From Planctomycetia bacterium (GTDB taxonomy: Bacteria; Planctomycetota; Planctomycetia; Pirellulales; PNKZ01): a DNA stretch of 64,000 bases. Numbering within the stretch: position 1 is the stretch's first letter; each line of letters opens with the position of its first letter. Below the pieces are notes generated by a model that saw only the letters and a program-made list of their open reading frames with translations, was not told where the DNA came from and did no database searches. Of the stretch, positions 1 to 64,000 are shown one piece after another. The position numbers were made by a program, and so were the translations under genes. The stretch lies in the NCBI GenBank assembly GCA_021413845.1, contig JAIOPP010000075.1, forward strand, positions 62,001-126,000. The letters run 5' to 3'.

Positions 1-657
1 CAGAAACACGGTGACGATGGCGCAAGCCAACAACACGGCGCGGTTCTCGTTCACCTTCCGCTGGGTCGAGCTGTTCTCGATGCTGATCTTCGCGACGGCC
101 AGCAGGTCGCCGTCGAAGAGTTCGCGTGTCGGGTCGAGTGCGCGATGACAGCCGACGCAACTCTGCGCGGCATACACCGCTTGAAAGTATTCGTATCGCC
201 GGCCCCCGTCGACGAAGCGCTGTTCCTTAATGACCTTCTTTTCATCGTCGGGCAGAGCTGTATTCGCCTTGGTCGCGTCGATCGTGAGTCCTTGAACCGC
301 TTGGCGAAGGAACGCTCGCTCGAATTCGTCGACCTGTTGATCCCCCTTCGCCACCTTGTCGGGCCGAATGAAACTCTGGTCGAACTTGTTCACTTGCCAA
401 GTCTTGCTCAGGTCGCGGATGACCGGCTTGAAGTCTTCATTCGCTTCCATCTTCTCCCAGTGAACGAGAGCCAAGATCGTGTCGACGAGCAGCCGGCCCC
501 GGGTCGGATTCTCTTGATAAACGAGATCTTCCGTGCGTCGGCCGTAGACGAAGAAGCTCGCCGCGATGAGCACGAGCAAGCTGGCGCCGAACAAGAAGCG
601 GCACTTCCGCTCCAAGCTCGTTTCGCCGAGAACCCGTTTGAAGGAGCGATAACTCAT
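1..657 (-). CDS. Membrane sensor with c-type heme motif (DUF3365-like), C-terminus cut by window edge
   Basis: The frame is open from the ATG at 657 to the window edge (219 residues), so the C-terminus is missing. Residues about 21-39 form a membrane helix, followed by an extracytoplasmic domain of about 150 residues holding a CVGCH motif at residues 167-171, the CxxCH signature for covalent heme. A second membrane helix begins at the edge. This layout fits the DUF3365/Tll0287-like heme sensor module, which usually precedes HAMP plus histidine kinase or cyclase domains; that output domain lies outside the window, so the type of signalling is unknown. The nearest neighbour, priA, is on the same strand about 130 bases upstream and functionally unrelated. 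Confidence 0.75.
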   Translation of the reverse strand, partial: MSYRSFKRVLGETSLERKCRFLFGASLLVLIAASFFVYGRRTEDLVYQENPTRGRLLVDTILALVHWEKMEANEDFKPVIRDLSKTWQVNKFDQSFIRPDKVAKGDQQVDEFERAFLRQAVQGLTIDATKANTALPDDEKKVIKEQRFVDGGRRYEYFQAVYAAQSCVGCHRALDPTRELFDGDLLAVAKISIENSSTQRKVNENRAVLLACAIVTVFL

Positions 658-784
658 GGCGGCATTCTAAATACTGCGCGGGGAATACGGAATGCTGAAT
701 GCCCGTCGGGAACCACGGTCTGCGAAGCTCAGGCGACCGCGAAATCCGCCGTTTCCGAGCCGCCGGCGGTAGCGGAATCGCCGG

Positions 785-3085
785 TTAGAGCATGTCCAAC
801 GGGTCGACGTCGACGATCCATTGCACATCGTCGGGCGGGGCGAGTTTCGGCAACACCCGCTTGATCGCGGCGTGCAGGGCTGGGCCGTCTTCGGATTGAA
901 CCTGGAGATGAAATCGATGCAGCCCGCGCAACCGGGCGATCGGAGCGGGGGCCGGACCGAGCAGACGAGCCCCGATTCGGTCGGTCTCGAACGCCTCTTG
1001 CAGCAGCTTGGCGAAATGCAGAGCGAACTCCTTCGCCACAGGTTCTCGCGGCCCGCGCACCACCATGCGCACCATGCTCGTAAACGGCGGGTAGGACCAC
1101 GCTTTTCGGTTCGCTAATTCCTCTTCGGCGAACAGCCGGTAGTCGTGTCGTGCCGCGGCGCGAATCGCCGGATGATCGGGACTCAGAGTTTGCACCAGCA
1201 CCCGACCGCCGCGCTCGCCGCGCCCCGTCCGCCCGGCAACTTGCACCAACAGATGGAACGTCCGTTCCGCGGCGCGAAAGTCGGGCAGGTGCAACGCCGT
1301 GTCAGAATTGACGACGCCGACCAACGTGACGTTCGGGAAGTCGAGACCTTTGGCGATCATCTGCGTGCCGACCAAGATCTGCGCCTCGCCGTCGCGAAAC
1401 CGGCCGAGCGCCTTCTCATGGCTCCCGGGCTTCTGCATGCTGTCGGTATCCATCCGTAGACATTGGTAGTCGGCGAATCGCGAGCGGACTTCCGCTTCCA
1501 ACTTCTCCGTGCCGTAACCGCCGAAGCGAATCTCGGGGCTATGGCAACTCGGGCAGTTGCGCGGCGTCGGGATTTCGTAATCGCAATAATGACACAAGGC
1601 CTGATCGAGTCGGCGATGATGCGTCAGCGAGATGTCGCAATTCGGGCACTTGAGCGGCTCGCCGCACGTCGGGCATTGGATGTGCGTGGAGTAGCCGCGG
1701 CGATTAAGCAGCAGGATCACTTGGCCGTCGTCGCGCAATGCCTGATCCATTGCGCTGCGCAACGGTCGGCTGATCGCCCCGCGGTAGCCGTGCTCTTGCG
1801 ATTCGTGGCGCAGGTCGACCGTCAACACGTCGGGCAACGGCCGGTTGTAGACACGGCGCGGCATCTCGACGAGTTGGAACTCCCCAAGCTTGGCCCGATA
1901 GTAAGTCTCGAGCGACGGCGTCGCCGAGCCGAGCACGAGCGGTACGTTCTCCGACTTCGCCCGAAACAGCGCCACATCGCGGGCATGATAACGCGGAGCG
2001 GTCTCTTGCTTGAAGGTCGATTCATGTTCTTCGTCGAGCACGATCAGCCCGAGATGGGGAGTCGGCGCGAAGACGGCACTTCTTGCTCCGACGACCACCG
2101 ACACTTCTCCGCGTGAGATGCGCTGCCAATGGGCATGCCGTTCCGCGTTCGTCAGATGGCTGTGCAGCACGGCAACGTTGCCGAAGCGGGCACGAAAACG
2201 CTCGCGGACTTGCGGCGTCAGGCTGATCTCGGGCACTAGCACGATCGCTTGTCGCCCGTAAGAGACGACCTCTTGAATCGCGCGGATATAAACTTCCGTC
2301 TTGCCGCTGCCGGTGATGCCGTGCAGTAGGATCGTCTCATGTTTCGAGGCGCGGAGCGGCGCGAGGATCGAGTCGAGCGCAAGTTGTTGGTCGTCGTTCA
2401 ACTCGTGATTTGCTTCTTGCTCAGCAACGGCTTCGCTGACATCAGTCGTGCTCAAGCGAACCGCTTGCGATCGGATCAGGCCGCGACGCCGGAGCGCCGT
2501 GATCGGGCCCGCCGTGCAATGCGCCGCGCGGAGCAATTGCTGCAGCGTTAGCGGTTCCGTCGTCGCTTCGAGAATCTCCATGATCTGCAACTGTTTCTTC
2601 GGCAACTTCCAATCGGCGAGCTTGCCTCGCTGCTCCGGCGGAAACGAAAGCATCGTCGTAAGACGTGTCCCCGCGGCATCGCGAACGCCGGCCGGCACGA
2701 CCGATTCGAGTACTTGTCCCCAATCGCAAATATAGTATTCGCTCATCCAACGGGTGAGTTGCATCATCGTCGGTCGCAGCAGCGGCACGTCGTCGACAAG
2801 CTCGGCGATCTCTTTCAATCGCCGCGTGCCGATCGGTTTCGTTTCGACACGCACGCAGTAGCCTTGCGCCTGACGATCGCCTCGCCCGAACGGAACGCTT
2901 ACGCGGCAGCCCGCCTGAAGCGTCGCCAGGAGAGCGTCGGGCACGATGTAATCGAATTCTTGCGCCGGCCCGGTCGGGAAAACGATCGTCGCGATGGTGC
3001 GCAGCTCGATGTCGTCGGCCTCCCACGGAGCTTCGTCGAAGAGGCTCTGTTGGCTGCGCTGCGGGTTGCGATCGGACGAGGTCAT
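785..3085 (-). CDS. priA: Primosomal protein N' (replication restart helicase PriA)
   Basis: PriA is a 3'-to-5' DNA helicase that reloads the replisome at stalled forks. The protein has the N-terminal DNA-binding domain, a Walker A motif (GITGSGKTEVY), a DEEH Walker B box, and the PriA-specific zinc insert with four CxxC pairs (CPTC, CPNC, CHYC, CPSC) between the two helicase lobes. The C-terminal domain is complete. With the ATG at 3085 it is 766 residues, near the usual 730-800. The frame extends upstream to 3373, but that would overlap the divergent nadD; ATG 3169, with a distant GGAGG, is the main alternative start. Confidence 0.93.
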   Translation of the reverse strand: MTSSDRNPQRSQQSLFDEAPWEADDIELRTIATIVFPTGPAQEFDYIVPDALLATLQAGCRVSVPFGRGDRQAQGYCVRVETKPIGTRRLKEIAELVDDVPLLRPTMMQLTRWMSEYYICDWGQVLESVVPAGVRDAAGTRLTTMLSFPPEQRGKLADWKLPKKQLQIMEILEATTEPLTLQQLLRAAHCTAGPITALRRRGLIRSQAVRLSTTDVSEAVAEQEANHELNDDQQLALDSILAPLRASKHETILLHGITGSGKTEVYIRAIQEVVSYGRQAIVLVPEISLTPQVRERFRARFGNVAVLHSHLTNAERHAHWQRISRGEVSVVVGARSAVFAPTPHLGLIVLDEEHESTFKQETAPRYHARDVALFRAKSENVPLVLGSATPSLETYYRAKLGEFQLVEMPRRVYNRPLPDVLTVDLRHESQEHGYRGAISRPLRSAMDQALRDDGQVILLLNRRGYSTHIQCPTCGEPLKCPNCDISLTHHRRLDQALCHYCDYEIPTPRNCPSCHSPEIRFGGYGTEKLEAEVRSRFADYQCLRMDTDSMQKPGSHEKALGRFRDGEAQILVGTQMIAKGLDFPNVTLVGVVNSDTALHLPDFRAAERTFHLLVQVAGRTGRGERGGRVLVQTLSPDHPAIRAAARHDYRLFAEEELANRKAWSYPPFTSMVRMVVRGPREPVAKEFALHFAKLLQEAFETDRIGARLLGPAPAPIARLRGLHRFHLQVQSEDGPALHAAIKRVLPKLAPPDDVQWIVDVDPLDML

Positions 3086-3232
3086 GCGGACGGCGACGGG
3101 GTTCGGTTCTTGCCCGGCGAGGGGCGCGGCGATTACGATTGAGGCTGTTCGACTTTTCTTCTCTCTCATTATCTCGCAAGCCGCCTCCAGCGGAAGGCTC
3201 GCGACCGTAACGCTTGTAAACGGCGGCGATCC

Positions 3233-3862
3233 ATGCGAATCGGCATCTTCGGCGGGACTTTCGATCCGATCCATTACGGACATTTGCTGCTGGCGGAATC
3301 GTGTCGCGAACAATGCCGGCTCGACGAAGTCTGGTTCGTGCCGGCCGCGATTCCTCCGCATAAGCGCGAGCAATACCTAAGCTCGCCGGCGGCCCGTCTG
3401 CAGATGCTGCACCTCGCGATCGACGGCAACGAAGCGTTTCGCGTGAGCGAGATCGAGCTGCAACGCGACGGCATCAGCTATACCGTCGACACGCTCGCGG
3501 AAATCAAACGGCAACGGCCCGACGCGGAATTGTTTTTATGCGTCGGAGCCGACACGTTGCACGACTTGCCGACCTGGCGCGAGCCCGAGCGTGTGTGCGC
3601 GCTGGCCGTGCCGATTGCGGTCTGTAGGCCCGGCTCGGGCGAGCCGAACTACGAAGCGATCGCAACACTTGTCTCGCCCGAACGCTTGGCGCTGATTCGA
3701 GCGCACCGAGTCGACATGCCGCCGATCGGAATCAGCAGCCGCGATTTAAGAAGCCGGGCTGCCGAAGGACGAAGCCTGCGATATCAAACGCCGCGAGCCG
3801 TCGAGAAGTATAGCGAGACGCACGGACTTTATCGACACGATACGCGACAAACCTCCCCGTAG
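3233..3862 (+). CDS. nadD: Nicotinate-nucleotide adenylyltransferase
   Basis: NadD transfers AMP from ATP to nicotinate mononucleotide, making deamido-NAD in NAD biosynthesis. The N-terminus carries the nucleotidyltransferase signature GGTFDPIHYGH (residues 7-17), and the C-terminal region has the ISSRDLRSR motif corresponding to the second ATP-binding ISSTxIR site. The 209-residue length is normal. It is divergent from priA, with roughly 150 bases between starts that must hold both promoters. The ATG at 3233 gives the standard MRIGIFGG start. Confidence 0.95.
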   Translation: MRIGIFGGTFDPIHYGHLLLAESCREQCRLDEVWFVPAAIPPHKREQYLSSPAARLQMLHLAIDGNEAFRVSEIELQRDGISYTVDTLAEIKRQRPDAELFLCVGADTLHDLPTWREPERVCALAVPIAVCRPGSGEPNYEAIATLVSPERLALIRAHRVDMPPIGISSRDLRSRAAEGRSLRYQTPRAVEKYSETHGLYRHDTRQTSP

Positions 3863-3905
3863 GTGTAGAATCATTCGCGGGGTGTTCTTCGTTTGGAATT
3901 AAGGT

Positions 3906-4256
3906 ATGCGCCTACCGACCGTTCAAGCTGTCGAACGAAGAATGAACGCCGTCGGCAATGCTCTTCGTTACGGCTTAAGGTTCGTAACTCCCGTGGCGAT
4001 CGTCTTCCTTTGCTTGACGCTCTTGCTGAAACGATACCGATTCGCTTACGACCATGAGTATCGCGGATCGCCGTTTCCCTATCTCGCTGCGATGGAGTTT
4101 ACCGGCTGGCTCACCACGCTGGGGTTGGCGATGTGTCTCGTCGCGGCGCTATGCACCGTCGATGAGAATCTTCGTCGTCGCCGACCCATTCGGTGGCATC
4201 TTCTGGTGATCGGAATCGTCTTCATGAGCCTGATGTCGATATCAACGATCGACTGA
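3906..4256 (+). CDS. Small membrane protein of unknown function
   Basis: This 116-residue protein has three predicted membrane helices (about residues 20-42, 56-82 and 93-114) separated by short charged loops, and no recognised domain. The start ATG at 3906 is weakly supported (GGAATTAAGG just upstream). It lies 43 bases downstream of nadD on the same strand and may share its transcript, but nothing ties it to NAD metabolism. I do not recognise the family. Confidence 0.6.
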   Translation: MRLPTVQAVERRMNAVGNALRYGLRFVTPVAIVFLCLTLLLKRYRFAYDHEYRGSPFPYLAAMEFTGWLTTLGLAMCLVAALCTVDENLRRRRPIRWHLLVIGIVFMSLMSISTID

Positions 4257-4268
4257 ATTTAGAGCGAC

Positions 4269-4529
4269 TTAAGCCGCGCGGCGTGCATACACCAGCCGGT
4301 TCAGCTCCGGTGCTAGCTGCAAGGTTGCGAGCTTCGGGTCGGCGCGTAGCAGTTCCAGCACTTGGTGCAGTTGCTCGAGTGGGGCTTGCGAGATGTCGAG
4401 GAAGAGCCAGCGGCGGCCGTTGAATTCGCAGAGGCCTCCCTTGCCGCCGTCGAGATGCTCGGCCCGAACGCGGTAGCCGAGCCGCTTGATCGCGGCCAGC
4501 GCTGCTTCCAGCAGTTCGACGGTATGCAT
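4269..4529 (-). CDS. Small conserved-looking hypothetical protein
   Basis: This 86-residue soluble protein is read from the ATG at 4529, which has a GGAG about ten bases upstream; the frame is open to 4553 but without a better site. It begins with an amphipathic helix (TVELLEAALAAIKRLGY) and then has a GGGLCEFNG-like turn region followed by LFLDIS, suggesting a small alpha/beta fold. No catalytic motif is visible and no function can be assigned. It converges with the small membrane gene ending at 4256, only 12 bases away. Confidence 0.55.
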   Translation of the reverse strand: MHTVELLEAALAAIKRLGYRVRAEHLDGGKGGLCEFNGRRWLFLDISQAPLEQLHQVLELLRADPKLATLQLAPELNRLVYARRAA

Positions 4530-4802
4530 CTTCCAGTGTCTCCAGATTCGCAATTCGAAAAGCGACGCAGACCTAGGTCGACTTCTCGGCGAGGGGGAGG
4601 CGAATGATAACGATCTCCGTTTCAGTCCGGAAGGCCGACGTGTCGATACGTCGTATGCATAGAGCTACGGAGAGTTTGCGTTGTGAGGCGACGTCGATCG
4701 GGCAGATGGCGAAGGCTCGCTCGAAAGTTGCAATTCGCGGTTCGGCGTGGGCGGCGTTGAATTATCGGATTCGGGTGTTTGGTAAAGGCAGGGGCTTCAC
4801 GT

Positions 4803-5639
4803 ATGGCGACAGGCGGCAGCGACGAGCAGCGTTGTGCGGAGCAGTTGGCGATCCTCAAAGATCGGCTGGCTCAGGCCCAAAAACTGACGGCGCTCGGGGA
4901 ACTCATGAGCACGACGACTCATGAATTCAACAACGTCTTGATGACCATCATCAACTACGCCAAGCTCGGCATGCGTCATCAAGACGCGGCAACCGCGGCG
5001 AAATCGTTCGACAAGATTCTCACCGCCGCGAACCGCGCGGCTCGAATTACGAACGGCATTCTCGGCTTCGCCCGCAATCGGACCTCGGCCTTCGAAGCAA
5101 CCGACATGATCAAAGTGATCGACGACACGCTCCTGCTGCTCGAGCGCGAGATGGTGAAGTATCGAGTCAAAGTCGATCGTCGCATCCTTCCCGCTCCGCC
5201 GGCGTTGGCGAATACGAACCATATCCAGCAAGTGCTGCTGAATATCTTGATCAACGCCCGCCAAGCGATGCCGCAGGGGGGGCAACTCGTCGTTCAACTC
5301 AGTCATGACGAAGCGAACGATACCGTCGATCTCTTGGTGCGCGACAACGGCGCCGGAATGCCGCCGGAAACGTTGCGGCGCATCTTCGAACCGTTCTATA
5401 CGACGAAGTCGGGTCCTGATGAAAGCGGCAAAGGGGGGACAGGGCTCGGCTTGGCAACCTGCCGCGACATCATCGAAGCGCACCACGGCAAGATTCGGGT
5501 CGAAAGCACGGTCGGTAAGGGAACGGCTTTCACGATCAAGCTTCCGGCGTATCACCAAGCAACACTCGCGCCGCTGCCGATCGGTTCCGGTGCCGCACTT
5601 CCGGCGATCGATATGACCGCGACCGAGCCCTTGGTGTAA
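4803..5639 (+). CDS. Soluble sensor histidine kinase (NtrB/HWE-like transmitter without sensor domain)
   Basis: The 278-residue protein is almost only a transmitter module. The H-box STTTHEFNN places the phosphorylated His at residue 40. It is followed by the HATPase domain with N-box NILINARQA, G1 box DNGAGMPPE, F box IFEPFYTTK and G2 box GGTGLGLAT. There is no membrane helix or PAS/HAMP domain, only a short coiled helix (EQLAILKDRLAQAQKL) before the H-box, so it probably takes its signal from a partner. No response regulator is adjacent, so it is an orphan kinase. ATG 4803 is preferred over the upstream TTG at 4779 because GGCAGGGG lies just upstream. Confidence 0.85.
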   Translation: MATGGSDEQRCAEQLAILKDRLAQAQKLTALGELMSTTTHEFNNVLMTIINYAKLGMRHQDAATAAKSFDKILTAANRAARITNGILGFARNRTSAFEATDMIKVIDDTLLLLEREMVKYRVKVDRRILPAPPALANTNHIQQVLLNILINARQAMPQGGQLVVQLSHDEANDTVDLLVRDNGAGMPPETLRRIFEPFYTTKSGPDESGKGGTGLGLATCRDIIEAHHGKIRVESTVGKGTAFTIKLPAYHQATLAPLPIGSGAALPAIDMTATEPLV

Positions 5640-5648
5640 CCCGGCTGG

Positions 5649-6398
5649 TTACTGCAACTGTGTTCCCGGCGGCAATGTTTCGCTAGGGAGTATTGCCGGG
5701 CTCGCAGCGCCCGGCGGGATCGTTTCGGCAGGACCGATATTCGATTCGAACTCCATCCCCTCCGGCACCATGATCGGCCCAGGGCCGCCGCCCGGATAAG
5801 GACCGAAGCCCCCGGGAGGCCCGAGGCGGTCCATGATTTCATGGAGGATCTTCTGCTCCATCGCCCGATCGCGCCCGAGCGGAATCCAACCGATCGTCGT
5901 CGGTTGCACGCCGACCGGATCTTCGACTCGAATGAACGAGGAGTCGGTACGAAAGGTTGCGGAACCGGCGGTGCTTTGGTCCGGCCGAGCCAAGTCTTCC
6001 AATTCTTTGTACACGACCACTTCGATCTGAAACACATCCGGCGCCGGAATCACTTGCACCATGGCCCGACGTCGCAAAGTTTGCAGCGTGCCGTGAAGTC
6101 GTTCGTAGCTGTCGGCCGCATCGCCGCGCCACGGTTCGAAATAAGTGGCGCCGGTCTTGGGAGCGGTGTCGATGCGCCCGACTGTAAGAATGGTCCCCGC
6201 CTCGCGCACGCGTTGTTCGGTTTGAATGTCGAAGTAGTTGTCGACGACATCGACGATCTGGTCCCAGACGAGATCGCAGCGCGTGGCCGGGATCGCGATC
6301 GGGTTGCTCAAGATCGGGCGCTCTTGTTTATGCAGAGCCGCGCAGCCGCCGACGCTTACAAGCGCTCCGACAACGGTGATCGACAGAAGTAGCCGCAT
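5649..6398 (-). CDS. Putative lipoprotein, unknown function
   Basis: From the ATG at 6398 the 249-residue protein has a lipoprotein signal (hydrophobic LLLSITVVGALVSV followed by the lipobox-type GGC, Cys near residue 18), so the mature protein is probably membrane-anchored. The body (residues 35-180) is a mixed alpha/beta domain, and the last 60 residues are rich in Gly and Pro. It converges with the histidine kinase gene, 9 bases apart. The longer open frame to 6500 has no signal peptide at its N-terminus and was not used. No known family was recognised with certainty. Confidence 0.65.
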   Translation of the reverse strand: MRLLLSITVVGALVSVGGCAALHKQERPILSNPIAIPATRCDLVWDQIVDVVDNYFDIQTEQRVREAGTILTVGRIDTAPKTGATYFEPWRGDAADSYERLHGTLQTLRRRAMVQVIPAPDVFQIEVVVYKELEDLARPDQSTAGSATFRTDSSFIRVEDPVGVQPTTIGWIPLGRDRAMEQKILHEIMDRLGPPGGFGPYPGGGPGPIMVPEGMEFESNIGPAETIPPGAASPAILPSETLPPGTQLQ

Positions 6399-6630
6399 GA
6401 AGTGGATTCCGGCAGCGGAAAGGGGGCGGCAGTGTGACGTCGCTCCGCTCGGGCGGCAAGACCAATCGCCAATCCCACCCCCGACTTGCGACGAAAGCAT
6501 CGCTCGCGAGAAAATGACCTCGCAGAGGCCTCGAAGCTCGTTCGGATGTAGGCTGGGAACTTTCTTCGTAGTGCCGGCGTCGAAGACTCAACGGCAAATC
6601 ACTTCTCGGGGCTTTTGCGGGAGAACGATC

Positions 6631-8937
6631 ATGTGCATTCGACTTATTCGGCGTGGCGGAAGGTTTCTCGGCGCAATGCTAGCGATGACGGCTTTGACGT
6701 TCGGAATTGCCTCGTTCGACGCTGCGCCCGCCCAATCGCAAGGTTTGCTCGTCAACACTTCGCCCGATTCCCAGTCGCGGCTTCCCCGCAACGAAGCGAT
6801 CGCATCGCGACGGCCGAGCTCCTCGATGCCCGTCGATCAGTACAAGATCAAAGAGCTCGAAGTCAACGTGAAGCTGCAAGACCAAGCCGCGACGGTGCAG
6901 GTAACGCAGTCGTTCGTGAATACCGGCAGCCGGACGATGGAAGTGGCGTTCGTGTTTCCGTTGCCGCACGATGCCGCCATCGATCGCCTGACCCTCTTGG
7001 TCGACGGCAAGGAAATGCCGGGCAAACTGTTCGACAAAGAAGAGGCGCGTCGCCGGTATGAAGAAATCGTGCGGAAGAACCAAGACCCGGCACTGCTCGA
7101 ATGGCTCGGCGGCGGGATGTTTCAGACGAGCGTGTTTCCCGTCCCGGCCGGTGCCGAGCGGAAGGTGATGATTCGCTATACGCAACTCTGCCGGCAAGAG
7201 CAGGGAGTCACCAACTTCTTGTTTCCTCTTTCGACCGCGAAATACTCGACGCATCCCGTGGAGAAAGTCTCCGTAAACATGACGATCGAAAGCGGCGAAG
7301 AGATTAAAAGCGTCTACAGCCCGACGCATACGTTGGATCTCAAGCGAGAAAAACATCGGGCCAAGATCTCGTATACGGCGAAGAACGAAGTTCCCTCGTC
7401 CGACTTTCGGCTCATGTTCGACGTCGGCCGGGGCAAGGTTTCGGCGCGTGTGTTGAGCTATCGCCCGAACACGAAGGACGACGGCTTCTTCTTGCTGCTT
7501 GCCAACCCGCAAATCGAAGACGCCGACACCGAACGGGCTGCGAAAACCGTGGTGTTCGTCGTCGATCGCTCGGGAAGCATGAGTGGCGAGAAAATCAATC
7601 AGGCCAAGAACGCCTTGAAATTCGTACTCAGTCGCCTGCGCAAAGGAGATCTGTTCAACATCATCGCCTACGACGACCAAGTGGAATCGTTTCGACCGGA
7701 ACTGCAAAAGTTCAACGAAGAAAACCACTCGAAGGCGCTCGGCTTCGTTGAATCGATCTATTCCGGCGGAAGCACCAACATCGACGGCGCGCTGACCCTC
7801 GCGCTCAAGCAATTGAAAGATTCCGACCGACCGAACTACATGCTGTTTCTTACCGACGGCCTTCCTACGGCCGGCGAAACGAACGAGTCGAAGATCGTCG
7901 CCAATGCTCAATTGCACAATGAAGTTCGGGCCCGGATCATCGCGTTCGGCGTCGGTTATGACGTAAACAGCCGCATGCTCGACAAGCTCGTGCGCGCCAA
8001 CTTCGGGCAGAGCGAGTACGTGCGCCCCAACCAGGATATCGAAGAACAGGTCGCACGCTTGTTCGGCAAGATGGAATCGCCGGTGCTGACCGATGTGAAA
8101 TTCAACTTCATGCGCGATACGGACTCGGACGAAGCGGTCGTGAACCGGACTTATCCTCGCCAAGCGTTCGATTTATTCGCGGGTGAGCAGCTCGTGATCG
8201 TGGGTCGGTATCGCAAGTCGGGCGAGGCAAAGGTGCGCGTCGAAGGTAAAGTCGGCAAGGAAGCGGAGAAATTTTCGTTTCCTGCCGAACTCGCTGCGGC
8301 AGGGAGCGATAGTTCCATGTCTTTCATCGAGAAGCTGTGGGCCACACGGCGCATCGGTGAAATCATCGACGAGTTGGACCTCAAGGGTAAGAACGAAGAA
8401 CTGGTGAAGGAACTCGTGCAACTTTCGACAAGACACGGAATTCTCACTCCCTACACGTCGTTCCTGGCCGATGAGACCACGAATCTTCAAGCAGTTACCC
8501 AGAACGCCACCACGGCCGATCGGCAGTTAAGAGTTCTCGAGAGCAACGCCTCGGGCGAGAGCGGCGTCGCCCAGCGGGCCGCTAAGAGCGCGTTCCAATA
8601 CGCTCCCACCCCCGGCGCGGCAGCGGCACCATCCGCCTCCGGCATCGCCGGTGGAGTCGTCTATCGCGATGCCGCGAAAGATGTGGCGGTCGAAGTGAAA
8701 TCGGTCCGGAGCATCGGCGATAAGGCGTTCTACCAGCGCGGTGCTCAATGGGTCGATTCGACCGTGACGGACGAGCAAAAAAAGAACGCACGACGCTGCG
8801 AGCAATTCAGCCGCGAGTATTTCGACCTCGCCGCCAAGTACGGCACGAAGCTCTCGCAGTATCTCGTCTACGATGAACCGATGCTCGTCAATCTCGACGG
8901 CGAGACGTACCTGATCGAGCCGGCTATGGCAAAGTAG
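6631..8937 (+). CDS. VIT and VWA domain surface protein
   Basis: The 768-residue protein has an N-terminal signal peptide (hydrophobic AMLAMTALTFGIASF, Ala-rich cleavage zone near residue 38). A VIT domain (residues about 70-190) follows, then a von Willebrand A domain with an intact MIDAS: DRSGSMSG, GGSTNIDG and LTDGLPT. The C-terminal half contains a helical segment (RRIGEIIDELD) typical of inter-alpha-trypsin-inhibitor-like bacterial proteins. VIT/VWA proteins are exported and bind metal-dependent protein ligands; the ligand here is unknown. ATG 6631 is preceded by GGGAG. The open frame starts at 6238, but the part before 6631 lacks coding character and is opposite the lipoprotein gene. 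Transcription should end at the hairpin at 8998-9042. Confidence 0.88.
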   Translation: MCIRLIRRGGRFLGAMLAMTALTFGIASFDAAPAQSQGLLVNTSPDSQSRLPRNEAIASRRPSSSMPVDQYKIKELEVNVKLQDQAATVQVTQSFVNTGSRTMEVAFVFPLPHDAAIDRLTLLVDGKEMPGKLFDKEEARRRYEEIVRKNQDPALLEWLGGGMFQTSVFPVPAGAERKVMIRYTQLCRQEQGVTNFLFPLSTAKYSTHPVEKVSVNMTIESGEEIKSVYSPTHTLDLKREKHRAKISYTAKNEVPSSDFRLMFDVGRGKVSARVLSYRPNTKDDGFFLLLANPQIEDADTERAAKTVVFVVDRSGSMSGEKINQAKNALKFVLSRLRKGDLFNIIAYDDQVESFRPELQKFNEENHSKALGFVESIYSGGSTNIDGALTLALKQLKDSDRPNYMLFLTDGLPTAGETNESKIVANAQLHNEVRARIIAFGVGYDVNSRMLDKLVRANFGQSEYVRPNQDIEEQVARLFGKMESPVLTDVKFNFMRDTDSDEAVVNRTYPRQAFDLFAGEQLVIVGRYRKSGEAKVRVEGKVGKEAEKFSFPAELAAAGSDSSMSFIEKLWATRRIGEIIDELDLKGKNEELVKELVQLSTRHGILTPYTSFLADETTNLQAVTQNATTADRQLRVLESNASGESGVAQRAAKSAFQYAPTPGAAAAPSASGIAGGVVYRDAAKDVAVEVKSVRSIGDKAFYQRGAQWVDSTVTDEQKKNARRCEQFSREYFDLAAKYGTKLSQYLVYDEPMLVNLDGETYLIEPAMAK

Positions 8938-8997
8938 CTGCGAAGTAGCAGTAGTCCGTAGTAAGCATTCTCGCGCACCGGTCTCCGGTGGCGCAAT

Positions 8998-9042
8998 AAA
9001 AGACGCGAGCCGTCGACTTTGAGTTCGACGGCTCGCGCTTTT
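8998..9042. terminator. Strong bidirectional intrinsic terminator
   Basis: A near-perfect hairpin has arms at 8998-9016 and 9025-9042 (18 pairs with one bulged A at 9003) and an 8-base loop. The outer stem is AAAA on one side and TTTT on the other, so each strand ends in a U-tract, and more T follows at 9046-9048. It lies between the convergent VIT/VWA gene and the unknown gene at 9076-9771 and would serve both. Confidence 0.85.
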
Positions 9043-9075
9043 CCCTTTCTCGCACTGTCGACCGTCCACGGTCGC

Positions 9076-9771
9076 TTAGAAGTGCGAGTCCATCCCCAAT
9101 CGCATCTTGAGTTCTTCGAACTGCTGGAAGTAGTAGTCGCTCGACGAGTGGACATGCTCCGCTTCGGTGATGAACTTCATCTTCTCGTTCGGATACACGT
9201 CGCGCTCGCGGAAGATCGTTTCGTAATCTCCCAGGTTGTCGCCGTAGACGATCAGCAGTTTGTGCTCGTCGAATTGAACCTCTTGCGGAATGTTCGGATT
9301 CAGCACGGCGATGCCGGTGCAACCGTCGTTGAGCAAGAGATCTTCGTAGTCGTACAGAATGCTCTTGAGCACCGGCAAGTCGATATGCTCGCGGTAGAGA
9401 TCCGTGTGACCTTTGTTGTTTCTGTGATGGCTCGTTTCCAGCACGACGTCGACTTCGATCCCGAGCGGATCAAGCAAGTTCATGAACAGCTCGAAGACGT
9501 CGTCGTTCGAGGCGGCACCCATCAGCACCGGCACCGACGCTTTGTTTTCCGCGTCGTTGTAGACATCGTGACGATAGCCTTGCGTCGGCACGACTTGCAG
9601 GTCGAACGAGGGCCGAACGGCGTCGGTCAGCACGAACTGGCCGTAGCGGACGACGCCGAGATGGGCCTCGAGCACGTCGTCGGCAACCCGTTCGAAGCTG
9701 CTGCCCGTATTCGGAAGGGTTTGTTGCCCCTCGCGAAATACGTTCTTAAAAAATCGCTTAATGAATCCCAT
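9076..9771 (-). CDS. Soluble hypothetical protein, 231 residues
   Basis: No domain is recognised. The protein is acidic, has no signal peptide or membrane helix, and looks well folded with regular alpha/beta alternation; the N-terminal 20 residues are basic and hydrophobic (GFIKRFFKNVF). An Asp- and His-rich middle part (ETSHHRNNKGHTDLYREH) could bind metal, but this is only an impression. The start ATG at 9771 is preferred over GTG 9786. The gene ends at the bidirectional terminator and has an unusually long empty region upstream. Confidence 0.7.
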   Translation of the reverse strand: MGFIKRFFKNVFREGQQTLPNTGSSFERVADDVLEAHLGVVRYGQFVLTDAVRPSFDLQVVPTQGYRHDVYNDAENKASVPVLMGAASNDDVFELFMNLLDPLGIEVDVVLETSHHRNNKGHTDLYREHIDLPVLKSILYDYEDLLLNDGCTGIAVLNPNIPQEVQFDEHKLLIVYGDNLGDYETIFRERDVYPNEKMKFITEAEHVHSSSDYYFQQFEELKMRLGMDSHF

Positions 9772-10552
9772 GGAAGTTTGCTTCACCCTTACTGCTGCGA
9801 TGTGCGGCTCGTGCGACGGCGATGGTCCTTTACCACGTCCGAGCCTAGGCCCCGAACAACCCTAGGTTACGCTTCGTTTCACGGTCGGGATTTCGTCTCG
9901 ACTACGGCATTACGTCATGGCTTCGTATTCGGCAGAATCGTTACCGTCGGTAGCAAATCTCGAACCGACCCATCCTCTTGAGCGGCTTCGTATCGTCTTT
10001 CGTCTTCCGAAGTTGCAACCGATCGCCGCTTAGTCGGGCCCAGGCGGGAAGCGAGCCAAGCGCATGAGCGCTTAGCCGAGAACCCATGGCACCCCGTCGG
10101 GAGGCCGTGAGTTCGATTTCCACTCAGGCATTTCTAAGAACCGCAGCCCGCATCGCACTTACTTTTTAGTCTAGCACCGTGCTAGCAATACGAACCACGG
10201 GCGACCCTATTTCACACGCATTCCGGCGCTGGGTCGTCGCGACAATCGCGGCTTTCGATTCACTTTGCCGGCGGTGGTATGCCTGGGCGGAATCAGCCGT
10301 TGCCGTCGACATAAGCTGTCGATGTGGGAACGATCGCCTCACCGTCTTGCGGCACCAACCGGCGGACCGTCCCATGTCCTTACACTTGATACGCAAGACA
10401 CTTAACGAGCGTTCGCGCGACCTCGATGATTTTTCCGGCGGCGTCGAGCAGGGAGCGCGTTTGGTATATGATTCCGAGTCGGTGGGGAGTGCCGGGGCCG
10501 TCGGTGTAGTCCGATTTCCAGGCTCTTTCGCCGTACGGTCGTTGTCGAAACC
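9772..10552. other. Long gap without a convincing gene
   Basis: About 780 bases separate two divergent genes. Open frames exist on both strands but their translations are Arg-rich and without domains, so I treat them as shadows. Small signals seen are a perfect 6-bp hairpin (arms 10058-10063 and 10068-10073), a short stretch at 10100-10120 that resembles a tRNA T-arm without a tRNA around it, and an odd-centred palindrome CTAGCACCGTGCTAG at 10171-10185 followed, on the minus strand, by an A/T-rich patch. The palindrome could be an operator. Confidence 0.5.
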
Positions 10553-12202
10553 ATGTCGAAACTTCTGCCTCTTCCGAAAGAGTCCGTTATGGCGTCGTCG
10601 TCTGTGTTGCGCTGTGCCGCTTTGCTGTTCTTGGTCGCCGCCGCATCGGCCGGCGGCTGCGATAGTAAACCTCGCCATGCAGGGAATCCCGGGGCGGCGA
10701 ACGGATCAGCGACTTCTCAGCCTGATCGATCGACAACCAGCCGTGACACGGCCGGCGCTTCCGGAGCCGACAACGCCGAAGCCGCGGAGCAGTTTCGCGA
10801 TGTCTGGGAATCGCACTATCTTCAGGGCACGAAGATCGGTCACGCTCGAACTTCCTATTCGCATGCCAAGCTCGAGGGCGAGCCGGTCGTAAAAATCGAG
10901 CAACAAGGTCGGGTTTCGGTTCTCCGGCTCGGGCAGCAAGTCGAGCAGGTGATGCGCGAAGTGAGTTGGGAAACCACGGCCGGCGAAGTCCGCCGTTTCG
11001 AGAACATGGTACTGCTCGGCGATTCTCCGCAGATCACGCGCGGCGTCGTCCAAGGAGATCAGGCGGTGCTCACGTTGCACACGGGCGATAAAACGACGAA
11101 GCAGACCATCGCTTGGCCGGCCGGCACGCTCGGCCCGTTCGGCATCCCCGACGCCCTTCTGCGCAGCCCGATGAAGCCGGGCGAGAAGCGCGAACTCGCG
11201 GCGTTTCTTCCCGTGTTCAATCGCATCGCCAAAGTCTCGCTGACGGCGCGGCAGCGAGAGTCGACGCTCGTCGGACGAGTCCAGCGCGAGTTGCTCAAGA
11301 TCGATGCGCTTGCCCTCATCGATGAAGCGACGAAGTTGAATTCGATCGTCTGGACGGACGAGCAAGGGAACGTCGTGAAAAGCGAATTTCCCGAACTAGG
11401 CCACGTCACGATCCAGACGACCGCGGCCGGAGCCGTCGCAAAAGACGATTCAGGCCTTCCACCGGTCGACCTCGGCACGTCGACGATGGTGAAGCTCGCG
11501 GCCCCATTCACGGGCGCTCATGAGAAGACGACTGTGCGCTATCGTGTGACGCTTAAAGGAGGCGATCCCAGTGCGTCGTTTCCTAATAGCGAAAGCCAAA
11601 CGGTGAAGAAACTCGCCGACGGCGCAGCCGAAGTGACGGTCGTTGCGATTCGCCCGGAGAGCCCTTCACCGGCAGGCTTCACTTCTCGCCCGCCGAGCGA
11701 TGCCGACCGCCTTCCTAATTCGCTGGTTCAGAGCGACGACGCGCTCGTCGTCAGCATGGCGCGCAACGGTGTCGGCGAAGAACAAGACCCTTGGCTGAAA
11801 GCCCGACGCCTGGAAGCGTTCGTCCGGGGCAAAATGCGCACGACCGAATTCAGCCCGGCGTTCGGCACTGCGGTCGACACCGCACGCACGCTGACGGGCG
11901 ACTGCACGGAGTTCGCGGTCTTACTCTGCGCTTTGCTTCGCGCAAGCGGAATCCCTGCCCGCGGCGCGATCGGCTTAGTCTACGTCGACCGCGATCAAGC
12001 GTTCGTCTATCACATGTGGACCGAAGCCTTCATCGCCGGCCGTTGGATCCCGCTCGATGCCACGCGCGGCGCCGGAGGGACGAGCGCCGCGTATCTGAAG
12101 ATCGCCGATATGGCCTTCGATGGGACGGATCCCTATTCCGGCATGATGGCGATCTTCGGCATCGTCGGCCGCCTCGGCATCGAAGTGCTGGAAGCGAAGT
12201 AA
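10553..12202 (+). CDS. Lipoprotein with C-terminal transglutaminase-like domain
   Basis: The 549-residue protein begins with a lipoprotein-type signal (hydrophobic ALLFLVAAASAGGC). A large N-terminal region of beta character is followed by a transglutaminase-like fold with the full catalytic triad: Cys451 in GDCTEF, His487 in YHMWTE and Asp502 in PLDATRG. Such proteins are thiol peptidases or amide-cleaving enzymes rather than true cross-linkers; the substrate is unknown, and a cell-surface location is inferred from the signal. ATG 10589 (MASSSV) is an equally plausible start and would give a shorter, more typical signal. It converges with mgtE 24 bases downstream. Confidence 0.85.
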   Translation: MSKLLPLPKESVMASSSVLRCAALLFLVAAASAGGCDSKPRHAGNPGAANGSATSQPDRSTTSRDTAGASGADNAEAAEQFRDVWESHYLQGTKIGHARTSYSHAKLEGEPVVKIEQQGRVSVLRLGQQVEQVMREVSWETTAGEVRRFENMVLLGDSPQITRGVVQGDQAVLTLHTGDKTTKQTIAWPAGTLGPFGIPDALLRSPMKPGEKRELAAFLPVFNRIAKVSLTARQRESTLVGRVQRELLKIDALALIDEATKLNSIVWTDEQGNVVKSEFPELGHVTIQTTAAGAVAKDDSGLPPVDLGTSTMVKLAAPFTGAHEKTTVRYRVTLKGGDPSASFPNSESQTVKKLADGAAEVTVVAIRPESPSPAGFTSRPPSDADRLPNSLVQSDDALVVSMARNGVGEEQDPWLKARRLEAFVRGKMRTTEFSPAFGTAVDTARTLTGDCTEFAVLLCALLRASGIPARGAIGLVYVDRDQAFVYHMWTEAFIAGRWIPLDATRGAGGTSAAYLKIADMAFDGTDPYSGMMAIFGIVGRLGIEVLEAK

Positions 12203-12225
12203 CGGCTGCTCGATCCCGAGCGGCG

Positions 12226-13590
12226 TTACATCAGAATCCACTGCGCCAGCGCGAAGTACGTGACGATGCCCGTCACGTCGACTAAGCTCGCGACGACGGG
12301 ATTCGACATCAACGCCGGGTCGAGCCCCGCCCGTTTCAAAAGCAGCGGCGCGAGCGCACCGACTAAGTTCCCGCAAATCACGACGACGCTGACTGCCAAA
12401 CCGATCGTGTAGCCGAGAAACATCAAATCGCCGCGGGGAAAGGTTTCGTGCGGTGTGAGCATCGCGCGCAGAAAGCCCATCGCGCCGAGCCCGAGCCCGA
12501 GCGAGGTCCCCATCAAGATTTCTTTCCGCAATACGAGCAGCCAATCGCGCGGGGTCAACTCGCCGAGCGCCATCGCGCGGGTAATCAGCGTCGCCGATTG
12601 CGATCCGCAGTTTCCGCCGGCGGAAACGATCAGGGGCACGAATAACACCAAGGCCGGAATTTTTTCGAAGACGTCGTCGAATTGAGTCAGGGCCCAGGTC
12701 GTAAGAAACCCGGCGACGAACAAGATCGAAAGCCAGAGCCCGCGGTTCAGCAAAAGACTGACGAACGACGACTCTAAGTAGCTATTTTCGAGCGGCCCGA
12801 CGCCGCCCAAACGATGCACGTCTTCCGTCGCCGCTTCGACGATCACGTCGATCACGTCGTCATGCGTGACGATGCCGACGAGACGATGATCTTGATCGAC
12901 GACGGGGAGCGCGAGCATATCGTATTCGGCGAGCTTCGCGGCCGTCGCTTCGCGATCGTCGTCGACGTTCGCATAAACGCAATCTTCCTGCATGATGTCG
13001 GCCACGCGACGATGCGCCGGGGCGATAATCAAGTCCTTAAGCGAAACGAAACCTTTCAGGTGCCGTTCTTCGTCGACGACGTAACAGTAATAGATCGTTT
13101 CCCGATCCGGCGCAACGTGCCGTAACCGTTCGATCGCCGCCGCGGCCGTTTCGTCGGCGGGGATCGTCGCATAGTCGCTCGTCATCACGGCGCCGGTCGT
13201 GCCGTCGGCATAAGACTGCAGCCGACGAATATCTTCTCGTTCGGCCCGCGCGAGCAGTTGGAAGATGTGATCGGTTCGTTCGTGCGGAATGCGCGTCATC
13301 AAATCAGCGCGTTCGTCGTGCGACATGTACGTGATCAGAGCCGCGAGGTCGTGATCGTCCATGCGCTCGGCCACCCCCTCTTGGAGCGGCTTCTCGAGGT
13401 AGTCGAAAATCGCGGCGCGATCTCGTCCTGCCAGCAGGCCGAGAACGAAATGGACTTCCTCGGGCTCAAGATCGTCGAGCAATTCCGCGGCGTCGACCGG
13501 ATGGTGGCCGCTGAAGAAATCACGCAATCCTTCTTCGTCGCGCTCGGCGACGAATTCTCGCAGATCGGGAGCTAAAAGTGGATTGCGCAT
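12226..13590 (-). CDS. mgtE: Magnesium transporter MgtE
   Basis: MgtE is a gated Mg2+ channel. The 454-residue protein has the cytosolic N domain (residues 1-125, with the LEPEE helix region), a pair of CBS domains (about 130-250; MTSDYATIPADET and EYDMLALPVVDQD) that sense cytosolic Mg2+, and five membrane helices including the pore signature SAGGNCGSQSATL. Residues of the N and CBS domains are acidic as expected. The ATG at 13590 gives a standard start; the frame is open to 13683 but the extra residues are Arg-rich and atypical. Confidence 0.94.
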   Translation of the reverse strand: MRNPLLAPDLREFVAERDEEGLRDFFSGHHPVDAAELLDDLEPEEVHFVLGLLAGRDRAAIFDYLEKPLQEGVAERMDDHDLAALITYMSHDERADLMTRIPHERTDHIFQLLARAEREDIRRLQSYADGTTGAVMTSDYATIPADETAAAAIERLRHVAPDRETIYYCYVVDEERHLKGFVSLKDLIIAPAHRRVADIMQEDCVYANVDDDREATAAKLAEYDMLALPVVDQDHRLVGIVTHDDVIDVIVEAATEDVHRLGGVGPLENSYLESSFVSLLLNRGLWLSILFVAGFLTTWALTQFDDVFEKIPALVLFVPLIVSAGGNCGSQSATLITRAMALGELTPRDWLLVLRKEILMGTSLGLGLGAMGFLRAMLTPHETFPRGDLMFLGYTIGLAVSVVVICGNLVGALAPLLLKRAGLDPALMSNPVVASLVDVTGIVTYFALAQWILM

Positions 13591-13760
13591 GCGAGACCGG
13601 CCACGTGATCGGAAGCGAAGACCGCGTCGAACGGCGGCCGGCGACGACGTCGCAACATCGTCTCCGTTCAAGATACTTGGCAAGCCCCGTCCTCGCCAGT
13701 GGCTGGAACGACTGCGCGAATTATGAGCGCCTCGTTCGAACGCTCGCTTCGAGCCTCGCC

Positions 13761-15044
13761 TTACTCAACCTGATAGAGGCGCCCTTCGGCAAGACACTCG
13801 CCGAGCTTGCGATAGATTTCCACTAAGCGCTCACGGCTCCGGTGCGTATCCCAGCCGCGCAAAATGCGCCGCGCAAGCGGGCCCTGTTCGAGCAGCAGAT
13901 GCCAAGCTTCGCGAAACGGTTCGACATCGCGCGGGGCGTCGTGTCGTACGAGGTCGTCGATCAAATGCCGCCAGAGTGCGCCGGCCGTCGTCGGGGCGCT
14001 CGTCTCAAGACCGAATTGTCGGAGGAATTCGAGGTCTTGGATAACCGCTTGCTCGCCGTCGCGTGTGACGGCATCGAGAATCCGTTCGAGCGGTTCGACC
14101 TCCCAGGCCCGTTGCCGAGCCGAGTCGGTCCAGCGTTCGTTCACGAGCCGCTTCAGCACGCCGACGATCGCCGCCAGCACGGCCAGATCGGCGGCCGGAC
14201 ATTCCTGAACGTCGAGCAGACGAATCTCGATCGCGCTCCGCTCGAAGCGGGCGATCGCCCCTCGGCCGTTGAGCCATTCGTGGCGCAGAATTCCTTGCGG
14301 ATCCAGCGTTTGCACGTCGTCGTACATTCGTTGCAGAATTTCGCGACGGTAATCTTCTTCGGTGTAAACCGGTTCGGGAATGACGCGGCCTGCGATCGAG
14401 GGGATCCGCCGCGAGTTGTTGCGATACATCGTGAGCCGCGTATCGAGCGACCCGGACGATCGATCTTCGATGATCGGCGACGAAGCGGCCAGCGCAGGCA
14501 TGATCGGCAACAGCAAGCGAACGGCGGCATGCAACCTGCCGAACTCCTCGTCGCCGGTAAACGGTAGGTTGAGATGCACACTTTGCAGGTTCGACCAACC
14601 GTGCCCTTGGCAATTGAAGATCCGGTTGAACATTGTGTAGACCTGGCTGTATTGGTGCGGCCAGATCTTCGTTTCGTTGAGCGGATCCATCCAAGGATGC
14701 ATGGCTGTCGGCAGGAGTTGCCCGCCGAGCGGCGAAAGCCAAGCATTCAATTTGCGTACGTTTGTTTGAAACGCTTGCACCTGCGCAGCCAGCGACGTGG
14801 CCGGCCCGGTCGTCTTGAGCTCGATGACGTGCGCCGTCATTTCATTCGACGCCGAGATATCGCCGAGCGTGACGTCGGAAACGAATTCGTCTCCGCCCGA
14901 GGCTTTGCGCAACAGCACGTCCGCCGCCGTCATGACGTTCAACGTGCGCTGATGCACGACCATGTATTCGAGTTCGACGCCGTAAGCGTCGAACAGGTGC
15001 AGCGCTCGGGCGGGAGATGCGGGAATCGTCGAAGAAGCCATCAT
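13761..15044 (-). CDS. Glutamate-cysteine ligase family protein (GCS2 type)
   Basis: The 427-residue protein matches the GCS2/YbdK group of ATP-grasp-like carboxylate-amine ligases: the N-terminal GVELEYMVV motif binds metal and substrate, and the region containing SNLQSVHLNLPF and RNNSRRIP matches the core of the fold. Members ligate glutamate to an amino group, but the exact substrate of this subgroup is not known and need not be cysteine. It follows pyrC on the same strand after 90 bases that hold an inverted repeat, so co-transcription is uncertain. Two adjacent ATG codons (15044, 15041) make the start ambiguous by one residue. Confidence 0.8.
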   Translation of the reverse strand: MMASSTIPASPARALHLFDAYGVELEYMVVHQRTLNVMTAADVLLRKASGGDEFVSDVTLGDISASNEMTAHVIELKTTGPATSLAAQVQAFQTNVRKLNAWLSPLGGQLLPTAMHPWMDPLNETKIWPHQYSQVYTMFNRIFNCQGHGWSNLQSVHLNLPFTGDEEFGRLHAAVRLLLPIMPALAASSPIIEDRSSGSLDTRLTMYRNNSRRIPSIAGRVIPEPVYTEEDYRREILQRMYDDVQTLDPQGILRHEWLNGRGAIARFERSAIEIRLLDVQECPAADLAVLAAIVGVLKRLVNERWTDSARQRAWEVEPLERILDAVTRDGEQAVIQDLEFLRQFGLETSAPTTAGALWRHLIDDLVRHDAPRDVEPFREAWHLLLEQGPLARRILRGWDTHRSRERLVEIYRKLGECLAEGRLYQVE

Positions 15045-15056
15045 GGCGACTTTGTA

Positions 15057-15127
15057 GGGGTCAGAGGTCAGGGGTCGGAGGGAAGAAACGTCGATGGGTT
15101 CTCATCTGCCCCCCGACCTCTGACCCT
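15057..15127. repeat. Pyrimidine/purine-rich intergenic inverted repeat
   Basis: Between pyrC and the GCS2 gene the plus strand has a GGGGTCAGAGGTCAGGGG tract at 15057-15078 and the complementary CCCCCCGACCTCTGACCCT at 15109-15127, able to form an imperfect stem with a loop of about 30 bases. The same words (GACCTCTGACCC, CCGACCCCT) recur in front of mcsA (28466-28500) and hisC (32278-32301), so it belongs to a dispersed intergenic family. It may end pyrC transcripts, but there is no U-tract. Confidence 0.6.
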
Positions 15128-15134
15128 CGTAATT

Positions 15135-16412
15135 TCACAATTGATAGCGAACTTTACCGGCGACGATCGTCGTCACGGCTCGGCCGGTCAGTTCCCAGCC
15201 GCCGAACGGACTATTCTTGCTCTTCGATTTGAACTGGTCGACGTCGACCGTCCAGCGGCAACTCGGGTCGATGATCGTCACGTCGGCATCGGCACCGACG
15301 GCGAGCGTTCCTTTGTCGATCCCCAAGATCCTGGCCGGATTGATCGTCAGCTTTCGGATCGCTTGTTCCCAATTCAAATGGCCCGGCTCGATCAACTGCG
15401 TGATCGTCAGCGGCAGGCAAGTCTCTAGGCCGACGATGCCGAACGGCGCGATGTCGAGTTCCTGCATCTTCTTCTCGAGCGCATGGGGCGCGTGATCGGT
15501 GCAGATGACGTCGATCGTGTCGTCGATCAAGCCTTCCAGGCAAGCGTCGACGTCGCCGCGGCTTCGCAGCGGAGGGCTCATCTTGTAGTTCGAGTCGAAC
15601 GTGCGCATGCTCTCGTCGGTGAGCGTGAAATGGTGCGGGCAAATCTCCGTCGTCACCCGTACGCCGAGTTTTTTGGCGCGGCGAATCAGTTCGACCCCGC
15701 CCGAAGTCGATACGTGCATCACATGCACGCGTCCTCCGGTGGCTTCCGAGAGTGCGATGTCGCGGCCGACCATCACGTCTTCCGCCGCCGAAGGCATGCC
15801 CGGCAGCCCGAGCAACATCGAGACGAACCCTTCATGCATCACCGCTCCGCCGCGCGTCAACTCGAGAACTTCGGCGTGGTTTAAGATCGGCTTGTCGAAC
15901 ATTCCGCAGTATTCCAAAGCACGACGCATCAACTCGGCGTCGAAGACCGGAGCGCCGTCGTCGCTGAATGCCACGGCTCCCGCTTCGACCAGTTGCCCGA
16001 TCTCAGCGAGTTCCTTTCCTTCCCGATTCTTGCTCACGCACGCCACGACGAACACGTTGCAATGGCCGGCGCGGGCCGCTTGATGTTGAATAAATTCGAC
16101 GGTCGCTTGCGTGTCGATCGGCGGCACGGTGTTCGGGATGCAAGCGATCGAAGTGAAGCCGCCCGCGGCTGCCGAAGCCGTGCCGGTGGCGATCGTTTCG
16201 TCTTCTTCGCGTCCCGGCTCGCGCAAATGCACGTGCATATCGATCAGGCCGGGCGTGACGATCTTGCCTGTCGCATCGATCACGGTATCGAACTCGCTCG
16301 GCGCAACGTCGAACGCCGCGACCTTGCCGTCGCGCAGTAAGACGCTGGTAACCCGATCGAGGTTTTGACTCGGGTCGATGATGCGGCCGTTTTGAATCAA
16401 GATCGAAGACAT
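15135..16412 (-). CDS. pyrC: Dihydroorotase
   Basis: Class I dihydroorotase closes N-carbamoyl-aspartate to dihydroorotate, step three of pyrimidine synthesis. The 425-residue protein shows the zinc-binding DMHVHLREPG near residue 60, the further His ligands in LNHAE and MHVSTSGG, and the catalytic Asp region in CTDHAPHA. It lies 70 bases downstream of pyrB on the same strand, in the usual pyrB-pyrC order. Such paired class I enzymes can form a complex with aspartate transcarbamoylase; here the catalytic residues are present, so it is not the inactive pseudo-DHOase form. Confidence 0.95.
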   Translation of the reverse strand: MSSILIQNGRIIDPSQNLDRVTSVLLRDGKVAAFDVAPSEFDTVIDATGKIVTPGLIDMHVHLREPGREEDETIATGTASAAAGGFTSIACIPNTVPPIDTQATVEFIQHQAARAGHCNVFVVACVSKNREGKELAEIGQLVEAGAVAFSDDGAPVFDAELMRRALEYCGMFDKPILNHAEVLELTRGGAVMHEGFVSMLLGLPGMPSAAEDVMVGRDIALSEATGGRVHVMHVSTSGGVELIRRAKKLGVRVTTEICPHHFTLTDESMRTFDSNYKMSPPLRSRGDVDACLEGLIDDTIDVICTDHAPHALEKKMQELDIAPFGIVGLETCLPLTITQLIEPGHLNWEQAIRKLTINPARILGIDKGTLAVGADADVTIIDPSCRWTVDVDQFKSKSKNSPFGGWELTGRAVTTIVAGKVRYQL

Positions 16413-16482
16413 AAGGAGAGCAATGACTGATGACTAAGGTCTAATGACGAACGCAGGCGAGCTTCGGAAGTTTTCGGCGAGT

Positions 16483-17454
16483 TCATTCTTGTTCGCGGAC
16501 CGCTACTCCGCACACGAGCCAGAGCACGGCCATACGGACGGCGAGACCGTTCGTGACTTGTTCGAGAATCACCGAGTGGGGGCCGTCGGCGACGTCGGTC
16601 GTCACTTCGACGCCCCGGTTGATCGGGCCCGGTGCGAGAATGAGCACTCCGTCTTTAGCGCGCTCGATCCGCTGTTTGTTCATCGCATAAAGATGGGCAT
16701 ACTCGCGCACCGAAGGAAACGGCCGAGTCGACTGACGCTCGAATTGAATCCGGAGCAGATTCAACACATCGCAACGAGGCAGAATCTCATCGAGATTGTG
16801 CGACACTTCGACCCCCAACTCCCGCCACATCGGTGAAACGAGCGTGGCCGGTCCGCACAAGATCACGTTTGCGCCGAGCTTCTTCAAGCCCCAAATGTTC
16901 GAGCGGGCGGTGCGACTGAATTGAATGTCGCCGACCAGTGCGACGGTCAGGCCGGCCAAGGTGCCGCGCCGTTGGCGAATCGTGAGAATGTCGAGCAAGC
17001 CTTGCGTCGGATGCTCGTGAGCGCCGTCGCCGGCGTTGATGATGGCCGCGCGCAGGTTATTCGAAAGCAGATGAGGCGTGCCGGGGGTTCGATGTCGGCA
17101 GACGACGACGTCGACTCCCATGGCTTCGATATTCTTCGCCGTGTCGATCAGGGTTTCTCCCTTCGACAGGCTGGAACTCCCGGAAGCGAAATCGACCGTG
17201 TCCCCCCCGAGGCGCCGCATCGCCAACGAAAAGCTGATGCGGGTCCGCGTCGAATTTTCGAAAAACAAATTGGCGCAGGTTCGCCCGGCGAGCACCGAAA
17301 TCTTCTTCGTGCAGTTCTCCGTGGCTTCTTTGAACATCTCCGCCGCGTCGAGCACGATGTTCAATTCTTCGGTCGTGAGAGATTCGAGCCCGAGCAGATG
17401 TCGCTGCGTCCAGGCTGCCGGAATAGTTCCGATATCGGTCACATCGAGGCTCAT
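16483..17454 (-). CDS. pyrB: Aspartate carbamoyltransferase catalytic subunit
   Basis: PyrB condenses carbamoyl phosphate with aspartate, the first committed step of pyrimidine synthesis. The carbamoyl-phosphate motif [10 protein letters not shown] and the HPTQGLLD motif are intact, as is the aspartate-side GPINRGVE. From the ATG at 17454 it has 323 residues, the normal size, with GGAG about eight bases upstream. The open frame to 17805 lies opposite the diguanylate cyclase gene and is not coding. No regulatory subunit (pyrI) is present. It is the first gene of a pyrB-pyrC unit. Confidence 0.95.
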
Positions 17455-17580
17455 AAGCAGGGCTCCGCGCAGCGGCTCAAGCGGGTCGGTATTTCGTTCA
17501 CGCGATTGTAACAGTCGTACCCTCGCTCGCAAGCGAAGGAATCGCGCTCGGTAAACTCCGCCCACCGCTTTTTTGTAAGC

Positions 17581-17586
17581 TATAAT
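17581..17586 (+). promoter_or_regulatory. Candidate -10 element for a leaderless transcript
   Basis: A perfect TATAAT lies six bases before the ATG of the diguanylate cyclase gene at 17593, so a transcript from it would start at or next to the start codon, giving a leaderless mRNA. No good -35 is seen at the expected distance. Confidence 0.4.
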
Positions 17587-17592
17587 CGAGCT

Positions 17593-18561
17593 ATGTCTAC
17601 TGAGATGACGGCGGTTGCCGAAAACATGAATCCGACCACGCCCGCTGCGGCGATTCTCGTTTGGATCGATGATGCCGAATTGCAACGGCGCGTCCTCGCG
17701 GTTTCGGGAAGAATCGGAGCGCTGCGCATCGCCGGGGTCGAGGAACTGCTGGCGGAGTTCTGCGAAGCCGCGGTCGTCGTGGTCGACGAAGCGACCCGTT
17801 CGCAACTAGCCGAGCTCGTAGCGACTAACTCGCTCCCTTATGCCGTCGCGACCGTATGCCTTGGCGACGATGCTGGATCGCCGGAAGCGGAAGCTTCGAT
17901 CCTTGCGGAAAGTTTCGGGGCCGATTCGCCCGTCGATGTTTATTTGCCGCTCGATGCGTCCGACGGCGAGTTGCTTCGTGCGCTCCGTTCGACACGCGAG
18001 ATCGCCGGGCTTCGTGCCCGCTTGCGACAAGTTCATTTGCTCGGCGGGGAATGGGCTCGGCTGGCCGCGACCGATCCGCTGACGGAGTTGCCGAACCGGC
18101 GCGGTTGGAACGACTTGTTCACGCGGCTCGTCGAACGCTCGGCGCGCGACGCCGTGCCGCTATGCGTAGCGATCGTCGATCTCGACGAATTCAAACGTGC
18201 CAACGACGAAGAAGGACATGCCGTCGGCGATGACGTGCTGCGAGCCGTGGCCGAGGCCTTTCGTTCGACCGTTCGGGCCGGAGACTTTTGTGCCCGACTC
18301 GGCGGTGATGAATTCGGTTTGCTATTGTCGGGCATGCCGGAAGCGAATGCCGAACAAGCGTTCGGACGGATTCGCAGCGCCGCGACGAAGCTACTTGTCG
18401 AGCGCGGCTTGCCGGCCGTGACGTGCAGCTTCGGCTATGCGATGGCGACCTCGCCTGAGGACTATTCGGTGGAAGGCTTGTTCGAAGCGGCCGACGCGGC
18501 GCTACGACAAGCGAAGCGCGAGGGTCGCAATCGGGTCCACGGCGGCACCTCGTCGCTCTAA
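17593..18561 (+). CDS. Diguanylate cyclase with degenerate N-terminal receiver-like domain
   Basis: The C-terminal GGDEF domain makes cyclic di-GMP from two GTP. It has an intact [12 protein letters not shown] signature and, five residues earlier, an RAGD inhibitory site (RxxD), so product feedback is likely. Residues 20-130 look like a Rossmann-type receiver domain ([15 protein letters not shown]) but without the clear Asp/Lys phosphorylation set, so it may be a pseudo-receiver. The 322-residue protein has no membrane helix. No Shine-Dalgarno site precedes the ATG, but a TATAAT box six bases upstream suggests a leaderless message. An HD-GYP protein for the opposite reaction is encoded at 23688-24902. 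Confidence 0.87.
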
Positions 18562-18590
18562 CGCAAGACGCAGCGAAGTCGCATCGATCG

Positions 18591-20213
18591 CTAGATGCCT
18601 CCGGCCGCATCGTAGCGATTGCGGAAGATCAGCATCATCAGCTTGAGCAGTAGCGCGAGAAAGATCGCTTGGAAGGCGAGATGGCCGAGAAAAATCGGCC
18701 AATCGGCAAGACGGCTTTCTTTAGTGAGCAAACTCATTTCCAGCGGTAGGCTAAAGGCCGCGCTGAAAGGGCTGATCGCCGTCAGAGCATGAAGCACTTG
18801 AGCGAGCACCGTCTCGGGGAAGAACGAGCGGCCGAAGTAATCGGCGGCAGGCCCCAGCAGGAACAAGCACGCGATCGATAAATAAGCGACCGTTAGGCTG
18901 ACGTTCGACTTCTGAAAACAAACCGAACAAAACAACGAGACGATGGAGGTGAACGCGCAGGTCGCCGCGACGAGCACGAACATCAGCGCAAACGTCGGAA
19001 GATTTCCGTAGTACTCCGGCACCATGAGGCATGCGAGCACGAGCGGCCACATGAGAAACATCGTCAGCACGGTCGAGATGCGAAGCCCACTGAAAAGTTT
19101 TCCCCAGAGAATCTGCCCGGGCGATAATGTCGTAACCAGAAGTAAGTCGAGCGTTCGGCGTTCGCGCTCGCTGGAAACGCTGCCGGCGGAAAAGACGGGG
19201 CCGACCAGCATGTTGAAGAGGAGCACGTAAGCGATGTACCATGGTGCCCAGGGGGGACGGAAATAGAGACAGGCTCCCATCATCGGCACGGCCAACAGCA
19301 GGCTGATCTGAATCACCAGCCGGAGCATCAACGTCCCTTGACTGAAAAGCTCGCTCCGAAGTTCCTTGTCGAGAACCGGGTTCACGCCGTCGGGCAGAAT
19401 GTCGATGCGCTTCGGCGGAGCGAACAACCGATCGGGAAATTCATCGCGCCGTAAAACGAGCCCGACCGCTTCACGTAGCTCTTGCTTTTCATCGACGATC
19501 TCGCGTCCTTCGCTGCCGATATCCGACGGATACCAAAGCCTGCGCGTGACGAGCGAGAACAAGAAATAAAGCAGGCCGGCAGTCGTCGGCGGAACGATGC
19601 AAATGAAGAGGATCAAGCGCGCTTCGGCGTTGCCTGTGCCGAACGTCAGCCACAGTAGCAGACCGCCGAGCGCTAGAGGCAAGACGACGAGATACGACGT
19701 TACGAGCGCCGCGGTCGTGCGCGCGAAGAAGGCGCTCGCCAGTAAGCTGATGAGCGAGAAGCACGCGATCGCGGCGACCAAGGTCGCGTAGGCCGCGGCG
19801 ACTTCATAGAACGACACCCCGCCGAGCGGCAGGCAGAGCATCACGATCGGCAGCGACGACACGATGAGCAAGAGCGACGGCGCAACCGAGGCCAACCATT
19901 TTCCCCACACGATTTGTGAGGGTCGCAAGGCCGAAGCCAGCAGCATTTCGTAGCTCTTTCGTTCCTTCTCGCCGGTCAATGCGCCGGCGGCGAAGGCGGG
20001 CGCCGTCAACGAAGCGAGCAAGAATTGAGCAATGAAAAACAAGTTGATCAGTTGCCGCGCGGCATACGGATTCGTCATGTCGATCTTGCGCTCGGCCGGC
20101 CACGCCGCGACGACGATCGCACCGAGCAGCAACACGAACGCCGTCTGCATCGCAAACGCCTTCGGCGAGCGCAAATGGGCGACGAGTTCGCGTTGAAGAA
20201 CGGGATTAGGCAT
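18591..20213 (-). CDS. ABC-2 type permease with two tandem halves
   Basis: The 540-residue protein is an ABC export-type permease with about twelve membrane helices. It is internally duplicated: the first half contains NPVLQRELVAHLRSP and GEKERKSYEMLLASALRPSQIVWGKW, the second NPVLDKELRSELFSQG and SERERRTLDLLLVTTLSPGQILWGKL, matching coupling segments. A single chain can thus supply both transmembrane parts. It lies 53 bases downstream of its likely ATPase, and after a large membrane partner, so the three genes form one operon. The substrate is unknown. Confidence 0.85.
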   Translation of the reverse strand: MPNPVLQRELVAHLRSPKAFAMQTAFVLLLGAIVVAAWPAERKIDMTNPYAARQLINLFFIAQFLLASLTAPAFAAGALTGEKERKSYEMLLASALRPSQIVWGKWLASVAPSLLLIVSSLPIVMLCLPLGGVSFYEVAAAYATLVAAIACFSLISLLASAFFARTTAALVTSYLVVLPLALGGLLLWLTFGTGNAEARLILFICIVPPTTAGLLYFLFSLVTRRLWYPSDIGSEGREIVDEKQELREAVGLVLRRDEFPDRLFAPPKRIDILPDGVNPVLDKELRSELFSQGTLMLRLVIQISLLLAVPMMGACLYFRPPWAPWYIAYVLLFNMLVGPVFSAGSVSSERERRTLDLLLVTTLSPGQILWGKLFSGLRISTVLTMFLMWPLVLACLMVPEYYGNLPTFALMFVLVAATCAFTSIVSLFCSVCFQKSNVSLTVAYLSIACLFLLGPAADYFGRSFFPETVLAQVLHALTAISPFSAAFSLPLEMSLLTKESRLADWPIFLGHLAFQAIFLALLLKLMMLIFRNRYDAAGGI

Positions 20214-20266
20214 AAGCGATTCTTAAGCAATGAGAGAAACGGCGACGTGCAAGAACACCGTTTCGC

Positions 20267-21193
20267 TTAGTTAACCGCTCCCTTCGTGACGAGCATGAAG
20301 ACATCTTCAAGGGTCGGTTCCAGGTCGGCGAAGGAGTGGAACCGCACCCCTTCGCGGGCAAACTCATCGACGATTTCCGCAAGCTCCGTTTCCGTCGCTC
20401 CGATTTCCAGCAGCGCGCGATTCCCTTCGACCCGTAGATCGACCAAGCCACGGCTACTGCGCAGAATCGCTTCGCCGCGCTCTTGGTTCGTCGCGAAACG
20501 AATCTCGACCCGCCGGTTGCGCTGAATCCGCCGATAGACGTCGTCGATCGGGCCGTGCAGCAAGAGCTTGCCGCGCTCGATGATGCCGATCGACGTGCAG
20601 CAGTCGGCGAGCTCGGTCAGGATGTGGCTTGCGATGAGAATCGTTTTTCCCATGCGCCGCAGTTCGCGCAACAGCGCCTTCACTTCGAGGCGCGCTCGAG
20701 GATCGAGACCGCTCGTCGGTTCGTCGAGGATGAGCACAGGGGGATCGTGAACGAGGGTCTTCGCGAGGCAAAGGCGCTGGGTCATGCCGCGCGACAGGCT
20801 GTTGACGTAGGCGTCGCGCTTACCGCCGATGTCGAGCAGTTCCATGACGTCGTTGATGATCCGCTTTCGGTCGACGGCGGGAATCTGGTACGCCGCGGCG
20901 AAGAAGTCGAGGAATTCCCAGACCTTCATCCCATCGTAAACGCCGAACACGTCGGGCATGTAGCCGATGTTGCGGCGAACTTCCATGGGCTGCTTGGCGA
21001 CATCGAAGCCCGCGACTTGCCCTGCGCCGGAGGTCGCGCGCAGCAGCGTGACGAGGAAACGGATCGTCGTGCTCTTTCCAGCGCCGTTCGGACCGATGAA
21101 ACCGAACAACTCTCCCGGCTCGATCTTGATGTTCAAGTCGTCGACCGCTTCGAAGTCGCCGTAGCGTTTCGTGAAGTTATGGAGTTCGATCAT
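20267..21193 (-). CDS. ABC transporter ATP-binding protein
   Basis: This 308-residue ATPase has Walker A GPNGAGKSTT, the Q-loop, an ABC signature of the form LSRGMTQRL, Walker B LILDEPTSGLD and a switch His in IASHIL, so it should be active. A C-terminal extension of about 90 residues (RRIQRNRRVEIRFATNQ onward) is typical of ABC-2 drug or polysaccharide-type exporters. It follows the 802-residue membrane gene by 36 bases and precedes the duplicated permease by 53, which makes a three-gene export operon. Confidence 0.92.
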   Translation of the reverse strand: MIELHNFTKRYGDFEAVDDLNIKIEPGELFGFIGPNGAGKSTTIRFLVTLLRATSGAGQVAGFDVAKQPMEVRRNIGYMPDVFGVYDGMKVWEFLDFFAAAYQIPAVDRKRIINDVMELLDIGGKRDAYVNSLSRGMTQRLCLAKTLVHDPPVLILDEPTSGLDPRARLEVKALLRELRRMGKTILIASHILTELADCCTSIGIIERGKLLLHGPIDDVYRRIQRNRRVEIRFATNQERGEAILRSSRGLVDLRVEGNRALLEIGATETELAEIVDEFAREGVRFHSFADLEPTLEDVFMLVTKGAVN

Positions 21194-21229
21194 GATCGGA
21201 ATATCGTCGAATGAGGTTTGCGACGCGAG

Positions 21230-23638
21230 CTAAGGCGCATCGGTTTCTTCCGGCGGACGGGGAACAGGAATGTTTCCGTCGCGGCGACGGACGAGCGAAG
21301 CATATTGCAGGTGTGCGGCGACGAGCGTCGTGCGGCGCTGTTGCGAAGGGGCGGGGGCGAGCGTCAGGCCGGCGACCGGCTGCGTCGACCAAGCGATCAG
21401 CCGGAGAGAGTCTCCATTGATCAGTTGCAACGCGTCGACCAGTTGTTCTCGCGCGGTCATTGCGACGACGTTTTTCTTTTCTTCCGTGCCGGTATGCCGT
21501 TCGATCTCGATGCTCGCATGCGGTGCCAACGTGTCGGCACGTCCGGTAAACGAACCGAAAAGCCGCACCTCTTCCAGCGTGAGCTCGGTGTTGTTCGTCA
21601 GCTTGGCGCGGTCGGGCGATAGAAGCTCGAACTTGAATGTTCCCAGGTCGAGCATTTGCTCGGCTCTGTACATCGAGGTGCTGTTCGACTCGACGACGAA
21701 GTCTTCGAGCTTAATTTTGGCTTGCGACGCGTCGTTGCTAGGATCGAGACGCGACAACCGCAACACGCCTTCCGGCCCGACGTTCGGCGTATCGGCGGCG
21801 GCGAATGGTAAGATGATCGTCGTGGGCTCGGCGGACGCGAGCGAATAATCGGTGCCGAGCGAGTTGTACACGGCACCGAAACGGCTCACGTGTGCTCGGG
21901 CATAAACGGGCTGTAGCTCCACGACGGCGATCTCGCTCATCGAGCGCGCGAAGCCGATATCGAGCTCCGCGATCCGGACTACGGCAGCCGCGAACAAGAG
22001 CGAGATGACAGGCGCGGCGAACCAGGCCCATTCGATTCGGCCGAGCAGATAAAACAGCAATCCATTCAGCGGCACGAGTACGATCAAGTAGACGCCGATG
22101 ATCGTGACGACGATTCCGACCGAAGGAATGACGATTCCCGCTTCTTCCTGAAGTAATCTTCGGGCCGCGGTTACGGCCGCGCCGTCGTCGCGCCAGGCCG
22201 CGTTGCCCGGACCGACCCAGGTACGCGATGCCGTCGAAGGGCCTGTGAAGGCGTCGCGCACGGCGTAGCGCACATCGCTGATTTCGCGTGGATCGTACCA
22301 AGAGGTGGTTTGTTTTTGTTGCCAAACGGGACGCTGCACCTTACGGTTATGAGCGATGTCGTCGACCCAGGCGCGCGGCGATCGCCCCAAGAGACAACCA
22401 TTCACGAAGCCGTCGAACGAGGGCCACTCGGTAAGCTCTCGCTGCGTGAGTCGAAACGCCGTGACGATGATCCGGCCGCGACCGATCTCGCGTTCGACGA
22501 CCAGCGGCGCGGAACCATCGTCGACCCCCAACAACGTGCGACCGTGCTCCGCGACTGCCAGTTGCACTCCGCGCCAAGGGCGTGTGCGTGCCGGTTGGAC
22601 GGCATCGATCGTCCACTCGTTCAACGGCGCGAGTGCCGTGGCATCGAGCTCCTTCGTGCCCGTCGATCTCGCGGGGAGATACGGTCCCAAAAAAGAGCGG
22701 CTAAGCGTTTCGAGCGAGTCGGGACCGGCGACGATCATCCGGCCGCCCCAATGCAGCCAATCTACGAGGGCGCGGCGTTGTTCGTCGCTAAGAAGTTCGG
22801 GATCGTAACCGTCCCACAGCAGGCAAGCCGTGGTGGTCCAGCCGGAGAAGTGCGAAGCGAGCGGCGCACGGCGCAGATCGTCGGCTAGGACGAAGCGATA
22901 GTGCGCGTATTGCTCGATGGGAAGTAGATCGTCGGCCGGGGTCGCGAGGATGAGCTGTAGTCGTCCTAAGAAGCGATAGTCGGTCGGACGCGCGGCGAGC
23001 ACGACGAAGAGCGATTGATGGTGGCGCAGCGTGAACGTAGGCTTGCGCGTCTGAAAATCGATGGGGGATGCGCCGTCGGAGGAAAGTTCGAGTTGAAGAC
23101 CCGCGGCCCGCAACGAACTCTCGGTTTGCCCTACGCTTGCCCTTGTCCCGTTTGCGAAATGCGCATCGTCTGCGTAGACCCGATCGTAGATGTTGGGAGT
23201 GAAGATCCACTGTTCGGCGATTCGGACATCGCCGGTCGGAAACAGGACCGGGCGAACGACGTCGAGCCGCCGGCGTTGCGGAGCGAGCCGAAGTTGTTCG
23301 CCTTGCATTCCGGTCAGCTCGGAGGTGAGCACGCCGCGATAATCGGCTTTGGTCGATTCTCCTTCGACCCAGAGCGAGGTCCAATGTCCCGGCTTAATGA
23401 AAAGGTTTTGCCGCTCCCAACTTCCGGGAAGAGAAATGGTATGCGGAAGATCGAGCGGAGGCTTCGGTTGCTCTTTCTTCGCAGCCGCGCTTGCCGAGTC
23501 GTTGGAATCCGCTGCCGGACGAATCGCTGGGGATCGGCTTGCGGTATCGACTTTCCAGGGCTGCCGATAAGCAACGGCGATTAGCGCCGCAGCGATCAGG
23601 GCAAGAATAATGAAGCGGCGACGTGATGGGCTCCCCAT
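21230..23638 (-). CDS. Large membrane protein of the ABC export operon, unknown function
   Basis: The 802-residue protein has an N-terminal membrane anchor (RFIILALIAAALIAVAY), a long extracytoplasmic region (about residues 60-500) and two closely spaced helices (about 500-560: GIVVTIIGVYLIVLVPLNGL and WAWFAAPVISLLFAAAVVRI), then a second large domain. The middle contains a segment (LLWDGYDPELLSDEQ, WLHWGGRMIVAGPDS) resembling the amidotransferase-like fold seen in ABC-associated Gld-type or DUF4350 proteins, but I do not recognise a catalytic set. Position in front of the ATPase and permease, and the overall layout, suggest it is the extracytoplasmic partner of the exporter. Confidence 0.72.
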   Translation of the reverse strand: MGSPSRRRFIILALIAAALIAVAYRQPWKVDTASRSPAIRPAADSNDSASAAAKKEQPKPPLDLPHTISLPGSWERQNLFIKPGHWTSLWVEGESTKADYRGVLTSELTGMQGEQLRLAPQRRRLDVVRPVLFPTGDVRIAEQWIFTPNIYDRVYADDAHFANGTRASVGQTESSLRAAGLQLELSSDGASPIDFQTRKPTFTLRHHQSLFVVLAARPTDYRFLGRLQLILATPADDLLPIEQYAHYRFVLADDLRRAPLASHFSGWTTTACLLWDGYDPELLSDEQRRALVDWLHWGGRMIVAGPDSLETLSRSFLGPYLPARSTGTKELDATALAPLNEWTIDAVQPARTRPWRGVQLAVAEHGRTLLGVDDGSAPLVVEREIGRGRIIVTAFRLTQRELTEWPSFDGFVNGCLLGRSPRAWVDDIAHNRKVQRPVWQQKQTTSWYDPREISDVRYAVRDAFTGPSTASRTWVGPGNAAWRDDGAAVTAARRLLQEEAGIVIPSVGIVVTIIGVYLIVLVPLNGLLFYLLGRIEWAWFAAPVISLLFAAAVVRIAELDIGFARSMSEIAVVELQPVYARAHVSRFGAVYNSLGTDYSLASAEPTTIILPFAAADTPNVGPEGVLRLSRLDPSNDASQAKIKLEDFVVESNSTSMYRAEQMLDLGTFKFELLSPDRAKLTNNTELTLEEVRLFGSFTGRADTLAPHASIEIERHTGTEEKKNVVAMTAREQLVDALQLINGDSLRLIAWSTQPVAGLTLAPAPSQQRRTTLVAAHLQYASLVRRRDGNIPVPRPPEETDAP

Positions 23639-23687
23639 ACCCAGTTAGTGTACGGGTGGGGGACGAGCGGAGCAAAGCGCCGAGTTA

Positions 23688-24902
23688 TCAGACGAGCATC
23701 GGATCCAACTGATTGATCGGACGCGCTCGTTGGATGTCTAAGAACGGCCTGACGTCGACGCCGTTGACCGAGACGATATCGATGTCCGGATAGAGGGCGA
23801 GATCGATTTCCTCTTCCGTCGGGTTCGCGAACCGTTCGCCGGTCGGAGTGCGCATGCACTGCACTTTCGGGCTCACCGGTTGGCGCGGATTAAAGTCGAC
23901 CACGACCGCTTCGATGCCGTTGGAAAGCGAAACGGTTTGGCCGATCGGGAACGGCGGAATCACTTCGTAAAACGCTTGCTCGACCAGCGGATCGAACGCC
24001 CCGCGGCAGACCGTGCGCATTTCGTGCAGCACTTGGACCGACGGTTTCGCGTCGCTATAGATCCGCTTGCTGGTCGCGGCGTCGTAGATGTCGGCCATCG
24101 TCGCGATGCGGCAGAAGATCGGAACTTGCCGACCGACCATCGGCGGAAGCTTTTCGCCCGTCCGCTGATCGACTCGCTCGGGGTAGCCCTTGCCGTCCCA
24201 GCGTTGATGATGATGCAACACGACTTGCGCCGCGGCCGGAGGGGCCTGACCATGCAGCATTTCATAGCCGACGGTCGGATGCGACTTCATGATTTCGTAT
24301 TCTTCCGCCGTCAATCTGCCGGGCTTGTTCAAAATTTCGGAAGGAATGCGCATCTTGCCGATGTCGTGGAGCAAGCAGCCGAGGCCGAGATGGCGTAAAT
24401 CTTTGGCGTCGCGCGGCTGGAGCAGGCTTCGTTCTTGGATGAGGTAGCGTTCGAGTCGCATCCCGACGAGCAACGCCACGTAGCAGACGTTCGTCGAATG
24501 GCTCATCAGGTAGTTGTCGAAGGCGTCGAGCTTCTGCAGCATCACGCTGCCGAACGTGCTGTTCTTGAGAAAATGGAACAGGCCCGAGATCGAGCTTTGG
24601 AAATGCGAGAGGTCGATTTCGACGACCGCATTCCGCATCACTCCTTCGAAGTTCTTACGGACCTGGCAATAGAGCTGACGTTGCTGTTCGCAAAGCTCTT
24701 CGTCGATCACGTTTTCGAGAAATTCGAGATCGCGGCAGCGGACCCAAACCTCGTGGATGCCGAGTTGCTTGAGCCGGGGCTTCAAGTCGAGCGGGATTTC
24801 GATGTCGCGTTGCAGTAAATAACGATGCGGCGACGTCGGCAGCGGTATCGGCCGCGCCAAGATCATGCCTGCTTCGATATTTTCGACCGCTACGCGTAAC
24901 AT
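23688..24902 (-). CDS. HD-GYP domain protein (cyclic di-GMP phosphodiesterase type)
   Basis: The 404-residue protein from ATG 24902 has an N-terminal helical segment (residues 1-140) followed by an HD-GYP domain: the HD pair in CLLHDIGKM and the GYP motif in HHHQRWDGKGYP. Other metal-binding residues (KSHPTVGYEML) are in place, so hydrolysis of cyclic di-GMP is plausible. The C-terminus adds about 80 residues of beta type, perhaps a PilZ-like or other regulatory module, not recognised. Upstream starts exist at 24932 and 24953; the MLRVAVENIEAG start seems most natural. It lies 49 bases upstream of the 802-residue gene and could be the first gene of that operon. Confidence 0.85.
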   Translation of the reverse strand: MLRVAVENIEAGMILARPIPLPTSPHRYLLQRDIEIPLDLKPRLKQLGIHEVWVRCRDLEFLENVIDEELCEQQRQLYCQVRKNFEGVMRNAVVEIDLSHFQSSISGLFHFLKNSTFGSVMLQKLDAFDNYLMSHSTNVCYVALLVGMRLERYLIQERSLLQPRDAKDLRHLGLGCLLHDIGKMRIPSEILNKPGRLTAEEYEIMKSHPTVGYEMLHGQAPPAAAQVVLHHHQRWDGKGYPERVDQRTGEKLPPMVGRQVPIFCRIATMADIYDAATSKRIYSDAKPSVQVLHEMRTVCRGAFDPLVEQAFYEVIPPFPIGQTVSLSNGIEAVVVDFNPRQPVSPKVQCMRTPTGERFANPTEEEIDLALYPDIDIVSVNGVDVRPFLDIQRARPINQLDPMLV

Positions 24903-25179
24903 AATCGCCGGCGCATAAAAGTGCGCATCCATTGCCGAATGCCCCGCCTCCATGCATTCAACCCGAGCAAACCTAGCTCATATTCGTAAGGCTGACGGCG
25001 GTGCAAGCCGGAACGGAAAGAAAATCGACCCTTTCGACTAGCCTTTAAGGCGTTGATAAGGCGCGTGGTGCGGGTTGTAGCGGTCGCGCAGCCGATTTTC
25101 GTTAGCGCACGGTTTCCGATCGATGCACTTTCACCGATCCGACGCCGGCCGATCGCGATCTCTCTACGCGCTGTGGCGA

Positions 25180-25488
25180 CTAGGCCGGTTCTAGAACCTG
25201 CAGCTTCGTGCCGAGCACGAGCTTTTTCACGTTTTCGCGGTAAGCGAGCATGTGCGGAGCGCCGATATGCGCTTCCAAAGCGGGTAAATCGCGCCATTTC
25301 TCGACGACCGTTACCACGTTCGGCCGGAGCGGGATCTGCGCACCCAGGGAAGTCTTGAGGTCGACCGCCGGGCCGTATTCGATACAACCGTCTTCCGCAT
25401 GCACGAGCGGCATCAGGGCATGAAACGCGGCCAGAAACGCATCGCGAGCGTCCACGGCGAGCTCGATCGTGGCAAGAACATGGATCAC
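25180..25488 (-). CDS. Antibiotic-biosynthesis-monooxygenase-type (ABM) small protein
   Basis: The 102-residue protein has the ferredoxin-like ABM fold: IHVLATIELAVD as the first strand, a helix (FLAAFHALMPLV), an EDGCIEYG turn and a second repeat ending with VVEKWRDLPALEAHIGAPHM. Members are dimeric quinol or aromatic monooxygenases that often need no cofactor, or heme-degrading enzymes; the substrate cannot be told. It lies alone between two hairpin or gap regions. Confidence 0.8.
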   Translation of the reverse strand: MIHVLATIELAVDARDAFLAAFHALMPLVHAEDGCIEYGPAVDLKTSLGAQIPLRPNVVTVVEKWRDLPALEAHIGAPHMLAYRENVKKLVLGTKLQVLEPA

Positions 25489-25548
25489 GAGGAAAACCCG
25501 GAGTGAAATTGGAAAGGGGAAGGCAAAAATGCCAAACGATCGAACAAG

Positions 25549-25585
25549 GCCGGCGTTCGGTGCTGCGGTCGCACCGAACGCCGGC
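25549..25585. terminator. Terminator-like hairpin downstream of the FKBP gene
   Basis: A perfect 15-bp inverted repeat (arms 25549-25563 and 25571-25585, GC-rich, 7-base loop) lies 37 bases after the FKBP stop codon on the minus strand and in front of the ABM gene. A T-run is found about 20 bases further along the minus strand, not directly after the stem, so Rho-independent action is likely but not textbook. Confidence 0.55.
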
Positions 25586-25621
25586 TGTTAGCTCATCGAG
25601 TCTTCAGCAGACGATCGACCG

Positions 25622-26356
25622 TTACTTGCCGGCTTCCACGGCGATGAGTTCGATCTCGAACGTCAGGAGGGCGTTCGGGCCGATGCTGCCGTCCGGTGTG
25701 CCGCGGAGTCCGTAAGCGCGACTGCCGGGGATGTAGATCTCCCACTTATCGCCGACCTTCATCTTTTGCAGGATCTCGGTCCAGCCTGGGATCACGCCGT
25801 TGACGGGGAACGTAGCGGGTTGGCCTCGCTCGTACGAGCTATCGAACACTTTGCCGTCGAGCAGCGTTCCCTTGTAGTGCGTGGTTACGGTGTCGGTCAG
25901 CTTGGGCGTGGCGCCGGTCCCTTCCTTGACGACCTTATATTGCACGCCGCTTTCGAGCGTCTTGACCCCTTCTTTCTTCCCGTTGGCGGCTAAGAATGCG
26001 GCGCCTTCCGCGTTGTTCTTCTCGCTTTGTTCTTTGAGTTGAGCGTTTTCCTTCAGTTGTTGCGCTTCGCTGAACTCTTTGATCACGGCTTGCATCTCGG
26101 CATCGCTCAAGGCCGACTTCGCCCCGGCGAGGCCGTCTTTCAGGCCGGCGGTGAACGTTGCCATGTCGATTTCCATCTTATCCTTCGCCATCTGCTTGCC
26201 CATGTTCTGGCCGATGATATAGCTGACCTTCGACTTAAGATCGGGCAATTGCGGAGCGGTGCTCGCGGGAGCGGCCGGCTCTTGAGCCAAGACGAGAACT
26301 GCGGTCGAGCCGATCAACGCCAAACATGCGACGGCGACCGTATGGATACGTTTCAT
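25622..26356 (-). CDS. FKBP-type peptidyl-prolyl isomerase, exported
   Basis: The 244-residue protein has a signal peptide (KRIHTVAVACLALIGSTAVL) and no lipobox. An N-terminal helical domain (residues 40-140, SYIIGQNMGKQM, like the FkpA/Mip dimerisation arm) precedes the FKBP domain, which has the active-site pieces FDSSYERG and GWTEILQKMKVGDKW. It should catalyse proline isomerisation during folding of secreted proteins. Start ATG 26356 is used; the earlier open frame is Arg-rich. A hairpin lies after the stop. Confidence 0.92.
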   Translation of the reverse strand: MKRIHTVAVACLALIGSTAVLVLAQEPAAPASTAPQLPDLKSKVSYIIGQNMGKQMAKDKMEIDMATFTAGLKDGLAGAKSALSDAEMQAVIKEFSEAQQLKENAQLKEQSEKNNAEGAAFLAANGKKEGVKTLESGVQYKVVKEGTGATPKLTDTVTTHYKGTLLDGKVFDSSYERGQPATFPVNGVIPGWTEILQKMKVGDKWEIYIPGSRAYGLRGTPDGSIGPNALLTFEIELIAVEAGK

Positions 26357-26633
26357 GACGGAACCTTTCGGTGGGACGAAAACGAGGGGGCGCGCGGAAA
26401 CGAATAAAGCGGCCGCTACTCGCCGTGCGCGTCGAGCCGCAACCAAGCGGGATATTCTATAAGCCGGGAAACGCCGAACCTAGGGGGAAATCACTTGGCA
26501 ATCGGGAGCCCGGCAAAACGGACTTGGGCAGACAATTACAAGACGGTATGCCCACAAGGCACTCCCGCTCCGCCTCGTTTGTAGTTGCCGGACAATTAAA
26601 ATGCCGGCGTAGCGGCGCGCATTGAACGGCGAA

Positions 26634-28192
26634 TTACTTGATTCCCGCGCGCAGCTCCGTGATCTCGATCGCTTTCAACATCCCGCGCGCTTTATTGAGC
26701 GTTTCTTGGTACTCGCTCGCGGGCACGCTATCGGCCACGATCCCCGCTCCGGCCTGCACATAAGCGTTCGTGCCTTGCACGACACACGTACGCAGTGCGA
26801 TGCAGGTGTCCATATTGCCGTTAAAGTCGACGTAGCCCACGGCTCCCGCGTAAGGGCCCCGGCGATGCGGTTCGAGTTGATCGATGATCTGCATGGCCCG
26901 CACCTTCGGCGCGCCGCTCACCGTGCCGGCCGGCAAGCAAGCCTTCAGCGCATCGAACGAATCGCGTCCCGGCGTGAGCTTGCCGGTGACGTTCGAGGTG
27001 ATGTGCATCACATGGCTGTAGCGTTCGATCACCATGACGTCGCTTAGTTCGACGGAGCCGTATTGTGCGACCCGCCCCACGTCATTGCGTCCGAGATCGA
27101 CGAGCATCACATGCTCGGCGATCTCCTTAGGATCGGCTAATAATTCTTCGGCCAAACGGCGGTCTTCGGCTTCGTCATGCCCGCGAGGTCGCGTACCGGC
27201 CAGCGGGCGGACCGTAACCAGACCCTCGACGACGCGCACCATGATTTCCGGCGAGCTGCCGACGAGCGTCACTTCGGGCAACCGCAGGTAAAACATGAAC
27301 GGGCTCGGGTTCACGACCCGCAGCGTGCGATAAAGCTCGAAAGCCGGCGCGGTGAGCGTCGTCGCAAGCCGTTGGCTAAGCACGACCTGAAAAATGTCGC
27401 CTGCCCGAATGTATTCTTGACACTTCTCGACGGCCGCCTCGAAGCCTTGTTGCGTGAAGTTCGAAGTGTACGGCAGTTGCGGCAGCCCGCCGACTTCGAT
27501 CTCGGCCGGCCGGAGATCGCCGGCGGCATGCATCAATAGTTCCGTCAGATCTTCGACGCCCCGGCGCGCTTCATCGTAAGCGGCCTCGAGGTCGACCTTG
27601 CCGGGCGCAATTTCCGTAGCGGCCGAGTTCAACACGATCGCCGCCGGCTTATCGACCTTCGCCAGCGCAATGACCGTCATCGTTTTGTCGACGTTGTCGA
27701 ACACCACCATCCGATCGAAGAAGGCGAAGCTCAAGTCGGGCAGATGCCGATCGTCGGTCGGAGCGTTCGGCAAGTTCTCGACGTAGCGGACGGTGTCGTA
27801 ACCGGCGTACCCGATCGCTCCGCCGGTGAAGGGGGAAGCTCCGGCAAGACGGCCGAACGAAGCGCATCGACGCGCGATTTCAACTCGGCTAGAGGATCGT
27901 CGCAGGTAAATTCCGTAACGAGCGGCCCGCCGCGTGTGTAGTCGGTCACGCGGACTTGCTTGCCGAATGCTTCCAGCAACAGAAACGGCCCGGAAGTGAG
28001 AAAGCTGTAGCGGCCCACCTTCTCGCCGCCGACGACGCTCTCGAACAGGCAAGCGCAGGGCCCGAAATTGATTCGATGAAACGCACTTACCGGCGTCAGC
28101 GAGTCGCTCAGCAGCTTGCGATAGACCGGTACGAGATGGACTCCCTCCGCCAAGGTGCGGAAGCGGTCGAGCGCGGGCTTGCAATGGATCAC
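26634..28192 (-). pseudogene. trpE: Anthranilate synthase component I (TrpE) with an apparent one-base frameshift
   Basis: TrpE makes anthranilate from chorismate, the first step of tryptophan synthesis. The N-terminal part (28192 to about 27838; GTG start) reads [16 protein letters not shown], the regulatory segment, and [14 protein letters not shown]. The C-terminal chorismate-binding part continues in another frame with [36 protein letters not shown] and YVQAGAGIV and ends at 26634. Both halves are full and intact, and they join at a run of five C on the minus strand (27831-27835), where one extra C would restore an LPP-FTGG junction. This may be a sequencing deletion or a true mutation. 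No trpG is adjacent. Confidence 0.88.
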
Positions 28193-28501
28193 GGCGGAGA
28201 CTCTCGCGGGGGTTTGGCAATCAGCTTAATCGCTCGTCGCCGGGCGGACAACCGGCCGCGGCGTATCTTGCCGTGCCGCTTAGAGTTGCGGCACGGCTCG
28301 GGCCGACGGCTGCAATTGACACCCCCGGCCTCACTGCTAGAATTTTCGAGCGGTCGGGCTCTTTCTTCGTGCTACCGATGACAAGCGTCGTCGTGGCGAG
28401 GTTCGTCCGCCCGTGAGTTCCGACGTAAGTCGTGTGCTCATCGACCGTTGTTTGCCGCAGCTTGGTCTCTGACTCCCAAACCCTGACTCCCGACCCCTGC
28501 C
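28193..28501. other. Intergenic region between trpE and mcsA with hairpin and repeat tract
   Basis: This region holds a 10-bp GC-rich hairpin (arms 28270-28279 and 28288-28297, 8-base loop) upstream of trpE on the minus strand and, right before mcsA, a CTGACTCCC/CCGACCCCT tract at 28466-28500 of the dispersed family seen near pyrC and hisC. No trp leader peptide or attenuator was found. The hairpin has no U-tract. Confidence 0.5.
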
Positions 28502-29011
28502 ATGAAGTGTCAGAAGTGCGAAAAGCCTGCGACCTTTCACATTACCGAGCTTGCCGGCGGTAAGCCGAAGGAACTGCACCTCTGCGAAGAGCATGCCCGC
28601 GACTATCTCGCGGAGAACGATGCCGCGGAAGAAGCTGCCCCGGCCGGCGAATCGCTGTCGCAGCAACTAGCAGTCGGGCAGACGGTCGAGCAACTCGCCA
28701 AACTCGATAAGCAAGCCTGCCCAGTATGCGGGATCACGTTCTTCGATTTCCGCAGCAAAGGCCGACTCGGCTGCTCGCACGACTACGTCTGCTTCGAGAA
28801 AGAGTTGGAGCCGCTGTTGGTAAACATCCACGGCGAGACGACGCACACCGGCAAACGCCCGAAGCGTTCGCAAGGCAACACGGATCGCCTGACCGACTTG
28901 ATCCGGTTGCGTAAGGAATTAAAGACCGCCGTGCAGGCGGAAGACTACGAGAAGGCCACGAAGATTCGCGACGAAGTGCGACGCTTGGAAGGGGAGCGCA
29001 AGCAAACCTGA
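28502..29011 (+). CDS. mcsA: McsA-like protein with zinc motifs and UVR domain
   Basis: McsA is the zinc-binding activator of the protein arginine kinase McsB, acting with ClpC in protein quality control. The 169-residue protein opens with CQKC and LCEEH metal-binding motifs, has a second pair (CPVCG and CSHD..C), and ends with a UVR motif (ELKTAVQAEDYEKATKIRDE) that contacts Clp ATPases. It lies just before mcsB in the usual order, 66 bases apart. The upstream 40 bases are a repeat tract and no clear Shine-Dalgarno is seen. Confidence 0.9.
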   Translation: MKCQKCEKPATFHITELAGGKPKELHLCEEHARDYLAENDAAEEAAPAGESLSQQLAVGQTVEQLAKLDKQACPVCGITFFDFRSKGRLGCSHDYVCFEKELEPLLVNIHGETTHTGKRPKRSQGNTDRLTDLIRLRKELKTAVQAEDYEKATKIRDEVRRLEGERKQT

Positions 29012-29077
29012 CGACCGCTTGCAGAGTTCGATTTGTCCGGCATTCGCGCTTCTACGATTTCGAGAAACGGAACGACT

Positions 29078-29797
29078 GTGGATCTTGATGAATTAGTTCG
29101 ATCGACCGGTGAATGGCTACGCGGCTCGGGCCCTGAGTCCGACGTGGTGATGAGCAGTCGCATTCGCTTGGCCCGCAACTTGGCCGACTACCCGTTCATC
29201 AGCAGGGCGACCCCTGCCGATCGGGTCGAAATCGAGAAGTCGGTGCGCGAGGGAATTCGTCGGCTCGGCGATCAGTTTCACGTCACCTATGTCGACGTCT
29301 CGAAATTGGAAGGGCTCGATCGACAGTTCCTCGTCGAGAGGCAACTCATCAGCCGCGAGCATTCCGAAAGCGAAGGGGCTCGCGGTGTCGCGATCGACGA
29401 CAACGAACAAGTCAGCCTGATGATGAACGAGGAAGATCACCTCCGAATTCAGGTCTTGAAGTCCGGTTTCGATCTCGCGGCCGCTTGGCAGAAGATCAAC
29501 CAAATCGACGATCTCGTCGAGTCGCAAGTCACCTATGCCTTTCACGAGCGGCTCGGCTACCTCACGGCCTGCCCGACGAACGTCGGCACCGGCATGCGCG
29601 TGAGCGTGATGCTGCACCTGCCGGCGCTCGTCATCACGAAGCAGATCGATAAGCTCTTCCGCTCGCTGCAAAAGATCAGCCTCGCCGTGCGCGGTCTATA
29701 CGGCGAAGGCTCGCAAGCGATGGGAGACTTCTACCAGATCTCGAACCAGATCACGCTCGGCCGTGCCGAAGAAGACTTAGTGAAGCAAGTCAGCTAA
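29078..29797 (+). CDS. mcsB: Protein arginine kinase McsB, N-terminal part ending at an in-frame TAA
   Basis: McsB phosphorylates arginines and marks proteins for ClpCP. The 239-residue reading frame from GTG 29078 carries the phosphagen-kinase catalytic domain: SSRIRLARN, VSLMMNEEDH with the conserved acidic pair, ERLGYLTACPTNVGTG and YGEGSQAMG. It then ends at TAA (29795-29797) directly after KQVS, at the point where an alpha-helical C-terminal domain is expected; that domain continues in the same frame from 29798. Thus the catalytic half is complete but the usual tail is separated. A TCA-to-TAA change would explain it by one base. Alternative start TTG 29033. Confidence 0.85.
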   Translation: MDLDELVRSTGEWLRGSGPESDVVMSSRIRLARNLADYPFISRATPADRVEIEKSVREGIRRLGDQFHVTYVDVSKLEGLDRQFLVERQLISREHSESEGARGVAIDDNEQVSLMMNEEDHLRIQVLKSGFDLAAAWQKINQIDDLVESQVTYAFHERLGYLTACPTNVGTGMRVSVMLHLPALVITKQIDKLFRSLQKISLAVRGLYGEGSQAMGDFYQISNQITLGRAEEDLVKQVS

Positions 29798-29800
29798 GTC

Positions 29801-30151
29801 GTGCCGAGCATCATCGACTACGAACGCAAAGCGCGCGATTTCTTGGTGCGCGAGAGCAAGCAAAACTTGCACGATCGGGTCAGTCGTGCTTACGGCATCC
29901 TCCGCACCGCCCAGACGATTTCAAGCGAAGAGACGATGCACTTGCTGTCGAGCGTCCGCATGGGAGTGAATCTCGGGCTCATTCCCGAGCTTGAGATTCC
30001 GACGCTCAATCGGCTATTCATCCATACGCAGCCGGCACATCTGCAGAAGCTCAACGGCTCCGAACTCGACACGGCCGACCGCAACATCGAACGAGCCCGC
30101 TACCTGCGGCAACATCTGAACACCGGCAACGGCTCGGCGGAAAAGAACTAG
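29801..30151 (+). CDS. mcsB: McsB C-terminal domain, same frame after the TAA
   Basis: This 116-residue frame (GTG 29801, only 3 bases after the TAA) encodes PSIIDYERKARDFLV, RVSRAYGILRTAQTISSEE, RMGVNLGLIPELEI and FIHTQPAHLQ, which match the C-terminal dimerisation and phospho-arginine-binding region of McsB. Since it is in frame with the N-terminal part, readthrough of one codon would give a normal 357-residue McsB. It could be translated separately by reinitiation, be lost, or reflect a base error. It has no independent Shine-Dalgarno. Confidence 0.8.
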   Translation: MPSIIDYERKARDFLVRESKQNLHDRVSRAYGILRTAQTISSEETMHLLSSVRMGVNLGLIPELEIPTLNRLFIHTQPAHLQKLNGSELDTADRNIERARYLRQHLNTGNGSAEKN

Positions 30152-30162
30152 AGCGAACTGCA

Positions 30163-30465
30163 ATGCGTCGGCAACGTGGTTTGAAAGTCGTCGGTGCATT
30201 GCTCGCCTGGTGGTGGTTGACCATGTTCGACGCTTCGCCCAATACTTTTTGGGAGCGCCACTCGTTCGCCGGTCCGTTCGCCCTCCTACATCATTCCCAT
30301 ACGTCTCAAGATTTCTGGATCGCGATCGTACTCTTTGCTACGATTCTGGTTCCTGCGCTGGTGTGGGCGTGGAATGACTCGAAGATCGCCCTTACGCTGG
30401 CGATTTTGGCCGCCGGCGGAAATATGTTTCTGTCTATTCAATACGCGCTGTCGGCCGGCTGTTAG
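30163..30465 (+). CDS. Small membrane protein of unknown function
   Basis: This 100-residue protein has three hydrophobic segments (residues about 8-22, 50-70 and 76-97; VVGALLAWWWL, FWIAIVLFATILVPALVWAW, LTLAILAAGGNMFLS) and a His-rich short loop (LLHHSHTSQD). It follows the mcsB C-terminal part by 11 bases on the same strand. No family is recognised; probably conserved but of unknown role. Confidence 0.6.
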   Translation: MRRQRGLKVVGALLAWWWLTMFDASPNTFWERHSFAGPFALLHHSHTSQDFWIAIVLFATILVPALVWAWNDSKIALTLAILAAGGNMFLSIQYALSAGC

Positions 30466-30537
30466 CCGTCGGGCCGTCTTTAAGTTGGTATCCTCAAACC
30501 GAGTTGGTACCCGTCGGCCAACAACCGGTATGCCATC

Positions 30538-30631
30538 AGCCGGAACGCGTTAGCGTCCGGTCCCGAGCATTCCGGCGAGTCGAAGCCTAGCAATCACAAC
30601 ATGCCGGACCGGACGCTAACGCGTTCCGGCT
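30538..30631. repeat. Perfect 26-bp inverted repeat with 42-base spacer
   Basis: Arms at 30538-30563 and 30606-30631 are exact reverse complements and contain GGAACGCGTTAGCGTCC, within the gap 30466-30791 that otherwise holds no gene. From memory, planctomycete genomes carry many such GC-rich palindromic intergenic repeats. It may form a large stem-loop and could be a mobile repeat remnant or terminator of the upstream small membrane gene; no transposase is near. Confidence 0.75.
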
Positions 30632-30791
30632 AATCGGACGCGAACGTCTGCCGGGGAAACCGTGTCTCACTCCGGCCGATCGCCGCAGTCGCCCGACGTT
30701 TGGAGGCCCTTTGCGGCTTTCGGCCCGTCGATCACAATGAGACGGTCGCTTTCGTTCCGAACCGTTTCCGCTTCCGCCGCTCCGAGCCGTC

Positions 30792-32165
30792 ATGACCGAC
30801 GCACTAAAGATCCGCAGGATAGACACTCGCGAAGGAAACTCGCTCGCCGCGCTCGATGAACTTCGCGCGCGCTTGAGCCCGCGCGGCGACATTGTGAGCG
30901 AGGCCGGACGGAAGAAGACGATCGAAGTCTTCGGCGAGCCGCTGTCGCCGCGGCAAGTGGTCGAGCGAATCTGCGGCGATGTTCGGACCAAGGGTTTGCC
31001 CGCGCTGCTCGACTACACGCGCAAGCTCGACCGCGCAGAGCTGACTGCCGCAACGATGCGCGTCTCGCCGGGCGAACTCAAAGCGGCACACGCTGCCGTC
31101 GAGCCGGAGTTTCTCGCTTCGGTCCGTCGCATTCGCCGTAACATTCTCGATTTCCAAGAGGCGATCCTGCATCGCGATGTGCGCATCGAGCGCCCGCATA
31201 GCGGATATCTACGGCAGCGCTATTTGCCCCTGGCGCGCGTCGGGCTCTGCGTGCCGGGCGGGGCGGCTTCGTATCCGTCGACCGTGCTCATGACGGCGGT
31301 TCCCGCGCAAGCGGCCGGCGTGCCGAACATCGCGGTCGTCGCACCGCCGACGAAGTTCGGGGCCGAGAGTCCGTATATCCGCGCGACCTGCCATGAGCTC
31401 GGCATCACCGAACTCTATCGAATCGGCGGTGCGCAGGGAGTCGCGGCGCTGGCGTATGGGGTCGAAGGAATCGAGCGCGTCGATAAGATCGTCGGGCCGG
31501 GGAACTCGTTCGTTGCGCTCGCGAAGCAGCATGTCTTCGGCGACGTCGACATCGATTCGATCGCCGGCCCGAGCGAAGTCGTCGTCATCGCCGACGAGAC
31601 GGCCCGTGCCGATTTCATCGCTTCCGACATGCTCGCGCAGGCCGAGCACTCGCCTGGCTCCAGCATCTTGCTCACGTGGGATGCGAAAGTCTTGGAAGCG
31701 ACGCAACAGGAACTCGAACGGCAACTCACGACGCTCGAACGAGGCGACTTGGCCCGAGCGGCGCTCGAAGAATACGGCTTGATGATCCTCGTGCGCGATT
31801 CCGACGAAGCCTGCCGCTTAGCCGATCTCATCGCGCCGGAACACTTGCACCTCGACGTCGCCGAGCCCGAGCCGTTGCTGGAGAAGATTCCGCACGCAGG
31901 GGCGGCGTTTCTCGGCCACTATGCGCCGGTCGCCGTCGGCGACTATGCGGCCGGGCCTTCGCATGTGCTCCCCACGGGCGGCACGGCCCGATTTGCGAGT
32001 GGCCTCTGTGCGAATGATTTTCTCCGCCGCACCAGCGTCATCAGCGTAACCAAAGAAGGACTCAACGACTTGGCCGACGACGTGCGTCGCCTCGCCGACG
32101 TAGAAGGGCTGACGGCTCATCGCAGCTCGATCGACGTCAGGCTGCGCCCGCGTAATGACGAATGA
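30792..32165 (+). CDS. hisD: Histidinol dehydrogenase
   Basis: HisD oxidises histidinol to histidine in two NAD-dependent, zinc-dependent steps, ending histidine synthesis. The 457-residue protein is of normal family length with VGLCVPGG, the NAD-binding GPGNSFVALAKQ, IAGPSEVVVIAD and catalytic QAEHSPGSS, followed by PEHLHLD and GDYAAGPSHVLPTGG. It is the first gene of a hisD-hisC-hisB run on the plus strand. The ATG at 30792 has no strong Shine-Dalgarno. Confidence 0.96.
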   Translation: MTDALKIRRIDTREGNSLAALDELRARLSPRGDIVSEAGRKKTIEVFGEPLSPRQVVERICGDVRTKGLPALLDYTRKLDRAELTAATMRVSPGELKAAHAAVEPEFLASVRRIRRNILDFQEAILHRDVRIERPHSGYLRQRYLPLARVGLCVPGGAASYPSTVLMTAVPAQAAGVPNIAVVAPPTKFGAESPYIRATCHELGITELYRIGGAQGVAALAYGVEGIERVDKIVGPGNSFVALAKQHVFGDVDIDSIAGPSEVVVIADETARADFIASDMLAQAEHSPGSSILLTWDAKVLEATQQELERQLTTLERGDLARAALEEYGLMILVRDSDEACRLADLIAPEHLHLDVAEPEPLLEKIPHAGAAFLGHYAPVAVGDYAAGPSHVLPTGGTARFASGLCANDFLRRTSVISVTKEGLNDLADDVRRLADVEGLTAHRSSIDVRLRPRNDE

Positions 32166-32301
32166 AGAAGTTCGAATGACGAAAGAATGACGAAGCATTA
32201 ATGACGAATGGCCTAGCGATGTTCCGAAGCCCCTTTAGAGCTTCGTCATTCGAGCTTCGACATTCGTCTTTGTCTCACCTGACCTCTGACCCCCGACCCC
32301 T
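32157..32301. repeat. Intergenic AATGACGAA repeats and GACCTCTGACC tract before hisC
   Basis: Several near-copies of GAATGACGAA (32173-32210) are followed by their inverse CTTCGTCATTCG (32241-32252), then by the pyrimidine-rich tract CCTGACCTCTGACCCC at 32278-32301 ending just before the hisC start. Related words lie in front of pyrC (16420-16450) and mcsA, so both are dispersed repeat families placed at gene starts. They separate hisD and hisC by 146 bases. Confidence 0.65.
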
Positions 32302-32311
32302 CTCCGCTCCC

Positions 32312-33370
32312 ATGTCTTTCTTCCGTCCCGCCATCGATGCGATGACCCCTTACGTTCCCGGCGAGCAGCCGCGCGAAGGATCGAAGGTCGTCAAGCTGAA
32401 CACGAACGAGAATCCGTATCCCGCGAGTGCCGCGGTCGCTCGGGCCGTGCAGTCGGTCTTGGAGCGAGGGTTGCAGCGCTATCCCGACCCGCTCGGCACG
32501 GCGTTTCGTTTGCAGGCCGGCGAAGTGCTCGGCGTGCCGCCCGATTGGATTCTCTGCGGCAACGGCAGCGACGAAATTCTTACGCTCGCGACTCGCGCTT
32601 TCGTCGGCGAAGGAGAACTGCTCCGGTTGCCGTATCCGTCGTACATTCTCTACAAGACCCTCGCGCAGATTCAGGGAGCTCGTAGCGAAGAAGTTCGCTT
32701 CGGTGCCGATTGGTCGCTCGGCGCCGATTTCGTTGCCGCCGCCGAAGGGCTTAAGCTCGCCTTCTTGCCGAACCCGAACAGCCCGTCGGGCACGGTGATC
32801 CCGCCGGCGCAAGTGCTGGAACTTGCCGAGCGGCTGCCGTGTCCGCTGTTGGTCGATGAAGCGTATGTCGACTTCGCGCAAGAGAGCTGCATCGAACTAG
32901 TGAAGAAGTCCGAAAAGGTGCTCGTCTCGCGCACGCTCAGTAAGTCGTATGCGTTGGCAGGGCTGCGGTTCGGGTATGTCGTCGCGCAACCGCACATCAT
33001 CACGGGCCTGCGAAAGATCAAAGATTCATACAACTGCGATGCTCTATCGCTCGCCGCCGCGACGGCAGCGGTCGGCGATCAAGCTTGGCTCACGGCGAAC
33101 GTCGCGAAGATTCGTGCGTCGCGCGCACGGCTCACCGCGGCCGTTCGCACGCTCGGCTTTACGGCTGTCGACAGCGAAGCCAACTTCGTCTGGTGTACGC
33201 ATCCGACACGACCGCTGAAGCCGCTCTACGAACATCTCAAACAAAACGGCATCCTCGTCCGCTTCATGGTCTATGCCGGTTGGGGCGAAGGGTTGCGCAT
33301 CTCGGTCGGCACCGATGAACAAATCGATATTTGCTTGACGCTGTTGAAGGAAGGGCTTGCGAAAGAGTAG
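32312..33370 (+). CDS. hisC: Histidinol-phosphate aminotransferase
   Basis: HisC transaminates imidazole-acetol phosphate with glutamate, using PLP. The 352-residue protein has [10 protein letters not shown] near the start, [10 protein letters not shown], and the PLP-binding Lys in [12 protein letters not shown], with the arginine-containing RISVGT near the C-terminus. The ATG at 32312 (MSFFRPAID) is chosen over the open frame from 32201, which includes the repeat tract. It sits between hisD and hisB. Confidence 0.95.
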
Positions 33371-33497
33371 CGTTACATCAGCGATTTTCGGGGCCGCTCG
33401 ACTAACCGTCAGAATCGGAAAAGTCCGGCGTCGACCGCATGGTAGAATTGGCGTTCCCGGTTCACTTCGTTTTCGAACACCCCGTTGTCTTCAGCTC

Positions 33498-34091
33498 ATG
33501 CTTCGCCAAGCCCACATCCAACGTAAGACCGCCGAAACCGAGATCGACCTCGAACTCACGCTCGACGGTTCCGGCAAAGCCGACATTCAGACAGGCGTCG
33601 GTTTTATCGACCACATGCTTACGTTGTTCGCCAAGCACGGCGCGCTCGATTTGAAAGTGCGCTGCTCGGGCGATCTACATGTCGACCAGCATCACACGGT
33701 CGAAGACGTCGGTATCTGCCTCGGCCAAGCGATTCGTTCGTCGCTCGGCGACAAGGCCGGCATCCGGCGCTACGGCCACTTCACGTTGCCGATGGAAGAG
33801 ACGCTCGTCACGACCGCGATCGATCTCAGCGGCCGCTATTATCTCGTCTTCAATTCGCCGTTTCCCACGCAGAAGATCGGCGACTTCGACACCGAACTCG
33901 TCGAAGACTTTTGGCAAGCGCTGGCGGCGAACGGGCTGTGCAACTTGCACGTCATCCTGCACCACGGTCGCAATAGCCACCACATCAGCGAAGCGATCTT
34001 CAAGTGCGCGGCGCGAGCTTTGCGCATGGCCGTCGAACGAGACGAACGAACGACCGGCGTGCCTTCAACGAAGGGCACGCTTAACAGCTAA
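33498..34091 (+). CDS. hisB: Imidazoleglycerol-phosphate dehydratase
   Basis: HisB (monofunctional dehydratase form) removes water from imidazole-glycerol phosphate. The 197-residue protein has the family motifs [23 protein letters not shown] and [12 protein letters not shown] with the His/Glu residues that bind two Mn ions. It has no phosphatase domain, as in many bacteria. Start ATG 33498 follows the hisC stop by 127 bases. Confidence 0.96.
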
Positions 34092-34113
34092 GCCGGGTCG
34101 AAGGACGCGCCCG

Positions 34114-35268
34114 TTAATTCTTCGGCAGATACTTCGCCAACAAAATGCCTAAGAAGTACAGCACGGTCAGCGGCAGCGCCATCAGGAAGATGCTGTAGGG
34201 ATCGGCCGGCGTCAGGATCGCCGAGATGACGAAGATGACGAGCACGGCGATGCGCCACTTCTCCAAAAACACGTTGACGGAGAGGACCCCGATACGCTCG
34301 AGAAACAGCATCACCAGCGGCAACTGAAAGCTCACGCCGAACCCAAGCGGCAACAGCAGCACGAAGCCGAGCCATTCGCTGATCTTTGGGTCGGGATCGA
34401 TCCCGAGCGACTGATTGAAGCCGAGCAAGAAGTTCAACACCGGCTCGAAGACGAACAGATAGGCAGTCGCGGCCCCGAGAAAGAAGAGCCCCAGGCTGAA
34501 CGGTAAGAACATGTAAACGTATTTTCGCTCCGTCGGGTAAAGGCCCGAGGCGACGAACATCCAGATCTGATAGAAGACCCAAGGGCTTGAGACGAGCACG
34601 CCGACGACGAGCGCGGCCTTAAGCCAGACGGTGAACACTTCGCTCACGCCGGTTCCTTGCAGCTTGAACCGTGGATCGCTATCGAGCGGGTGCCAGAGCA
34701 AGAGCGGCGCTAAGTTCGCACGGTTGTAGCGCGACGGCGGTTCCTCAGGCGTCTTCCCATCGGCAGCCTTCGGCTCATCCGGCTTCACCTTTTTCACGTC
34801 GCCGGGAACGAGATCCGTAGGGTTCGCTTCCGTGGTCTTAGTGGCGTCTTCGCCCCCTCCCGGCTTGGCCGCCGCAGGAATTCGCAGCGAGTCGAGCGAG
34901 TCTTGAAGCGTCGAGGGATGGACGAATTCCAACTCGAAGATCAGCTCTTTTTCCTCTTTGAGTTGCGGTCGAGCGATCCTCTTAACCTCGTCTAAGGTGT
35001 AAGGAATCGGTCTGCCGATGGCGGTTTGTTCTTGCGACCACTTTTCGTATTCCGCTTCCGCAGCGGTGCGGTAGTAGTCCTTCAAGGCGATCTTGAGCGG
35101 CCGTTCGATCATCGCGACGACGTAGTCGCCTAAGAAAAAACCGCCGATCGTGCCGATCACCAGCCCGACGATCGCCCTCCAGAGGCAAACTCGCAACTCT
35201 TCGAGGTGTTCCCCGAAGGTCATCGTCGTTTCGGCGAAAAGGTCGTCGTCGGACTTCTTGGCGGGCAT
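34114..35268 (-). CDS. tatC: Sec-independent protein translocase TatC with an enlarged first periplasmic loop
   Basis: TatC is the Tat signal-peptide receptor. The protein has the TatC N-terminus TFGEHLEELR (residues 17-26), six membrane segments, and the conserved cytosolic and periplasmic motifs (SPWVFYQIWMFVASGL, LTPADPYSIFLMALPL). At 384 residues it is far above the usual 240-260 because the loop between helices 1 and 2 spans about residues 50-208, charged and Pro-rich. It converges with hisB, 22 bases apart. A tatA/B partner is not in this window. Confidence 0.92.
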   Translation of the reverse strand: MPAKKSDDDLFAETTMTFGEHLEELRVCLWRAIVGLVIGTIGGFFLGDYVVAMIERPLKIALKDYYRTAAEAEYEKWSQEQTAIGRPIPYTLDEVKRIARPQLKEEKELIFELEFVHPSTLQDSLDSLRIPAAAKPGGGEDATKTTEANPTDLVPGDVKKVKPDEPKAADGKTPEEPPSRYNRANLAPLLLWHPLDSDPRFKLQGTGVSEVFTVWLKAALVVGVLVSSPWVFYQIWMFVASGLYPTERKYVYMFLPFSLGLFFLGAATAYLFVFEPVLNFLLGFNQSLGIDPDPKISEWLGFVLLLPLGFGVSFQLPLVMLFLERIGVLSVNVFLEKWRIAVLVIFVISAILTPADPYSIFLMALPLTVLYFLGILLAKYLPKN

Positions 35269-35481
35269 GACGTGGGGCGGCCGATCGAGGAAGGATTGCT
35301 TCAGAGGGTAGGCCGACGAGCGGTGGGCGACGGCAATTCGTTCCTAGAGTTCCATCCCGGTTTTCCTGCCGAATCGGCAGGAAACGCATAGTGATGGTCT
35401 TTCTAAGAAGAATCTCGATAATAACAGCCGATCGACCGACCGACAACCAACCGTGATCCGAGTTTGCCCCTCGAATTTTCG

Positions 35482-36441
35482 ATGAAAATCACATCGCCAC
35501 TTCGCTTTCGCCCGGTTCTCAAGCGCGCCTTGTGGGGCGGCCGACGGCTCGGGGAAGTCCTACGCAAACCGATCGGTGCGGAAGCGGACTATGCCGAAAG
35601 TTGGGAAATCGTCGACCATGGGCAAGATCAGAGCGTCGTCGACGCCGGGCCTTGGGTCGGTCGCACGCTCGGCGAACTGACCGCGAACGAAGGGGAATAT
35701 CTTCTCGGACGCCATCACCCTCAAGCTCGCTTCCCGCTCTTGTTTAAGTTTCTCGATTGCCGCGAGAAGCTTTCCGTGCAGGTTCATCCGGACGATGCTT
35801 GCGCGGCGCTGCTCGATCCGCCCGACCTCGGCAAGACGGAAGCTTGGACGATCTTGGATGCCGTACCCGGTAGCTTGATCTATGCCGGATTGAAACGCGG
35901 CTTCGACCGTGCGGCACTCGCGCGGGAAGTGAACCGCGGAACCTGCGATCTCACGCTCCATTCCTTCGAGCCGGCCAAAGGAGAATGTCTGTTCTTGCCC
36001 GCCGGTGTCGTCCATGCGCCGGGCGGAGGGCTTCTTATCGCCGAGATTCAGCAAGCCAGCAACACGACGTTCCGCCTCTTCGACTGGAACCGCACCGATG
36101 CCGCCGGCCGCGCGCGCCAACTCCACATCGATCAAGCGCTCGATTCGATCGACTATGACTACGGGCCCGCTCTGCCGCAAAGTCCTCGCCCCACGGACGA
36201 GCGACAAGTCGAACGACTCGTGACTTGCGAGCAATTCATCTTGGAGCGGCTGTTGCTTACGGATCCGTATGCGATTCCGGCCGACGAGCGGTTTCGAATT
36301 CTCGCGGTCGTTTCCGGCGCTGCGATGATCGGCGCAGAAACGTTCGCCGTCGGGGAGACCTGCTTGGTTCCGGCGTCGCTCGGCGGCGTGACCATCGTGC
36401 CGCAAGGACAAGCCGTCGTCCTTTCGGCATTTCTTCCCTAG
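35482..36441 (+). CDS. manA: Type I mannose-6-phosphate isomerase-like protein
   Basis: Type I ManA interconverts fructose-6-phosphate and mannose-6-phosphate with zinc in a cupin fold. The 319-residue protein has the substrate/zinc motif QVHPDD, a metal-binding HAPGGG region and EIQQASNTTFRLFDWNR. The ATG at 35482 is preferred to the frame-opening upstream codon at 35464. It lies alone, divergent from tatC with about 210 bases between. Exact substrate is assumed by family. Confidence 0.88.
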   Translation: MKITSPLRFRPVLKRALWGGRRLGEVLRKPIGAEADYAESWEIVDHGQDQSVVDAGPWVGRTLGELTANEGEYLLGRHHPQARFPLLFKFLDCREKLSVQVHPDDACAALLDPPDLGKTEAWTILDAVPGSLIYAGLKRGFDRAALAREVNRGTCDLTLHSFEPAKGECLFLPAGVVHAPGGGLLIAEIQQASNTTFRLFDWNRTDAAGRARQLHIDQALDSIDYDYGPALPQSPRPTDERQVERLVTCEQFILERLLLTDPYAIPADERFRILAVVSGAAMIGAETFAVGETCLVPASLGGVTIVPQGQAVVLSAFLP

Positions 36442-36623
36442 CTCCTGTCGACCGGCGCTCACCGCTACAACCGGCGCAATGCTAACGGCGCGACGTCATA
36501 AGCGGCGTCTCCGGCGAACCATTGAAGTCGAATTCTCCGCCGGACGATGCCAACCTCAGCGGCATTGCCGGCCCTCTCAGGCGCATCTGAAGGTCGGCGA
36601 TTCCGGTCGAACGCTCGAAGATC

Positions 36624-36643
36624 CGCACCCTTGGAAGGGTGCG
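36624..36643. promoter_or_regulatory. Small palindrome upstream of the lipoprotein gene
   Basis: CGCACCC-TTGGAA-GGGTGCG is a perfect 7-bp stem with a 6-base centre (9 bp if closed), located 25 bases upstream of the ATG at 36668. It could be an operator or RNA hairpin in the leader; function unknown. Confidence 0.35.
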
Positions 36644-36667
36644 AGCCGCGGCATGAGGAAGACCTCG

Positions 36668-36934
36668 ATGGATCGAATCCTAAAGCTATCGTTCATCGCC
36701 ATCACGCTCGCATCTGCGACGGGCTGCCCCGGCACCGGCAAGCCGCAACTGTTTTCGCCGTTCGGCCCCTCAGCCAAAGCGCAGCGCGTAGAAGCTCAGC
36801 GATTCGATCCGTATCCCGAAACGAACATCGGGCCGCGCGTCGAAGGGGGACGTCCCGATGGCTACACGGCGCCTCCGCCGGAGACGCAACGAGGTCGGCC
36901 CAATCAATGGAACGCCCCGGCTTACGGGAGCTAG
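36668..36934 (+). CDS. Short lipoprotein, copy 1 of a tandem pair
   Basis: The 88-residue protein has a lipoprotein signal (ILKLSFIAITLASATGC, Cys near residue 20). The mature part contains RFDPYPETNIGPRVEGGRP and a C-terminal GRPNQWNAPAYGS, both shared with the neighbouring gene at 37086-37361. ATG 36668 has GAGGAAG upstream; ATG 36653 is an alternative. Low complexity and Pro/Gly content suggest an extended surface or periplasmic peptide. The function is unknown. Confidence 0.75.
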   Translation: MDRILKLSFIAITLASATGCPGTGKPQLFSPFGPSAKAQRVEAQRFDPYPETNIGPRVEGGRPDGYTAPPPETQRGRPNQWNAPAYGS

Positions 36935-37085
36935 CCGGCGGTTCGCTGAGGCTGATTCTCGCGATCGAGGCCCAATGGCTTCGCCGGCATCACGACGCCG
37001 GCAGAAACATCCCTTGGGGTAGGTCGACGCTTCGCGTATAGTCCGCGGCCCTTGGTTGCCGTGACATGCTCGGAGGAGAACCGCG

Positions 37086-37361
37086 ATGGCTCGCGTCGAA
37101 AAATTTGTTTTGCTCGTCGCGCTCGTCCTGTCCGTAGCGGGCTGCCGAGGCAATCCGCAATTCGGCACGCCGAAATTGCTCGAACCGGCCGGCTCCGAAA
37201 CGTATCAGCAAACGCGAGCCCAACGATTCGACCCCTATCCCGACACGAATATCGGCCCGAATGTCGAAGGGGGGCGACCCGAAGGCTACACCCAACCTCC
37301 TCCGGAACCTGCGCGCGGGCGGGCGAATCAATGGAATGCCGCCCCTGCTTTCGGCAGCTAA
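37086..37361 (+). CDS. Short lipoprotein, copy 2 of a tandem pair
   Basis: The 91-residue paralogue of the preceding gene has the signal FVLLVALVLSVAGC and the same RFDPYPDTNIGPNVEGGRP and GRANQWNA motifs. A clear GGAGGAG precedes the ATG at 37086. The two copies are separated by about 150 bases and have kept the core motif while their N- and C-terminal linkers diverged, so they are an old duplication rather than an assembly artefact. Confidence 0.8.
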   Translation: MARVEKFVLLVALVLSVAGCRGNPQFGTPKLLEPAGSETYQQTRAQRFDPYPDTNIGPNVEGGRPEGYTQPPPEPARGRANQWNAAPAFGS

Positions 37362-37553
37362 GCGGGCCGTCGGCGACGATTCTCGATCGGTTCTTAGCCG
37401 CTGAGCGATTCGAATTCGCCCCTGGGTGTCGGGGCGGCAGCGGATTATGATGGCGTCTTCGTCTTGAGCGGCCGGCGTTTCTGCGCGGTTGCTCTTTCTG
37501 CGTCGTGCCTTGGTGCGCGTCGTGCGCCCCCCATCATTCGTCTGAGCATTGCC

Positions 37554-39014
37554 ATGTCGTTCGACAATAAGAAGCCGTCGCGTAATCCCCGCTCGTTGCA
37601 GCGAGGACCCTATAAGAAGCCGCAGCGCCGCAAGCGTTCGAGCGGCGCTCGCTCGGAGGGGGACGTTGCCGACGGCATCCGCTTGCAAAAGGTCATGGCG
37701 GCAGCGGGAATCGGCAGCCGGCGGCACTGCGAAGAACTCATCGAGGCAGGCCGGGTGCAGATCGACGGCAGTACGGCGAAAATCGGGGCTAAGATCGACC
37801 CGGCGAAGAACGTCGTGCGGGTCGACGGCGAGATCGTCAAAGCGAGCGCCGAGCCGGTTTACTATTTGGTGAACAAGCCGGAAGGGGTCGTGAGCACGAA
37901 CAACGATCCGTCGGGCCGGCCGCGCGTGATCGACCTGGTGCCGATCACCGATCGCGAGCACTTGTTCACGGTCGGTCGCCTCGATCTTTCGAGCGAAGGC
38001 TTGATCCTCGTCACCAACGACGGCGAACTTGCCAACCAACTCACGCACCCACGCTACGGTGTCGATAAGACCTACCTCGCGCTCGTCGCGGGCCAACCGG
38101 ACCAGTCCGTGTATCAGAAGCTTCGCCAAGGGGTGCATCTCGCCGAAGGGACGGCGCGTTGCGTGAGCGTTTACGTGAAGCGCGCTTTGCCGCAGAGCAC
38201 GCTGCTGGAGATCGTGCTCAACGAAGGAAAGAATCGCGAGATTCGCCGCATCCTCGCCAAGGTCGGGCACAAAGTTCTCAAGCTCAAACGTTCGGCGATC
38301 GGCGACGTTACGTTGCATGGTCTCAAGCCGGGCGAATATCGCAAGCCGACGCGCGAAGAACTCAAATCGCTGCGCGAAGCGATGCACAACAAGAAAGTGC
38401 CTCGCCCGATCAAGCCGGCTGCCGAGCAGAACGAAGATGACGAAGATAAGTTGACGGCCGGCCCGATCGTGGTTTCCCCGGCTAAGCCGAACGGGCGATC
38501 TTCTCCGCGGCCCGATGCCGATGAAGACGCCCAGCCGAAGCGCCCGTACTCGCCCCGGCCCGAGGCCGTTCGCGTGACGGGGATTCGCCCCGACAAGCGT
38601 GCGGTGGAGGGGGCAGGGGGTAAGAAAACTTCGGGTGCTGCTGGAAAACAGAACGACGGACAACGGAGTAAGCCGGCATCGAAGGGGAAATTCGAAAAGC
38701 GTCCGTTCAGCGCTCCGCCGACGACGAGCCGACGCGAAGACGGCGGCGGGGCAGGGCGGCGCGATCGTGGGAATCGCGCGGCGGCGTCCGGTGCGCCTGC
38801 GAAAAAACCGTTCGGCAAGAAGTTTGCCGCAGGACGCCCTGCCAAGACCCGACCGGAAGGGAATCGCGACAGCGGATATTCGACGGAAGCGACGCCGCGG
38901 CCGACGAGCGACGCCGGCTTCCCCGGCAAGAAACGCTCGAAGCCGGCCTTCGACGATCACAAGAAGAAAAAAGGACCACCGCCAAAAGGCTTCGGGACGA
39001 TCATCGGCGATTAG
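37554..39014 (+). CDS. rluB: Pseudouridine synthase, RsuA/RluB family, with long basic tail
   Basis: The protein modifies a uridine in rRNA. Residues 40-100 are an S4 RNA-binding domain (RLQKVMAAAGIGSRRHCEELI), and the catalytic domain has the active-site Asp in VGRLDLSSEGLIL and the NEGKNREIRRI motif. The last 210 residues (of 486) are Lys/Arg/Pro-rich and low in complexity, probably disordered and RNA-binding. This tail is much longer than in E. coli RluB. The ATG at 37554 is used; the earlier frame from 37464 lacks family sequence. Confidence 0.9.
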   Translation: MSFDNKKPSRNPRSLQRGPYKKPQRRKRSSGARSEGDVADGIRLQKVMAAAGIGSRRHCEELIEAGRVQIDGSTAKIGAKIDPAKNVVRVDGEIVKASAEPVYYLVNKPEGVVSTNNDPSGRPRVIDLVPITDREHLFTVGRLDLSSEGLILVTNDGELANQLTHPRYGVDKTYLALVAGQPDQSVYQKLRQGVHLAEGTARCVSVYVKRALPQSTLLEIVLNEGKNREIRRILAKVGHKVLKLKRSAIGDVTLHGLKPGEYRKPTREELKSLREAMHNKKVPRPIKPAAEQNEDDEDKLTAGPIVVSPAKPNGRSSPRPDADEDAQPKRPYSPRPEAVRVTGIRPDKRAVEGAGGKKTSGAAGKQNDGQRSKPASKGKFEKRPFSAPPTTSRREDGGGAGRRDRGNRAAASGAPAKKPFGKKFAAGRPAKTRPEGNRDSGYSTEATPRPTSDAGFPGKKRSKPAFDDHKKKKGPPPKGFGTIIGD

Positions 39015-39081
39015 AAATCGGTGACCGATTCCGTTCAGCTGGCCGGTGCATCGGGAACGACTAAGCAGGAGCAAACGAGCC

Positions 39082-39957
39082 TTGGGTACGCACGACGCTT
39101 ATTTCTCAGATCGAGCCTGTCACCAAACCGTAGTCGTCGTCGAGAACGTCCGCCTCGCGCGCGACACTTACCGAGTTCGGTTTCATGGTTCGGAGTTGGC
39201 ACGGCGCGTCGTGCCGGGACAATTCCTCATGCTCCGTTTGCACGGGCTCAATGATCCTCTGCTCGCGCGGCCGCTAGCGCTGTACGACACGGTCGTCGAC
39301 GATCGGGGCGAGCCGATCGGGGTGGATGTCGTCTACTTGGTCGTCGGTAAGATGACGTCGCGCCTCGCACAACTCGGCCCCGGCGCAAAGCTCGACGTCT
39401 GGGGGCCCCTCGGCAATGGGTTCGACCCGGTGCCGACCGATCATTTAATTATGGTCGCCGGCGGGATCGGGCAAACGCCTTTCATGGCACTGGCTCGTGA
39501 GCAGACCGGCTTACGAGCCTACGGCGAGCCGCGCCGCACGGCAGGATCCGCCTCGCGAACGACGCTCTGCTATGGAGCGCGCAGCAAAGAGTATTTGGCC
39601 GGAGTCGACGATTTCCGTGCGCTCGGGATCGATGTTCGCATCAGCACCGACGACGGCTCTGCGGGGCATCGCGGTTTCGTAACGGAGTTGCTTCGTCAAG
39701 CGCTCGATGAGACGGCCGCCGCTTCGCAAACGGCGCACGTCGTTTGTTGCGGGCCGGAAAAGATGATGGAAGCGGTCGCGAAACTGACCGGCGAACGCAG
39801 CGTCGCCTGTCGCCTCTCGCTGGAAACGCCGATGGCTTGCGGCATCGGCATCTGCTTCAGTTGCGTCACGAAAGTAAAAGACGACGACGGCAGTTGGGAC
39901 TACCGGCGAACGTGCGTCGAAGGGCCGGTGTTCGATGCGCAGAAGATCTTGTTCTGA
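39082..39957 (+). CDS. pyrK: PyrK-like electron transfer subunit (FAD/NAD and 2Fe-2S)
   Basis: The 291-residue protein matches the electron-transfer subunit of dihydroorotate dehydrogenase B: ARPLALYD as the FAD site, VAGGIGQTPFMALA for NAD binding, and a C-terminal 2Fe-2S cluster with Cys in MACGIGICFSC and RRTCVEGP. No pyrD gene is adjacent; pyrB-pyrC are 22 kb away. The family also includes other NAD-linked ferredoxin reductases, so pyrK is likely but not certain. A TTG at 39082 gives the GTHDAYFSD start after AGGAG; GTG 39046 is an alternative. Confidence 0.8.
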   Translation: MGTHDAYFSDRACHQTVVVVENVRLARDTYRVRFHGSELARRVVPGQFLMLRLHGLNDPLLARPLALYDTVVDDRGEPIGVDVVYLVVGKMTSRLAQLGPGAKLDVWGPLGNGFDPVPTDHLIMVAGGIGQTPFMALAREQTGLRAYGEPRRTAGSASRTTLCYGARSKEYLAGVDDFRALGIDVRISTDDGSAGHRGFVTELLRQALDETAAASQTAHVVCCGPEKMMEAVAKLTGERSVACRLSLETPMACGIGICFSCVTKVKDDDGSWDYRRTCVEGPVFDAQKILF

Positions 39958-39986
39958 GATCTTATTCCGACCAGCCGCAAAAGTAG

Positions 39987-40041
39987 AAATGCAAAAGGCA
40001 AAAGCAGGAGAGCGATGCTCCCGCTTTTGCCTTCTGCATTT
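39987..40041. terminator. Long imperfect hairpin between convergent genes
   Basis: Left arm from 39987 (AAATGCAAAAGGCAAAAGC) pairs with the arm ending at 40041, giving about 22 base pairs with a few mismatches and a short loop near 40014. It lies between the pyrK-like gene and rpsT, both ending here, so it may stop transcription in both directions, although no U-run follows. Confidence 0.6.
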
Positions 40042-40072
40042 GGCTGTAAGCTTCCCGCCTTCTCGGCGGCTT

Positions 40073-40348
40073 CTACTTCTTGGCTTGCTTGGCGGTCTTC
40101 AAGGCCTTCGAGAGGCGGCTCTTGACCCGCGCGGCTTTGTTCTTGTGGATCACGCCACGGCTCGCGGCCCGATCGAGCTTCGCTTGAGCGACGACGATTT
40201 CGGTCTTCGCGGCATCGACGTTTCCGGCGGCCGTCGAGGCCCGAACCGACTTCACCTTCGTCCGCAACTCGGCCTTCACGGCACGATTACGAATCTTCGC
40301 GGCGGTACTTTGCTTCAAACGCTTCTTAGCACTTTGGGTATGTGGCAT
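40073..40348 (-). CDS. rpsT: 30S ribosomal protein S20
   Basis: S20 binds the 5' domain of 16S rRNA and aids 30S assembly. The 91-residue, very basic protein has the standard N-terminus PHTQSAKKRLKQS and the helical bundle with NRAVKAELRTKVK and HKNKAARVKSRLSKA. Start ATG 40348. It is monocistronic, and the imperfect hairpin at 39987-40041 lies just after its stop. Confidence 0.95.
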   Translation of the reverse strand: MPHTQSAKKRLKQSTAAKIRNRAVKAELRTKVKSVRASTAAGNVDAAKTEIVVAQAKLDRAASRGVIHKNKAARVKSRLSKALKTAKQAKK

Positions 40349-40504
40349 GGTCTTTGGCCGGAACTCTCAATAAAAAACAGGGCGAATATAAAACCGCAAC
40401 GCTCGGGACGTTGGACGGGAAACGATGACGAAAAAATACGACCGGGGCAAGTTACGGCTTAGAGGGCCGTCTGCGACCGAGGGCCGTCGGTATGCCGGGA
40501 TGCG

Positions 40505-41929
40505 TCATTCCGCATCCGGATCGTTGCCATTCTCACGAATTCGTCCGATCTTGTCCAGTCGTTCCGCGACGTCCTTATAGCCGAAATCCGAGCTTGCCAG
40601 GAGGTTGTAATGCTTCTCCGCGGCTTCCCATTCCTTGAGATGTTCGGCAATTCGGCCTGCTTTGTAGATGGCTCCCTTGTAGGCGTCCGGATCGCGCTCG
40701 GAAATTTCACCGATCGCGTGTTCGTAGTGCTGCATCGCGAGGCGGTATTGCTTCAAGGCATAAAAGCAATCGCCGAGGGCTAAATAGACCGGGCCCTTAC
40801 GCTTAGAATCGCTCTTAGCTTCTTGAAAGAGCTTGATTGCGTCGGTGTACTTGTTGGCCCGCTGCAAACGAACCGCTAGCTCGTATTTGAAGCCGAGGTT
40901 GGTCGGATACCGGTCGCACCGCTTCCCGTAGACTTCCGTTTCCTTGTTGTTCAATTCGACGCGCATTCGGTTGTAAAGATCGATCGCTTCGGGCGTCCGT
41001 TCGGTCTTGGCCTTTTGCTCGGCGATCATCATGTGCTTGCGAGCCTGTCGAAGTTCCGCATCTTCGTACCGCTCTTGAATCATCGGGTTGCCGCCGCCGG
41101 AAGCCTCGAGGGCTTTCTTCATGATCGCGGCGGCTTTGTCGAACAACTCATCCTTCATATAAAGGTCGTTGAGCTCGATGTAGTTGTTCATCTCGCTCGG
41201 CTCTTTCGCGATCGCACGGATCAGCTTTTCCATCGGCGAGAGGGCGGCCTCTTCGTTTTCGGCCGCGGTGGCGCCGAATTTGTTTTTGCGTACGTCGCGC
41301 GCGCTCTCCGCTCCTTCATAGCCGCCCCGATCGATGGTCTTCTTCACCGCCAGGTTGCTCATCGCGCGGAGCGCTTCTTCGTCTTTAGGAATCGCTTTAA
41401 TGACGCGGTTGAAGCAATAAATCGCGTCTTGATATTGGCCGACGCGGTCGTAGGCGCGCCCCAATAGTCGATTCGCTTCCGGATCTTCCACGTCGGCGTC
41501 GAGCGACTGCCGCAGATACTCGATCTGCGCCTCATCGAATTCTTGCGCTTCGCAGGCCCTGGCGATGTCGCCTAAAATCCCGGCGTCCCAAGGGTTGTCC
41601 TTCAGCGCTTCCAGGCCGGTCTTGAGGGCTTCGTCCCACTTCTTCTGTCGCATGGAATTCTTCAGCGACATCTTCGCTCCGGCGAGCTTTAAGCCGGCGA
41701 GCTTGGCCCCCTTCTTGTTGTTGTTGTACTTCTTGCTCAAGTTCGACAACATCGCCTTCACGTAGATCGGATTGCTCGGATCTCCGATCACGGCCTGAAT
41801 GTACATGTCGGCGGCATAATCGAAGTTGCCGGTCGCCGAAGTTTTGGTGCCGTGTTCGAAGAACTTTTGAAGGCGCGCACGCACGGCGGGTGCCAGAGGC
41901 TGACGTCCCGGTTTCTCGTCTGTAGACAT
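40505..41929 (-). CDS. TPR-repeat protein
   Basis: The 474-residue cytosolic protein contains several tetratricopeptide-type helical repeats: YAADMYIQAVIGDPSNPIY, AIYCFNRVIKAIPKDEEALR, AIKLFQEAKSDSKRKG and AMQHYEHAIGEISERDP. No membrane helix, signal or enzyme domain is present, so it probably is a scaffold. It lies just upstream of rpsT on the same strand, with about 160 bases between. The partner is unknown. Confidence 0.78.
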   Translation of the reverse strand: MSTDEKPGRQPLAPAVRARLQKFFEHGTKTSATGNFDYAADMYIQAVIGDPSNPIYVKAMLSNLSKKYNNNKKGAKLAGLKLAGAKMSLKNSMRQKKWDEALKTGLEALKDNPWDAGILGDIARACEAQEFDEAQIEYLRQSLDADVEDPEANRLLGRAYDRVGQYQDAIYCFNRVIKAIPKDEEALRAMSNLAVKKTIDRGGYEGAESARDVRKNKFGATAAENEEAALSPMEKLIRAIAKEPSEMNNYIELNDLYMKDELFDKAAAIMKKALEASGGGNPMIQERYEDAELRQARKHMMIAEQKAKTERTPEAIDLYNRMRVELNNKETEVYGKRCDRYPTNLGFKYELAVRLQRANKYTDAIKLFQEAKSDSKRKGPVYLALGDCFYALKQYRLAMQHYEHAIGEISERDPDAYKGAIYKAGRIAEHLKEWEAAEKHYNLLASSDFGYKDVAERLDKIGRIRENGNDPDAE

Positions 41930-42126
41930 CTGGCAAACCGCAAGGGATGGGGTACGGCGACACGCAACGGCAAGTTATGATAAATGTCGAGCTCGTCGAA
42001 CGGGCCGCGATTTTATTGCGCACCATCGTCCGATTTCGACACCATCAGCATCTTACCTATTAGCATTATCTTAGCACCGCGCGGAGTCAACACAACGAAC
42101 CGGAAGCGCCGGCGTCGTTTATCGCC

Positions 42127-43710
42127 ATGAATCCGCCCGCCTCTCCATCCCCCGATCGAAATCCTCCGGCGAGCGATCGGGCGAGTGAAACCGAACTCTA
42201 TCCGCAGCCGCAGGTCTCGCTCGTCGGGGCCGGCCCGGGCGATCCGCGGCTCATTACCCTGCGAGGGGTCGAGCGTCTCCAGGCGGCCGACGTCGTGCTG
42301 TACGACTATCTCGTCAACGCCGAACTGCTCGAACATTGCCGCTGCGATGCCGAATTGATTTGCTTGGGAAAACATGGTCGCGATCGAATTCTTTCCCAGG
42401 CCGAGATCAATGCCCGAATGACCGCGGCGGGGCTCGCGGGCAAGCGTGTCGTACGGCTCAAAGGGGGCGATCCGGCCGTGTTTGCGCGCTTCGGCGAAGA
42501 GCGGGACGCGCTCGAAGCTGCCGGCCTGACTTATGAAGTGGTTCCCGGCATCACGACCGCGCTCGCCGCCGGCAGCCACGCCGGAATCGCACTGACCGAT
42601 CGCCACTGTGCTTCGGCCGTGGCCTTAGTCACCGGGCATGAACAGGACGAGCAACAAGCCACGAAGCTCGACTACGGCGCGCTCGCGCAGTTTCCCGGCA
42701 CGCTTGTTTTCTACATGGGCGTGACCAACGCAGCGGAGTGGACCGGCGCACTCATCGCCGCCGGCAAGCCCGCCTCGACTCCGGTTGCCGTCGTACGACG
42801 CTGCTCCTGGCCCGATCAGACGACGCTGATTACGACACTCGGCGAAGTCGCGGCGACGATGCGCGATGCGAAGCTCCGCCCGCCGGTATTGACGATCGTC
42901 GGCGAGACGGTCGACAGTCGTTCGACCCACTCTTGGTTTACCGAACGACCGTTGTTCGGGCAGAAGATTCTCGTCACCCGACCGACCGAGCAAGCGACCG
43001 CGGTGCGCAATCGACTCCGCGAACTCGGGGCCGAAGTGTTGATTCAACCGGCGATCGAGATCGGTGAGCCCGAGAGTTGGGAGTTGGTCGACGAAGCGCT
43101 GCGCAATTTGAAACGTTTCGATTGGATGGTGTTTTCCAGCGTGAATGGCGTGCGAGCCGTGATGGGTCGTCTGCGGCATCTCGGACTCGACGCGCGCAGC
43201 CTGGCTCCCGTACGGCTTGCAGCGATCGGTCCCGGCACGGCCGATTGTTTGAATGAGTATCAACTGCGGGCCGATCTCGTACCGCAGGAGTTTCGCGCGG
43301 AGGCGCTGGCCGCGGAGTTGGCGGCGGAAATCGTGCGGGGGAGGAGCCGCTTTCTGTTGATTCGCGCGAGCCGCGGCCGAGAGATCTTGGCCGATACGCT
43401 GCGCGCGGCCGGGGGCGAGGTCGAGCAAGTCGTGGCGTATCGTAGCACGGACGTCGCCGCGCCTCAGGCGGAGATTGCCGCGGCGCTCGCGGCCGGAAAG
43501 ATCGATTGGGTCTCGGTCACTAGTTCGGCGATTGCCCGTTCTCTGGCAGTGCTCTTCGGAGATGGTCTGCGTAAGACGAAGCTCGCGAGCATCAGCCCGA
43601 TCACAAGCGCCGTGCTGCGCGAACTCGGCTATGAGCCGGCAGCCGAAGCGACGACCTACACGCTCGATGGGGTCGTCGCGGCAATCCTAAAAGCCAAGGA
43701 GACGAGCTAA
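42127..43710 (+). CDS. cobA-hemD: Fused uroporphyrinogen-III C-methyltransferase and uroporphyrinogen-III synthase
   Basis: One chain of 527 residues joins two tetrapyrrole enzymes. Residues 30-275 are a SAM-dependent SUMT (VGAGPGDPRLIT, VRLKGGDPAVF, VPGITTALAAGSHAGI), methylating uroporphyrinogen III towards siroheme or cobalamin. Residues 280-525 are HemD-like (KILVTRPTEQATAV, VFSSVNGVRAV, VTSSAIARSLA), which closes the ring of hydroxymethylbilane. The fusion makes and then methylates the same product, as seen in several bacteria. No cysG/hemC neighbour is seen. Overlaps the next convergent gene by four bases. Confidence 0.93.
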   Translation: MNPPASPSPDRNPPASDRASETELYPQPQVSLVGAGPGDPRLITLRGVERLQAADVVLYDYLVNAELLEHCRCDAELICLGKHGRDRILSQAEINARMTAAGLAGKRVVRLKGGDPAVFARFGEERDALEAAGLTYEVVPGITTALAAGSHAGIALTDRHCASAVALVTGHEQDEQQATKLDYGALAQFPGTLVFYMGVTNAAEWTGALIAAGKPASTPVAVVRRCSWPDQTTLITTLGEVAATMRDAKLRPPVLTIVGETVDSRSTHSWFTERPLFGQKILVTRPTEQATAVRNRLRELGAEVLIQPAIEIGEPESWELVDEALRNLKRFDWMVFSSVNGVRAVMGRLRHLGLDARSLAPVRLAAIGPGTADCLNEYQLRADLVPQEFRAEALAAELAAEIVRGRSRFLLIRASRGREILADTLRAAGGEVEQVVAYRSTDVAAPQAEIAAALAAGKIDWVSVTSSAIARSLAVLFGDGLRKTKLASISPITSAVLRELGYEPAAEATTYTLDGVVAAILKAKETS

Positions 43711-43889
43711 GGCAGCTCGCGCAATGTCGTCACGCTCACGTAGCCCAAGAGCAACGAGGCGACCATGAAGCCGTAGTCCATCGTCGGGCTTGCGCTTTGA
43801 AACGGCCAGCCGGCGAAAGCATCGGCGGCGAAAATCACGAGCATCGCCAAAGCAACGACCAGACCGATAATCGTGAGAACTTTTAGCAT
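43707..43889 (-). CDS. Very small membrane protein
   Basis: This 60-residue protein, read from ATG 43889, has two membrane helices (LTIIGLVVALAMLVIFAADA and FMVASLLLGYVSVTTL) and no other feature. It overlaps the end of the CobA-HemD gene tail-to-tail by four bases. The open frame extends to 43985 but the preceding residues have little hydrophobic or family character. On the minus strand TATACT at 43962-43967 could be a -10 element for it. No function known. Confidence 0.55.
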   Translation of the reverse strand: MLKVLTIIGLVVALAMLVIFAADAFAGWPFQSASPTMDYGFMVASLLLGYVSVTTLRELP

Positions 43890-44166
43890 GGGCTGATGTC
43901 GGACTCGAAAGGTGGTAACGCGGGCCGAGGTCTCTACCTCGAAGAGGAGGGCGAGAAGCACAGTATAATTGCCGGCTTGCATCAAGCCCAGAGACCGTAG
44001 CTTGCCTTCTAAACTACGTGAATACCCTGATTGCCTTTGTATTTAAGGCATTTCCCGGTTTCAGTAGGCCGCAAGGTTGAACTTGGGCCATAATTTTGAT
44101 AACCCTGTCGCCCCGCTTGTGTCATGGATGTCATAGGCAGACGCAGTCGTCTGAAAAGGTACTCGT

Positions 44167-45402
44167 ATGATGATGACGGATCAAACCGTGGCCCGACCGA
44201 TCGTGAAGCCGATCCCGAACCCTTGGGAAGCGTTTCGCCGGCAGATGCGCGTCGGCAAACGTTGGGCCTATTTCGATCATGCGGCCGTCGCCCCGCTTTC
44301 AGGGCCGGCGCTCGATGCGCTGGAAGCCTGGGCGCGCGACGCCGCCGAAAACGGCGACGTTCATTGGCCCCTCTGGGCGAAGCGGTTGGAAAACGTACGC
44401 CGTCAGTCGGCGAAGTTGCTCCATGCCGACGTCGACGAAGTTGCGCTCATTCGTAATACGACCGAAGGGGTGAACCTCGTTGCCGAAGGTTTTCCATGGA
44501 AAGCCGGAGACAACATCGTTACGCTCGGCGACGAGTTTCCTACGAACCGAATTCCGTGGCAAAACCTCGCAGCGCGCGGCGTTGAGACGCGGCTCGTATC
44601 GCCCGCCGGCCCGAGCGAGGAGATCGACGCCGATCTCGATCGCCTGCTCGCGGCCTGCGATAGCCGGACGCGGATCGTCTCGGTCAGTTGGGTCGGCTAT
44701 GCGAGCGGTCGGCGATTCGACGTCGGCAAGCTTGCCGAAGCGGTTCACTCACGCGGCGCATTATTGTTTCTCGACGCGATCCAAGGGCTCGGCGTTTTCC
44801 CGCTTGATGTCCATGCCACCGAGGTCGACTTCCTTGCCGCCGACGGGCACAAATGGTTGCTGGGTCCGGAAGGAGCGGGACTGTTTTACGTGCGCCGCGA
44901 CTTGCTGAATGTATTGCGCCCGATCGGCATCGGTTGGAACAGCATCGTCGACGGGCACGACTTCGCGCACGTGGAATGGCAACTCAAGCCGACCGCGGCG
45001 CGCTACGAAGGGGGGACGATGAACACCGGGGGCTTCATCGCGCTGGGGGCGAGCTTAGCCTTGCTCGCAGCGTACGACACGCCGACCGGTTCAATACCCG
45101 CTTCGACGGCCGGCGGCGCAATAAACGCGATCGGCCGTCGCGTGCTCGAGCTCACGGAGTCGGCATGCCGTCGGCTGCGCGAGGTGCGTGCCGTCGTGCT
45201 GAGCGATCGGCGTCCGTCGGCCGCTTCGGGAATCGTCTCGTTCGAGCTGCCGGGCAAGAATCCGATCGGCGTCCGACGTCATTTGCTCGATCATGGGGTC
45301 GTCGTGAGCTGCCGCGCGGGAAAGCTGCGGATCAGCCCGCATGCGTACAACAACGACGAAGATCTCGAGCGCTTGATCGCGGCCCTTCGTTCGGCCGAGT
45401 AG
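44167..45402 (+). CDS. PLP-dependent class V aminotransferase
   Basis: The 411-residue protein belongs to the class V fold (cysteine desulfurase/isopenicillin-epimerase-like). The PLP Lys lies in ADGHKWLLGPEG, and AYFDHAAVAPLS, IRNTTEGVNLVAEG and DAIQGLGVFPLD fit the fold. A cysteine corresponding to the cysteine desulfurase catalytic loop is not obvious, so it may not be IscS-type; the substrate is unclear. Two successive ATG codons lie at the start. It follows a gap of 277 bases that holds only A/T-rich stretches such as TTGAAC at about 44076. Confidence 0.82.
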   Translation: MMMTDQTVARPIVKPIPNPWEAFRRQMRVGKRWAYFDHAAVAPLSGPALDALEAWARDAAENGDVHWPLWAKRLENVRRQSAKLLHADVDEVALIRNTTEGVNLVAEGFPWKAGDNIVTLGDEFPTNRIPWQNLAARGVETRLVSPAGPSEEIDADLDRLLAACDSRTRIVSVSWVGYASGRRFDVGKLAEAVHSRGALLFLDAIQGLGVFPLDVHATEVDFLAADGHKWLLGPEGAGLFYVRRDLLNVLRPIGIGWNSIVDGHDFAHVEWQLKPTAARYEGGTMNTGGFIALGASLALLAAYDTPTGSIPASTAGGAINAIGRRVLELTESACRRLREVRAVVLSDRRPSAASGIVSFELPGKNPIGVRRHLLDHGVVVSCRAGKLRISPHAYNNDEDLERLIAALRSAE

Positions 45403-45544
45403 CCACGGCCGCCGAACGGGAAACGACGCGGTCTCGCGAATTCCACGGATGCAAACTGGAAACCGCGGCGTTTCTCTGTTAGCTTCCGATGCTTGAATAA
45501 GCTTCTTACGAAGCGGCATCCGGAACTTCAGGACGTTACAGGGC

Positions 45545-46090
45545 ATGAGCAAAGCGAAGCCTCGCACGGCGGTGTACACCGGATCGTTCGATCCGATCAC
45601 GCTCGGGCATTTGAACGTCATCGAGCGCGCCGCCGATCTCGTCGACAAGTTGTTCGTCGGCGTCGGCATCAATACCGGCAAGGCTCCGCTGTTCACGATC
45701 GATGAGCGCGTCGACTTGGTTAAGAAAGCGGTGAAGCATCTCGCCAACGTCGAAGTGCGGAAGTTCGACGGCTTAGCGGTGACGTTCGTACGCGACTGCG
45801 GAGCCCGCGTGATGGTGCGCGGAGTCCGGCCGTTGCAGGACGTCGAAGCCGAGTTCACGATGATGCTCGCCAATCGCCAACTCGACGCCGGAATCGAAAC
45901 CGTGCTGCTGATGGCCGACAAAGAGTTCGCGCACGTTTCGAGTTCGCTGATCAAGCAAATCGCGCCGCTCGCCGGTGACGCGGAACTGGCCCACTTCGTG
46001 CCGAACGTCGTCATCACCGAGCTGAGAAGCAAGATGAAGAAAAACTCGCCCGAAGGAAAACCGACGCCGGAAAAGAAAAAGAGCAAGTAG
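45545..46090 (+). CDS. coaD: Phosphopantetheine adenylyltransferase
   Basis: CoaD adenylates 4'-phosphopantetheine in coenzyme A synthesis. The 181-residue protein has TGSFDPITLGHLNVI for ATP binding and VSSSLIKQIA for the C-terminal ATP-binding ISSTxVK-like motif. The last 25 residues are Lys-rich, longer than the usual 160-residue enzyme. Start ATG 45545 (MSKAKPR) follows GACGTTACAGGGC. It is followed by threonine aldolase 64 bases later. Confidence 0.95.
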   Translation: MSKAKPRTAVYTGSFDPITLGHLNVIERAADLVDKLFVGVGINTGKAPLFTIDERVDLVKKAVKHLANVEVRKFDGLAVTFVRDCGARVMVRGVRPLQDVEAEFTMMLANRQLDAGIETVLLMADKEFAHVSSSLIKQIAPLAGDAELAHFVPNVVITELRSKMKKNSPEGKPTPEKKKSK

Positions 46091-46154
46091 CCGCTACGAT
46101 AGGTCAGCTGAAATTCGTTAATCCCTGAGACATTCGACTGTAAGGCTTCCCAAT

Positions 46155-47243
46155 ATGTCTGCTTCCGCGATCGACCTTCGTAGCGATACTGCGACGCGCC
46201 CTACTTCCGCCATGCGGGCCTTCATGGCCGCGGCCGAAGTGGGAGACGACGTCTCCGGAGAAGATCCGTCGATCAATCGACTCCAGGAACGAATCGCGGC
46301 GCTCTTAGGCAAGGAAGCGGCGCTGTTCGTGCCGTCGGGTACGATGTCGAACCAGATCGGCGTGCGGCTGCATTGCGTGCCCGGCGACGAAATCATTTTG
46401 GAAGAGACGGCGCATATTTACGCCTACGAGCAAGGGGGCGTTGCGCAACTCAGCGGCTGTGCGACACGCACCGTTCGGGGCGAGTACGGCATCTTCGGGC
46501 TCGATCAGATTCGCGACATGATCCGGCCCGACAATGCACACTATCCGCGCACGCGGCTGTTATGCATCGAGAACACGAGCAACCGCGGCGGCGGAACGGT
46601 GTGGCCGCTCGAGCGCGTCGAAGAACTTTGCGATTGGGCACACGGCCAAGGACTCGCTACGCATCTCGACGGCGCGCGGCTCTTCAATGCCGTCGTGGCG
46701 ACGGGAATCGCGGCCGATCGTTGGGCGGCACACTTCGACACCGTGAGCGTTTGTTTCAGCAAGGGACTCGGCGCGCCGGTCGGTTCGGCGATTTGCGGCC
46801 CGCGAAAGCTGATCGACAAAGCGCTGCGCGTGCGTAAAGTCTTCGGGGGCGGGATGCGCCAAGGGGGCATCATCGCCTCCGGCGCGCTCTACGCACTCGA
46901 CAACAACATCGATCGGCTGGCGGACGACCACGGCAACGCCCGGCGCTTCGCCGAACTGATTCGCAACGTCGAAGGGATCAAGCTCGACCCGCCGAAGATC
47001 GAAACGAACATCGTCTTCTTCCACGTCGACCCGCGACTAGGAACGGCGGCGGATTTCGCCGGGCGGCTCAAGCGGGCGGGGCTCTTAGTCGGCGCGCTCG
47101 CCAAGCAAACGATTCGCGCCGTGACGCATCTCGACGTCACCACGGCCGACATCGAACAAGCCGCCGCGATTCTCAAAACCACGGCAGCGGAAGTCTTAGA
47201 CGCGGCCCGCCCGATCGCCAAAGCCGGTGGTGCCTACGCCTAG
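46155..47243 (+). CDS. ltaE: Threonine aldolase-like PLP enzyme
   Basis: The 362-residue protein fits the low-specificity L-threonine aldolase family, which cleaves threonine or allothreonine to glycine and acetaldehyde. Motifs are [12 protein letters not shown] near the start, [25 protein letters not shown] and the PLP Lys in [12 protein letters not shown]. It probably follows coaD in the same transcript. Members also act on other beta-hydroxy amino acids, so substrate range is open. It converges with gdhA. Confidence 0.92.
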
Positions 47244-47280
47244 CCGCGGCAACATTCGCCGTGCTTACGTTGAGTCGAAA

Positions 47281-48516
47281 TCAAGCGCTTCCCGCCAGGA
47301 CCGCCGCTCGGCGAACTCTGCCGATGCCGAGGATGTAGGCCGCGGTGCGGAGACTGCATTTTTGCTCGCGCGAGATGTTCCAAACTTGCTCGAACGCTTC
47401 GGAAAGAATCCGATCTAGCTCCTGCCGGCAGCGATTGAGCGTCCAAGAATAGTGTTGCCGGTTTTGCACCCATTCGAAGTAGCTCGCGGTCACGCCGCCG
47501 GAGTTCGCCAAGATGTCGGGCACGACGAGAATATCGCGGGCCGTCAGGATATCGTCGGCATCGACGTTCGTCGGGGCGTTGGCCGCTTCGATGATGATCG
47601 GCGCTTGAATCTTGGCGGCGTTGTGCTTGGTGATCACGTTGCCGAGTGCGGCCGGAATGAGAATGTCGGTATCGAGCTCGAGCAAGTCTTCGTTGGAAAT
47701 GACTTCGCCGCCGGTAAAGCCGTGTAGCGAGCCTTTGTGCTCGATGACGTAGCGAAGCGCCGCGGGAATATCGAGCCCTTCTTTGCGATAGTAGGCGCCG
47801 CTCACGTCGCTGATCGCCAAGATCTTGCATTCGGTTTCGTGTAGAAACTTCGCGGCAAACGTGCCGACGTTGCCGAAGCCTTGAATCGCGACGCGCGTGT
47901 TCTGCGGCTTGCGGTTCATCCGTCCGAGTAGTTTCAGCGTGATGATCCCTACTCCGCGCCCGGTCGCCTCTTCGCGCCCCGGCAAGCCGTGCATCTCGAC
48001 CGGCTTTCCGGTCACGCAGGCGGGGGAGAAGCCGTGGTACTTGCCGTATTGATTCATGATCCACGACATCACTTTATCGTTCGTCCCCATGTCCGGAGCG
48101 GGGATGTCGATGTCGGGTCCGAAGATGTCGTGAATGCCGTCGATGAATTTGCGCGTGATCGCTTCAAGCTCGCGACTGCTGAAGGTCTTCGGGTCGATCG
48201 CGAGCCCTCCCTTCGCGCCGCCGTAGGGCAAGTTCACCACAGCGGTCTTCCAAGTCATCAGCGCGGCCAGTGCGCGAACCTCGTCGAGATCGACTTCCGG
48301 ATGGTAGCGGAAGCCACCCTTCATCGGGCCGCGCGCGTTGTCGTGCTGCACCCGATAGCCGATGAAGGTTTCGATCTCGCCGGAGTCGCGCGTGATCGGC
48401 ACTTGCACCTGGATTTCGCGCTTCGAGGTCAGCAGAAGTTTGCGGATCGACGGTTCAAGCTCCAAACGATCGGCCGCCCGGTCGAAATACAGCTTCATTG
48501 AATCGTAGGCGTTCAT
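47281..48516 (-). CDS. gdhA: Glutamate (Glu/Leu/Phe/Val) dehydrogenase
   Basis: The enzyme interconverts glutamate and 2-oxoglutarate with ammonia. The 411-residue protein has the substrate domain GGFRYHP, the catalytic Lys in LPYGGAKGGL, the Rossmann GFGNVGTFAAKFL and IPAALGNVI in the second half. Length and motifs fit the NAD-type family of about 410-420 residues. The ATG at 48516 is clear. It is divergent from the pseudokinase gene, with a 530-base gap between. Confidence 0.94.
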   Translation of the reverse strand: MNAYDSMKLYFDRAADRLELEPSIRKLLLTSKREIQVQVPITRDSGEIETFIGYRVQHDNARGPMKGGFRYHPEVDLDEVRALAALMTWKTAVVNLPYGGAKGGLAIDPKTFSSRELEAITRKFIDGIHDIFGPDIDIPAPDMGTNDKVMSWIMNQYGKYHGFSPACVTGKPVEMHGLPGREEATGRGVGIITLKLLGRMNRKPQNTRVAIQGFGNVGTFAAKFLHETECKILAISDVSGAYYRKEGLDIPAALRYVIEHKGSLHGFTGGEVISNEDLLELDTDILIPAALGNVITKHNAAKIQAPIIIEAANAPTNVDADDILTARDILVVPDILANSGGVTASYFEWVQNRQHYSWTLNRCRQELDRILSEAFEQVWNISREQKCSLRTAAYILGIGRVRRAAVLAGSA

Positions 48517-49047
48517 GACCGTGGCCTCTCGGAGCTAGACAATGGGGGGTGCGATCGGCGTTGCTCGTATCTAGTTGGCTAATATCAGTTTACGTTGGTT
48601 TTTGCGAAGTGGTTCACCAACGGCGAAGCCGTATATTACTCGTCGCCGAAGCGGAGCGGCAAGCAGCCTTTTCGTGGGAGAACGGCCGCTTAAGGGCGGG
48701 TTTTGCGGCCGAACTTGCCCCGTTCGGCCAAATTCGGGGTCGCAAGGCCGTGTCGGGAACCGACTTTACGCTCCGTGCGTCCAATCCGTCGGTCGAAATC
48801 GTCGGAAGGATCAAAAACGGCGTTCCGGTTGTAATATCGAACGGTGTGGAGCGAATGTAGAAGTCGTAGGTTAATTTCAATGAGCTTTTGCCAAGTCGGC
48901 ATCGCTCAGGGTAAATTAAAGGGTTGGAATAGAGAGTCCGAGACGAGCTATCGGCAGACCGAATGCGGGGGGCGTGCGACGCCGCCTCGCTGCCGCCGAT
49001 TGGCCCCACCAGGAAAGCGCATCCCCAAGAAGGATGCGATTGCGCCC
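48517..49047. other. 530-base gap upstream of the pseudokinase gene
   Basis: No convincing gene was found between the divergent gdhA and pseudokinase genes. A 103-residue open frame at 48549-48860 has no domain or Shine-Dalgarno and looks like a shadow. Part of the region is likely to carry regulatory DNA, including the promoter candidate at 48888-48917. Confidence 0.5.
48888..48917 (+). promoter_or_regulatory. Candidate sigma-70 type promoter
   Basis: TTGCCA (48888-48893) and TAAATT (48912-48917) have an 18-base spacer and lie about 130 bases before the ATG at 49048. This is a weak match, and would give a leader of about 120 bases for the pseudokinase gene. Confidence 0.3.
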
Positions 49048-52000
49048 ATGTCGTTTCCCGTTGAATCGTTTTGGAAGTTAGTCGTCGATGCGCAACTTCT
49101 CACGTTGGAAGATTGCCATCGGCATCATGCCGGCTGGCTACAGCAAAACCCGCAAGGGGGCGACGCTCAGAGTCTCGCCGAGTTTCTCGTAGCGACGAAC
49201 GTCATCAGCCGCTACCAAGCGTCGATCTTGCTCGCGGGCCGAGCCGGGCCGTTCGTCTACGGCGACTACCGAATCTACGACCGGATCGAGTCGGGCCGAC
49301 TCTCCGGAATCTTCCGCGCCCTCCACATTCAAACGATGCATCGGGTCTGTCTGCAATTTCTCACCGCCGAACAAGCGGCATCACCCGAAGCGGTCGCGTA
49401 TCTCACGCAACGCTCTACGCTCACGTCGCAAGTCAGCGCGGGCTGCCCCAACTTGCTGCGCTGCTACCATTTGGTCGATCTCGGGCCGTTCAAGTTTTTC
49501 GTGTTGGAAGATCTGCAAGGGAAGCGTGTCGAGCGGCTGCTGCAACAGCAAGGCGCGATGAAGCCGAGCGAGGCTTGCCGTATCATCCGTCAAGCGGCGC
49601 TCGGATTGGCTCGGATGCACTCCATGCAGCAAGCGCACGGCGATGTGCGCCCGTCGAACATTTGGGTCGATGCCGCCGTCGCGGGTGCCAAAGGGACCGT
49701 GAAGATGTTGCAGTTCCCGATGGTGCGCGATCCGCTTGCGCCGCCGATCGAATGGCGTAAGCAACTCGCGCTCGGCGACGGGAAGATCCCGCCGGAAGCA
49801 GACTTCGTCGCTCCGGAGTTGATCGGCGGCGGCGTTGCCGATGCTCGGAGCGATATCTATCAGCTCGGTTGCAGCTTCTATCAGATGCTTACGAATAAAC
49901 CGCCGTTCGCCGGCGAGACGTTGCGCGCGAAGTTGGAAGGGCATCTGAAGGAACAACCGACGCCGATCCACAAGCTGAATCCGAACGTGCCGACCGATCT
50001 TTCCAAGCTCATCGGCTACATGTTGCAAAAGAAACCCGAGATGCGGTTTCAGCAGGTCTCGGTGGTCGTCGAGAAGTTGGTGCCGTTTATGTCGACGGCC
50101 GAGTCGCAAATGCAACCGCCGCCGCCGAGCCGAAATGCGACTGCCTACGACGCTTGGATTGCCGAGACGTTGAATGCCGCCGCGGCGGCCGCTGCCGCGA
50201 ACCCCGGCTACGGGCACGGCACGCAGCAAGCGCCGCAACAGCAGCAACCGATGCAACAACATCCGATGCAGCAGCCCATGCAGCAAGCTCCGATGGGAGG
50301 GCAATACGGAGCCGCGCCGAATCCTTATAATCAACAGCCCGCTCAGTTCGGCCAACAGCCCGCTCCGTATGGTCAGCAACCGGCATCGCCGTTCGGTCAG
50401 CAGCAGCCTGCCGCTTTCGGTCAACAACCGGCTCCTTTCGGACAACAGCCGGCCTCCCCGCAGCCGTTCGCCGCGCCGCAACCTTTCAGTGCGCCGCAGC
50501 CGTTTGCCCCGCCGATGGGTTCGGCACCGGCCGGACCTGCCGTCGGAACAAGCGAAACCTATCAACCGAAGAAAGGTTCATCGTTCGGATTGATCGCGAT
50601 CTTGATCGCGGTGCCGCTCCTCGGCGCGGCCGGCTACTTCGGTTGGGATCGGTTTATGAAGAAGCGCCCCGGCTTGCCGCCGGAACGCGTCGCTCTCCGA
50701 CCGAATGCCACCGGAACGGCCGTTAAGAAGCCCGTGCCTACGGGCACCGCTCCTACGCCGACGGCGACGGCCGCCGCTCCTAAGGGAGTCGCGGTTCCTA
50801 AACGAGATCTCATCGCCTCGACCGGTGCGGATCCGATGTACGACTCGCCGACCGCCGGAAAGCCGCTTAGCCTAAGCCACATGGTGCCGGGCGTGCAGAT
50901 GGTGATTGCCGTCCGTCCCGCCGAAATCGTCAAGCATGCGGAATCGGCAAACCTTCTCGACCCGAAAGTTTCCGGTTCGCTCGGGCCGTGGCTCGCAACC
51001 ACCTTACCGACGATCACCGGCGTGCCGAACGAAACGGTCGAGCAAGTCATCGTCGGCATTCTCGATGGTCCTAGCTCCGACGCGGTTCGCTATGCCTACG
51101 TGGTTCGATACAACACGGTCGTTGCCGAGGCAGACTTGCTCAAGGCCTGGGGCGGACCCACGGAAGAAATGAGCGACACGACGAAGATCTACGTCAAAGA
51201 CGGAACCGCTTATTACTTACCGACGAGCGAGCAAGGCAAGGTCGCCGTGGTCGTGCCGAAGGAAGAAATCGCCGGCGTCTTGAAATATAAAGGTTCGCCG
51301 CCGCAACTCCGTTTGGAGTTGGAATATTTGGTGCAGTCGGCGACCGATACGGATCGCCACCTCACGATGCTTTACACCCCATACTTCTTAGAGTCGGGCG
51401 GCAAGAGCTTGGTCGCCGGACCCGTGCAGACGGGCCTGCCCGCCATCAATTGGTTGCTCACCGGGGTCGGCTTGCCGCAATTGGCGTCGGCGGGCGACGG
51501 CAGCACTGCCGATGGAGGTGGCCTCGCCGACGGCGGCGCAATGTCGGGGTCGATGAATTCCGAAGATGCCTTGCCGCCCAAAGCGATTGCCTTCAGCGCC
51601 CACCTCGGCGATGCGTTTTTCTACGAGCTCCGTACCTATAACGGTGCCGCGACGGCGTTCACGGAAGCCTTGGCCGAACCGTTGTTCAATCGTGTGAAAG
51701 AAATTCCGAAGCGGGTCGAAGCCTATGTGCTGAGTTCTCGGCTATCGCCTTATAGTCGGGCCGTGTTGTTCAAATTTCCCGGCATGGTGAAGTTCGTCGA
51801 CAGCCACGTGCGCGCAGGCTGCGCCGATCGGCAGATCGTGTTGCGCGGGTACATGCCCGCCATCGCGGCACACAACATTCTCCTCGGTGCCTATCTCTGT
51901 TTGCTCGAATCCCCGAGCGCCGTCGCTGCGCCGACCGCGGTCGCAAAAGGCCCGGCGAGCCCCGCCGCCACGGCCGGGCTGACCGGCGCCCAAGCGGCGA

Positions 52001-52347
52001 TCAAGAAACCGATGTCGCTCACCTTCGACCGCAACAATCTCGAAGTGACGATGCAATTGATCGCGGAAGAAATCGGAGTGCCGATCGAAATCATCGGAAC
52101 CGATCTGCAGCTCGAAGGGATCACGAAGAATCAATCGTTCGGACTCGACGAAAAGGTTCAGCCCGCCGATCAGATCTTGCGTACGATCATGAAGAAAGCC
52201 AATCCCGACGGCAAGTTGGTGTACGTCATCAAGCCAAAGAAGCCGGGAGATCCCGACATGATCTTCATCACGACGCGCGCCGCCGTAGAGAAGCGGAAAG
52301 ACAAGCTTCCGGCCGAACTCGTCGCGGCTCCTCCTGCGAAGAAATAA
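49048..52347 (+). CDS. Membrane pseudokinase with Gln/Pro linker and C-terminal secretin-like short domain
   Basis: The 1099-residue protein has a Ser/Thr kinase fold at about 72-350. It appears inactive: the Lys of the VAIK site is absent (CLQFL in its place), the catalytic loop reads AHGDVRPSN (Asp199 kept) and no DFG is seen; the later parts (DFVAPELIGG, DARSDIYQLGCSFYQML) are conserved. A Gln/Pro/Phe repeat linker (392-490) is followed by a membrane helix (512-533), a large extracytoplasmic region, and a C-terminal STN-like domain (989-1075) resembling secretin N-terminal modules. Planctomycetes have many kinase fusions; this combination is unusual. Start ATG 49048. Next gene is 68 bases downstream. 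Confidence 0.82.
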   Translation: MSFPVESFWKLVVDAQLLTLEDCHRHHAGWLQQNPQGGDAQSLAEFLVATNVISRYQASILLAGRAGPFVYGDYRIYDRIESGRLSGIFRALHIQTMHRVCLQFLTAEQAASPEAVAYLTQRSTLTSQVSAGCPNLLRCYHLVDLGPFKFFVLEDLQGKRVERLLQQQGAMKPSEACRIIRQAALGLARMHSMQQAHGDVRPSNIWVDAAVAGAKGTVKMLQFPMVRDPLAPPIEWRKQLALGDGKIPPEADFVAPELIGGGVADARSDIYQLGCSFYQMLTNKPPFAGETLRAKLEGHLKEQPTPIHKLNPNVPTDLSKLIGYMLQKKPEMRFQQVSVVVEKLVPFMSTAESQMQPPPPSRNATAYDAWIAETLNAAAAAAAANPGYGHGTQQAPQQQQPMQQHPMQQPMQQAPMGGQYGAAPNPYNQQPAQFGQQPAPYGQQPASPFGQQQPAAFGQQPAPFGQQPASPQPFAAPQPFSAPQPFAPPMGSAPAGPAVGTSETYQPKKGSSFGLIAILIAVPLLGAAGYFGWDRFMKKRPGLPPERVALRPNATGTAVKKPVPTGTAPTPTATAAAPKGVAVPKRDLIASTGADPMYDSPTAGKPLSLSHMVPGVQMVIAVRPAEIVKHAESANLLDPKVSGSLGPWLATTLPTITGVPNETVEQVIVGILDGPSSDAVRYAYVVRYNTVVAEADLLKAWGGPTEEMSDTTKIYVKDGTAYYLPTSEQGKVAVVVPKEEIAGVLKYKGSPPQLRLELEYLVQSATDTDRHLTMLYTPYFLESGGKSLVAGPVQTGLPAINWLLTGVGLPQLASAGDGSTADGGGLADGGAMSGSMNSEDALPPKAIAFSAHLGDAFFYELRTYNGAATAFTEALAEPLFNRVKEIPKRVEAYVLSSRLSPYSRAVLFKFPGMVKFVDSHVRAGCADRQIVLRGYMPAIAAHNILLGAYLCLLESPSAVAAPTAVAKGPASPAATAGLTGAQAAIKKPMSLTFDRNNLEVTMQLIAEEIGVPIEIIGTDLQLEGITKNQSFGLDEKVQPADQILRTIMKKANPDGKLVYVIKPKKPGDPDMIFITTRAAVEKRKDKLPAELVAAPPAKK
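50221..50517 (+). repeat. Gln/Pro/Phe repeat-coding segment
   Basis: Residues 392-490 of the pseudokinase contain many copies of short units such as FGQQPA and PQPF, with variable DNA (mixed codons), so selection is at protein level. The stretch is a flexible linker between kinase fold and membrane helix. It is not a CRISPR or satellite. Confidence 0.8.
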
Positions 52348-52415
52348 GGCAAGAGTAGCAACGACGCGGAAGCTTGCGCGACCCGTTCTTTGAGTCGGAC
52401 TTCGAGGCGTGCATC

Positions 52416-54374
52416 GTGGAATTGTTTTCCGTAGCCTGCATCACGTGCCGAGCCAAGATCAAGGTTCGGAGTATGTCGGCGATCGGACAAGTGCTCGCTT
52501 GCCCGCGCTGCGGCGGTATGGTCGAGATCTCTCCGCCGATGGGTTGGAAGCCGCCGGCCGGCAAACCTGAGCCGGAAGCGAAACCCCAGGCGAGACCCAC
52601 AACGACGGATCGCCTAGAACCTCCGGTGCCTGCCGCCGCCGTGACGCCGACCGAAGGTTATGTCGGCATCGCCGAACCGGTCCTCGACGACGATCCGCTC
52701 GCCGAAGCGATGCGGCTTTCCGCCGAGCGCGAACGGTCGCAGCGCAAGTTACTGCTCGTCGGCGGAGCGTGCGCCGGAGCGGCACTCTTGGTATTAGGGC
52801 TTTGGTTCGGTTTCCGCAAGCCGACGGAGGAACCGACCGCGAGCAATACTAAGGCTCCGGAAGTCGCGCCCCCTGCGCCGTTGCCGAGTCCCACGCCGAA
52901 GGTAATTCCCACCGCAACGGCCGCGGCGATTTCGTCGCCTCCCGCGCCGGTTCCATCGGCTTCGTTGCCCGTGCCGACACCGACGTCCTCGGCACCGGTC
53001 GTTCCCGTGCCGAGCGCTACATCGCCTCCGCCTCCCGTGCCGCTCGCGACACCGACTGCGACGCCCTCTGCAACGGCCCTCGCACGTATCGATCCGCCGT
53101 CGAAGATACCGCCGCTGCCGGTCCCTAGTGCGACTCCCATTGCAAAAGGGACGAAGCCTCTCGTAGCGGTTCCCCTACCGGAAACGGAAGCTCGGTTGGC
53201 GATGAAAGCTCCCGTGATCGATCTGTCCGGAACGACACGCAAGAACGCGCTCGACGTCGTCGGCCGATTGGCCGGAGTCGGCATCCGATACGACTGGGAT
53301 ACGCTTGCTCCGGCGTCTCTCAAGCTTTCCGAGCAGGTGACGCTCAAGCTGCGTGATGTGTCGTATGCCGAAGCATTAAAGAAGATCCTCGAACCGGTCC
53401 ACGGCACATATCAAGTCGTCGGCAGCAACGTATCGGTTCGTCCTTTGTCGAACGGTGCGCGGCCGAATGACTTGCGCTATCCGCTCGGAGTTCTGACGGC
53501 CGGCGATGCGGGGCAGACGGAGAAGCTGTTGACGCTCGTTCGCGCTTTCGTCGAGCCCTCTGTCTGGGACTCGTCCGGCGGCACGGGAACGCTCAAGGTC
53601 GAGGCCGATCAACTCGTCGCAACCGGTTCGACGGATGTTCAAGCTGCGCTGATGCCCGGCGAGCTGACCTTGTTTCTCGATCGCCTCACGACGGCGTGCG
53701 GCAAGCGGCCGACCGGTTCGCCGCCGAGTTTGGAGTCGCGTGCGGCGCAAGCGAAGAAAACGCTGGATAAACTCGTGACGATGAACTTTCGGCCGGGCGT
53801 GCCGCTCGCCGGAGTGCTGGCCCATTTGGAGAAGAGTGCCGACGTGATCATCACCGTCGATTTCATAGCGCTCGCCGACCATGGTTTTCTTCCCGATGCG
53901 AAGATCGGCATCGCGGCCGATAAATATCCGCTCGCGCAAGTTTTCTCCGCGTTGTGCGAGCCGCGCGATTGGGCCTGGCGAATCATCGATGACAAGACCT
54001 TCGAGATCACGACGCGCGAATCGCTCAAACGCCGTGGCTATGTCGAGTTCCACGATCTCAAGCCTCTGACGACGGCCGGCATCGCCCCCGTCGTGTTGAT
54101 CGAACAATTGAAAACGCAATTCGCCGACGCCGGTTGGCGTGAAACCGGAGGCGAAGGAGTTCTCTACTACGACGCTCTCTCAGGCCGGCTCCTGGTTCGA
54201 CAGCACCAAGACGCCCAACTGCGAATCGAGCGATTCCTTTCGGAACTCACCGCGGCGGCGATCGGCAACGCTTCGTCCATCGGCAGCGCAGTGCCGCTCG
54301 GTAACACCGTGCCGAAGGCAACACCGACCGGCACGCCCGCCCCGAGCAACTCACCGCCGCTTTCCGCTCCTTAG
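52416..54374 (+). CDS. Zinc-ribbon membrane protein with two secretin-like short domains
   Basis: From GTG 52416 (652 residues, GAGG eight bases upstream) the protein opens with a zinc ribbon: CITC at 8-11 and CPRC at 29-32. A membrane helix follows (LLLVGGACAGAALLVLGLWFGF, about 110-132), then a Pro/Ala/Ser/Thr linker. The extracytoplasmic part has two STN-like modules (SGTTRKNALDVVGRLAGV...; RPGVPLAGVLAHLEKSA... with DWAWRIIDDKTFEI). It shares module type with the preceding pseudokinase, so the two probably work together. The zinc ribbon faces the cytoplasm. Ends four bases over the next, convergent gene. Confidence 0.78.
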   Translation: MELFSVACITCRAKIKVRSMSAIGQVLACPRCGGMVEISPPMGWKPPAGKPEPEAKPQARPTTTDRLEPPVPAAAVTPTEGYVGIAEPVLDDDPLAEAMRLSAERERSQRKLLLVGGACAGAALLVLGLWFGFRKPTEEPTASNTKAPEVAPPAPLPSPTPKVIPTATAAAISSPPAPVPSASLPVPTPTSSAPVVPVPSATSPPPPVPLATPTATPSATALARIDPPSKIPPLPVPSATPIAKGTKPLVAVPLPETEARLAMKAPVIDLSGTTRKNALDVVGRLAGVGIRYDWDTLAPASLKLSEQVTLKLRDVSYAEALKKILEPVHGTYQVVGSNVSVRPLSNGARPNDLRYPLGVLTAGDAGQTEKLLTLVRAFVEPSVWDSSGGTGTLKVEADQLVATGSTDVQAALMPGELTLFLDRLTTACGKRPTGSPPSLESRAAQAKKTLDKLVTMNFRPGVPLAGVLAHLEKSADVIITVDFIALADHGFLPDAKIGIAADKYPLAQVFSALCEPRDWAWRIIDDKTFEITTRESLKRRGYVEFHDLKPLTTAGIAPVVLIEQLKTQFADAGWRETGGEGVLYYDALSGRLLVRQHQDAQLRIERFLSELTAAAIGNASSIGSAVPLGNTVPKATPTGTPAPSNSPPLSAP

Positions 54375-56102
54375 CGCGCTCCGTCGCGCCGCAGACCGAA
54401 CGACAGAAACCGGATCCCCGTCGGTTCGTCGACGACGATCGTTCCGCCCGGAGCGAAATACTTTTGCAGCGTCTCGATCGGCGGCAAAGGGCGGTCGGCA
54501 AGTGCTTGGTTCAAATCTTTGAGTAGCGGATTCCGTTCGCCGCCGCGGGCCATCTGCTCTCGGATACGCTCGTTGAATGCGAGGCCATGCACGAACCGCA
54601 GTTCTTCGTCGGGCCGTGAAAATGCAAAGTAACCCGGCCCTTGATCGCCGGCGTAGCGCTTCGCCTTTCCTGCGATCAACTTATATTCCAAAGACGACGC
54701 CAGGCGATGCGCCTCGTCGCCGGCCGTCGCGATCGCCTTCTCTAAGACACTCGCGCGATCGGCGATCAAGAGGCAATCGCCGAGCAGACAGAACGAGGCT
54801 CGGGGGCGAAGTGCGGCATCGGCTTCCGTTTCATTGCGTCGCAAAGTCGCATCTTGGTAATACGTCGTTCCGGCGTAGCTGCGCGTCGCCAACTTGTCTT
54901 GCAGTTTCGTCGTCATCTTTTTCAATATCGGCAAGAACTTCTTACCGTCTTTCAAATGCACGCCGACGAGTTGCGCTCGGCTTTGCATGCTCACAGGCTC
55001 TTCGATCGAAAGCAGGAAGCTGATGCGACCTTCGAGTTCCGGCAGAAGTTCCGCCTCCAAGTCGATGTCGGTCTGCTTCAACAACGGATCGCGCACTCGA
55101 CCTTGAAACGTTCCCCCGCCGCTGAAGCTGTCGACGATCGTGCGCAGCTTGTGATACGTTCGGTCGACGTCCCAAGCGAACGTCGCGTAGCTCGCCACGG
55201 TGTCGCACACCCACGGCTCGGGCTCGGTCTTCGTCGGCTGCAAGGCGATGAGTTCCAAAACTCCTGAGCGCGGCACATCCAGCAGCAAGTAGCCCTGTAG
55301 GATCGTCTCGAACGCACCTCGATTAAATGTCAGGCTTCCGCCGGCAGCCGTGAGCCCATCGAGCCCGAGTGCCGGCAATAAGGTAAGGCCGACTTGCGCC
55401 GCGGTGTTGTTGCGAGTCGTAGTTTGCCGGTGTCGCACCGTTCGAGGCAGTTGTCCCGTTCCAGATCGCCACGATTCGCTTGACGACATCGAGATCGGTG
55501 CCGATCACCAACACTCCTTCGCGACGAAGATAGAGCACTCGCTGAGCGCGTCCGGCCCCGGATCGAAAAACATTCAACTTCAGATCCCCGACCGACTCCG
55601 ACTCTTCAATCCATCCGGCCGCGAGCGCCGTCGCTCGGCCGCGCTCGAGAAGCGTCGCAACGCTCCGATCTCCCTCAGGCACTTCCATAAGAAACAATAG
55701 AGCGGGGGACGCACCATCGACGCCGACGATCGCAACGCCGCATTCGCCGTGCGAGAGCCCTAGCAACTCGGCCAACGATAAGCCGAGCCGTTCCTTCACC
55801 GGCTCGAACGCCTTTTCCACCGCCGCGAACGCTTGATCCAGCAGCGGCTTGAATTGCGGGTCTTGCGCCATTCTTCCGATCGAGGTCTTCCACCACTCTT
55901 CGCGAACCAGTGAAGCGTCCGGAGCGCGAACGTAAGCGAGCGTTTCCGGCGGCAACATGCGAGCGAACTCGACCCGCTTCGTTGCCCCACGCGTTACATC
56001 CTCAGCGGCTTTCGCGCGTACAGGCTCCAGCGATACGCCGAGCATGGCGGCGACAAGGCAAAAATAGAAAGCCGAGATTCGGCGAACGACTGTCCGATAC
56101 AT
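54371..56102 (-). pseudogene. Exported or envelope protein, apparently disrupted by frameshift/deletion
   Basis: Two overlapping frames encode parts of one protein. The first (from ATG 56102) has a signal segment (RISAFYFCLVAAMLGVSL), EFARMLPPETLAYVR and GVLVIGTDLDVVKRIVAIW and then loses sense after about 55440. The second frame resumes with RNNTAAQVGLTLLPALGLDGLTAAGG near 55420 and runs on to 54371 with WDVDRTYHKL and ISFLLSIEEP. From memory, related planctomycete proteins have about 40 more residues between these points, so a deletion plus frame change, rather than a single base, is likely. Either a pseudogene or an assembly artefact. Confidence 0.65.
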
Positions 56103-56140
56103 GAGATAGGCGCTCGCATAAGTCCGAGTAAACGGCAAAC

Positions 56141-56169
56141 TTTTACGGTCGTAGCGATTGTAGTATACT
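56141..56169 (+). promoter_or_regulatory. Candidate promoter of the BON-domain gene
   Basis: TATACT (56164-56169) with TTTTAC (56141-56146) 17 bases before it, in the A/T-richest patch of this area. The start would be about 45 bases before ATG 56220. The -35 is poor. Confidence 0.4.
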
Positions 56170-56219
56170 GAAACTCAATCGAGTCACTTAGTCGCTAGAG
56201 AATGACGAAAGGCGCAGCG

Positions 56220-57044
56220 ATGAATCGATCGACGAAGCTCGTTGCGGCAGCCCTGGCCTACGTCGCGCCTCTCTGCTGCGGCTCGTTCGCCGAAGCTCAG
56301 CAGAGCGCGAGTTCGGGAAGCAGCGGCGCTTTCGGCGCGCGTTCACTTGGTTCGAGTTTCTCGCCAACCGCAAGCGGCTTCGCCCCCGGCGGCAGCAACG
56401 GGCTCGGTGCCGGCATGGGGGGCGTCGCAGGAATGACGACCCGCGGCGACAACACCGCCGGGCAAGTTTCAGGCAACGAACGCTTCGTGCGCGGCAGCCG
56501 CAGGCCGGGACAATTCGTCGGGGCAGACAATGCCGACACGTCGAACTTGATGAGCCAACTCTCTTCGATGGCTTCGCAAAACCAGCTCGGCCCGCAACGG
56601 AACAACAACGCGGCGAACCCGAACCGCACGACGGGCAACCTCGGCCTTGGTGCGCGGCGTGTCCAGCCGCGCGTGGCCGTGAGCGTCGGCTTCGATTATC
56701 GCACTGCGGGATCCGACGAAGCCGGCACCGTCTTGCAGAATCGGTTCACCAAGTCGTCGCGGCCCGGCCTACGTGGGCGCGTCATTGTGAATTTGGAAGG
56801 GACGACGGCGGTGCTTCGAGGGAATGTTGCCACGGAACACGACCGCGTTCTAGCCGAGCAAGTGGCGCTCCTAGAGGCCGGCGTCGGGTCGGTTCGAAAT
56901 GAGCTGCAGGTGATCCAGAGGGAGAACCTGCCGACGCAGCAGGCGCCGTCGATCCAGCCGCTGAGCCCGCAAAGCCCGACGATGAAGTCGGCGCCGTCGA
57001 GTACCGGCTCGAATAGCTTGCGTTTGGTGCCGCCGGCTCCGTAG
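56220..57044 (+). CDS. Exported protein with C-terminal BON domain
   Basis: The 274-residue protein has a signal peptide (KLVAAALAYVAPLCCGSFAEA), a Gly/Ser/Asn-rich linker of about 110 residues, and a C-terminal BON domain (about 180-235: GRVIVNLEGTTAVLRGNV, AEQVALLEAGVGSVRNELQV), a module that binds membranes or other envelope proteins. ATG 56220 is preferred over 56202, with AAAGG upstream. The 3' 263 bases overlap the convergent lipoprotein gene. Role unknown; the fold and position suggest an accessory for the secretin apparatus. Confidence 0.78.
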   Translation: MNRSTKLVAAALAYVAPLCCGSFAEAQQSASSGSSGAFGARSLGSSFSPTASGFAPGGSNGLGAGMGGVAGMTTRGDNTAGQVSGNERFVRGSRRPGQFVGADNADTSNLMSQLSSMASQNQLGPQRNNNAANPNRTTGNLGLGARRVQPRVAVSVGFDYRTAGSDEAGTVLQNRFTKSSRPGLRGRVIVNLEGTTAVLRGNVATEHDRVLAEQVALLEAGVGSVRNELQVIQRENLPTQQAPSIQPLSPQSPTMKSAPSSTGSNSLRLVPPAP

Positions 57045-57831
57045 TCGCTCCAAAGCCCGGTTGCGTCGGTTGTGCGAAGCCGGTCCGTCGCAGAGCGTCG
57101 GTCCCTGTGGGGAGCGAGATCGTCGTGGTGCTCATTCGTCGCGGCGGGTTGCTTGAGTTCGCCGCGGCAGTCGGATCCATCGCCGGAGCATCATAGGCGA
57201 CGAGTTGTACGCCATCGGCTGGAGCGCTCGGGAGCGGCCGTTGCGCAACCGGCGGATCGGGATACTTCGTCGGATCGCTCGTCCTTGAGCCGGGGAGATG
57301 CTGACGTGCCGCATCGCCGATTACGACCGGTCCGTTGTCCGGAGTAAAGCGGACTAGCAAGCTGATCTCTTTAAGCGGTCCACCGGCGGCATCCCACGGC
57401 AGCCACACGCTATAGGAATGCCCGAGCGACGACTTGCTGTAGTGCTTCTCGAACTGCTCGGTCGTGAAGACGAACTTCCGGTCGGGCTTCGTGTTTTCGA
57501 CGTCCCGCCCGGTCTCGTCGAAGGCGTAGACCATCAACGAGCCGCGTACTTGGATCGGCTTTCCTCCTTCGACATCGTAGAACATCAGTCGACCGCCGAA
57601 CCCGCGCGTTGCCGGCTTCATTCCTTCGGTCAGCACCGTATCGGTCCACACGGCCACGACCTTCATTGGCGCTTTGAGCTCGCCGTCACGTCCGGCACCC
57701 CAAGGAATATTCTTGCGCATGTCGAACTTGTCGAGATCGAATTTCGCGCAGCCGCCGAACGCAAGGAGCGCCGCGAGGCATGCGGCAATCGCAGTTCCGA
57801 AGACCGGCCAGTCGACATTCACGCTCTTCAA
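56782..57831 (-). CDS. Lipoprotein of the secretin operon, C-terminus overlapping the opposite gene
   Basis: The 349-residue protein has a lipobox (ALLAFGGC), a beta-type core at 40-200 (VVAVWTDTVLTEG, GRLMFYDVEGGKP, SYSVWLPWDAAGG), and a low-complexity Pro/Ser/Thr tail. It lies 12 bases after the secretin gene on the same strand and so is likely its operon partner. The tail (last 88 residues) is antisense to the end of the BON gene. A frameshift near the end, which would move the stop, is possible. A pilotin-like role is possible, but sequence does not show it. Confidence 0.75.
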   Translation of the reverse strand: MKSVNVDWPVFGTAIAACLAALLAFGGCAKFDLDKFDMRKNIPWGAGRDGELKAPMKVVAVWTDTVLTEGMKPATRGFGGRLMFYDVEGGKPIQVRGSLMVYAFDETGRDVENTKPDRKFVFTTEQFEKHYSKSSLGHSYSVWLPWDAAGGPLKEISLLVRFTPDNGPVVIGDAARQHLPGSRTSDPTKYPDPPVAQRPLPSAPADGVQLVAYDAPAMDPTAAANSSNPPRRMSTTTISLPTGTDALRRTGFAQPTQPGFGATTEPAAPNASYSSRYSTAPTSSSGFAGSAAGSTAPAASAGSPSGSPAAHFEPTRRRPLGAPLARLERGRVPWQHSLEAPPSSLPNSQ

Positions 57832-57843
57832 GTTCCGATTCCT

Positions 57844-60800
57844 TTATGGTTGCCGCGGTGGTTCGATCGGAGCGGCGTACTGAACTTGCACGACGCCGGA
57901 TTGCGAGCCCGCTTCATTCGGTGCGGCTTCGCTCGGAGGTGCGACGTTTTGCACGGGCCAGCGCGGAGCCGGTGCGAGGCTACCGTCGGTCGGCGGCGGA
58001 GTCTTCATCGGAACGACGATCGGCTTTTCATCGAGTGTCGCAGGGGGAGTCGCGCCGTTGTTGGGAGCCGGAAGTTCGACGGCAGGATGCGGAATCGGCG
58101 TGCCGTGCGGCGATTCGTCGGGATAGATCACCATCGTCTCTTCGTCGGCCCAAAGATCGTTGCGTGTTTGCAGGCCGTTGTTGCCGTAGAGTGCCTTCAC
58201 GTCTCCCAAGCACCACGACATCCGTGCCGATTCGATCTGCCGCAATCGAGCCGCATCTTGCTCGGTGCGAACGACGTGCGGCGTCATGATGATCAGAAGT
58301 TCGGTCCGTTCGCTCGTGATGTTGTCGTAACGGAATAGATTGCCGAGAATCGGAATCGACGACAACACCGGTACGCGGCGATGCACTTGCGACTTCGCCT
58401 TCGTAATCAAACCGCCGAGCACCACGGTTTGGCCGTTCATCGCGCTGACGGTCGTTTGCGCGGTCGTCGTATTGATGACCGGTTGACGCACGACTTCACC
58501 GGTCGTCGAAACGGAAATCGGTACACCTTCCGCTTCAGGCCCAAGAGCCGATTTCTCGGCGTCGATTTCCATCACCACTAAGCCATCGGGGCTGATTCTC
58601 GGCGTCACTCCGAGGATCAGCCCGACGTTCACATCGACCACGTTGTTGACTTGCCCGGTCGTGTTGATGGTCACTCCTTGCACACGCGGCACGCGCGAGC
58701 CGACTTGCACGAATGCGGCTTGGTTGTCGAGCGTCATCACTTGCGGACGACTGAGCACGTCGAGCCGACGACTTTCCTGTAGTGCGCGAATCAACACGCT
58801 CACGCTTTCGCTGCTCGCCGACAATACGAGACCGCCGAAGCCGAGATCGGCGTTCGTGCGTCCGACCGCGAAATTCGAAAGCCCTTGCGCGCCGAGTCGG
58901 CCGGAATTGGCTAGCGCCTTGTTGCTGCCGCTGTTGCCGAGTGGGGCATTATTGAATGCGTAGCCGGGATTGTTCGTCGCCGCGACGACGTTCTGATTCT
59001 GCGTCGTGATCGTACCGCCGCCGGGGACGGCTTGCTGCGTCGAGTTCGTAACGGTGACGAGATCGCCGAGCAGGCTGCGGTCGAACAAAATCGAATCTTG
59101 TAAGCCGAGCTCGATGCCGAACTCGTCGGTATTGTTGAGCGCCACTTCGGCGATGAGCACTTGAATCATCACCATCGGCGGTCGTGCGTCGATCTGCTCC
59201 ACAACCTTGCGAATCTCTTCGAAGTAGCGCGGAGTCGAACTCACGATCAGGCTGTTGCTCACCGGTTCCGGCACGACGACCACTTCGCGCTCGATCTGCT
59301 CGAAAGGGCTCAGCAAGCCCGACGATACTTGCTGCACGTCGCGCTCGCTTCGGAGAAACTGGTTGATCGCCTGAGCGACGTCCGCAGCCGGTGCGTTCTT
59401 CAAGCGGTAGACCGTGCTCTGGCGTTGACGAATGTCGCTGTCGTCGAGCCGTAGAAGAATCGCTTCGACGACGGTGAGATCGTCGGCACTGCCGGAAGCG
59501 ATGATGCTGTTGGTCCGTTGATCGACGGAGAACCGCAACCGAACGAGCAAGTTCGCCGTTCCTTGTTGCGATTGGGCTCCTTGCGCACCGAAGCCGCCGG
59601 CCGTTTGCGTTTGCAGCCCGAACAAGGCATTGAGCATTTCGACGAGCCGCGTGGCATCGCCGTTGACGATCGTAAAGACCTTGATTTGAGCCCGAGCCGC
59701 GGGCGTAGCGTCGAGCTGACGTACGAGCGCGGCGATCAAATCCATCGCTTCGGCCGGAGCGGAAACGACGAGCGAGTTGGCTCGCGCATCGGCCGTGATC
59801 CGGACTTCGGTGAGAATGCCCGAGCGATATTGCTTGTGCCCTTGCGAGTCGATAGTGCTGAACCGCAATGCGGCCGAGCGTGGTCCCGGCGCGGTCGCGG
59901 CATTCGCTCCCGGTTGTGCTCCTGCGCCGCCGAGTGCCCCGGCGATAGCTCCTGCCGGCGTGTTGCCGGTCGTGCCGAGTTGCGCGTTGACCGACTCTTG
60001 CAATACCGGCGCAAGTTCGTCGGCCAGAGCGTTGTCGAGATGAAACACACGGAGTTCGTTTTCCGCTTCGCCCGTCGTGACGTCGAGCCGCTTAATAAGC
60101 TCACCGGCTTCGATCAAATCGCGAGGGCCGCCGCGCACGATCAGGGAATTGCTCCGCACGTCGGCCGTGATCTGGATTTTCGTCGAGAGGCCCGGCCGGT
60201 CGACGAAGAAGCTTTGCAACGTCGTTTGCACGGCCGTGGCCGTGGCATGCTTCAACGGATACACGGCGAATTGCGAAGCGGGATCGACCGGTTGATCGAG
60301 CTTCTTCACAAGCTCTTGCACCGCTTGCACGCTCTCGGCGCGACCGATCAGCAACAGTGCGTTCGGCTTCACGAGCGCCGTAATGCTCACTTTCCCCTGT
60401 CGGGGCGAAAGAACGGCATCGTAGATTTGCGTCACGACGCCGGTGAGCGCTTCGCCCGAAACATGCGCGAGCGGCACGATCTCGATCGTCGGCTTCGTGT
60501 CGACGCTGAGGCGTTCGATATCTTCGATGATCTTCAAGACGCGCTCGACATCGCGATCGTTGCCGCTCACGACGAGCACGTCGAGCCCCTCGAGGAATTC
60601 GATCTGCACGGGCCCGACGAGTCCGGTGTTCGTGCCGAGCGCCGCTTGTACGTCGGCGGCGACCGTTGCTGCATTGCGATTCGGAATACCTTGATTCGGT
60701 GTGTCTTGATTCGTCGGTGGATTTACGGCCTGAGCTTGCGCCGCGGCGGCGGGAATCGGCGGCGCGACGGCACCTGCGGGCACTTGAGCGTTGTTCGCCT

Positions 60801-61914
60801 GATTGGGATTACGAGGCTGGAAAACCTGCGCCATGAGCGGCATCGTTTCCGGTAACGCTCCTCGCTCGCTCTCGCGATCGGTGTCCGGTTTCGCAGCGAT
60901 CCGGTGCGACACGGTCATCGCTTGCCGCAACGACTCTTGATCGGCAGCGCGATAGGGGACGACATGCTTAGGAGCTTCTTCGGCTTTCCGATCGAAAGCG
61001 GCGATCAGTTTCGCAGCCGCGGTCGCACGACGCTCGTCTCCGACGAACTCGATCGAGCGGCGCGCCGGATCGTAGACGATTTCCAGCGGCTCCGCCTCCT
61101 TGAGCGCCAATCGTAGGCGAACCCGTCCATCTCCTTCAGTGGTCGTGGTCGAGAGGCGCACACCGTAGAGACGCCGAATCTGAGCTTCAAGCGTCGGCCA
61201 TTCAATTGAGCGTAGCGTGACGCTTAGAGCGTTCGCCGCGGTGAGTTCGGGAACGCCCTGAGGTTGCATGGCGATCGGCGGTGTCGCCACCGGCTGCAGT
61301 TGCGCATCCACGAAGTTTGCGATCTGTTGTTGCGTTGCTTCGTCGGCAACGACGAGCACCTGGCCGGTGCGCGCATCGGCTGCGATGCGAGTCGCGCCTG
61401 CGGCATAACGGCGACGTAGCTCCTCGGCCAGCGTTTCCGGAGCGATGCCGGGCAATAAGTACGAGCGCATCGACGGGGCGACGGCCGGTGTCGAGGCGGC
61501 GGCGACTGTCGCACGGTCGAGATTAGCGACGGCTTGTGCCGCGAGGTTTTGAGTTTGCGGCGAGCCGCGGATCAGGAGACGATTCGTGTTCGCATCGACG
61601 ACGATCTCGAAACGCTCGCCGCTTCCGGAAAGAAGCGATTCGAGTTGCGCCCGTATTTCCTCGGCGCGCACGTTCCGCAACGCATAGGCTTCATACGTTC
61701 CGACGATCGCGGAAGGCGTCGACTGCGCTTGCGCCGCCGGCAGCGCGATATGCGCGAGCCACAATAGCACCGGCAACCATCGTGTGAGATGGTGCTGCGC
61801 GCTAGATCGTTGATTGGCGGTCGCGAAATTCACTTCGAGCGTCGCTGAGCGGGATTTGCCCCCCCGCCAGTTCGACTGCCGTACGCAAGTATGCCGGCGC
61901 ATACTTCGCGACAC
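57844..61914 (-). CDS. Very large secretin (GspD/PilQ family) with about nine N-terminal modules
   Basis: Secretins form outer-membrane gates of type II secretion or type IV pilus machines. This 1356-residue protein has a signal region (LPVLLWLAHIALPAAQA, 47-63), nine N1-like modules (73-134, 151-206, 228-308, 424-470, 475-540, 548-610, 620-735, 742-824, 832-909) many with a TNSLIV-like strand and ending in LD, then the secretin core (912-1215) with VPVLSSIPILGNLFR at 1181-1195. A Pro-rich tail follows. Typical GspD has three or four N-domains and 650-700 residues. The start is unclear: GTG 61914, ATG 61902 or GTG 61833. Confidence 0.92.
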   Translation of the reverse strand: MSRSMRRHTCVRQSNWRGGKSRSATLEVNFATANQRSSAQHHLTRWLPVLLWLAHIALPAAQAQSTPSAIVGTYEAYALRNVRAEEIRAQLESLLSGSGERFEIVVDANTNRLLIRGSPQTQNLAAQAVANLDRATVAAASTPAVAPSMRSYLLPGIAPETLAEELRRRYAAGATRIAADARTGQVLVVADEATQQQIANFVDAQLQPVATPPIAMQPQGVPELTAANALSVTLRSIEWPTLEAQIRRLYGVRLSTTTTEGDGRVRLRLALKEAEPLEIVYDPARRSIEFVGDERRATAAAKLIAAFDRKAEEAPKHVVPYRAADQESLRQAMTVSHRIAAKPDTDRESERGALPETMPLMAQVFQPRNPNQANNAQVPAGAVAPPIPAAAAQAQAVNPPTNQDTPNQGIPNRNAATVAADVQAALGTNTGLVGPVQIEFLEGLDVLVVSGNDRDVERVLKIIEDIERLSVDTKPTIEIVPLAHVSGEALTGVVTQIYDAVLSPRQGKVSITALVKPNALLLIGRAESVQAVQELVKKLDQPVDPASQFAVYPLKHATATAVQTTLQSFFVDRPGLSTKIQITADVRSNSLIVRGGPRDLIEAGELIKRLDVTTGEAENELRVFHLDNALADELAPVLQESVNAQLGTTGNTPAGAIAGALGGAGAQPGANAATAPGPRSAALRFSTIDSQGHKQYRSGILTEVRITADARANSLVVSAPAEAMDLIAALVRQLDATPAARAQIKVFTIVNGDATRLVEMLNALFGLQTQTAGGFGAQGAQSQQGTANLLVRLRFSVDQRTNSIIASGSADDLTVVEAILLRLDDSDIRQRQSTVYRLKNAPAADVAQAINQFLRSERDVQQVSSGLLSPFEQIEREVVVVPEPVSNSLIVSSTPRYFEEIRKVVEQIDARPPMVMIQVLIAEVALNNTDEFGIELGLQDSILFDRSLLGDLVTVTNSTQQAVPGGGTITTQNQNVVAATNNPGYAFNNAPLGNSGSNKALANSGRLGAQGLSNFAVGRTNADLGFGGLVLSASSESVSVLIRALQESRRLDVLSRPQVMTLDNQAAFVQVGSRVPRVQGVTINTTGQVNNVVDVNVGLILGVTPRISPDGLVVMEIDAEKSALGPEAEGVPISVSTTGEVVRQPVINTTTAQTTVSAMNGQTVVLGGLITKAKSQVHRRVPVLSSIPILGNLFRYDNITSERTELLIIMTPHVVRTEQDAARLRQIESARMSWCLGDVKALYGNNGLQTRNDLWADEETMVIYPDESPHGTPIPHPAVELPAPNNGATPPATLDEKPIVVPMKTPPPTDGSLAPAPRWPVQNVAPPSEAAPNEAGSQSGVVQVQYAAPIEPPRQP

Positions 61915-62025
61915 GGCTTCTATCGGCCCGGCTTGCGGGAAGCTTGAGAGATTCTCGCGACTTTGAGAATCCGCTCACCGTTGCATGCCGGCAACGCAGC
62001 GCTCGCCGGCGAATATGCGGAATTC

Positions 62026-62976
62026 TTATAACGGCGCTGCCGGCAACTCGACCGCTTGCCCGAGCGATTTTCCGAGACTGACGATGCGGCGTTTTCCGGC
62101 CGAATCGATTTCGATTTCTTGATCGCCGATGCGCACGAGCTTGCCGGAGAATTGCCCGACTTCGACCGCATCGCCGACGGAGAGCTTCAACAATTGATTC
62201 GTCGGGCGAACGTTGAGCCAAGCCTGGGGTTTGAAGTCGACGAAAATGATCGACGTCAGAAATGTGAACTTCGCCGGATCGAACGCCGGCGGGGCAGGAG
62301 GAATCGCTTCAACGGCGATCTTCGGCGGAACGGCAGGCGGTGGAGGAACATACGGCGCAAATACGTTACGCGCGACGATCGCTTGAGCGAGTTCCGTCCC
62401 GCGGGCTTCGTCGAGCTTAGAGCCTGTCGTTGTGTTCAAAGTATCGGCTCGGGTCGCGTCGTCGACGGCGAGCGCTTCGATGCCGGCCGTGAGTTGTACT
62501 CCACCGCCGTCGAGCGCAGGCTGGAGCGAGACGTCGCGCAGTTGATGCAGATGATCGGCCCGATAAAAAGTAGCGAGCCAAGCAGCTACTTGGGCGAGCG
62601 TCCCTCGGGCACGAAGCGTAAACGGCAGCTTCGTATAAATGCCGCGCAACTGCGTGCTTCGGCCGGGCTCTACGTTGACCTGCGTCAACTGCGCGCGGTC
62701 GACCGTACCGACCAGCCAGTTCTGATACAACGAACGTGCCAACTCCGCATCGCGCGGTAAAGATTTCTCTTCCCACGTGGCCAGCCGTTCGTTGTCGAGT
62801 CCGGCTCGAGCGATGAAGAGGCGCTTCTTTTGTACTTCCTTCGTGAGCGATTCGATTTGCCCGCGGCGCAACTGCATCGCCTCGTCGAACGATTGACGAC
62901 CGAGCCATGCGACGGTGACGAGCCCCAGCGCGGCGACGACCGCGGCCAGCTTTTTCTCGCGAGGTTCAAGAGCCAT
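62026..62976 (-). CDS. PilO/PilP-like component of the secretin system
   Basis: The 316-residue protein has an N-terminal membrane helix (AAVVAALGLVTVAWLG), a helical stretch, a PilO/GspM-like ferredoxin-fold section (RGIYTKLPFTLRARGTLAQVAAWLATFY), and a C-terminal beta domain similar to PilP/GspC (FLTSIIFVDFKPQAWLNVR, LKLSVGDAVEVG). Such proteins bridge the inner-membrane platform to the secretin. Its ATG overlaps the end of the upstream gene by 11 bases, so both belong to one operon. No catalytic motif exists. Confidence 0.75.
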   Translation of the reverse strand: MALEPREKKLAAVVAALGLVTVAWLGRQSFDEAMQLRRGQIESLTKEVQKKRLFIARAGLDNERLATWEEKSLPRDAELARSLYQNWLVGTVDRAQLTQVNVEPGRSTQLRGIYTKLPFTLRARGTLAQVAAWLATFYRADHLHQLRDVSLQPALDGGGVQLTAGIEALAVDDATRADTLNTTTGSKLDEARGTELAQAIVARNVFAPYVPPPPAVPPKIAVEAIPPAPPAFDPAKFTFLTSIIFVDFKPQAWLNVRPTNQLLKLSVGDAVEVGQFSGKLVRIGDQEIEIDSAGKRRIVSLGKSLGQAVELPAAPL

Positions 62977-64000
62977 TAGCTCCCCCTTTCACGATGGGAG
63001 GAGCATTCGCCTGCACCGGCTTCGCTGCCTGTGCATCGGTCTTTACCGTCAGGTTCGACTTAAATCGCCAAGGGTAGCGGCTTGTTTGCGGATCGTGCTG
63101 CCGTCCTTTGCCTTCGATCGAATGCTGTGCATCGCGCAAGCGCCGTTCGAGCTCATCCACGACGTCGGCATCGCTCACCAGCCCGGACATTTGCAACTCG
63201 CCTCCTTGCGGATGCGCGGTGAAGCGAAGTTGCGTGAGTTGTAGTTGCTCGGCCGAGGGCGCGAGCCGCGAAAGCCGTTCAAGCTCGGCAAGCCACACGA
63301 CGTCAGACTTCAACCAGCGCTCGATCTCGGTCGCTTTCCGTTCGATCTCGGCTGCGGTTTTCACCGGTGCTTCGAGCGCGCTCGAAGTTCGCTTCAAGGC
63401 GACGATTTCTTCGTCGAGCCCGTTTAAGCGGCTCTTGGCGAAGAGCCAAATCCCGGCGAAGAGCAATGTCGCACAGAACGCGCCGATCAGAACTTGCTTG
63501 CGACGATTCGGAGGTGGAGCGGCCCGGCGCGGGTTCACGAAGTCGAACCGTGGACGAACTCCCTCCGCTTCATCGGCCGCCATGCCGAGCACTGCGGCGA
63601 AGCGACCATGCGCGGCCTCGTCGGTCGCCGCGTATTCGAGCGGCTCCGGCAGCGGTTTCCAGGGATCGACTAAATCGACCGCCACGACCAACTCGCTCGC
63701 AAGTTTCGTTGCCGTCGCGGCCCAATCGTCGGCCGCGCCGCAAAGCTCGATCCTTTCCACGCGCCGTTCCGGCCACTGATGATGCACGGCCGCGAGCGTG
63801 CGGCGAAGCTCGCTCGACAATGCACGGGCATATTCCGGCGCTGCCGTATCGCCCGGCATGCGTGCGCTTCGCAGCAGCACGATGTTCGGTCCGACGAGCG
63901 CCGTGACCTCGGCCTCGTCCGCCGCCGGCTCGACCAATAGTCGCGCTACGTCGTCGTGCGGCAATCGCCGCAAAGCCAACGACGCCGTTGCCGCCGGGCG
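62966..64000 (-). CDS. PilM/PilN (GspL)-like assembly protein, N-terminus cut by window edge
   Basis: The frame is open to the window end (344 residues present), so the start is missing. The first half is a cytosolic, actin-like part of PilM/GspL type (ALVGPNIVLLRSARMPGD, VERIELCGAADDW), then a membrane helix (VLIGAFCATLLFAGIWLFA, about 170), and a PilN-like periplasmic half with coiled coil (AEIERKATEIERWLK) and the ferredoxin-like TQLRFTAHPQGGELQMSG. It is the first gene seen of the secretin operon and overlaps its next gene by 11 bases. Confidence 0.75.
   Translation of the reverse strand, partial: RPAATASLALRRLPHDDVARLLVEPAADEAEVTALVGPNIVLLRSARMPGDTAAPEYARALSSELRRTLAAVHHQWPERRVERIELCGAADDWAATATKLASELVVAVDLVDPWKPLPEPLEYAATDEAAHGRFAAVLGMAADEAEGVRPRFDFVNPRRAAPPPNRRKQVLIGAFCATLLFAGIWLFAKSRLNGLDEEIVALKRTSSALEAPVKTAAEIERKATEIERWLKSDVVWLAELERLSRLAPSAEQLQLTQLRFTAHPQGGELQMSGLVSDADVVDELERRLRDAQHSIEGKGRQHDPQTSRYPWRFKSNLTVKTDAQAAKPVQANAPPIVKGGANGS

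What the first reader, a model, noticed from the sequence alone, without database searches (positions are those of the whole stretch)
48844..64000. Candidate undescribed envelope system: secretin operon plus opposing accessory genes
A secretin operon (PilM/N-like, PilO/P-like, giant secretin, lipoprotein) faces a run of plus-strand genes with secretin-type modules and a BON protein. The domain overlap and closeness suggest one system that is not a standard type II or type IV set.
Basis: inference. Interest (0 to 1): 0.65.

Follow-up and report, generated by a model that had tools for sequence, protein, structure and literature searches.

The report
Secretion operon with overlapping antisense genes
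This is an ordinary kind of protein-export machine in a planctomycete bacterium, but its last gene and a neighbouring gene on the opposite strand share about 260 letters of DNA that code for parts of two different proteins at once, an arrangement kept across a whole order of bacteria.

Summary
The minus-strand genes at 57844-64000 are the far end of a type II secretion (T2SS) operon. Beyond the window edge it continues with GspE, F, G, H, I, J, K and L, so it is not an unknown envelope system. The first two plus-strand genes (a pseudokinase protein and a zinc-ribbon protein) are a separate cassette: in 117 related genomes they sit near the secretin gene in only 3 of 26 and 3 of 27 genomes that have both, and often occur without it. 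The BON gene, the lipoprotein gene (LIP) and a DUF3352 gene do track the T2SS.

The surprise is the LIP-BON junction. The two genes converge and overlap by 263 nt here. Among 95 distinct loci the overlap is 100 nt or more in 89, and all 91 overlapping loci share one reading-frame phase. Both frames are constrained: silent-site divergence in BON falls from 0.50 to 0.19 inside the overlap (16 of 16 independent pairs), with a step at LIP's stop codon. In a sister family without overlap the drop is absent (0.51 against 0.49). How LIP and BON serve the secretin is inferred, not shown.

The parts
56782..57044 (.). 263-nt tail-to-tail overlap of LIP (minus) and BON (plus); LIP codon positions 1,2,3 face BON positions 1,3,2; codes for the LIP proline-rich tail on one strand and BON residues 194-280 on the other
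   Evidence: first stop codons of both frames; same phase in all 91 overlapping distinct loci of 95; step in wobble divergence at both borders
56782..57831 (-). LIP: predicted lipoprotein, last gene of the T2SS operon; FN3/Ig-like beta-sandwich core (residues 53-182), disordered Pro/Ala/Ser/Thr-rich tail
   Evidence: adjacent to GspD in 69 of 69 genomes with both; structure pLDDT about 97 in the core; no Pfam family
56202..57044 (+). BON: predicted exported protein, disordered N-terminal half and a C-terminal BON domain
   Evidence: Pfam BON in 18 of 18 homologs; helix-strand-strand-helix-strand, pLDDT about 90 at residues 171-237; linked to GspD in 45 of 49 genomes
57844..61914 (-). GspD, giant secretin (1356 aa, 8 Secretin_N stretches)
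   Evidence: Pfam; NCBIfam type_II_gspD above its cut-off
62026..62976 (-). GspM/PilO-like protein with a C-terminal GspC-HR/PilP-like segment
   Evidence: among 12 homologs T2SSM matches in 4 (best 0.00098) and PilO in 3; conserved RNxF motif followed by a conserved segment; the HR/PilP likeness is recalled, no model matched
62966..64000 (-). GspL/PilM-PilN-like protein, cut by the window edge (501 aa in L008:2967-4472)
   Evidence: weak NCBIfam Amuc_1101 PilM-like match 2.2e-5; position in the operon
54371..56138 (-). DUF3352-family exported protein, split into two frames by a frameshift in this assembly
   Evidence: Pfam DUF3352 1.7e-7, 10 of 11 homologs; 50 of 51 genomes with it also have GspD
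52374..54374 (+). zinc-ribbon, membrane, STN-like protein; NOT part of the T2SS module
   Evidence: linked to the kinase gene in 33 of 35 genomes but to GspD in 3 of 27
48844..52347 (+). membrane pseudokinase with conserved C-terminal domain; NOT part of the T2SS module
   Evidence: Pkinase 7.4e-24 but no VAIK lysine or DFG motif; linked to GspD in 3 of 26 genomes

Best explanation
The locus is a planctomycete type II secretion operon (gspE-F-G-H-I-J-K-L-M/C-D-LIP) whose last gene, LIP, converges with and overlaps a BON-domain gene. Shown by sequence comparison: LIP and BON are inherited with the secretin; in a sister family BON is simply the next gene of the same operon; in the window's order BON is inverted, and 107-398 nt at the 3' ends code for both proteins and are under purifying selection in both frames. 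Inferred: an inversion joined the two genes tail to tail, LIP's reading frame came to end inside BON, and the new tail became useful, so the overlap can no longer be undone. Inferred, less surely (about one in three): LIP (anchored by its lipid) and BON are exported accessory proteins that help seat or brace the very long secretin between the membranes, standing in for the pilotin/scaffold pair (GspS, GspB) of proteobacterial systems. Any antisense pairing of the two mRNAs is a possible further effect. The confidence given is for the shown part.
For: T2SS: GspD and GspG exceed their NCBIfam cut-offs; GspE, F and K are best matched by T2SS models, somewhat below the cut-offs; H, I, J weak but in order; same order in relatives; prepilin peptidase family present in the genome. 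Module: GspD-LIP 69/69 linked, GspD-BON 45/49; GspD upstream of LIP in 71 of 78 testable named loci and BON in 65 of 73. Dual coding: overlap of 100 nt or more in 67 of 70 named loci and 89 of 95 distinct loci; all 91 overlapping loci in one phase; antisense run open for 228 nt on average against 109 nt in synonymous shuffles of BON; BON four-fold wobble divergence 97/501 inside against 609/1220 outside, LIP 47/500 against 851/1772, 16 of 16 independent pairs for each, with a step at both stop codons; BON wobble G/(G+C) 0.69 inside against 0.47 outside, higher inside in 84 of 89 loci. Control without overlap: 54/107 against 187/379, and G/(G+C) 0.46 against 0.45. Operonic BON: same strand as LIP in 13 of 16 loci of family f21.
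Against: No expression, ribosome-profiling or protein data. The 95 loci share ancestry, so counts are not independent; the 16 pairs share no locus, but some come from one genus. The control has only 5 pairs (not independent) and 107 sites, and in 4 of those 5 pairs the homologous region was somewhat lower than the rest. The secretin-bracing role has no direct test: LIP's fold is a generic beta-sandwich (best Z 8.6, no Foldseek E below 0.001), and a few LIP homologs lack the lipid-anchor cysteine. Of the 72 genomes with GspD, 22 have no strong DUF3352 match and 23 have no BON match at the threshold used.
Confidence: 0.82

Rival explanations
1. The overlap is real DNA but only BON is selected; LIP's tail is an unselected run-on and the silent-site constraint comes from an RNA element such as a two-way terminator or antisense duplex.
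For: Convergent genes need terminators; literature notes terminators inside coding sequence of convergent overlaps (PMC2174442, passages).
Against: The constraint covers the whole overlap and stops at LIP's stop codon, the phase never varies in 91 overlapping loci, stops are avoided in that phase, and BON wobble bases shift towards G, which gives Pro/Ala/Ser/Thr in LIP. I did not test for RNA structure or terminators here.
Confidence: 0.08
2. One reading: secretin operon plus all plus-strand genes form one undescribed envelope system.
For: Adjacency in the window and in two congeners, G002 and G003.
Against: Kinase and zinc-ribbon genes are linked to each other in 33 of 35 genomes but to GspD in only 3 of 26 and 3 of 27; 23 of 49 and 12 of 39 genomes with them lack GspD.
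Confidence: 0.04
3. The machine is a type IVa pilus or a transformation pilus rather than a secretion system.
For: PilM/PilN/PilO/PilP-like proteins; GspE also matches PilB (575.8 bits).
Against: Best matches are the T2SS models: GspD over PilQ (367.9 against 205.1), GspE over PilB (618.4 against 575.8), GspF over PilC (342.2 against 263.3); GspG and GspK match T2SS pseudopilin models. No PilT gene was seen in the operon; I did not search the genome for PilT.
Confidence: 0.08

Closest known systems
Type II secretion system (Gsp)
   Same: E-F-G-H-I-J-K-L-M/C-D gene set and order; GspD and GspG pass curated cut-offs
   Different: GspM and GspC-like parts in one protein; secretin about twice the usual size with 8 Secretin_N stretches ('usual' is recalled); planctomycete-specific LIP and BON at the end
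Pilotins (GspS/PulS, AspS) and scaffold GspB of proteobacterial T2SS (PMC9239104, abstract and passages)
   Same: lipoprotein encoded with the secretin; partner exported protein encoded beside it
   Different: LIP has an FN3/Ig-like beta-sandwich and a long disordered tail; no relation shown; binding to GspD untested
Convergent (tail-to-tail) overlapping genes of prokaryotes (PMC2174442, part 1 of section 11 and passages)
   Same: opposite strands, 3' ends overlapping, phase 123:132, which that paper finds in 49% of convergent overlaps of 5 nt or more
   Different: much longer than the modal 4 nt, conserved across an order, with constraint on both frames and a natural non-overlapping control
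Long antisense overlapping genes in E. coli O157:H7 (PMC9927249, start of abstract in search listing)
   Same: two proteins read from opposite strands of one stretch
   Different: those were found by expression data; here the evidence is evolutionary, and both genes have a conserved part outside or inside the overlap with known relatives
Amuc_1098-1101 pilus/secretin cluster of Akkermansia (NCBIfam names; the organism is recalled)
   Same: weak PilM-like match (2.2e-5) and secretin match
   Different: far below the cut-offs of those models

Membership tests
Type II secretion system | GspD-type secretin | tested here: met
   TIGR02517 367.9 bits, cut-off 351.35
Type II secretion system | GspE ATPase and GspF platform protein in the same operon | tested here: met
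   best model type_II_gspE 618.4 bits (cut-off 630.25) and GspF 342.2 (cut-off 424): under the NCBIfam cut-offs but best of all models; Pfam T2SSF 2e-59, over its cut-off
Type II secretion system | major pseudopilin GspG and minor pseudopilins H-K | tested here: met
   GspG 94.4 bits, over cut-off 88.85; GspK T2SSK_1st 6.1e-20; J T2SSJ 28.1 bits, cut-off 28; H and I weak
Type II secretion system | assembly proteins GspL, GspM, GspC | tested here: inconclusive
   one PilM/N-like and one PilO/GspM plus HR-like protein; best T2SSM E 0.00098 in 4 of 12 homologs, no T2SSC match
Type II secretion system | prepilin peptidase in the genome | tested here: met
   5 Peptidase_A24 matches in 4 genes of G000
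Type II secretion system | secretes proteins to the outside | not testable with these tools
   needs mutants and secretome
Dual-coding overlapping gene pair | both frames open in opposite directions over more than 100 nt in orthologs | tested here: met
   89 of 95 distinct loci
Dual-coding overlapping gene pair | purifying selection on both frames | tested here: met
   wobble divergence steps at both borders, lower inside in 16 of 16 pairs; absent in non-overlapping control
Dual-coding overlapping gene pair | both products are translated | not testable with these tools
   no ribosome profiling or proteomics held
Pilotin | lipoprotein signal with lipid-anchor cysteine | tested here: met
   Cys28 in at least 90% of 69 homologs; some lack it
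Pilotin | known pilotin fold | tested here: inconclusive
   FN3/Ig-like rows, best Z 8.6, rmsd 3.1, 99 aligned; a family not listed is not excluded
Pilotin | binds the C-terminal S domain of the secretin | not testable with these tools
   no complex prediction or binding assay available

The most novel reading that the evidence does not exclude
LIP, BON and DUF3352 form a planctomycete-specific outer-membrane assembly and bracing complex for a giant secretin, and the dual-coding overlap is not just a frozen accident but couples the two genes: the shared 3' ends make complementary mRNA tails, so that LIP and BON levels are balanced against each other.
Probability: 0.2. Interest if true: 0.8.

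Novelty: new variant of a known kind. Interest (0 to 1): 0.6.

Why it matters
Long antisense overlaps in bacteria are often doubted as annotation errors. Here both genes are conserved, the silent-site constraint switches on and off at the two stop codons, and a sister family without the overlap serves as a built-in control. That makes it an unusually clean test case for how two proteins evolve on one stretch of DNA, and for how an overlap arises by inversion. It also names two candidate accessory proteins for the little-studied secretion machine of planctomycetes.

Tried and rejected
One-system reading of all genes: rejected by linkage and co-occurrence. Active kinase: rejected for the window gene and its aligned homologs, which have no lysine where the VAIK lysine should be and no DFG motif (21 sequences aligned, four of them without a kinase domain). 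LIP as a member of a known fold family: only generic beta-sandwich rows; no pilotin appeared among the rows shown, which excludes nothing. LIP in Pfam: no sensible match in 20 homologs. Literature: no paper on a planctomycete T2SS accessory pair or on this overlap among the listings; subscription journals are mostly missing, so this is not proof of absence.

Limits of the counts. The listings were truncated, so kinase and zinc-ribbon places are those listed; I kept kinase rows judged to be the same gene (mostly rows covering the C-terminal domain) and left out others, which are mostly other kinases. As a result some genomes with a real copy, such as G011 and G077, are missing from the kinase list (in both the copy is far from GspD). 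For the zinc-ribbon gene I likewise kept only part of the listed rows (39 genomes of the 93 with any match). For DUF3352 I kept rows at E 2.6e-17 or better and dropped the weaker rows (mostly paralogs), a threshold set after seeing the list. Pieces of one gene were merged or one piece kept. Fisher tests ignore ancestry. In one search, 121 loci were scanned, 108 held both genes, 95 were distinct; pairs were limited to BON identity 0.55-0.985 with both overlaps of 100 nt or more. In one search, BON was found in 70 of 80 loci. RNA structure in the overlap was not tested.
Full report
What the finding is. The window lies at 62001-126000 of a 138,018-base contig. The 'secretin operon' at 57844-64000 is the distal part of a longer minus-strand operon. 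The next 12 kb of the contig carry, on the same strand, GspE (569 aa), GspF, GspG, GspH, GspI, GspJ, GspK and the rest of the PilM/N-like GspL. GspD and GspG exceed their NCBIfam cut-offs, and GspE, GspF and GspK are best matched by the T2SS models though under the cut-offs; H, I and J are weak. The order E-F-G-H-I-J-K-L-M/C-D recurs in related genomes as far as their contigs and the fetched stretches reach and in a second family of the class; in 9 of the 20 loci no operon gene other than GspD was detected upstream, partly because contigs end there, partly for reasons not followed up. So the core is a T2SS, not an unknown system.

Which neighbours belong. I searched the same 117 related genomes with six window proteins and compared places. 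GspD is in 72 of 117. LIP (56782-57831) is in 70; in all 69 genomes with both it lies near GspD. BON is in 50; in 45 of the 49 with GspD it lies within 15 kb, always on the opposite strand; the fiftieth, G067, has LIP beside BON. A strong DUF3352 match is in 51, of which 50 have GspD; it is linked in 28 and elsewhere in 22, so co-occurrence holds even without linkage. The kinase and zinc-ribbon genes behave differently: they are linked to each other in 33 of 35 genomes, to GspD in only 3 of 26 and 3 of 27, and often occur without it. They are a separate cassette that happens to sit here in one genus.

A second sample. A scan of named species genomes with the LIP alignment gave 191 relatives, of which the best 80 were kept; their titles are planctomycete or name planctomycete genera. 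GspD lies upstream of LIP in 71 of 78 testable loci and BON downstream, convergent, in 65 of 73; DUF3352 follows in 13 of 58.

The overlap. In the window the stop codon of LIP lies inside BON and the stop codon of BON inside LIP: 263 nt are shared. In 67 of 70 named loci with BON the overlap is 100 nt or more. In the pooled set of 95 distinct loci it is 100 nt or more in 89 (107-398 nt, median 221); the exceptions are L031, L032, L033, L080, L101 and L138, and all 91 loci that overlap do so in the same phase. That phase, 123:132, is the commonest for convergent overlaps of 5 nt or more in a survey of 58 genomes (49%, PMC2174442), so the phase itself is not odd; its constancy is.

Are both frames selected? 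(1) In synonymous shuffles of BON the antisense frame stays open for 109 nt on average; the real genes give 228 nt (69 loci). (2) In this phase BON's third codon base is LIP's second. At four-fold sites with unchanged BON amino acid, wobble divergence is 305/1267 inside against 1579/2889 outside the overlap, lower inside in 44 of 44 pairs. With 16 pairs that share no locus it is 97/501 against 609/1220, 16 of 16 lower inside. The change is a step: 0.50 in the last 60 nt before LIP's stop codon and 0.15 in the first 60 nt inside. LIP shows the mirror image at BON's stop codon (851/1772 outside, 47/500 inside). (3) BON's four-fold wobble bases shift towards G inside (G/(G+C) 0.69 against 0.47, 84 of 89 loci), which puts C in LIP's second position and gives Pro, Ala, Ser and Thr, like the rest of LIP's tail. 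(4) Control: a phylum-wide search found LIP in 21 of 294 genomes, 16 of them in one other family of the class (f21). There BON follows LIP on the same strand in 13 of 16 loci, is not found nearby in 2, and has the inverted overlapping form in 1 (L157) (in L163 the two same-strand frames overlap slightly as called from the first start codon); 7 of 8 larger stretches confirm the GspD-LIP-BON order. In those 13 loci the homologous part of BON shows no constraint: 54/107 against 187/379 in 5 pairs, and no G shift (0.46 against 0.45). The control is small, but it points the same way as the step.

What the proteins look like. LIP's core (residues 53-182) is predicted with pLDDT about 97 as an FN3/Ig-like beta-sandwich after a lipoprotein signal; its tail is proline-rich. 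BON is predicted with a disordered N-terminal half and an alpha-beta-beta-alpha-beta domain at 171-237, pLDDT about 90 in its best part. The overlap therefore codes for most of a folded domain on one strand and a disordered tail on the other.

Mechanism. Shown: gene content, linkage, conserved overlap, constraint on both frames, same-strand arrangement in f21. Inferred: an inversion of BON in the ancestor of the window's order (the direction is not proven), extension of LIP into BON, and retention because both products are needed. Inferred with less confidence (about one in three): LIP and BON help place and brace the giant secretin, the job that pilotins and GspB do in Dickeya (PMC9239104, abstract and passages). 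Antisense coupling of the two mRNAs is possible and untested.

The cassette that does not belong. The 48844-52347 protein is a membrane-anchored pseudokinase: aligned homologs lack the VAIK lysine and the DFG motif. Its C-terminal domain is its best conserved part and, in several genomes, occurs in shorter proteins without the kinase part. With the zinc-ribbon/STN-like protein it forms a conserved pair of its own.

Verdict. Observation partly confirmed; interpretation partly supported; the core machine is a known kind; the LIP-BON dual-coding overlap is the new part.

Noticed in passing
window 54371-56138 (-): The DUF3352 gene is split into two overlapping frames here (372 and 271 aa); relatives have one frame of about 600-660 aa, so this is a frameshift, either real or an assembly error.
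   Followed up: partly
window 48844-54374 (+): Pseudokinase plus zinc-ribbon/STN-like gene pair, conserved as a pair in 33 of 35 genomes with both and independent of the T2SS; function unknown.
   Followed up: partly
G000:C152:23469-23879 (in L052): A fragment 62% identical to residues 1023-1159 of the pseudokinase protein, encoded in a short frame: a partial paralog.
   Followed up: no
L008:14124-16019: A second long protein with secretin-N-like repeats and no secretin barrel seen, cut by the contig end, about 2.4 kb beyond gspE.
   Followed up: no
L025:905-8515 and L021:236-4072: Additional giant secretin-like genes (22-27% identical to GspD) beside the T2SS secretin in two other genomes.
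   Followed up: no
L027, L028, L029, L030 (GspM/C gene): The GspM/C protein carries an inserted Ig-like (He_PIG) domain between its PilO-like and HR-like parts in some genomes (4 of 12 scanned); in family f21 it is 573-638 aa.
   Followed up: no
L058, L060, L061, L064: Some LIP homologs have a signal peptide but no cysteine at the lipid-anchor position.
   Followed up: no
L157 / L181 (G267): One genome of family f21 has the inverted, overlapping LIP-BON form, unlike the rest of its family; gene transfer or a label problem.
   Followed up: no

Follow-up and report, generated by a model that had tools for sequence, protein, structure and literature searches.

The window, a 64,000-nucleotide stretch of a Planctomycetia bacterium contig (order Pirellulales), probably carries the gene for one half of a type II secretion system (T2SS) secretin made in two pieces. 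This half would sit in the outer membrane, and the other would be a separate partner protein that lacks a secretin core. The giant GspD of the window and this partner look like halves of one split long secretin, because they co-occur across genomes and are colinear with secretins that consist of a single chain.

Domain content of the giant GspD

The preliminary description of this DNA counted about nine N1-like repeats, then a single secretin core with a Pro-rich tail behind it, and each of these elements was recovered (Table 1). A profile trained on the modules, with counts made in the extracted proteins, identifies nine modules in the window GspD, all of the N1 type and with M3 the weakest, against exactly three in GspD of E. 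coli K-12, three being the textbook number of N1-type modules for GspD. The Pfam family Secretin_N matches eight stretches of the protein (E 1.4e-82). An AlphaFold2 model of aa 66-930, of modest confidence (3-row alignment, mean pLDDT 54.7, about 65-83 in M1-M3, pTM 0.28), resolves into nine units of beta-alpha-beta-beta-alpha topology, with no further folded domain.

The protein scores 367.9 bits with the GspD profile type_II_gspD (TIGR02517, NCBIfam), above the curated cut-off of 351.35, and 205.1 bits with the profile of the type IVa pilus secretin PilQ (TIGR02515), below the cut-off of 284.35. The periplasmic part of canonical GspD consists of N0 followed by three N1-type domains, a layout from which the window protein departs with nine N1-type modules and no N0. 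It is classified as a T2SS variant, not as a canonical GspD, because its core, its profile score and its operon are all T2SS. N0 is absent from every giant GspD examined in the order, where the first N1 module begins shortly after the signal peptide. GspD homologues within the order have 5-9 modules, or 7-9 where complete (34 entries, including a few duplicates or ones cut by contig ends). Among 811 plasmid records searched as a limited contrast, none covered 80% of the query.

Table 1. Positions in the window of the giant GspD, its parts and the neighbouring operon genes.
Feature	Coordinates	Strand	Details
Giant T2SS secretin GspD	57844..61914	-	1356 aa, GTG start, nine N1-type modules, no N0
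Signal-peptide-like hydrophobic stretch	61720..61788	-	aa 43-65, HLTRWLPVLLWLAHIALPAAQAQ; from sequence
M1	61492..61701	-	aa 72-141; profile match aa 75-134, 43 bits; beta-alpha-beta-beta-alpha in model
M2	61276..61491	-	aa 142-213; profile match aa 150-203, 27 bits; model
M3, most divergent	60970..61233	-	aa 228-315; profile match aa 232-309, 11 bits, i-E 2e-5; beta-alpha-beta-beta-alpha plus extra strands in model
M4, split by long Pro/Ala-rich insert	60490..60969	-	aa 316-475; second half matched, aa 412-468, 25.5 bits; model
M5	60277..60489	-	aa 476-546; profile match aa 477-542, 42 bits
M6	60058..60276	-	aa 547-619; profile match aa 548-612, 64.5 bits
M7, with insert	59689..60057	-	aa 620-742; profile match aa 620-736, 61 bits
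M8	59422..59688	-	aa 743-831; profile match aa 743-825, 53.5 bits
M9, next to core	59167..59421	-	aa 832-916; profile match aa 832-910, 64.5 bits
Secretin core, single	58267..58785	-	aa 1044-1216; Pfam PF00263, E 3.4e-44
Pro-rich C-terminal tail	57847..58197	-	about aa 1240-1356; from sequence
GspM/PilO-like inner-membrane protein	62026..62976	-	Pro-rich linker and conserved C-terminal domain
GspL-like protein	62966..64000, runs past window	-	501 aa in full (L008:5467-6972); operon position; homologues at the same place in other T2SS operons

The T2SS operon and the coreless partner

The absence of GspE- and GspF-type genes that had been remarked on earlier is an effect of the window edge: GspE to GspK sit just upstream, directly past base 64000 (locus L008). 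The locus contains the genes that define a T2SS operon (GspE, F, G, the pseudopilins H-K, L and M), with L and M assigned by position and weak profiles. GspG scores 94.4 bits (cut-off 88.85), and the best matches of GspE and GspF are to the T2SS models, at 618 bits (cut-off 630) and 342 bits (cut-off 424), respectively. GspK was identified by Pfam PF21687 (72 bits), and GspJ likewise by Pfam. Of 19 homologues of the GspM/PilO-like protein, which adjoin GspD in relatives, five match Pfam T2SSM (best 0.0013) and four match PilO; for the GspL-like protein, Pfam gave no match of its own. Profile searches did not recognise GspC in the operon. The C-terminal domain of the GspM/PilO-like protein resembles the HR domain of GspC by eye, a tentative lead that the searches did not support: hhalign gave a probability of 0.35% for E. 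coli GspC, the top matches of a PDB profile search are designed repeat proteins over a 27-residue stretch, and no T2SSC match is listed by Pfam.

The partner consists of a signal peptide, an LTXXQ-like all-helical domain, N0, about seven N1 modules and a Gly-rich tail. Across 80 partner loci, N0 is found in all 80 and a core in none. Among partners, the number of N1 modules ranges from 7 to 36. The N0 fold occupies residues 246-326 of the model and is followed by the N1 modules. It matches N0 of E. coli GspD (4jtm; Z 11.3, rmsd 2.6 over 80 residues) and the chain of GspD in its complex with GspC (3oss; Z 10.2, rmsd 1.9), and PulD N0-N3 is also matched in order (Z 14.9). Foldseek matches are used per domain only, the TM-scores of whole multi-domain models being low because the domain arrangement is predicted without confidence. 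In 20 of the 80 loci the partner precedes GspE on the same strand, with gaps of 4-2857 nt, and in L216 and L220 it opens the operon. Partner and T2SS genes share an operon in several lineages; in many loci it does not adjoin GspE, and many loci are cut short. In the assembly of the window, the partner gene is divided between two contig ends; their short overlap disagrees at about 7 of 30 nt, and a strain mixture or two partner copies are therefore possible. The partner of locus L089 carries recent, near-identical tandem copies of its modules.

Across 57 genomes of the order, 37 encode both the partner and a giant GspD, 18 encode neither, and there is one exception of each kind (Fisher p 1e-12, a value that takes no account of ancestry); both states, system present and system absent, occur inside single families. 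The preliminary description had linked the long secretin to the crateriform pits of planctomycetes, a link for which we find no support. That the system builds the pits and their fibres is very doubtful: the pits of Planctopirus limnophila do bridge outer and inner membrane and bear pili-like fibres of 12 nm, but cryo-tomography places them at narrow parts of the envelope, with the inner membrane kept near the cell wall, rather than at places of wide periplasm, and that study mentions no secretin (PMC5394234). The 18 genomes of the order without the system would also count against such a role if their species bear pits.

Single-chain relatives and the two-piece conduit

GspD relatives were searched at the level of the class. 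In three other families of the class (f94, f95 and f97), secretins are single chains whose N-terminal half aligns to the partner, in order, and whose C-terminal half aligns to the window GspD, starting at its aa 434; M1-M3 of the window GspD have no counterpart in these relatives. In the tree of secretin cores, long-array secretins form one clade (support 100/99), and the split ones of this order also form one clade (100/99), with a single-chain secretin of N0, 32 N1 modules and core as its sister (95/91). This colinearity, with the same modules running on into the core in the single chains, together with the N0-N1 order that the partner shares with PulD, makes it rather unlikely that the partner is a T2SS accessory outside the coaxial tube, a GspC-like adaptor or scaffold whose N0 docks on the platform and whose N1 array binds substrate, peptidoglycan or pseudopilus. 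Such a role would suit the additional all-helical domain of the partner and the lack of a recognised GspC. It would also suit the GspD of Planctomycetales (f21), which can retain an N0-like domain of its own (L216, L217 and L220), so that N0 was not simply transferred to the partner.

Elsewhere in the phylum, mega-secretins are single chains of 3.6-5.1 kaa composed of N0, 37-52 N1 modules and a core, in which gaps between modules never exceed 60 aa. Three species have exactly 50 modules at matching positions, orthologous modules being 87-93% identical, whereas within one protein the closest other module reaches about 33%; in another family, 37 of the 50 are still in register. It is accordingly highly improbable that the number of modules reflects neutral drift of repeats and carries no functional meaning, even though partners vary so widely in module number and the L089 copies are recent. 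The gap-poor arrays and the positional conservation between species also argue for a defined structure, and in Thermus PilQ all six N rings stack. We therefore regard it as unlikely that the additional N1 modules behave as flexible beads on a string that span a wide periplasm or catch substrates, with only the last two or three stacking under the pore; the long low-complexity inserts in M4 and M7 and the low inter-domain confidence of the model would be compatible with such beads, and several organisations of the T2SS N-module have been proposed, as noted in PMC10550240.

In the favoured two-piece reading, the giant GspD would provide the pore and nine N1-type modules, and the partner, encoded at the start of the operon, would provide the part proximal to the inner membrane. 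N1 modules from many protomers would stack as rings, as in GspD and PilQ, with N0 of the partner facing the inner-membrane platform and its N1 rings continuing upward into those of GspD. The pseudopilus (GspG-K) would then work within a conduit of about 16 N1 rings rather than three. From T2SS structures and Thermus PilQ, a longer periplasmic tube would be a fair expectation for the giant GspD; the stacking of rings, the contact of the two halves, the tube length and the cargo are what we infer. More tentatively, and possible rather than probable, a single ancestral N1 expansion may have been followed by fixation of ring number in each lineage (about 16 for the window, divided over two pieces, 11-13 where there is a single chain, and 37-52 in one chain of 3.6-5.1 kaa), which would make the N1 domain of Planctomycetota a countable ruler. 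Tubes could then exceed 100 nm and match the envelope of each lineage, the tube having been cut into two segments in that of the window.

Known secretins and the meaning of the module series

The window system shares with GspD/PulD/XcpQ (TIGR02517) the secretin core, N1-type modules and the operon GspE-F-G-H-I-J-K-L-M, but its GspD has nine N1 modules where the known ones have three, lacks N0 and bears a long tail, while N0 and about seven further N1 modules are on the partner. PilQ of Thermus thermophilus, which has six rings, measures 350 A and is proposed to span a wide periplasm (PMC5745081), has an extended stack of N domains beneath its core, as is predicted here. It belongs to a type IV pilus, and has six N domains (N0-N5) in one chain, in contrast to nine plus about seven in two chains here and up to 52 in relatives. 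The mitochondrial T2SS has a split GspD (GspD and GspDN1-3), in which Secretin_N domains have genes separate from that of the pore (PMC8134430), as in the present case; there, however, the separate part comprises three single or half N domains without N0, whereas here it is a complete bacterial N0-(N1)n protein, encoded in an operon and with an expanded number of modules. The Amuc_1098-type PilQ of Verrucomicrobia, also a secretin of the PVC superphylum, has weak profile similarity to the window GspD (85 bits, far under the cut-off of 750). No earlier description of a giant or split planctomycete secretin was found in the open literature that was searched.

Textbook secretins have three to six periplasmic rings, and the periplasm of this phylum is peculiar and enlarged. 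It seems that these bacteria have lengthened an ordinary secretion channel far beyond any length that we found described, and within one phylum homologous pores carry 3, 4, 9 (+7), 11-13, 32, 37, 43, 50 and 52 modules. Such a series would allow a direct test of whether the span of a trans-envelope machine is set by its number of rings, and would also probe how a pseudopilus acts in a very long tube and how one secretin can assemble from two polypeptides. Cultured species, among them Blastopirellula marina DSM 3645 (locus L101), possess the partner, which is therefore open to experiment.

A nine-module GspD in a type II secretion operon

From its sequence, the GspD encoded in the window has a signal peptide and nine modules (M1 to M9), followed by a secretin core and a tail rich in Pro. 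Pfam identifies Secretin_N in eight stretches and the Secretin core once, and in NCBIfam the protein exceeds the curated cut-off for T2SS GspD but not those for PilQ or the T3SS secretin. A module profile, built on M5-M9 and then iterated with relatives, detects nine modules in GspD of the window and exactly three in that of E. coli K-12; M3 scores lowest of the nine (11 bits, i-E 2e-5). For residues 66-930, an AlphaFold2 model (three sequences in the alignment, mean pLDDT 54.7) has nine consecutive beta-alpha-beta-beta-alpha units, with the inserts in M4 and M7 as low-confidence loops, and its top Foldseek matches are T2SS secretins. Profile and predicted secondary structure thus bear out the nine N1-like modules of the preliminary description, and rule out the alternative of three or four N-domains separated by unrelated fillers.

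The window (G000:C75:62001-126000) lies within a 7.08 Mb assembly. Upstream past base 64000 (locus L008), the operon continues through the remainder of GspL into K, J, I, H, G, F and E, in that order; GspE and GspF, previously described as lacking in the window, are therefore present in the operon. Assignment of the operon to the T2SS is supported by profile matches: GspG scores above its NCBIfam cut-off, GspE and GspF match T2SS models best (slightly to moderately under the curated cut-offs), and GspK and GspJ are identified via Pfam. GspL and GspM were assigned from position and weak profiles, and GspC was not recognised in the operon. The protein preceding GspD is GspM/PilO-like with a conserved additional C-terminal domain, for which similarity to GspC could not be established. 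In two relatives (loci L043 and L038), the GspM-like proteins upstream of GspD carry an apparent inserted Ig-like domain (He_PIG, two members matched). The window's genome has six more secretin-core loci (L002-L007), one a fragment and one ending at a contig edge.

Locations of secretin-related and neighbouring genes (window positions unless a locus is named)
Feature	Location	Strand	Remarks
GspD	61914-57844	-	GTG start, 1356 aa
GspM/PilO-like protein	62026-62976		precedes GspD
Ser/Thr protein kinase	48844-52347	+	C-terminal stretch N0/STN-like by eye; no Pfam match there
Zinc-ribbon protein	52374-54374	+	weak STN (secretin/TonB N-terminus short domain) match, E 0.0038
DUF3352 protein	54371-55489	-	near gspD
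BON-domain protein (weak match)	56202-57044	+	near gspD
LTXXQ-family (Spy/CpxP-like) gene	L008:14358-15116	-	between coreless gene and GspE
Partner gene of window organism	L008:16627-18519		second Secretin_N protein, no core; contig ends inside gene
Coreless N0 protein	L087:4723-14517	+	36 N1 modules, 3265 aa frame
Coreless protein	L089:1439-7264	-	near-identical successive copies of N1 pair
Mega-secretin	L179+L191 (G088:C2:1659307-1674525)		single-chain T2SS, N0 + N1 modules + core
Further mega-secretins	L180+L192; L200-L201; L177+L193; L178; L176

A coreless partner and the probable splitting of a long secretin

Beyond GspE, and past one LTXXQ-family gene further upstream, the window organism encodes a coreless partner, whose gene is broken across two contig ends with a ten-codon overlap that is not identical. 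Full-length orthologues start with a signal peptide and a helical part resembling LTXXQ, continue with N0 and about seven N1 modules, and end in a Gly-rich tail. LTxxQ-like motifs occur in the N-terminal region, which is all-helical in the prediction. The N0 has a weak Pfam match, and hhalign aligns it over its full length with E. coli N0 (E 7e-4, probability just 27%). The basis that decisively points to an N0 domain is the predicted structure, which has 498 residues at pLDDT of at least 90 and is confident in the N0 region: residues 246-326 superpose on the crystal structure of N0 from E. coli GspD (Z 11.3, rmsd 2.6 over 80 residues), and the modelled N0 matches that of GspD in the GspC-GspD complex (Z 10.2, rmsd 1.9 over 77). 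Residues 253-560 match PulD N0-N3 in order (Z 14.9), with an rmsd of 12.2, so the individual domains match while their relative placing does not.

Scanning 84,980 species genomes gave 158 confirmed partner loci. Among the best 80, which were kept, every title naming a group is of Planctomycetota, including Blastopirellula marina DSM 3645; N0 is present in all, N1 modules in those of sufficient length, and a secretin core in none. In 20 of these 80, GspE lies downstream of the partner in the same orientation, 4-2857 nt away (many others end early), and a good many complete loci have the partner elsewhere. Expanded partners carry 16, 18, 21, 25, 26, 32 and 36 N1 modules, and the near-identical pairs in L089 are a recent tandem duplication. 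The genome encoding the 36-module partner also carries a seven-module one (L086).

Among 57 genomes from the order, 37 carry giant GspD together with the partner and 18 carry neither, and the two discordant genomes are draft assemblies (Fisher p 1e-12, uncorrected for ancestry); families f1, f5, f12 and f13 each hold both states. In family f21 of the same class, which we read as Planctomycetales, the T2SS operon begins with the partner gene and ends with GspD; in one locus (L216) the partner lies 4 bp ahead of GspE.

Single-chain secretins of two other families of the class (f94 and f97; 1.9-2.3 kaa) have N0, 11-13 N1 modules and a core. In colinear local alignments, partner residues 252-700 and 896-1064 correspond to their N-terminal half, and window GspD residues 434-1276 to their C-terminal half. 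One genome (G302) encodes a single chain of N0, 32 N1 modules and core (3269 aa) and, elsewhere (L214), an adjacent gene pair of N0 with eight N1 and six N1 with core. In the core tree, long-array secretins form one clade (100/99), inside which those of the window's order are also a clade (100/99), sister to a single-chain secretin (L204; 95/91); the short secretins of planctomycetes and that of E. coli fall outside. The simplest reading is that a single expansion, followed by fission, gave the two-piece secretin. M1-M3 of the window GspD have no counterpart in the single-chain proteins and were added or changed later, and several f21 GspDs retain an N0-like domain of their own, so the history was no clean cut.

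Mega-secretins and the predicted length of a proposed stack

A phylum search with the N0 profile reached mega-secretins in other classes: single chains with a frame length of 3580-5073 aa, made up of N0, then 37, 43, 50, 50, 50 or 52 N1 modules with no inter-module gap over 60 aa, then a core, encoded at the end of the same type of T2SS operon. They are not assembly artefacts, since two of the genomes are assembled in one (G138) and two (G088) contigs, three species have exactly 50 modules each, matched at 50/50 positions at offset zero, and 37/50 modules keep their register against a 52-module protein from another family. Identity between the 50-module proteins is 87-93% at matching positions, compared with about 33% for the most similar other module of the same protein; such position-specific conservation of sequence favours a defined structure over neutral drift.

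By core and operon, these proteins are T2SS secretins. Known precedents are separate, a taller stack of six rings in Thermus PilQ and a split GspD in mitochondrial GspDN proteins; no description of the present architectures was found in the literature searched. Two published accounts (PMC8134430, PMC5745081) describe N1-type domains of GspD and PilQ as stacked periplasmic rings and N0 as contacting the inner-membrane platform via GspC; for Thermus PilQ, the latter gives 35 nm, which covers six rings and the pore domain. By analogy, the partner would be positioned at the inner membrane by its N0, its N1 rings would extend upward, and the nine GspD rings would then lead up to the outer-membrane pore. 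A long tube had been suggested to suit the crateriform pits; published tomography finds these where the inner membrane runs near the wall (PMC5394234), from which the need for a long tube does not follow. That proposal is not supported, and we rate a link of the window GspD to pits as improbable. Taking 2.5-3.5 nm per ring, our own assumption, stacks of nine, sixteen and fifty rings would be about 22-32, 40-56 and 125-175 nm long. Within this remarkable series, which reaches 52 modules, the nine-module GspD of the window is modest.
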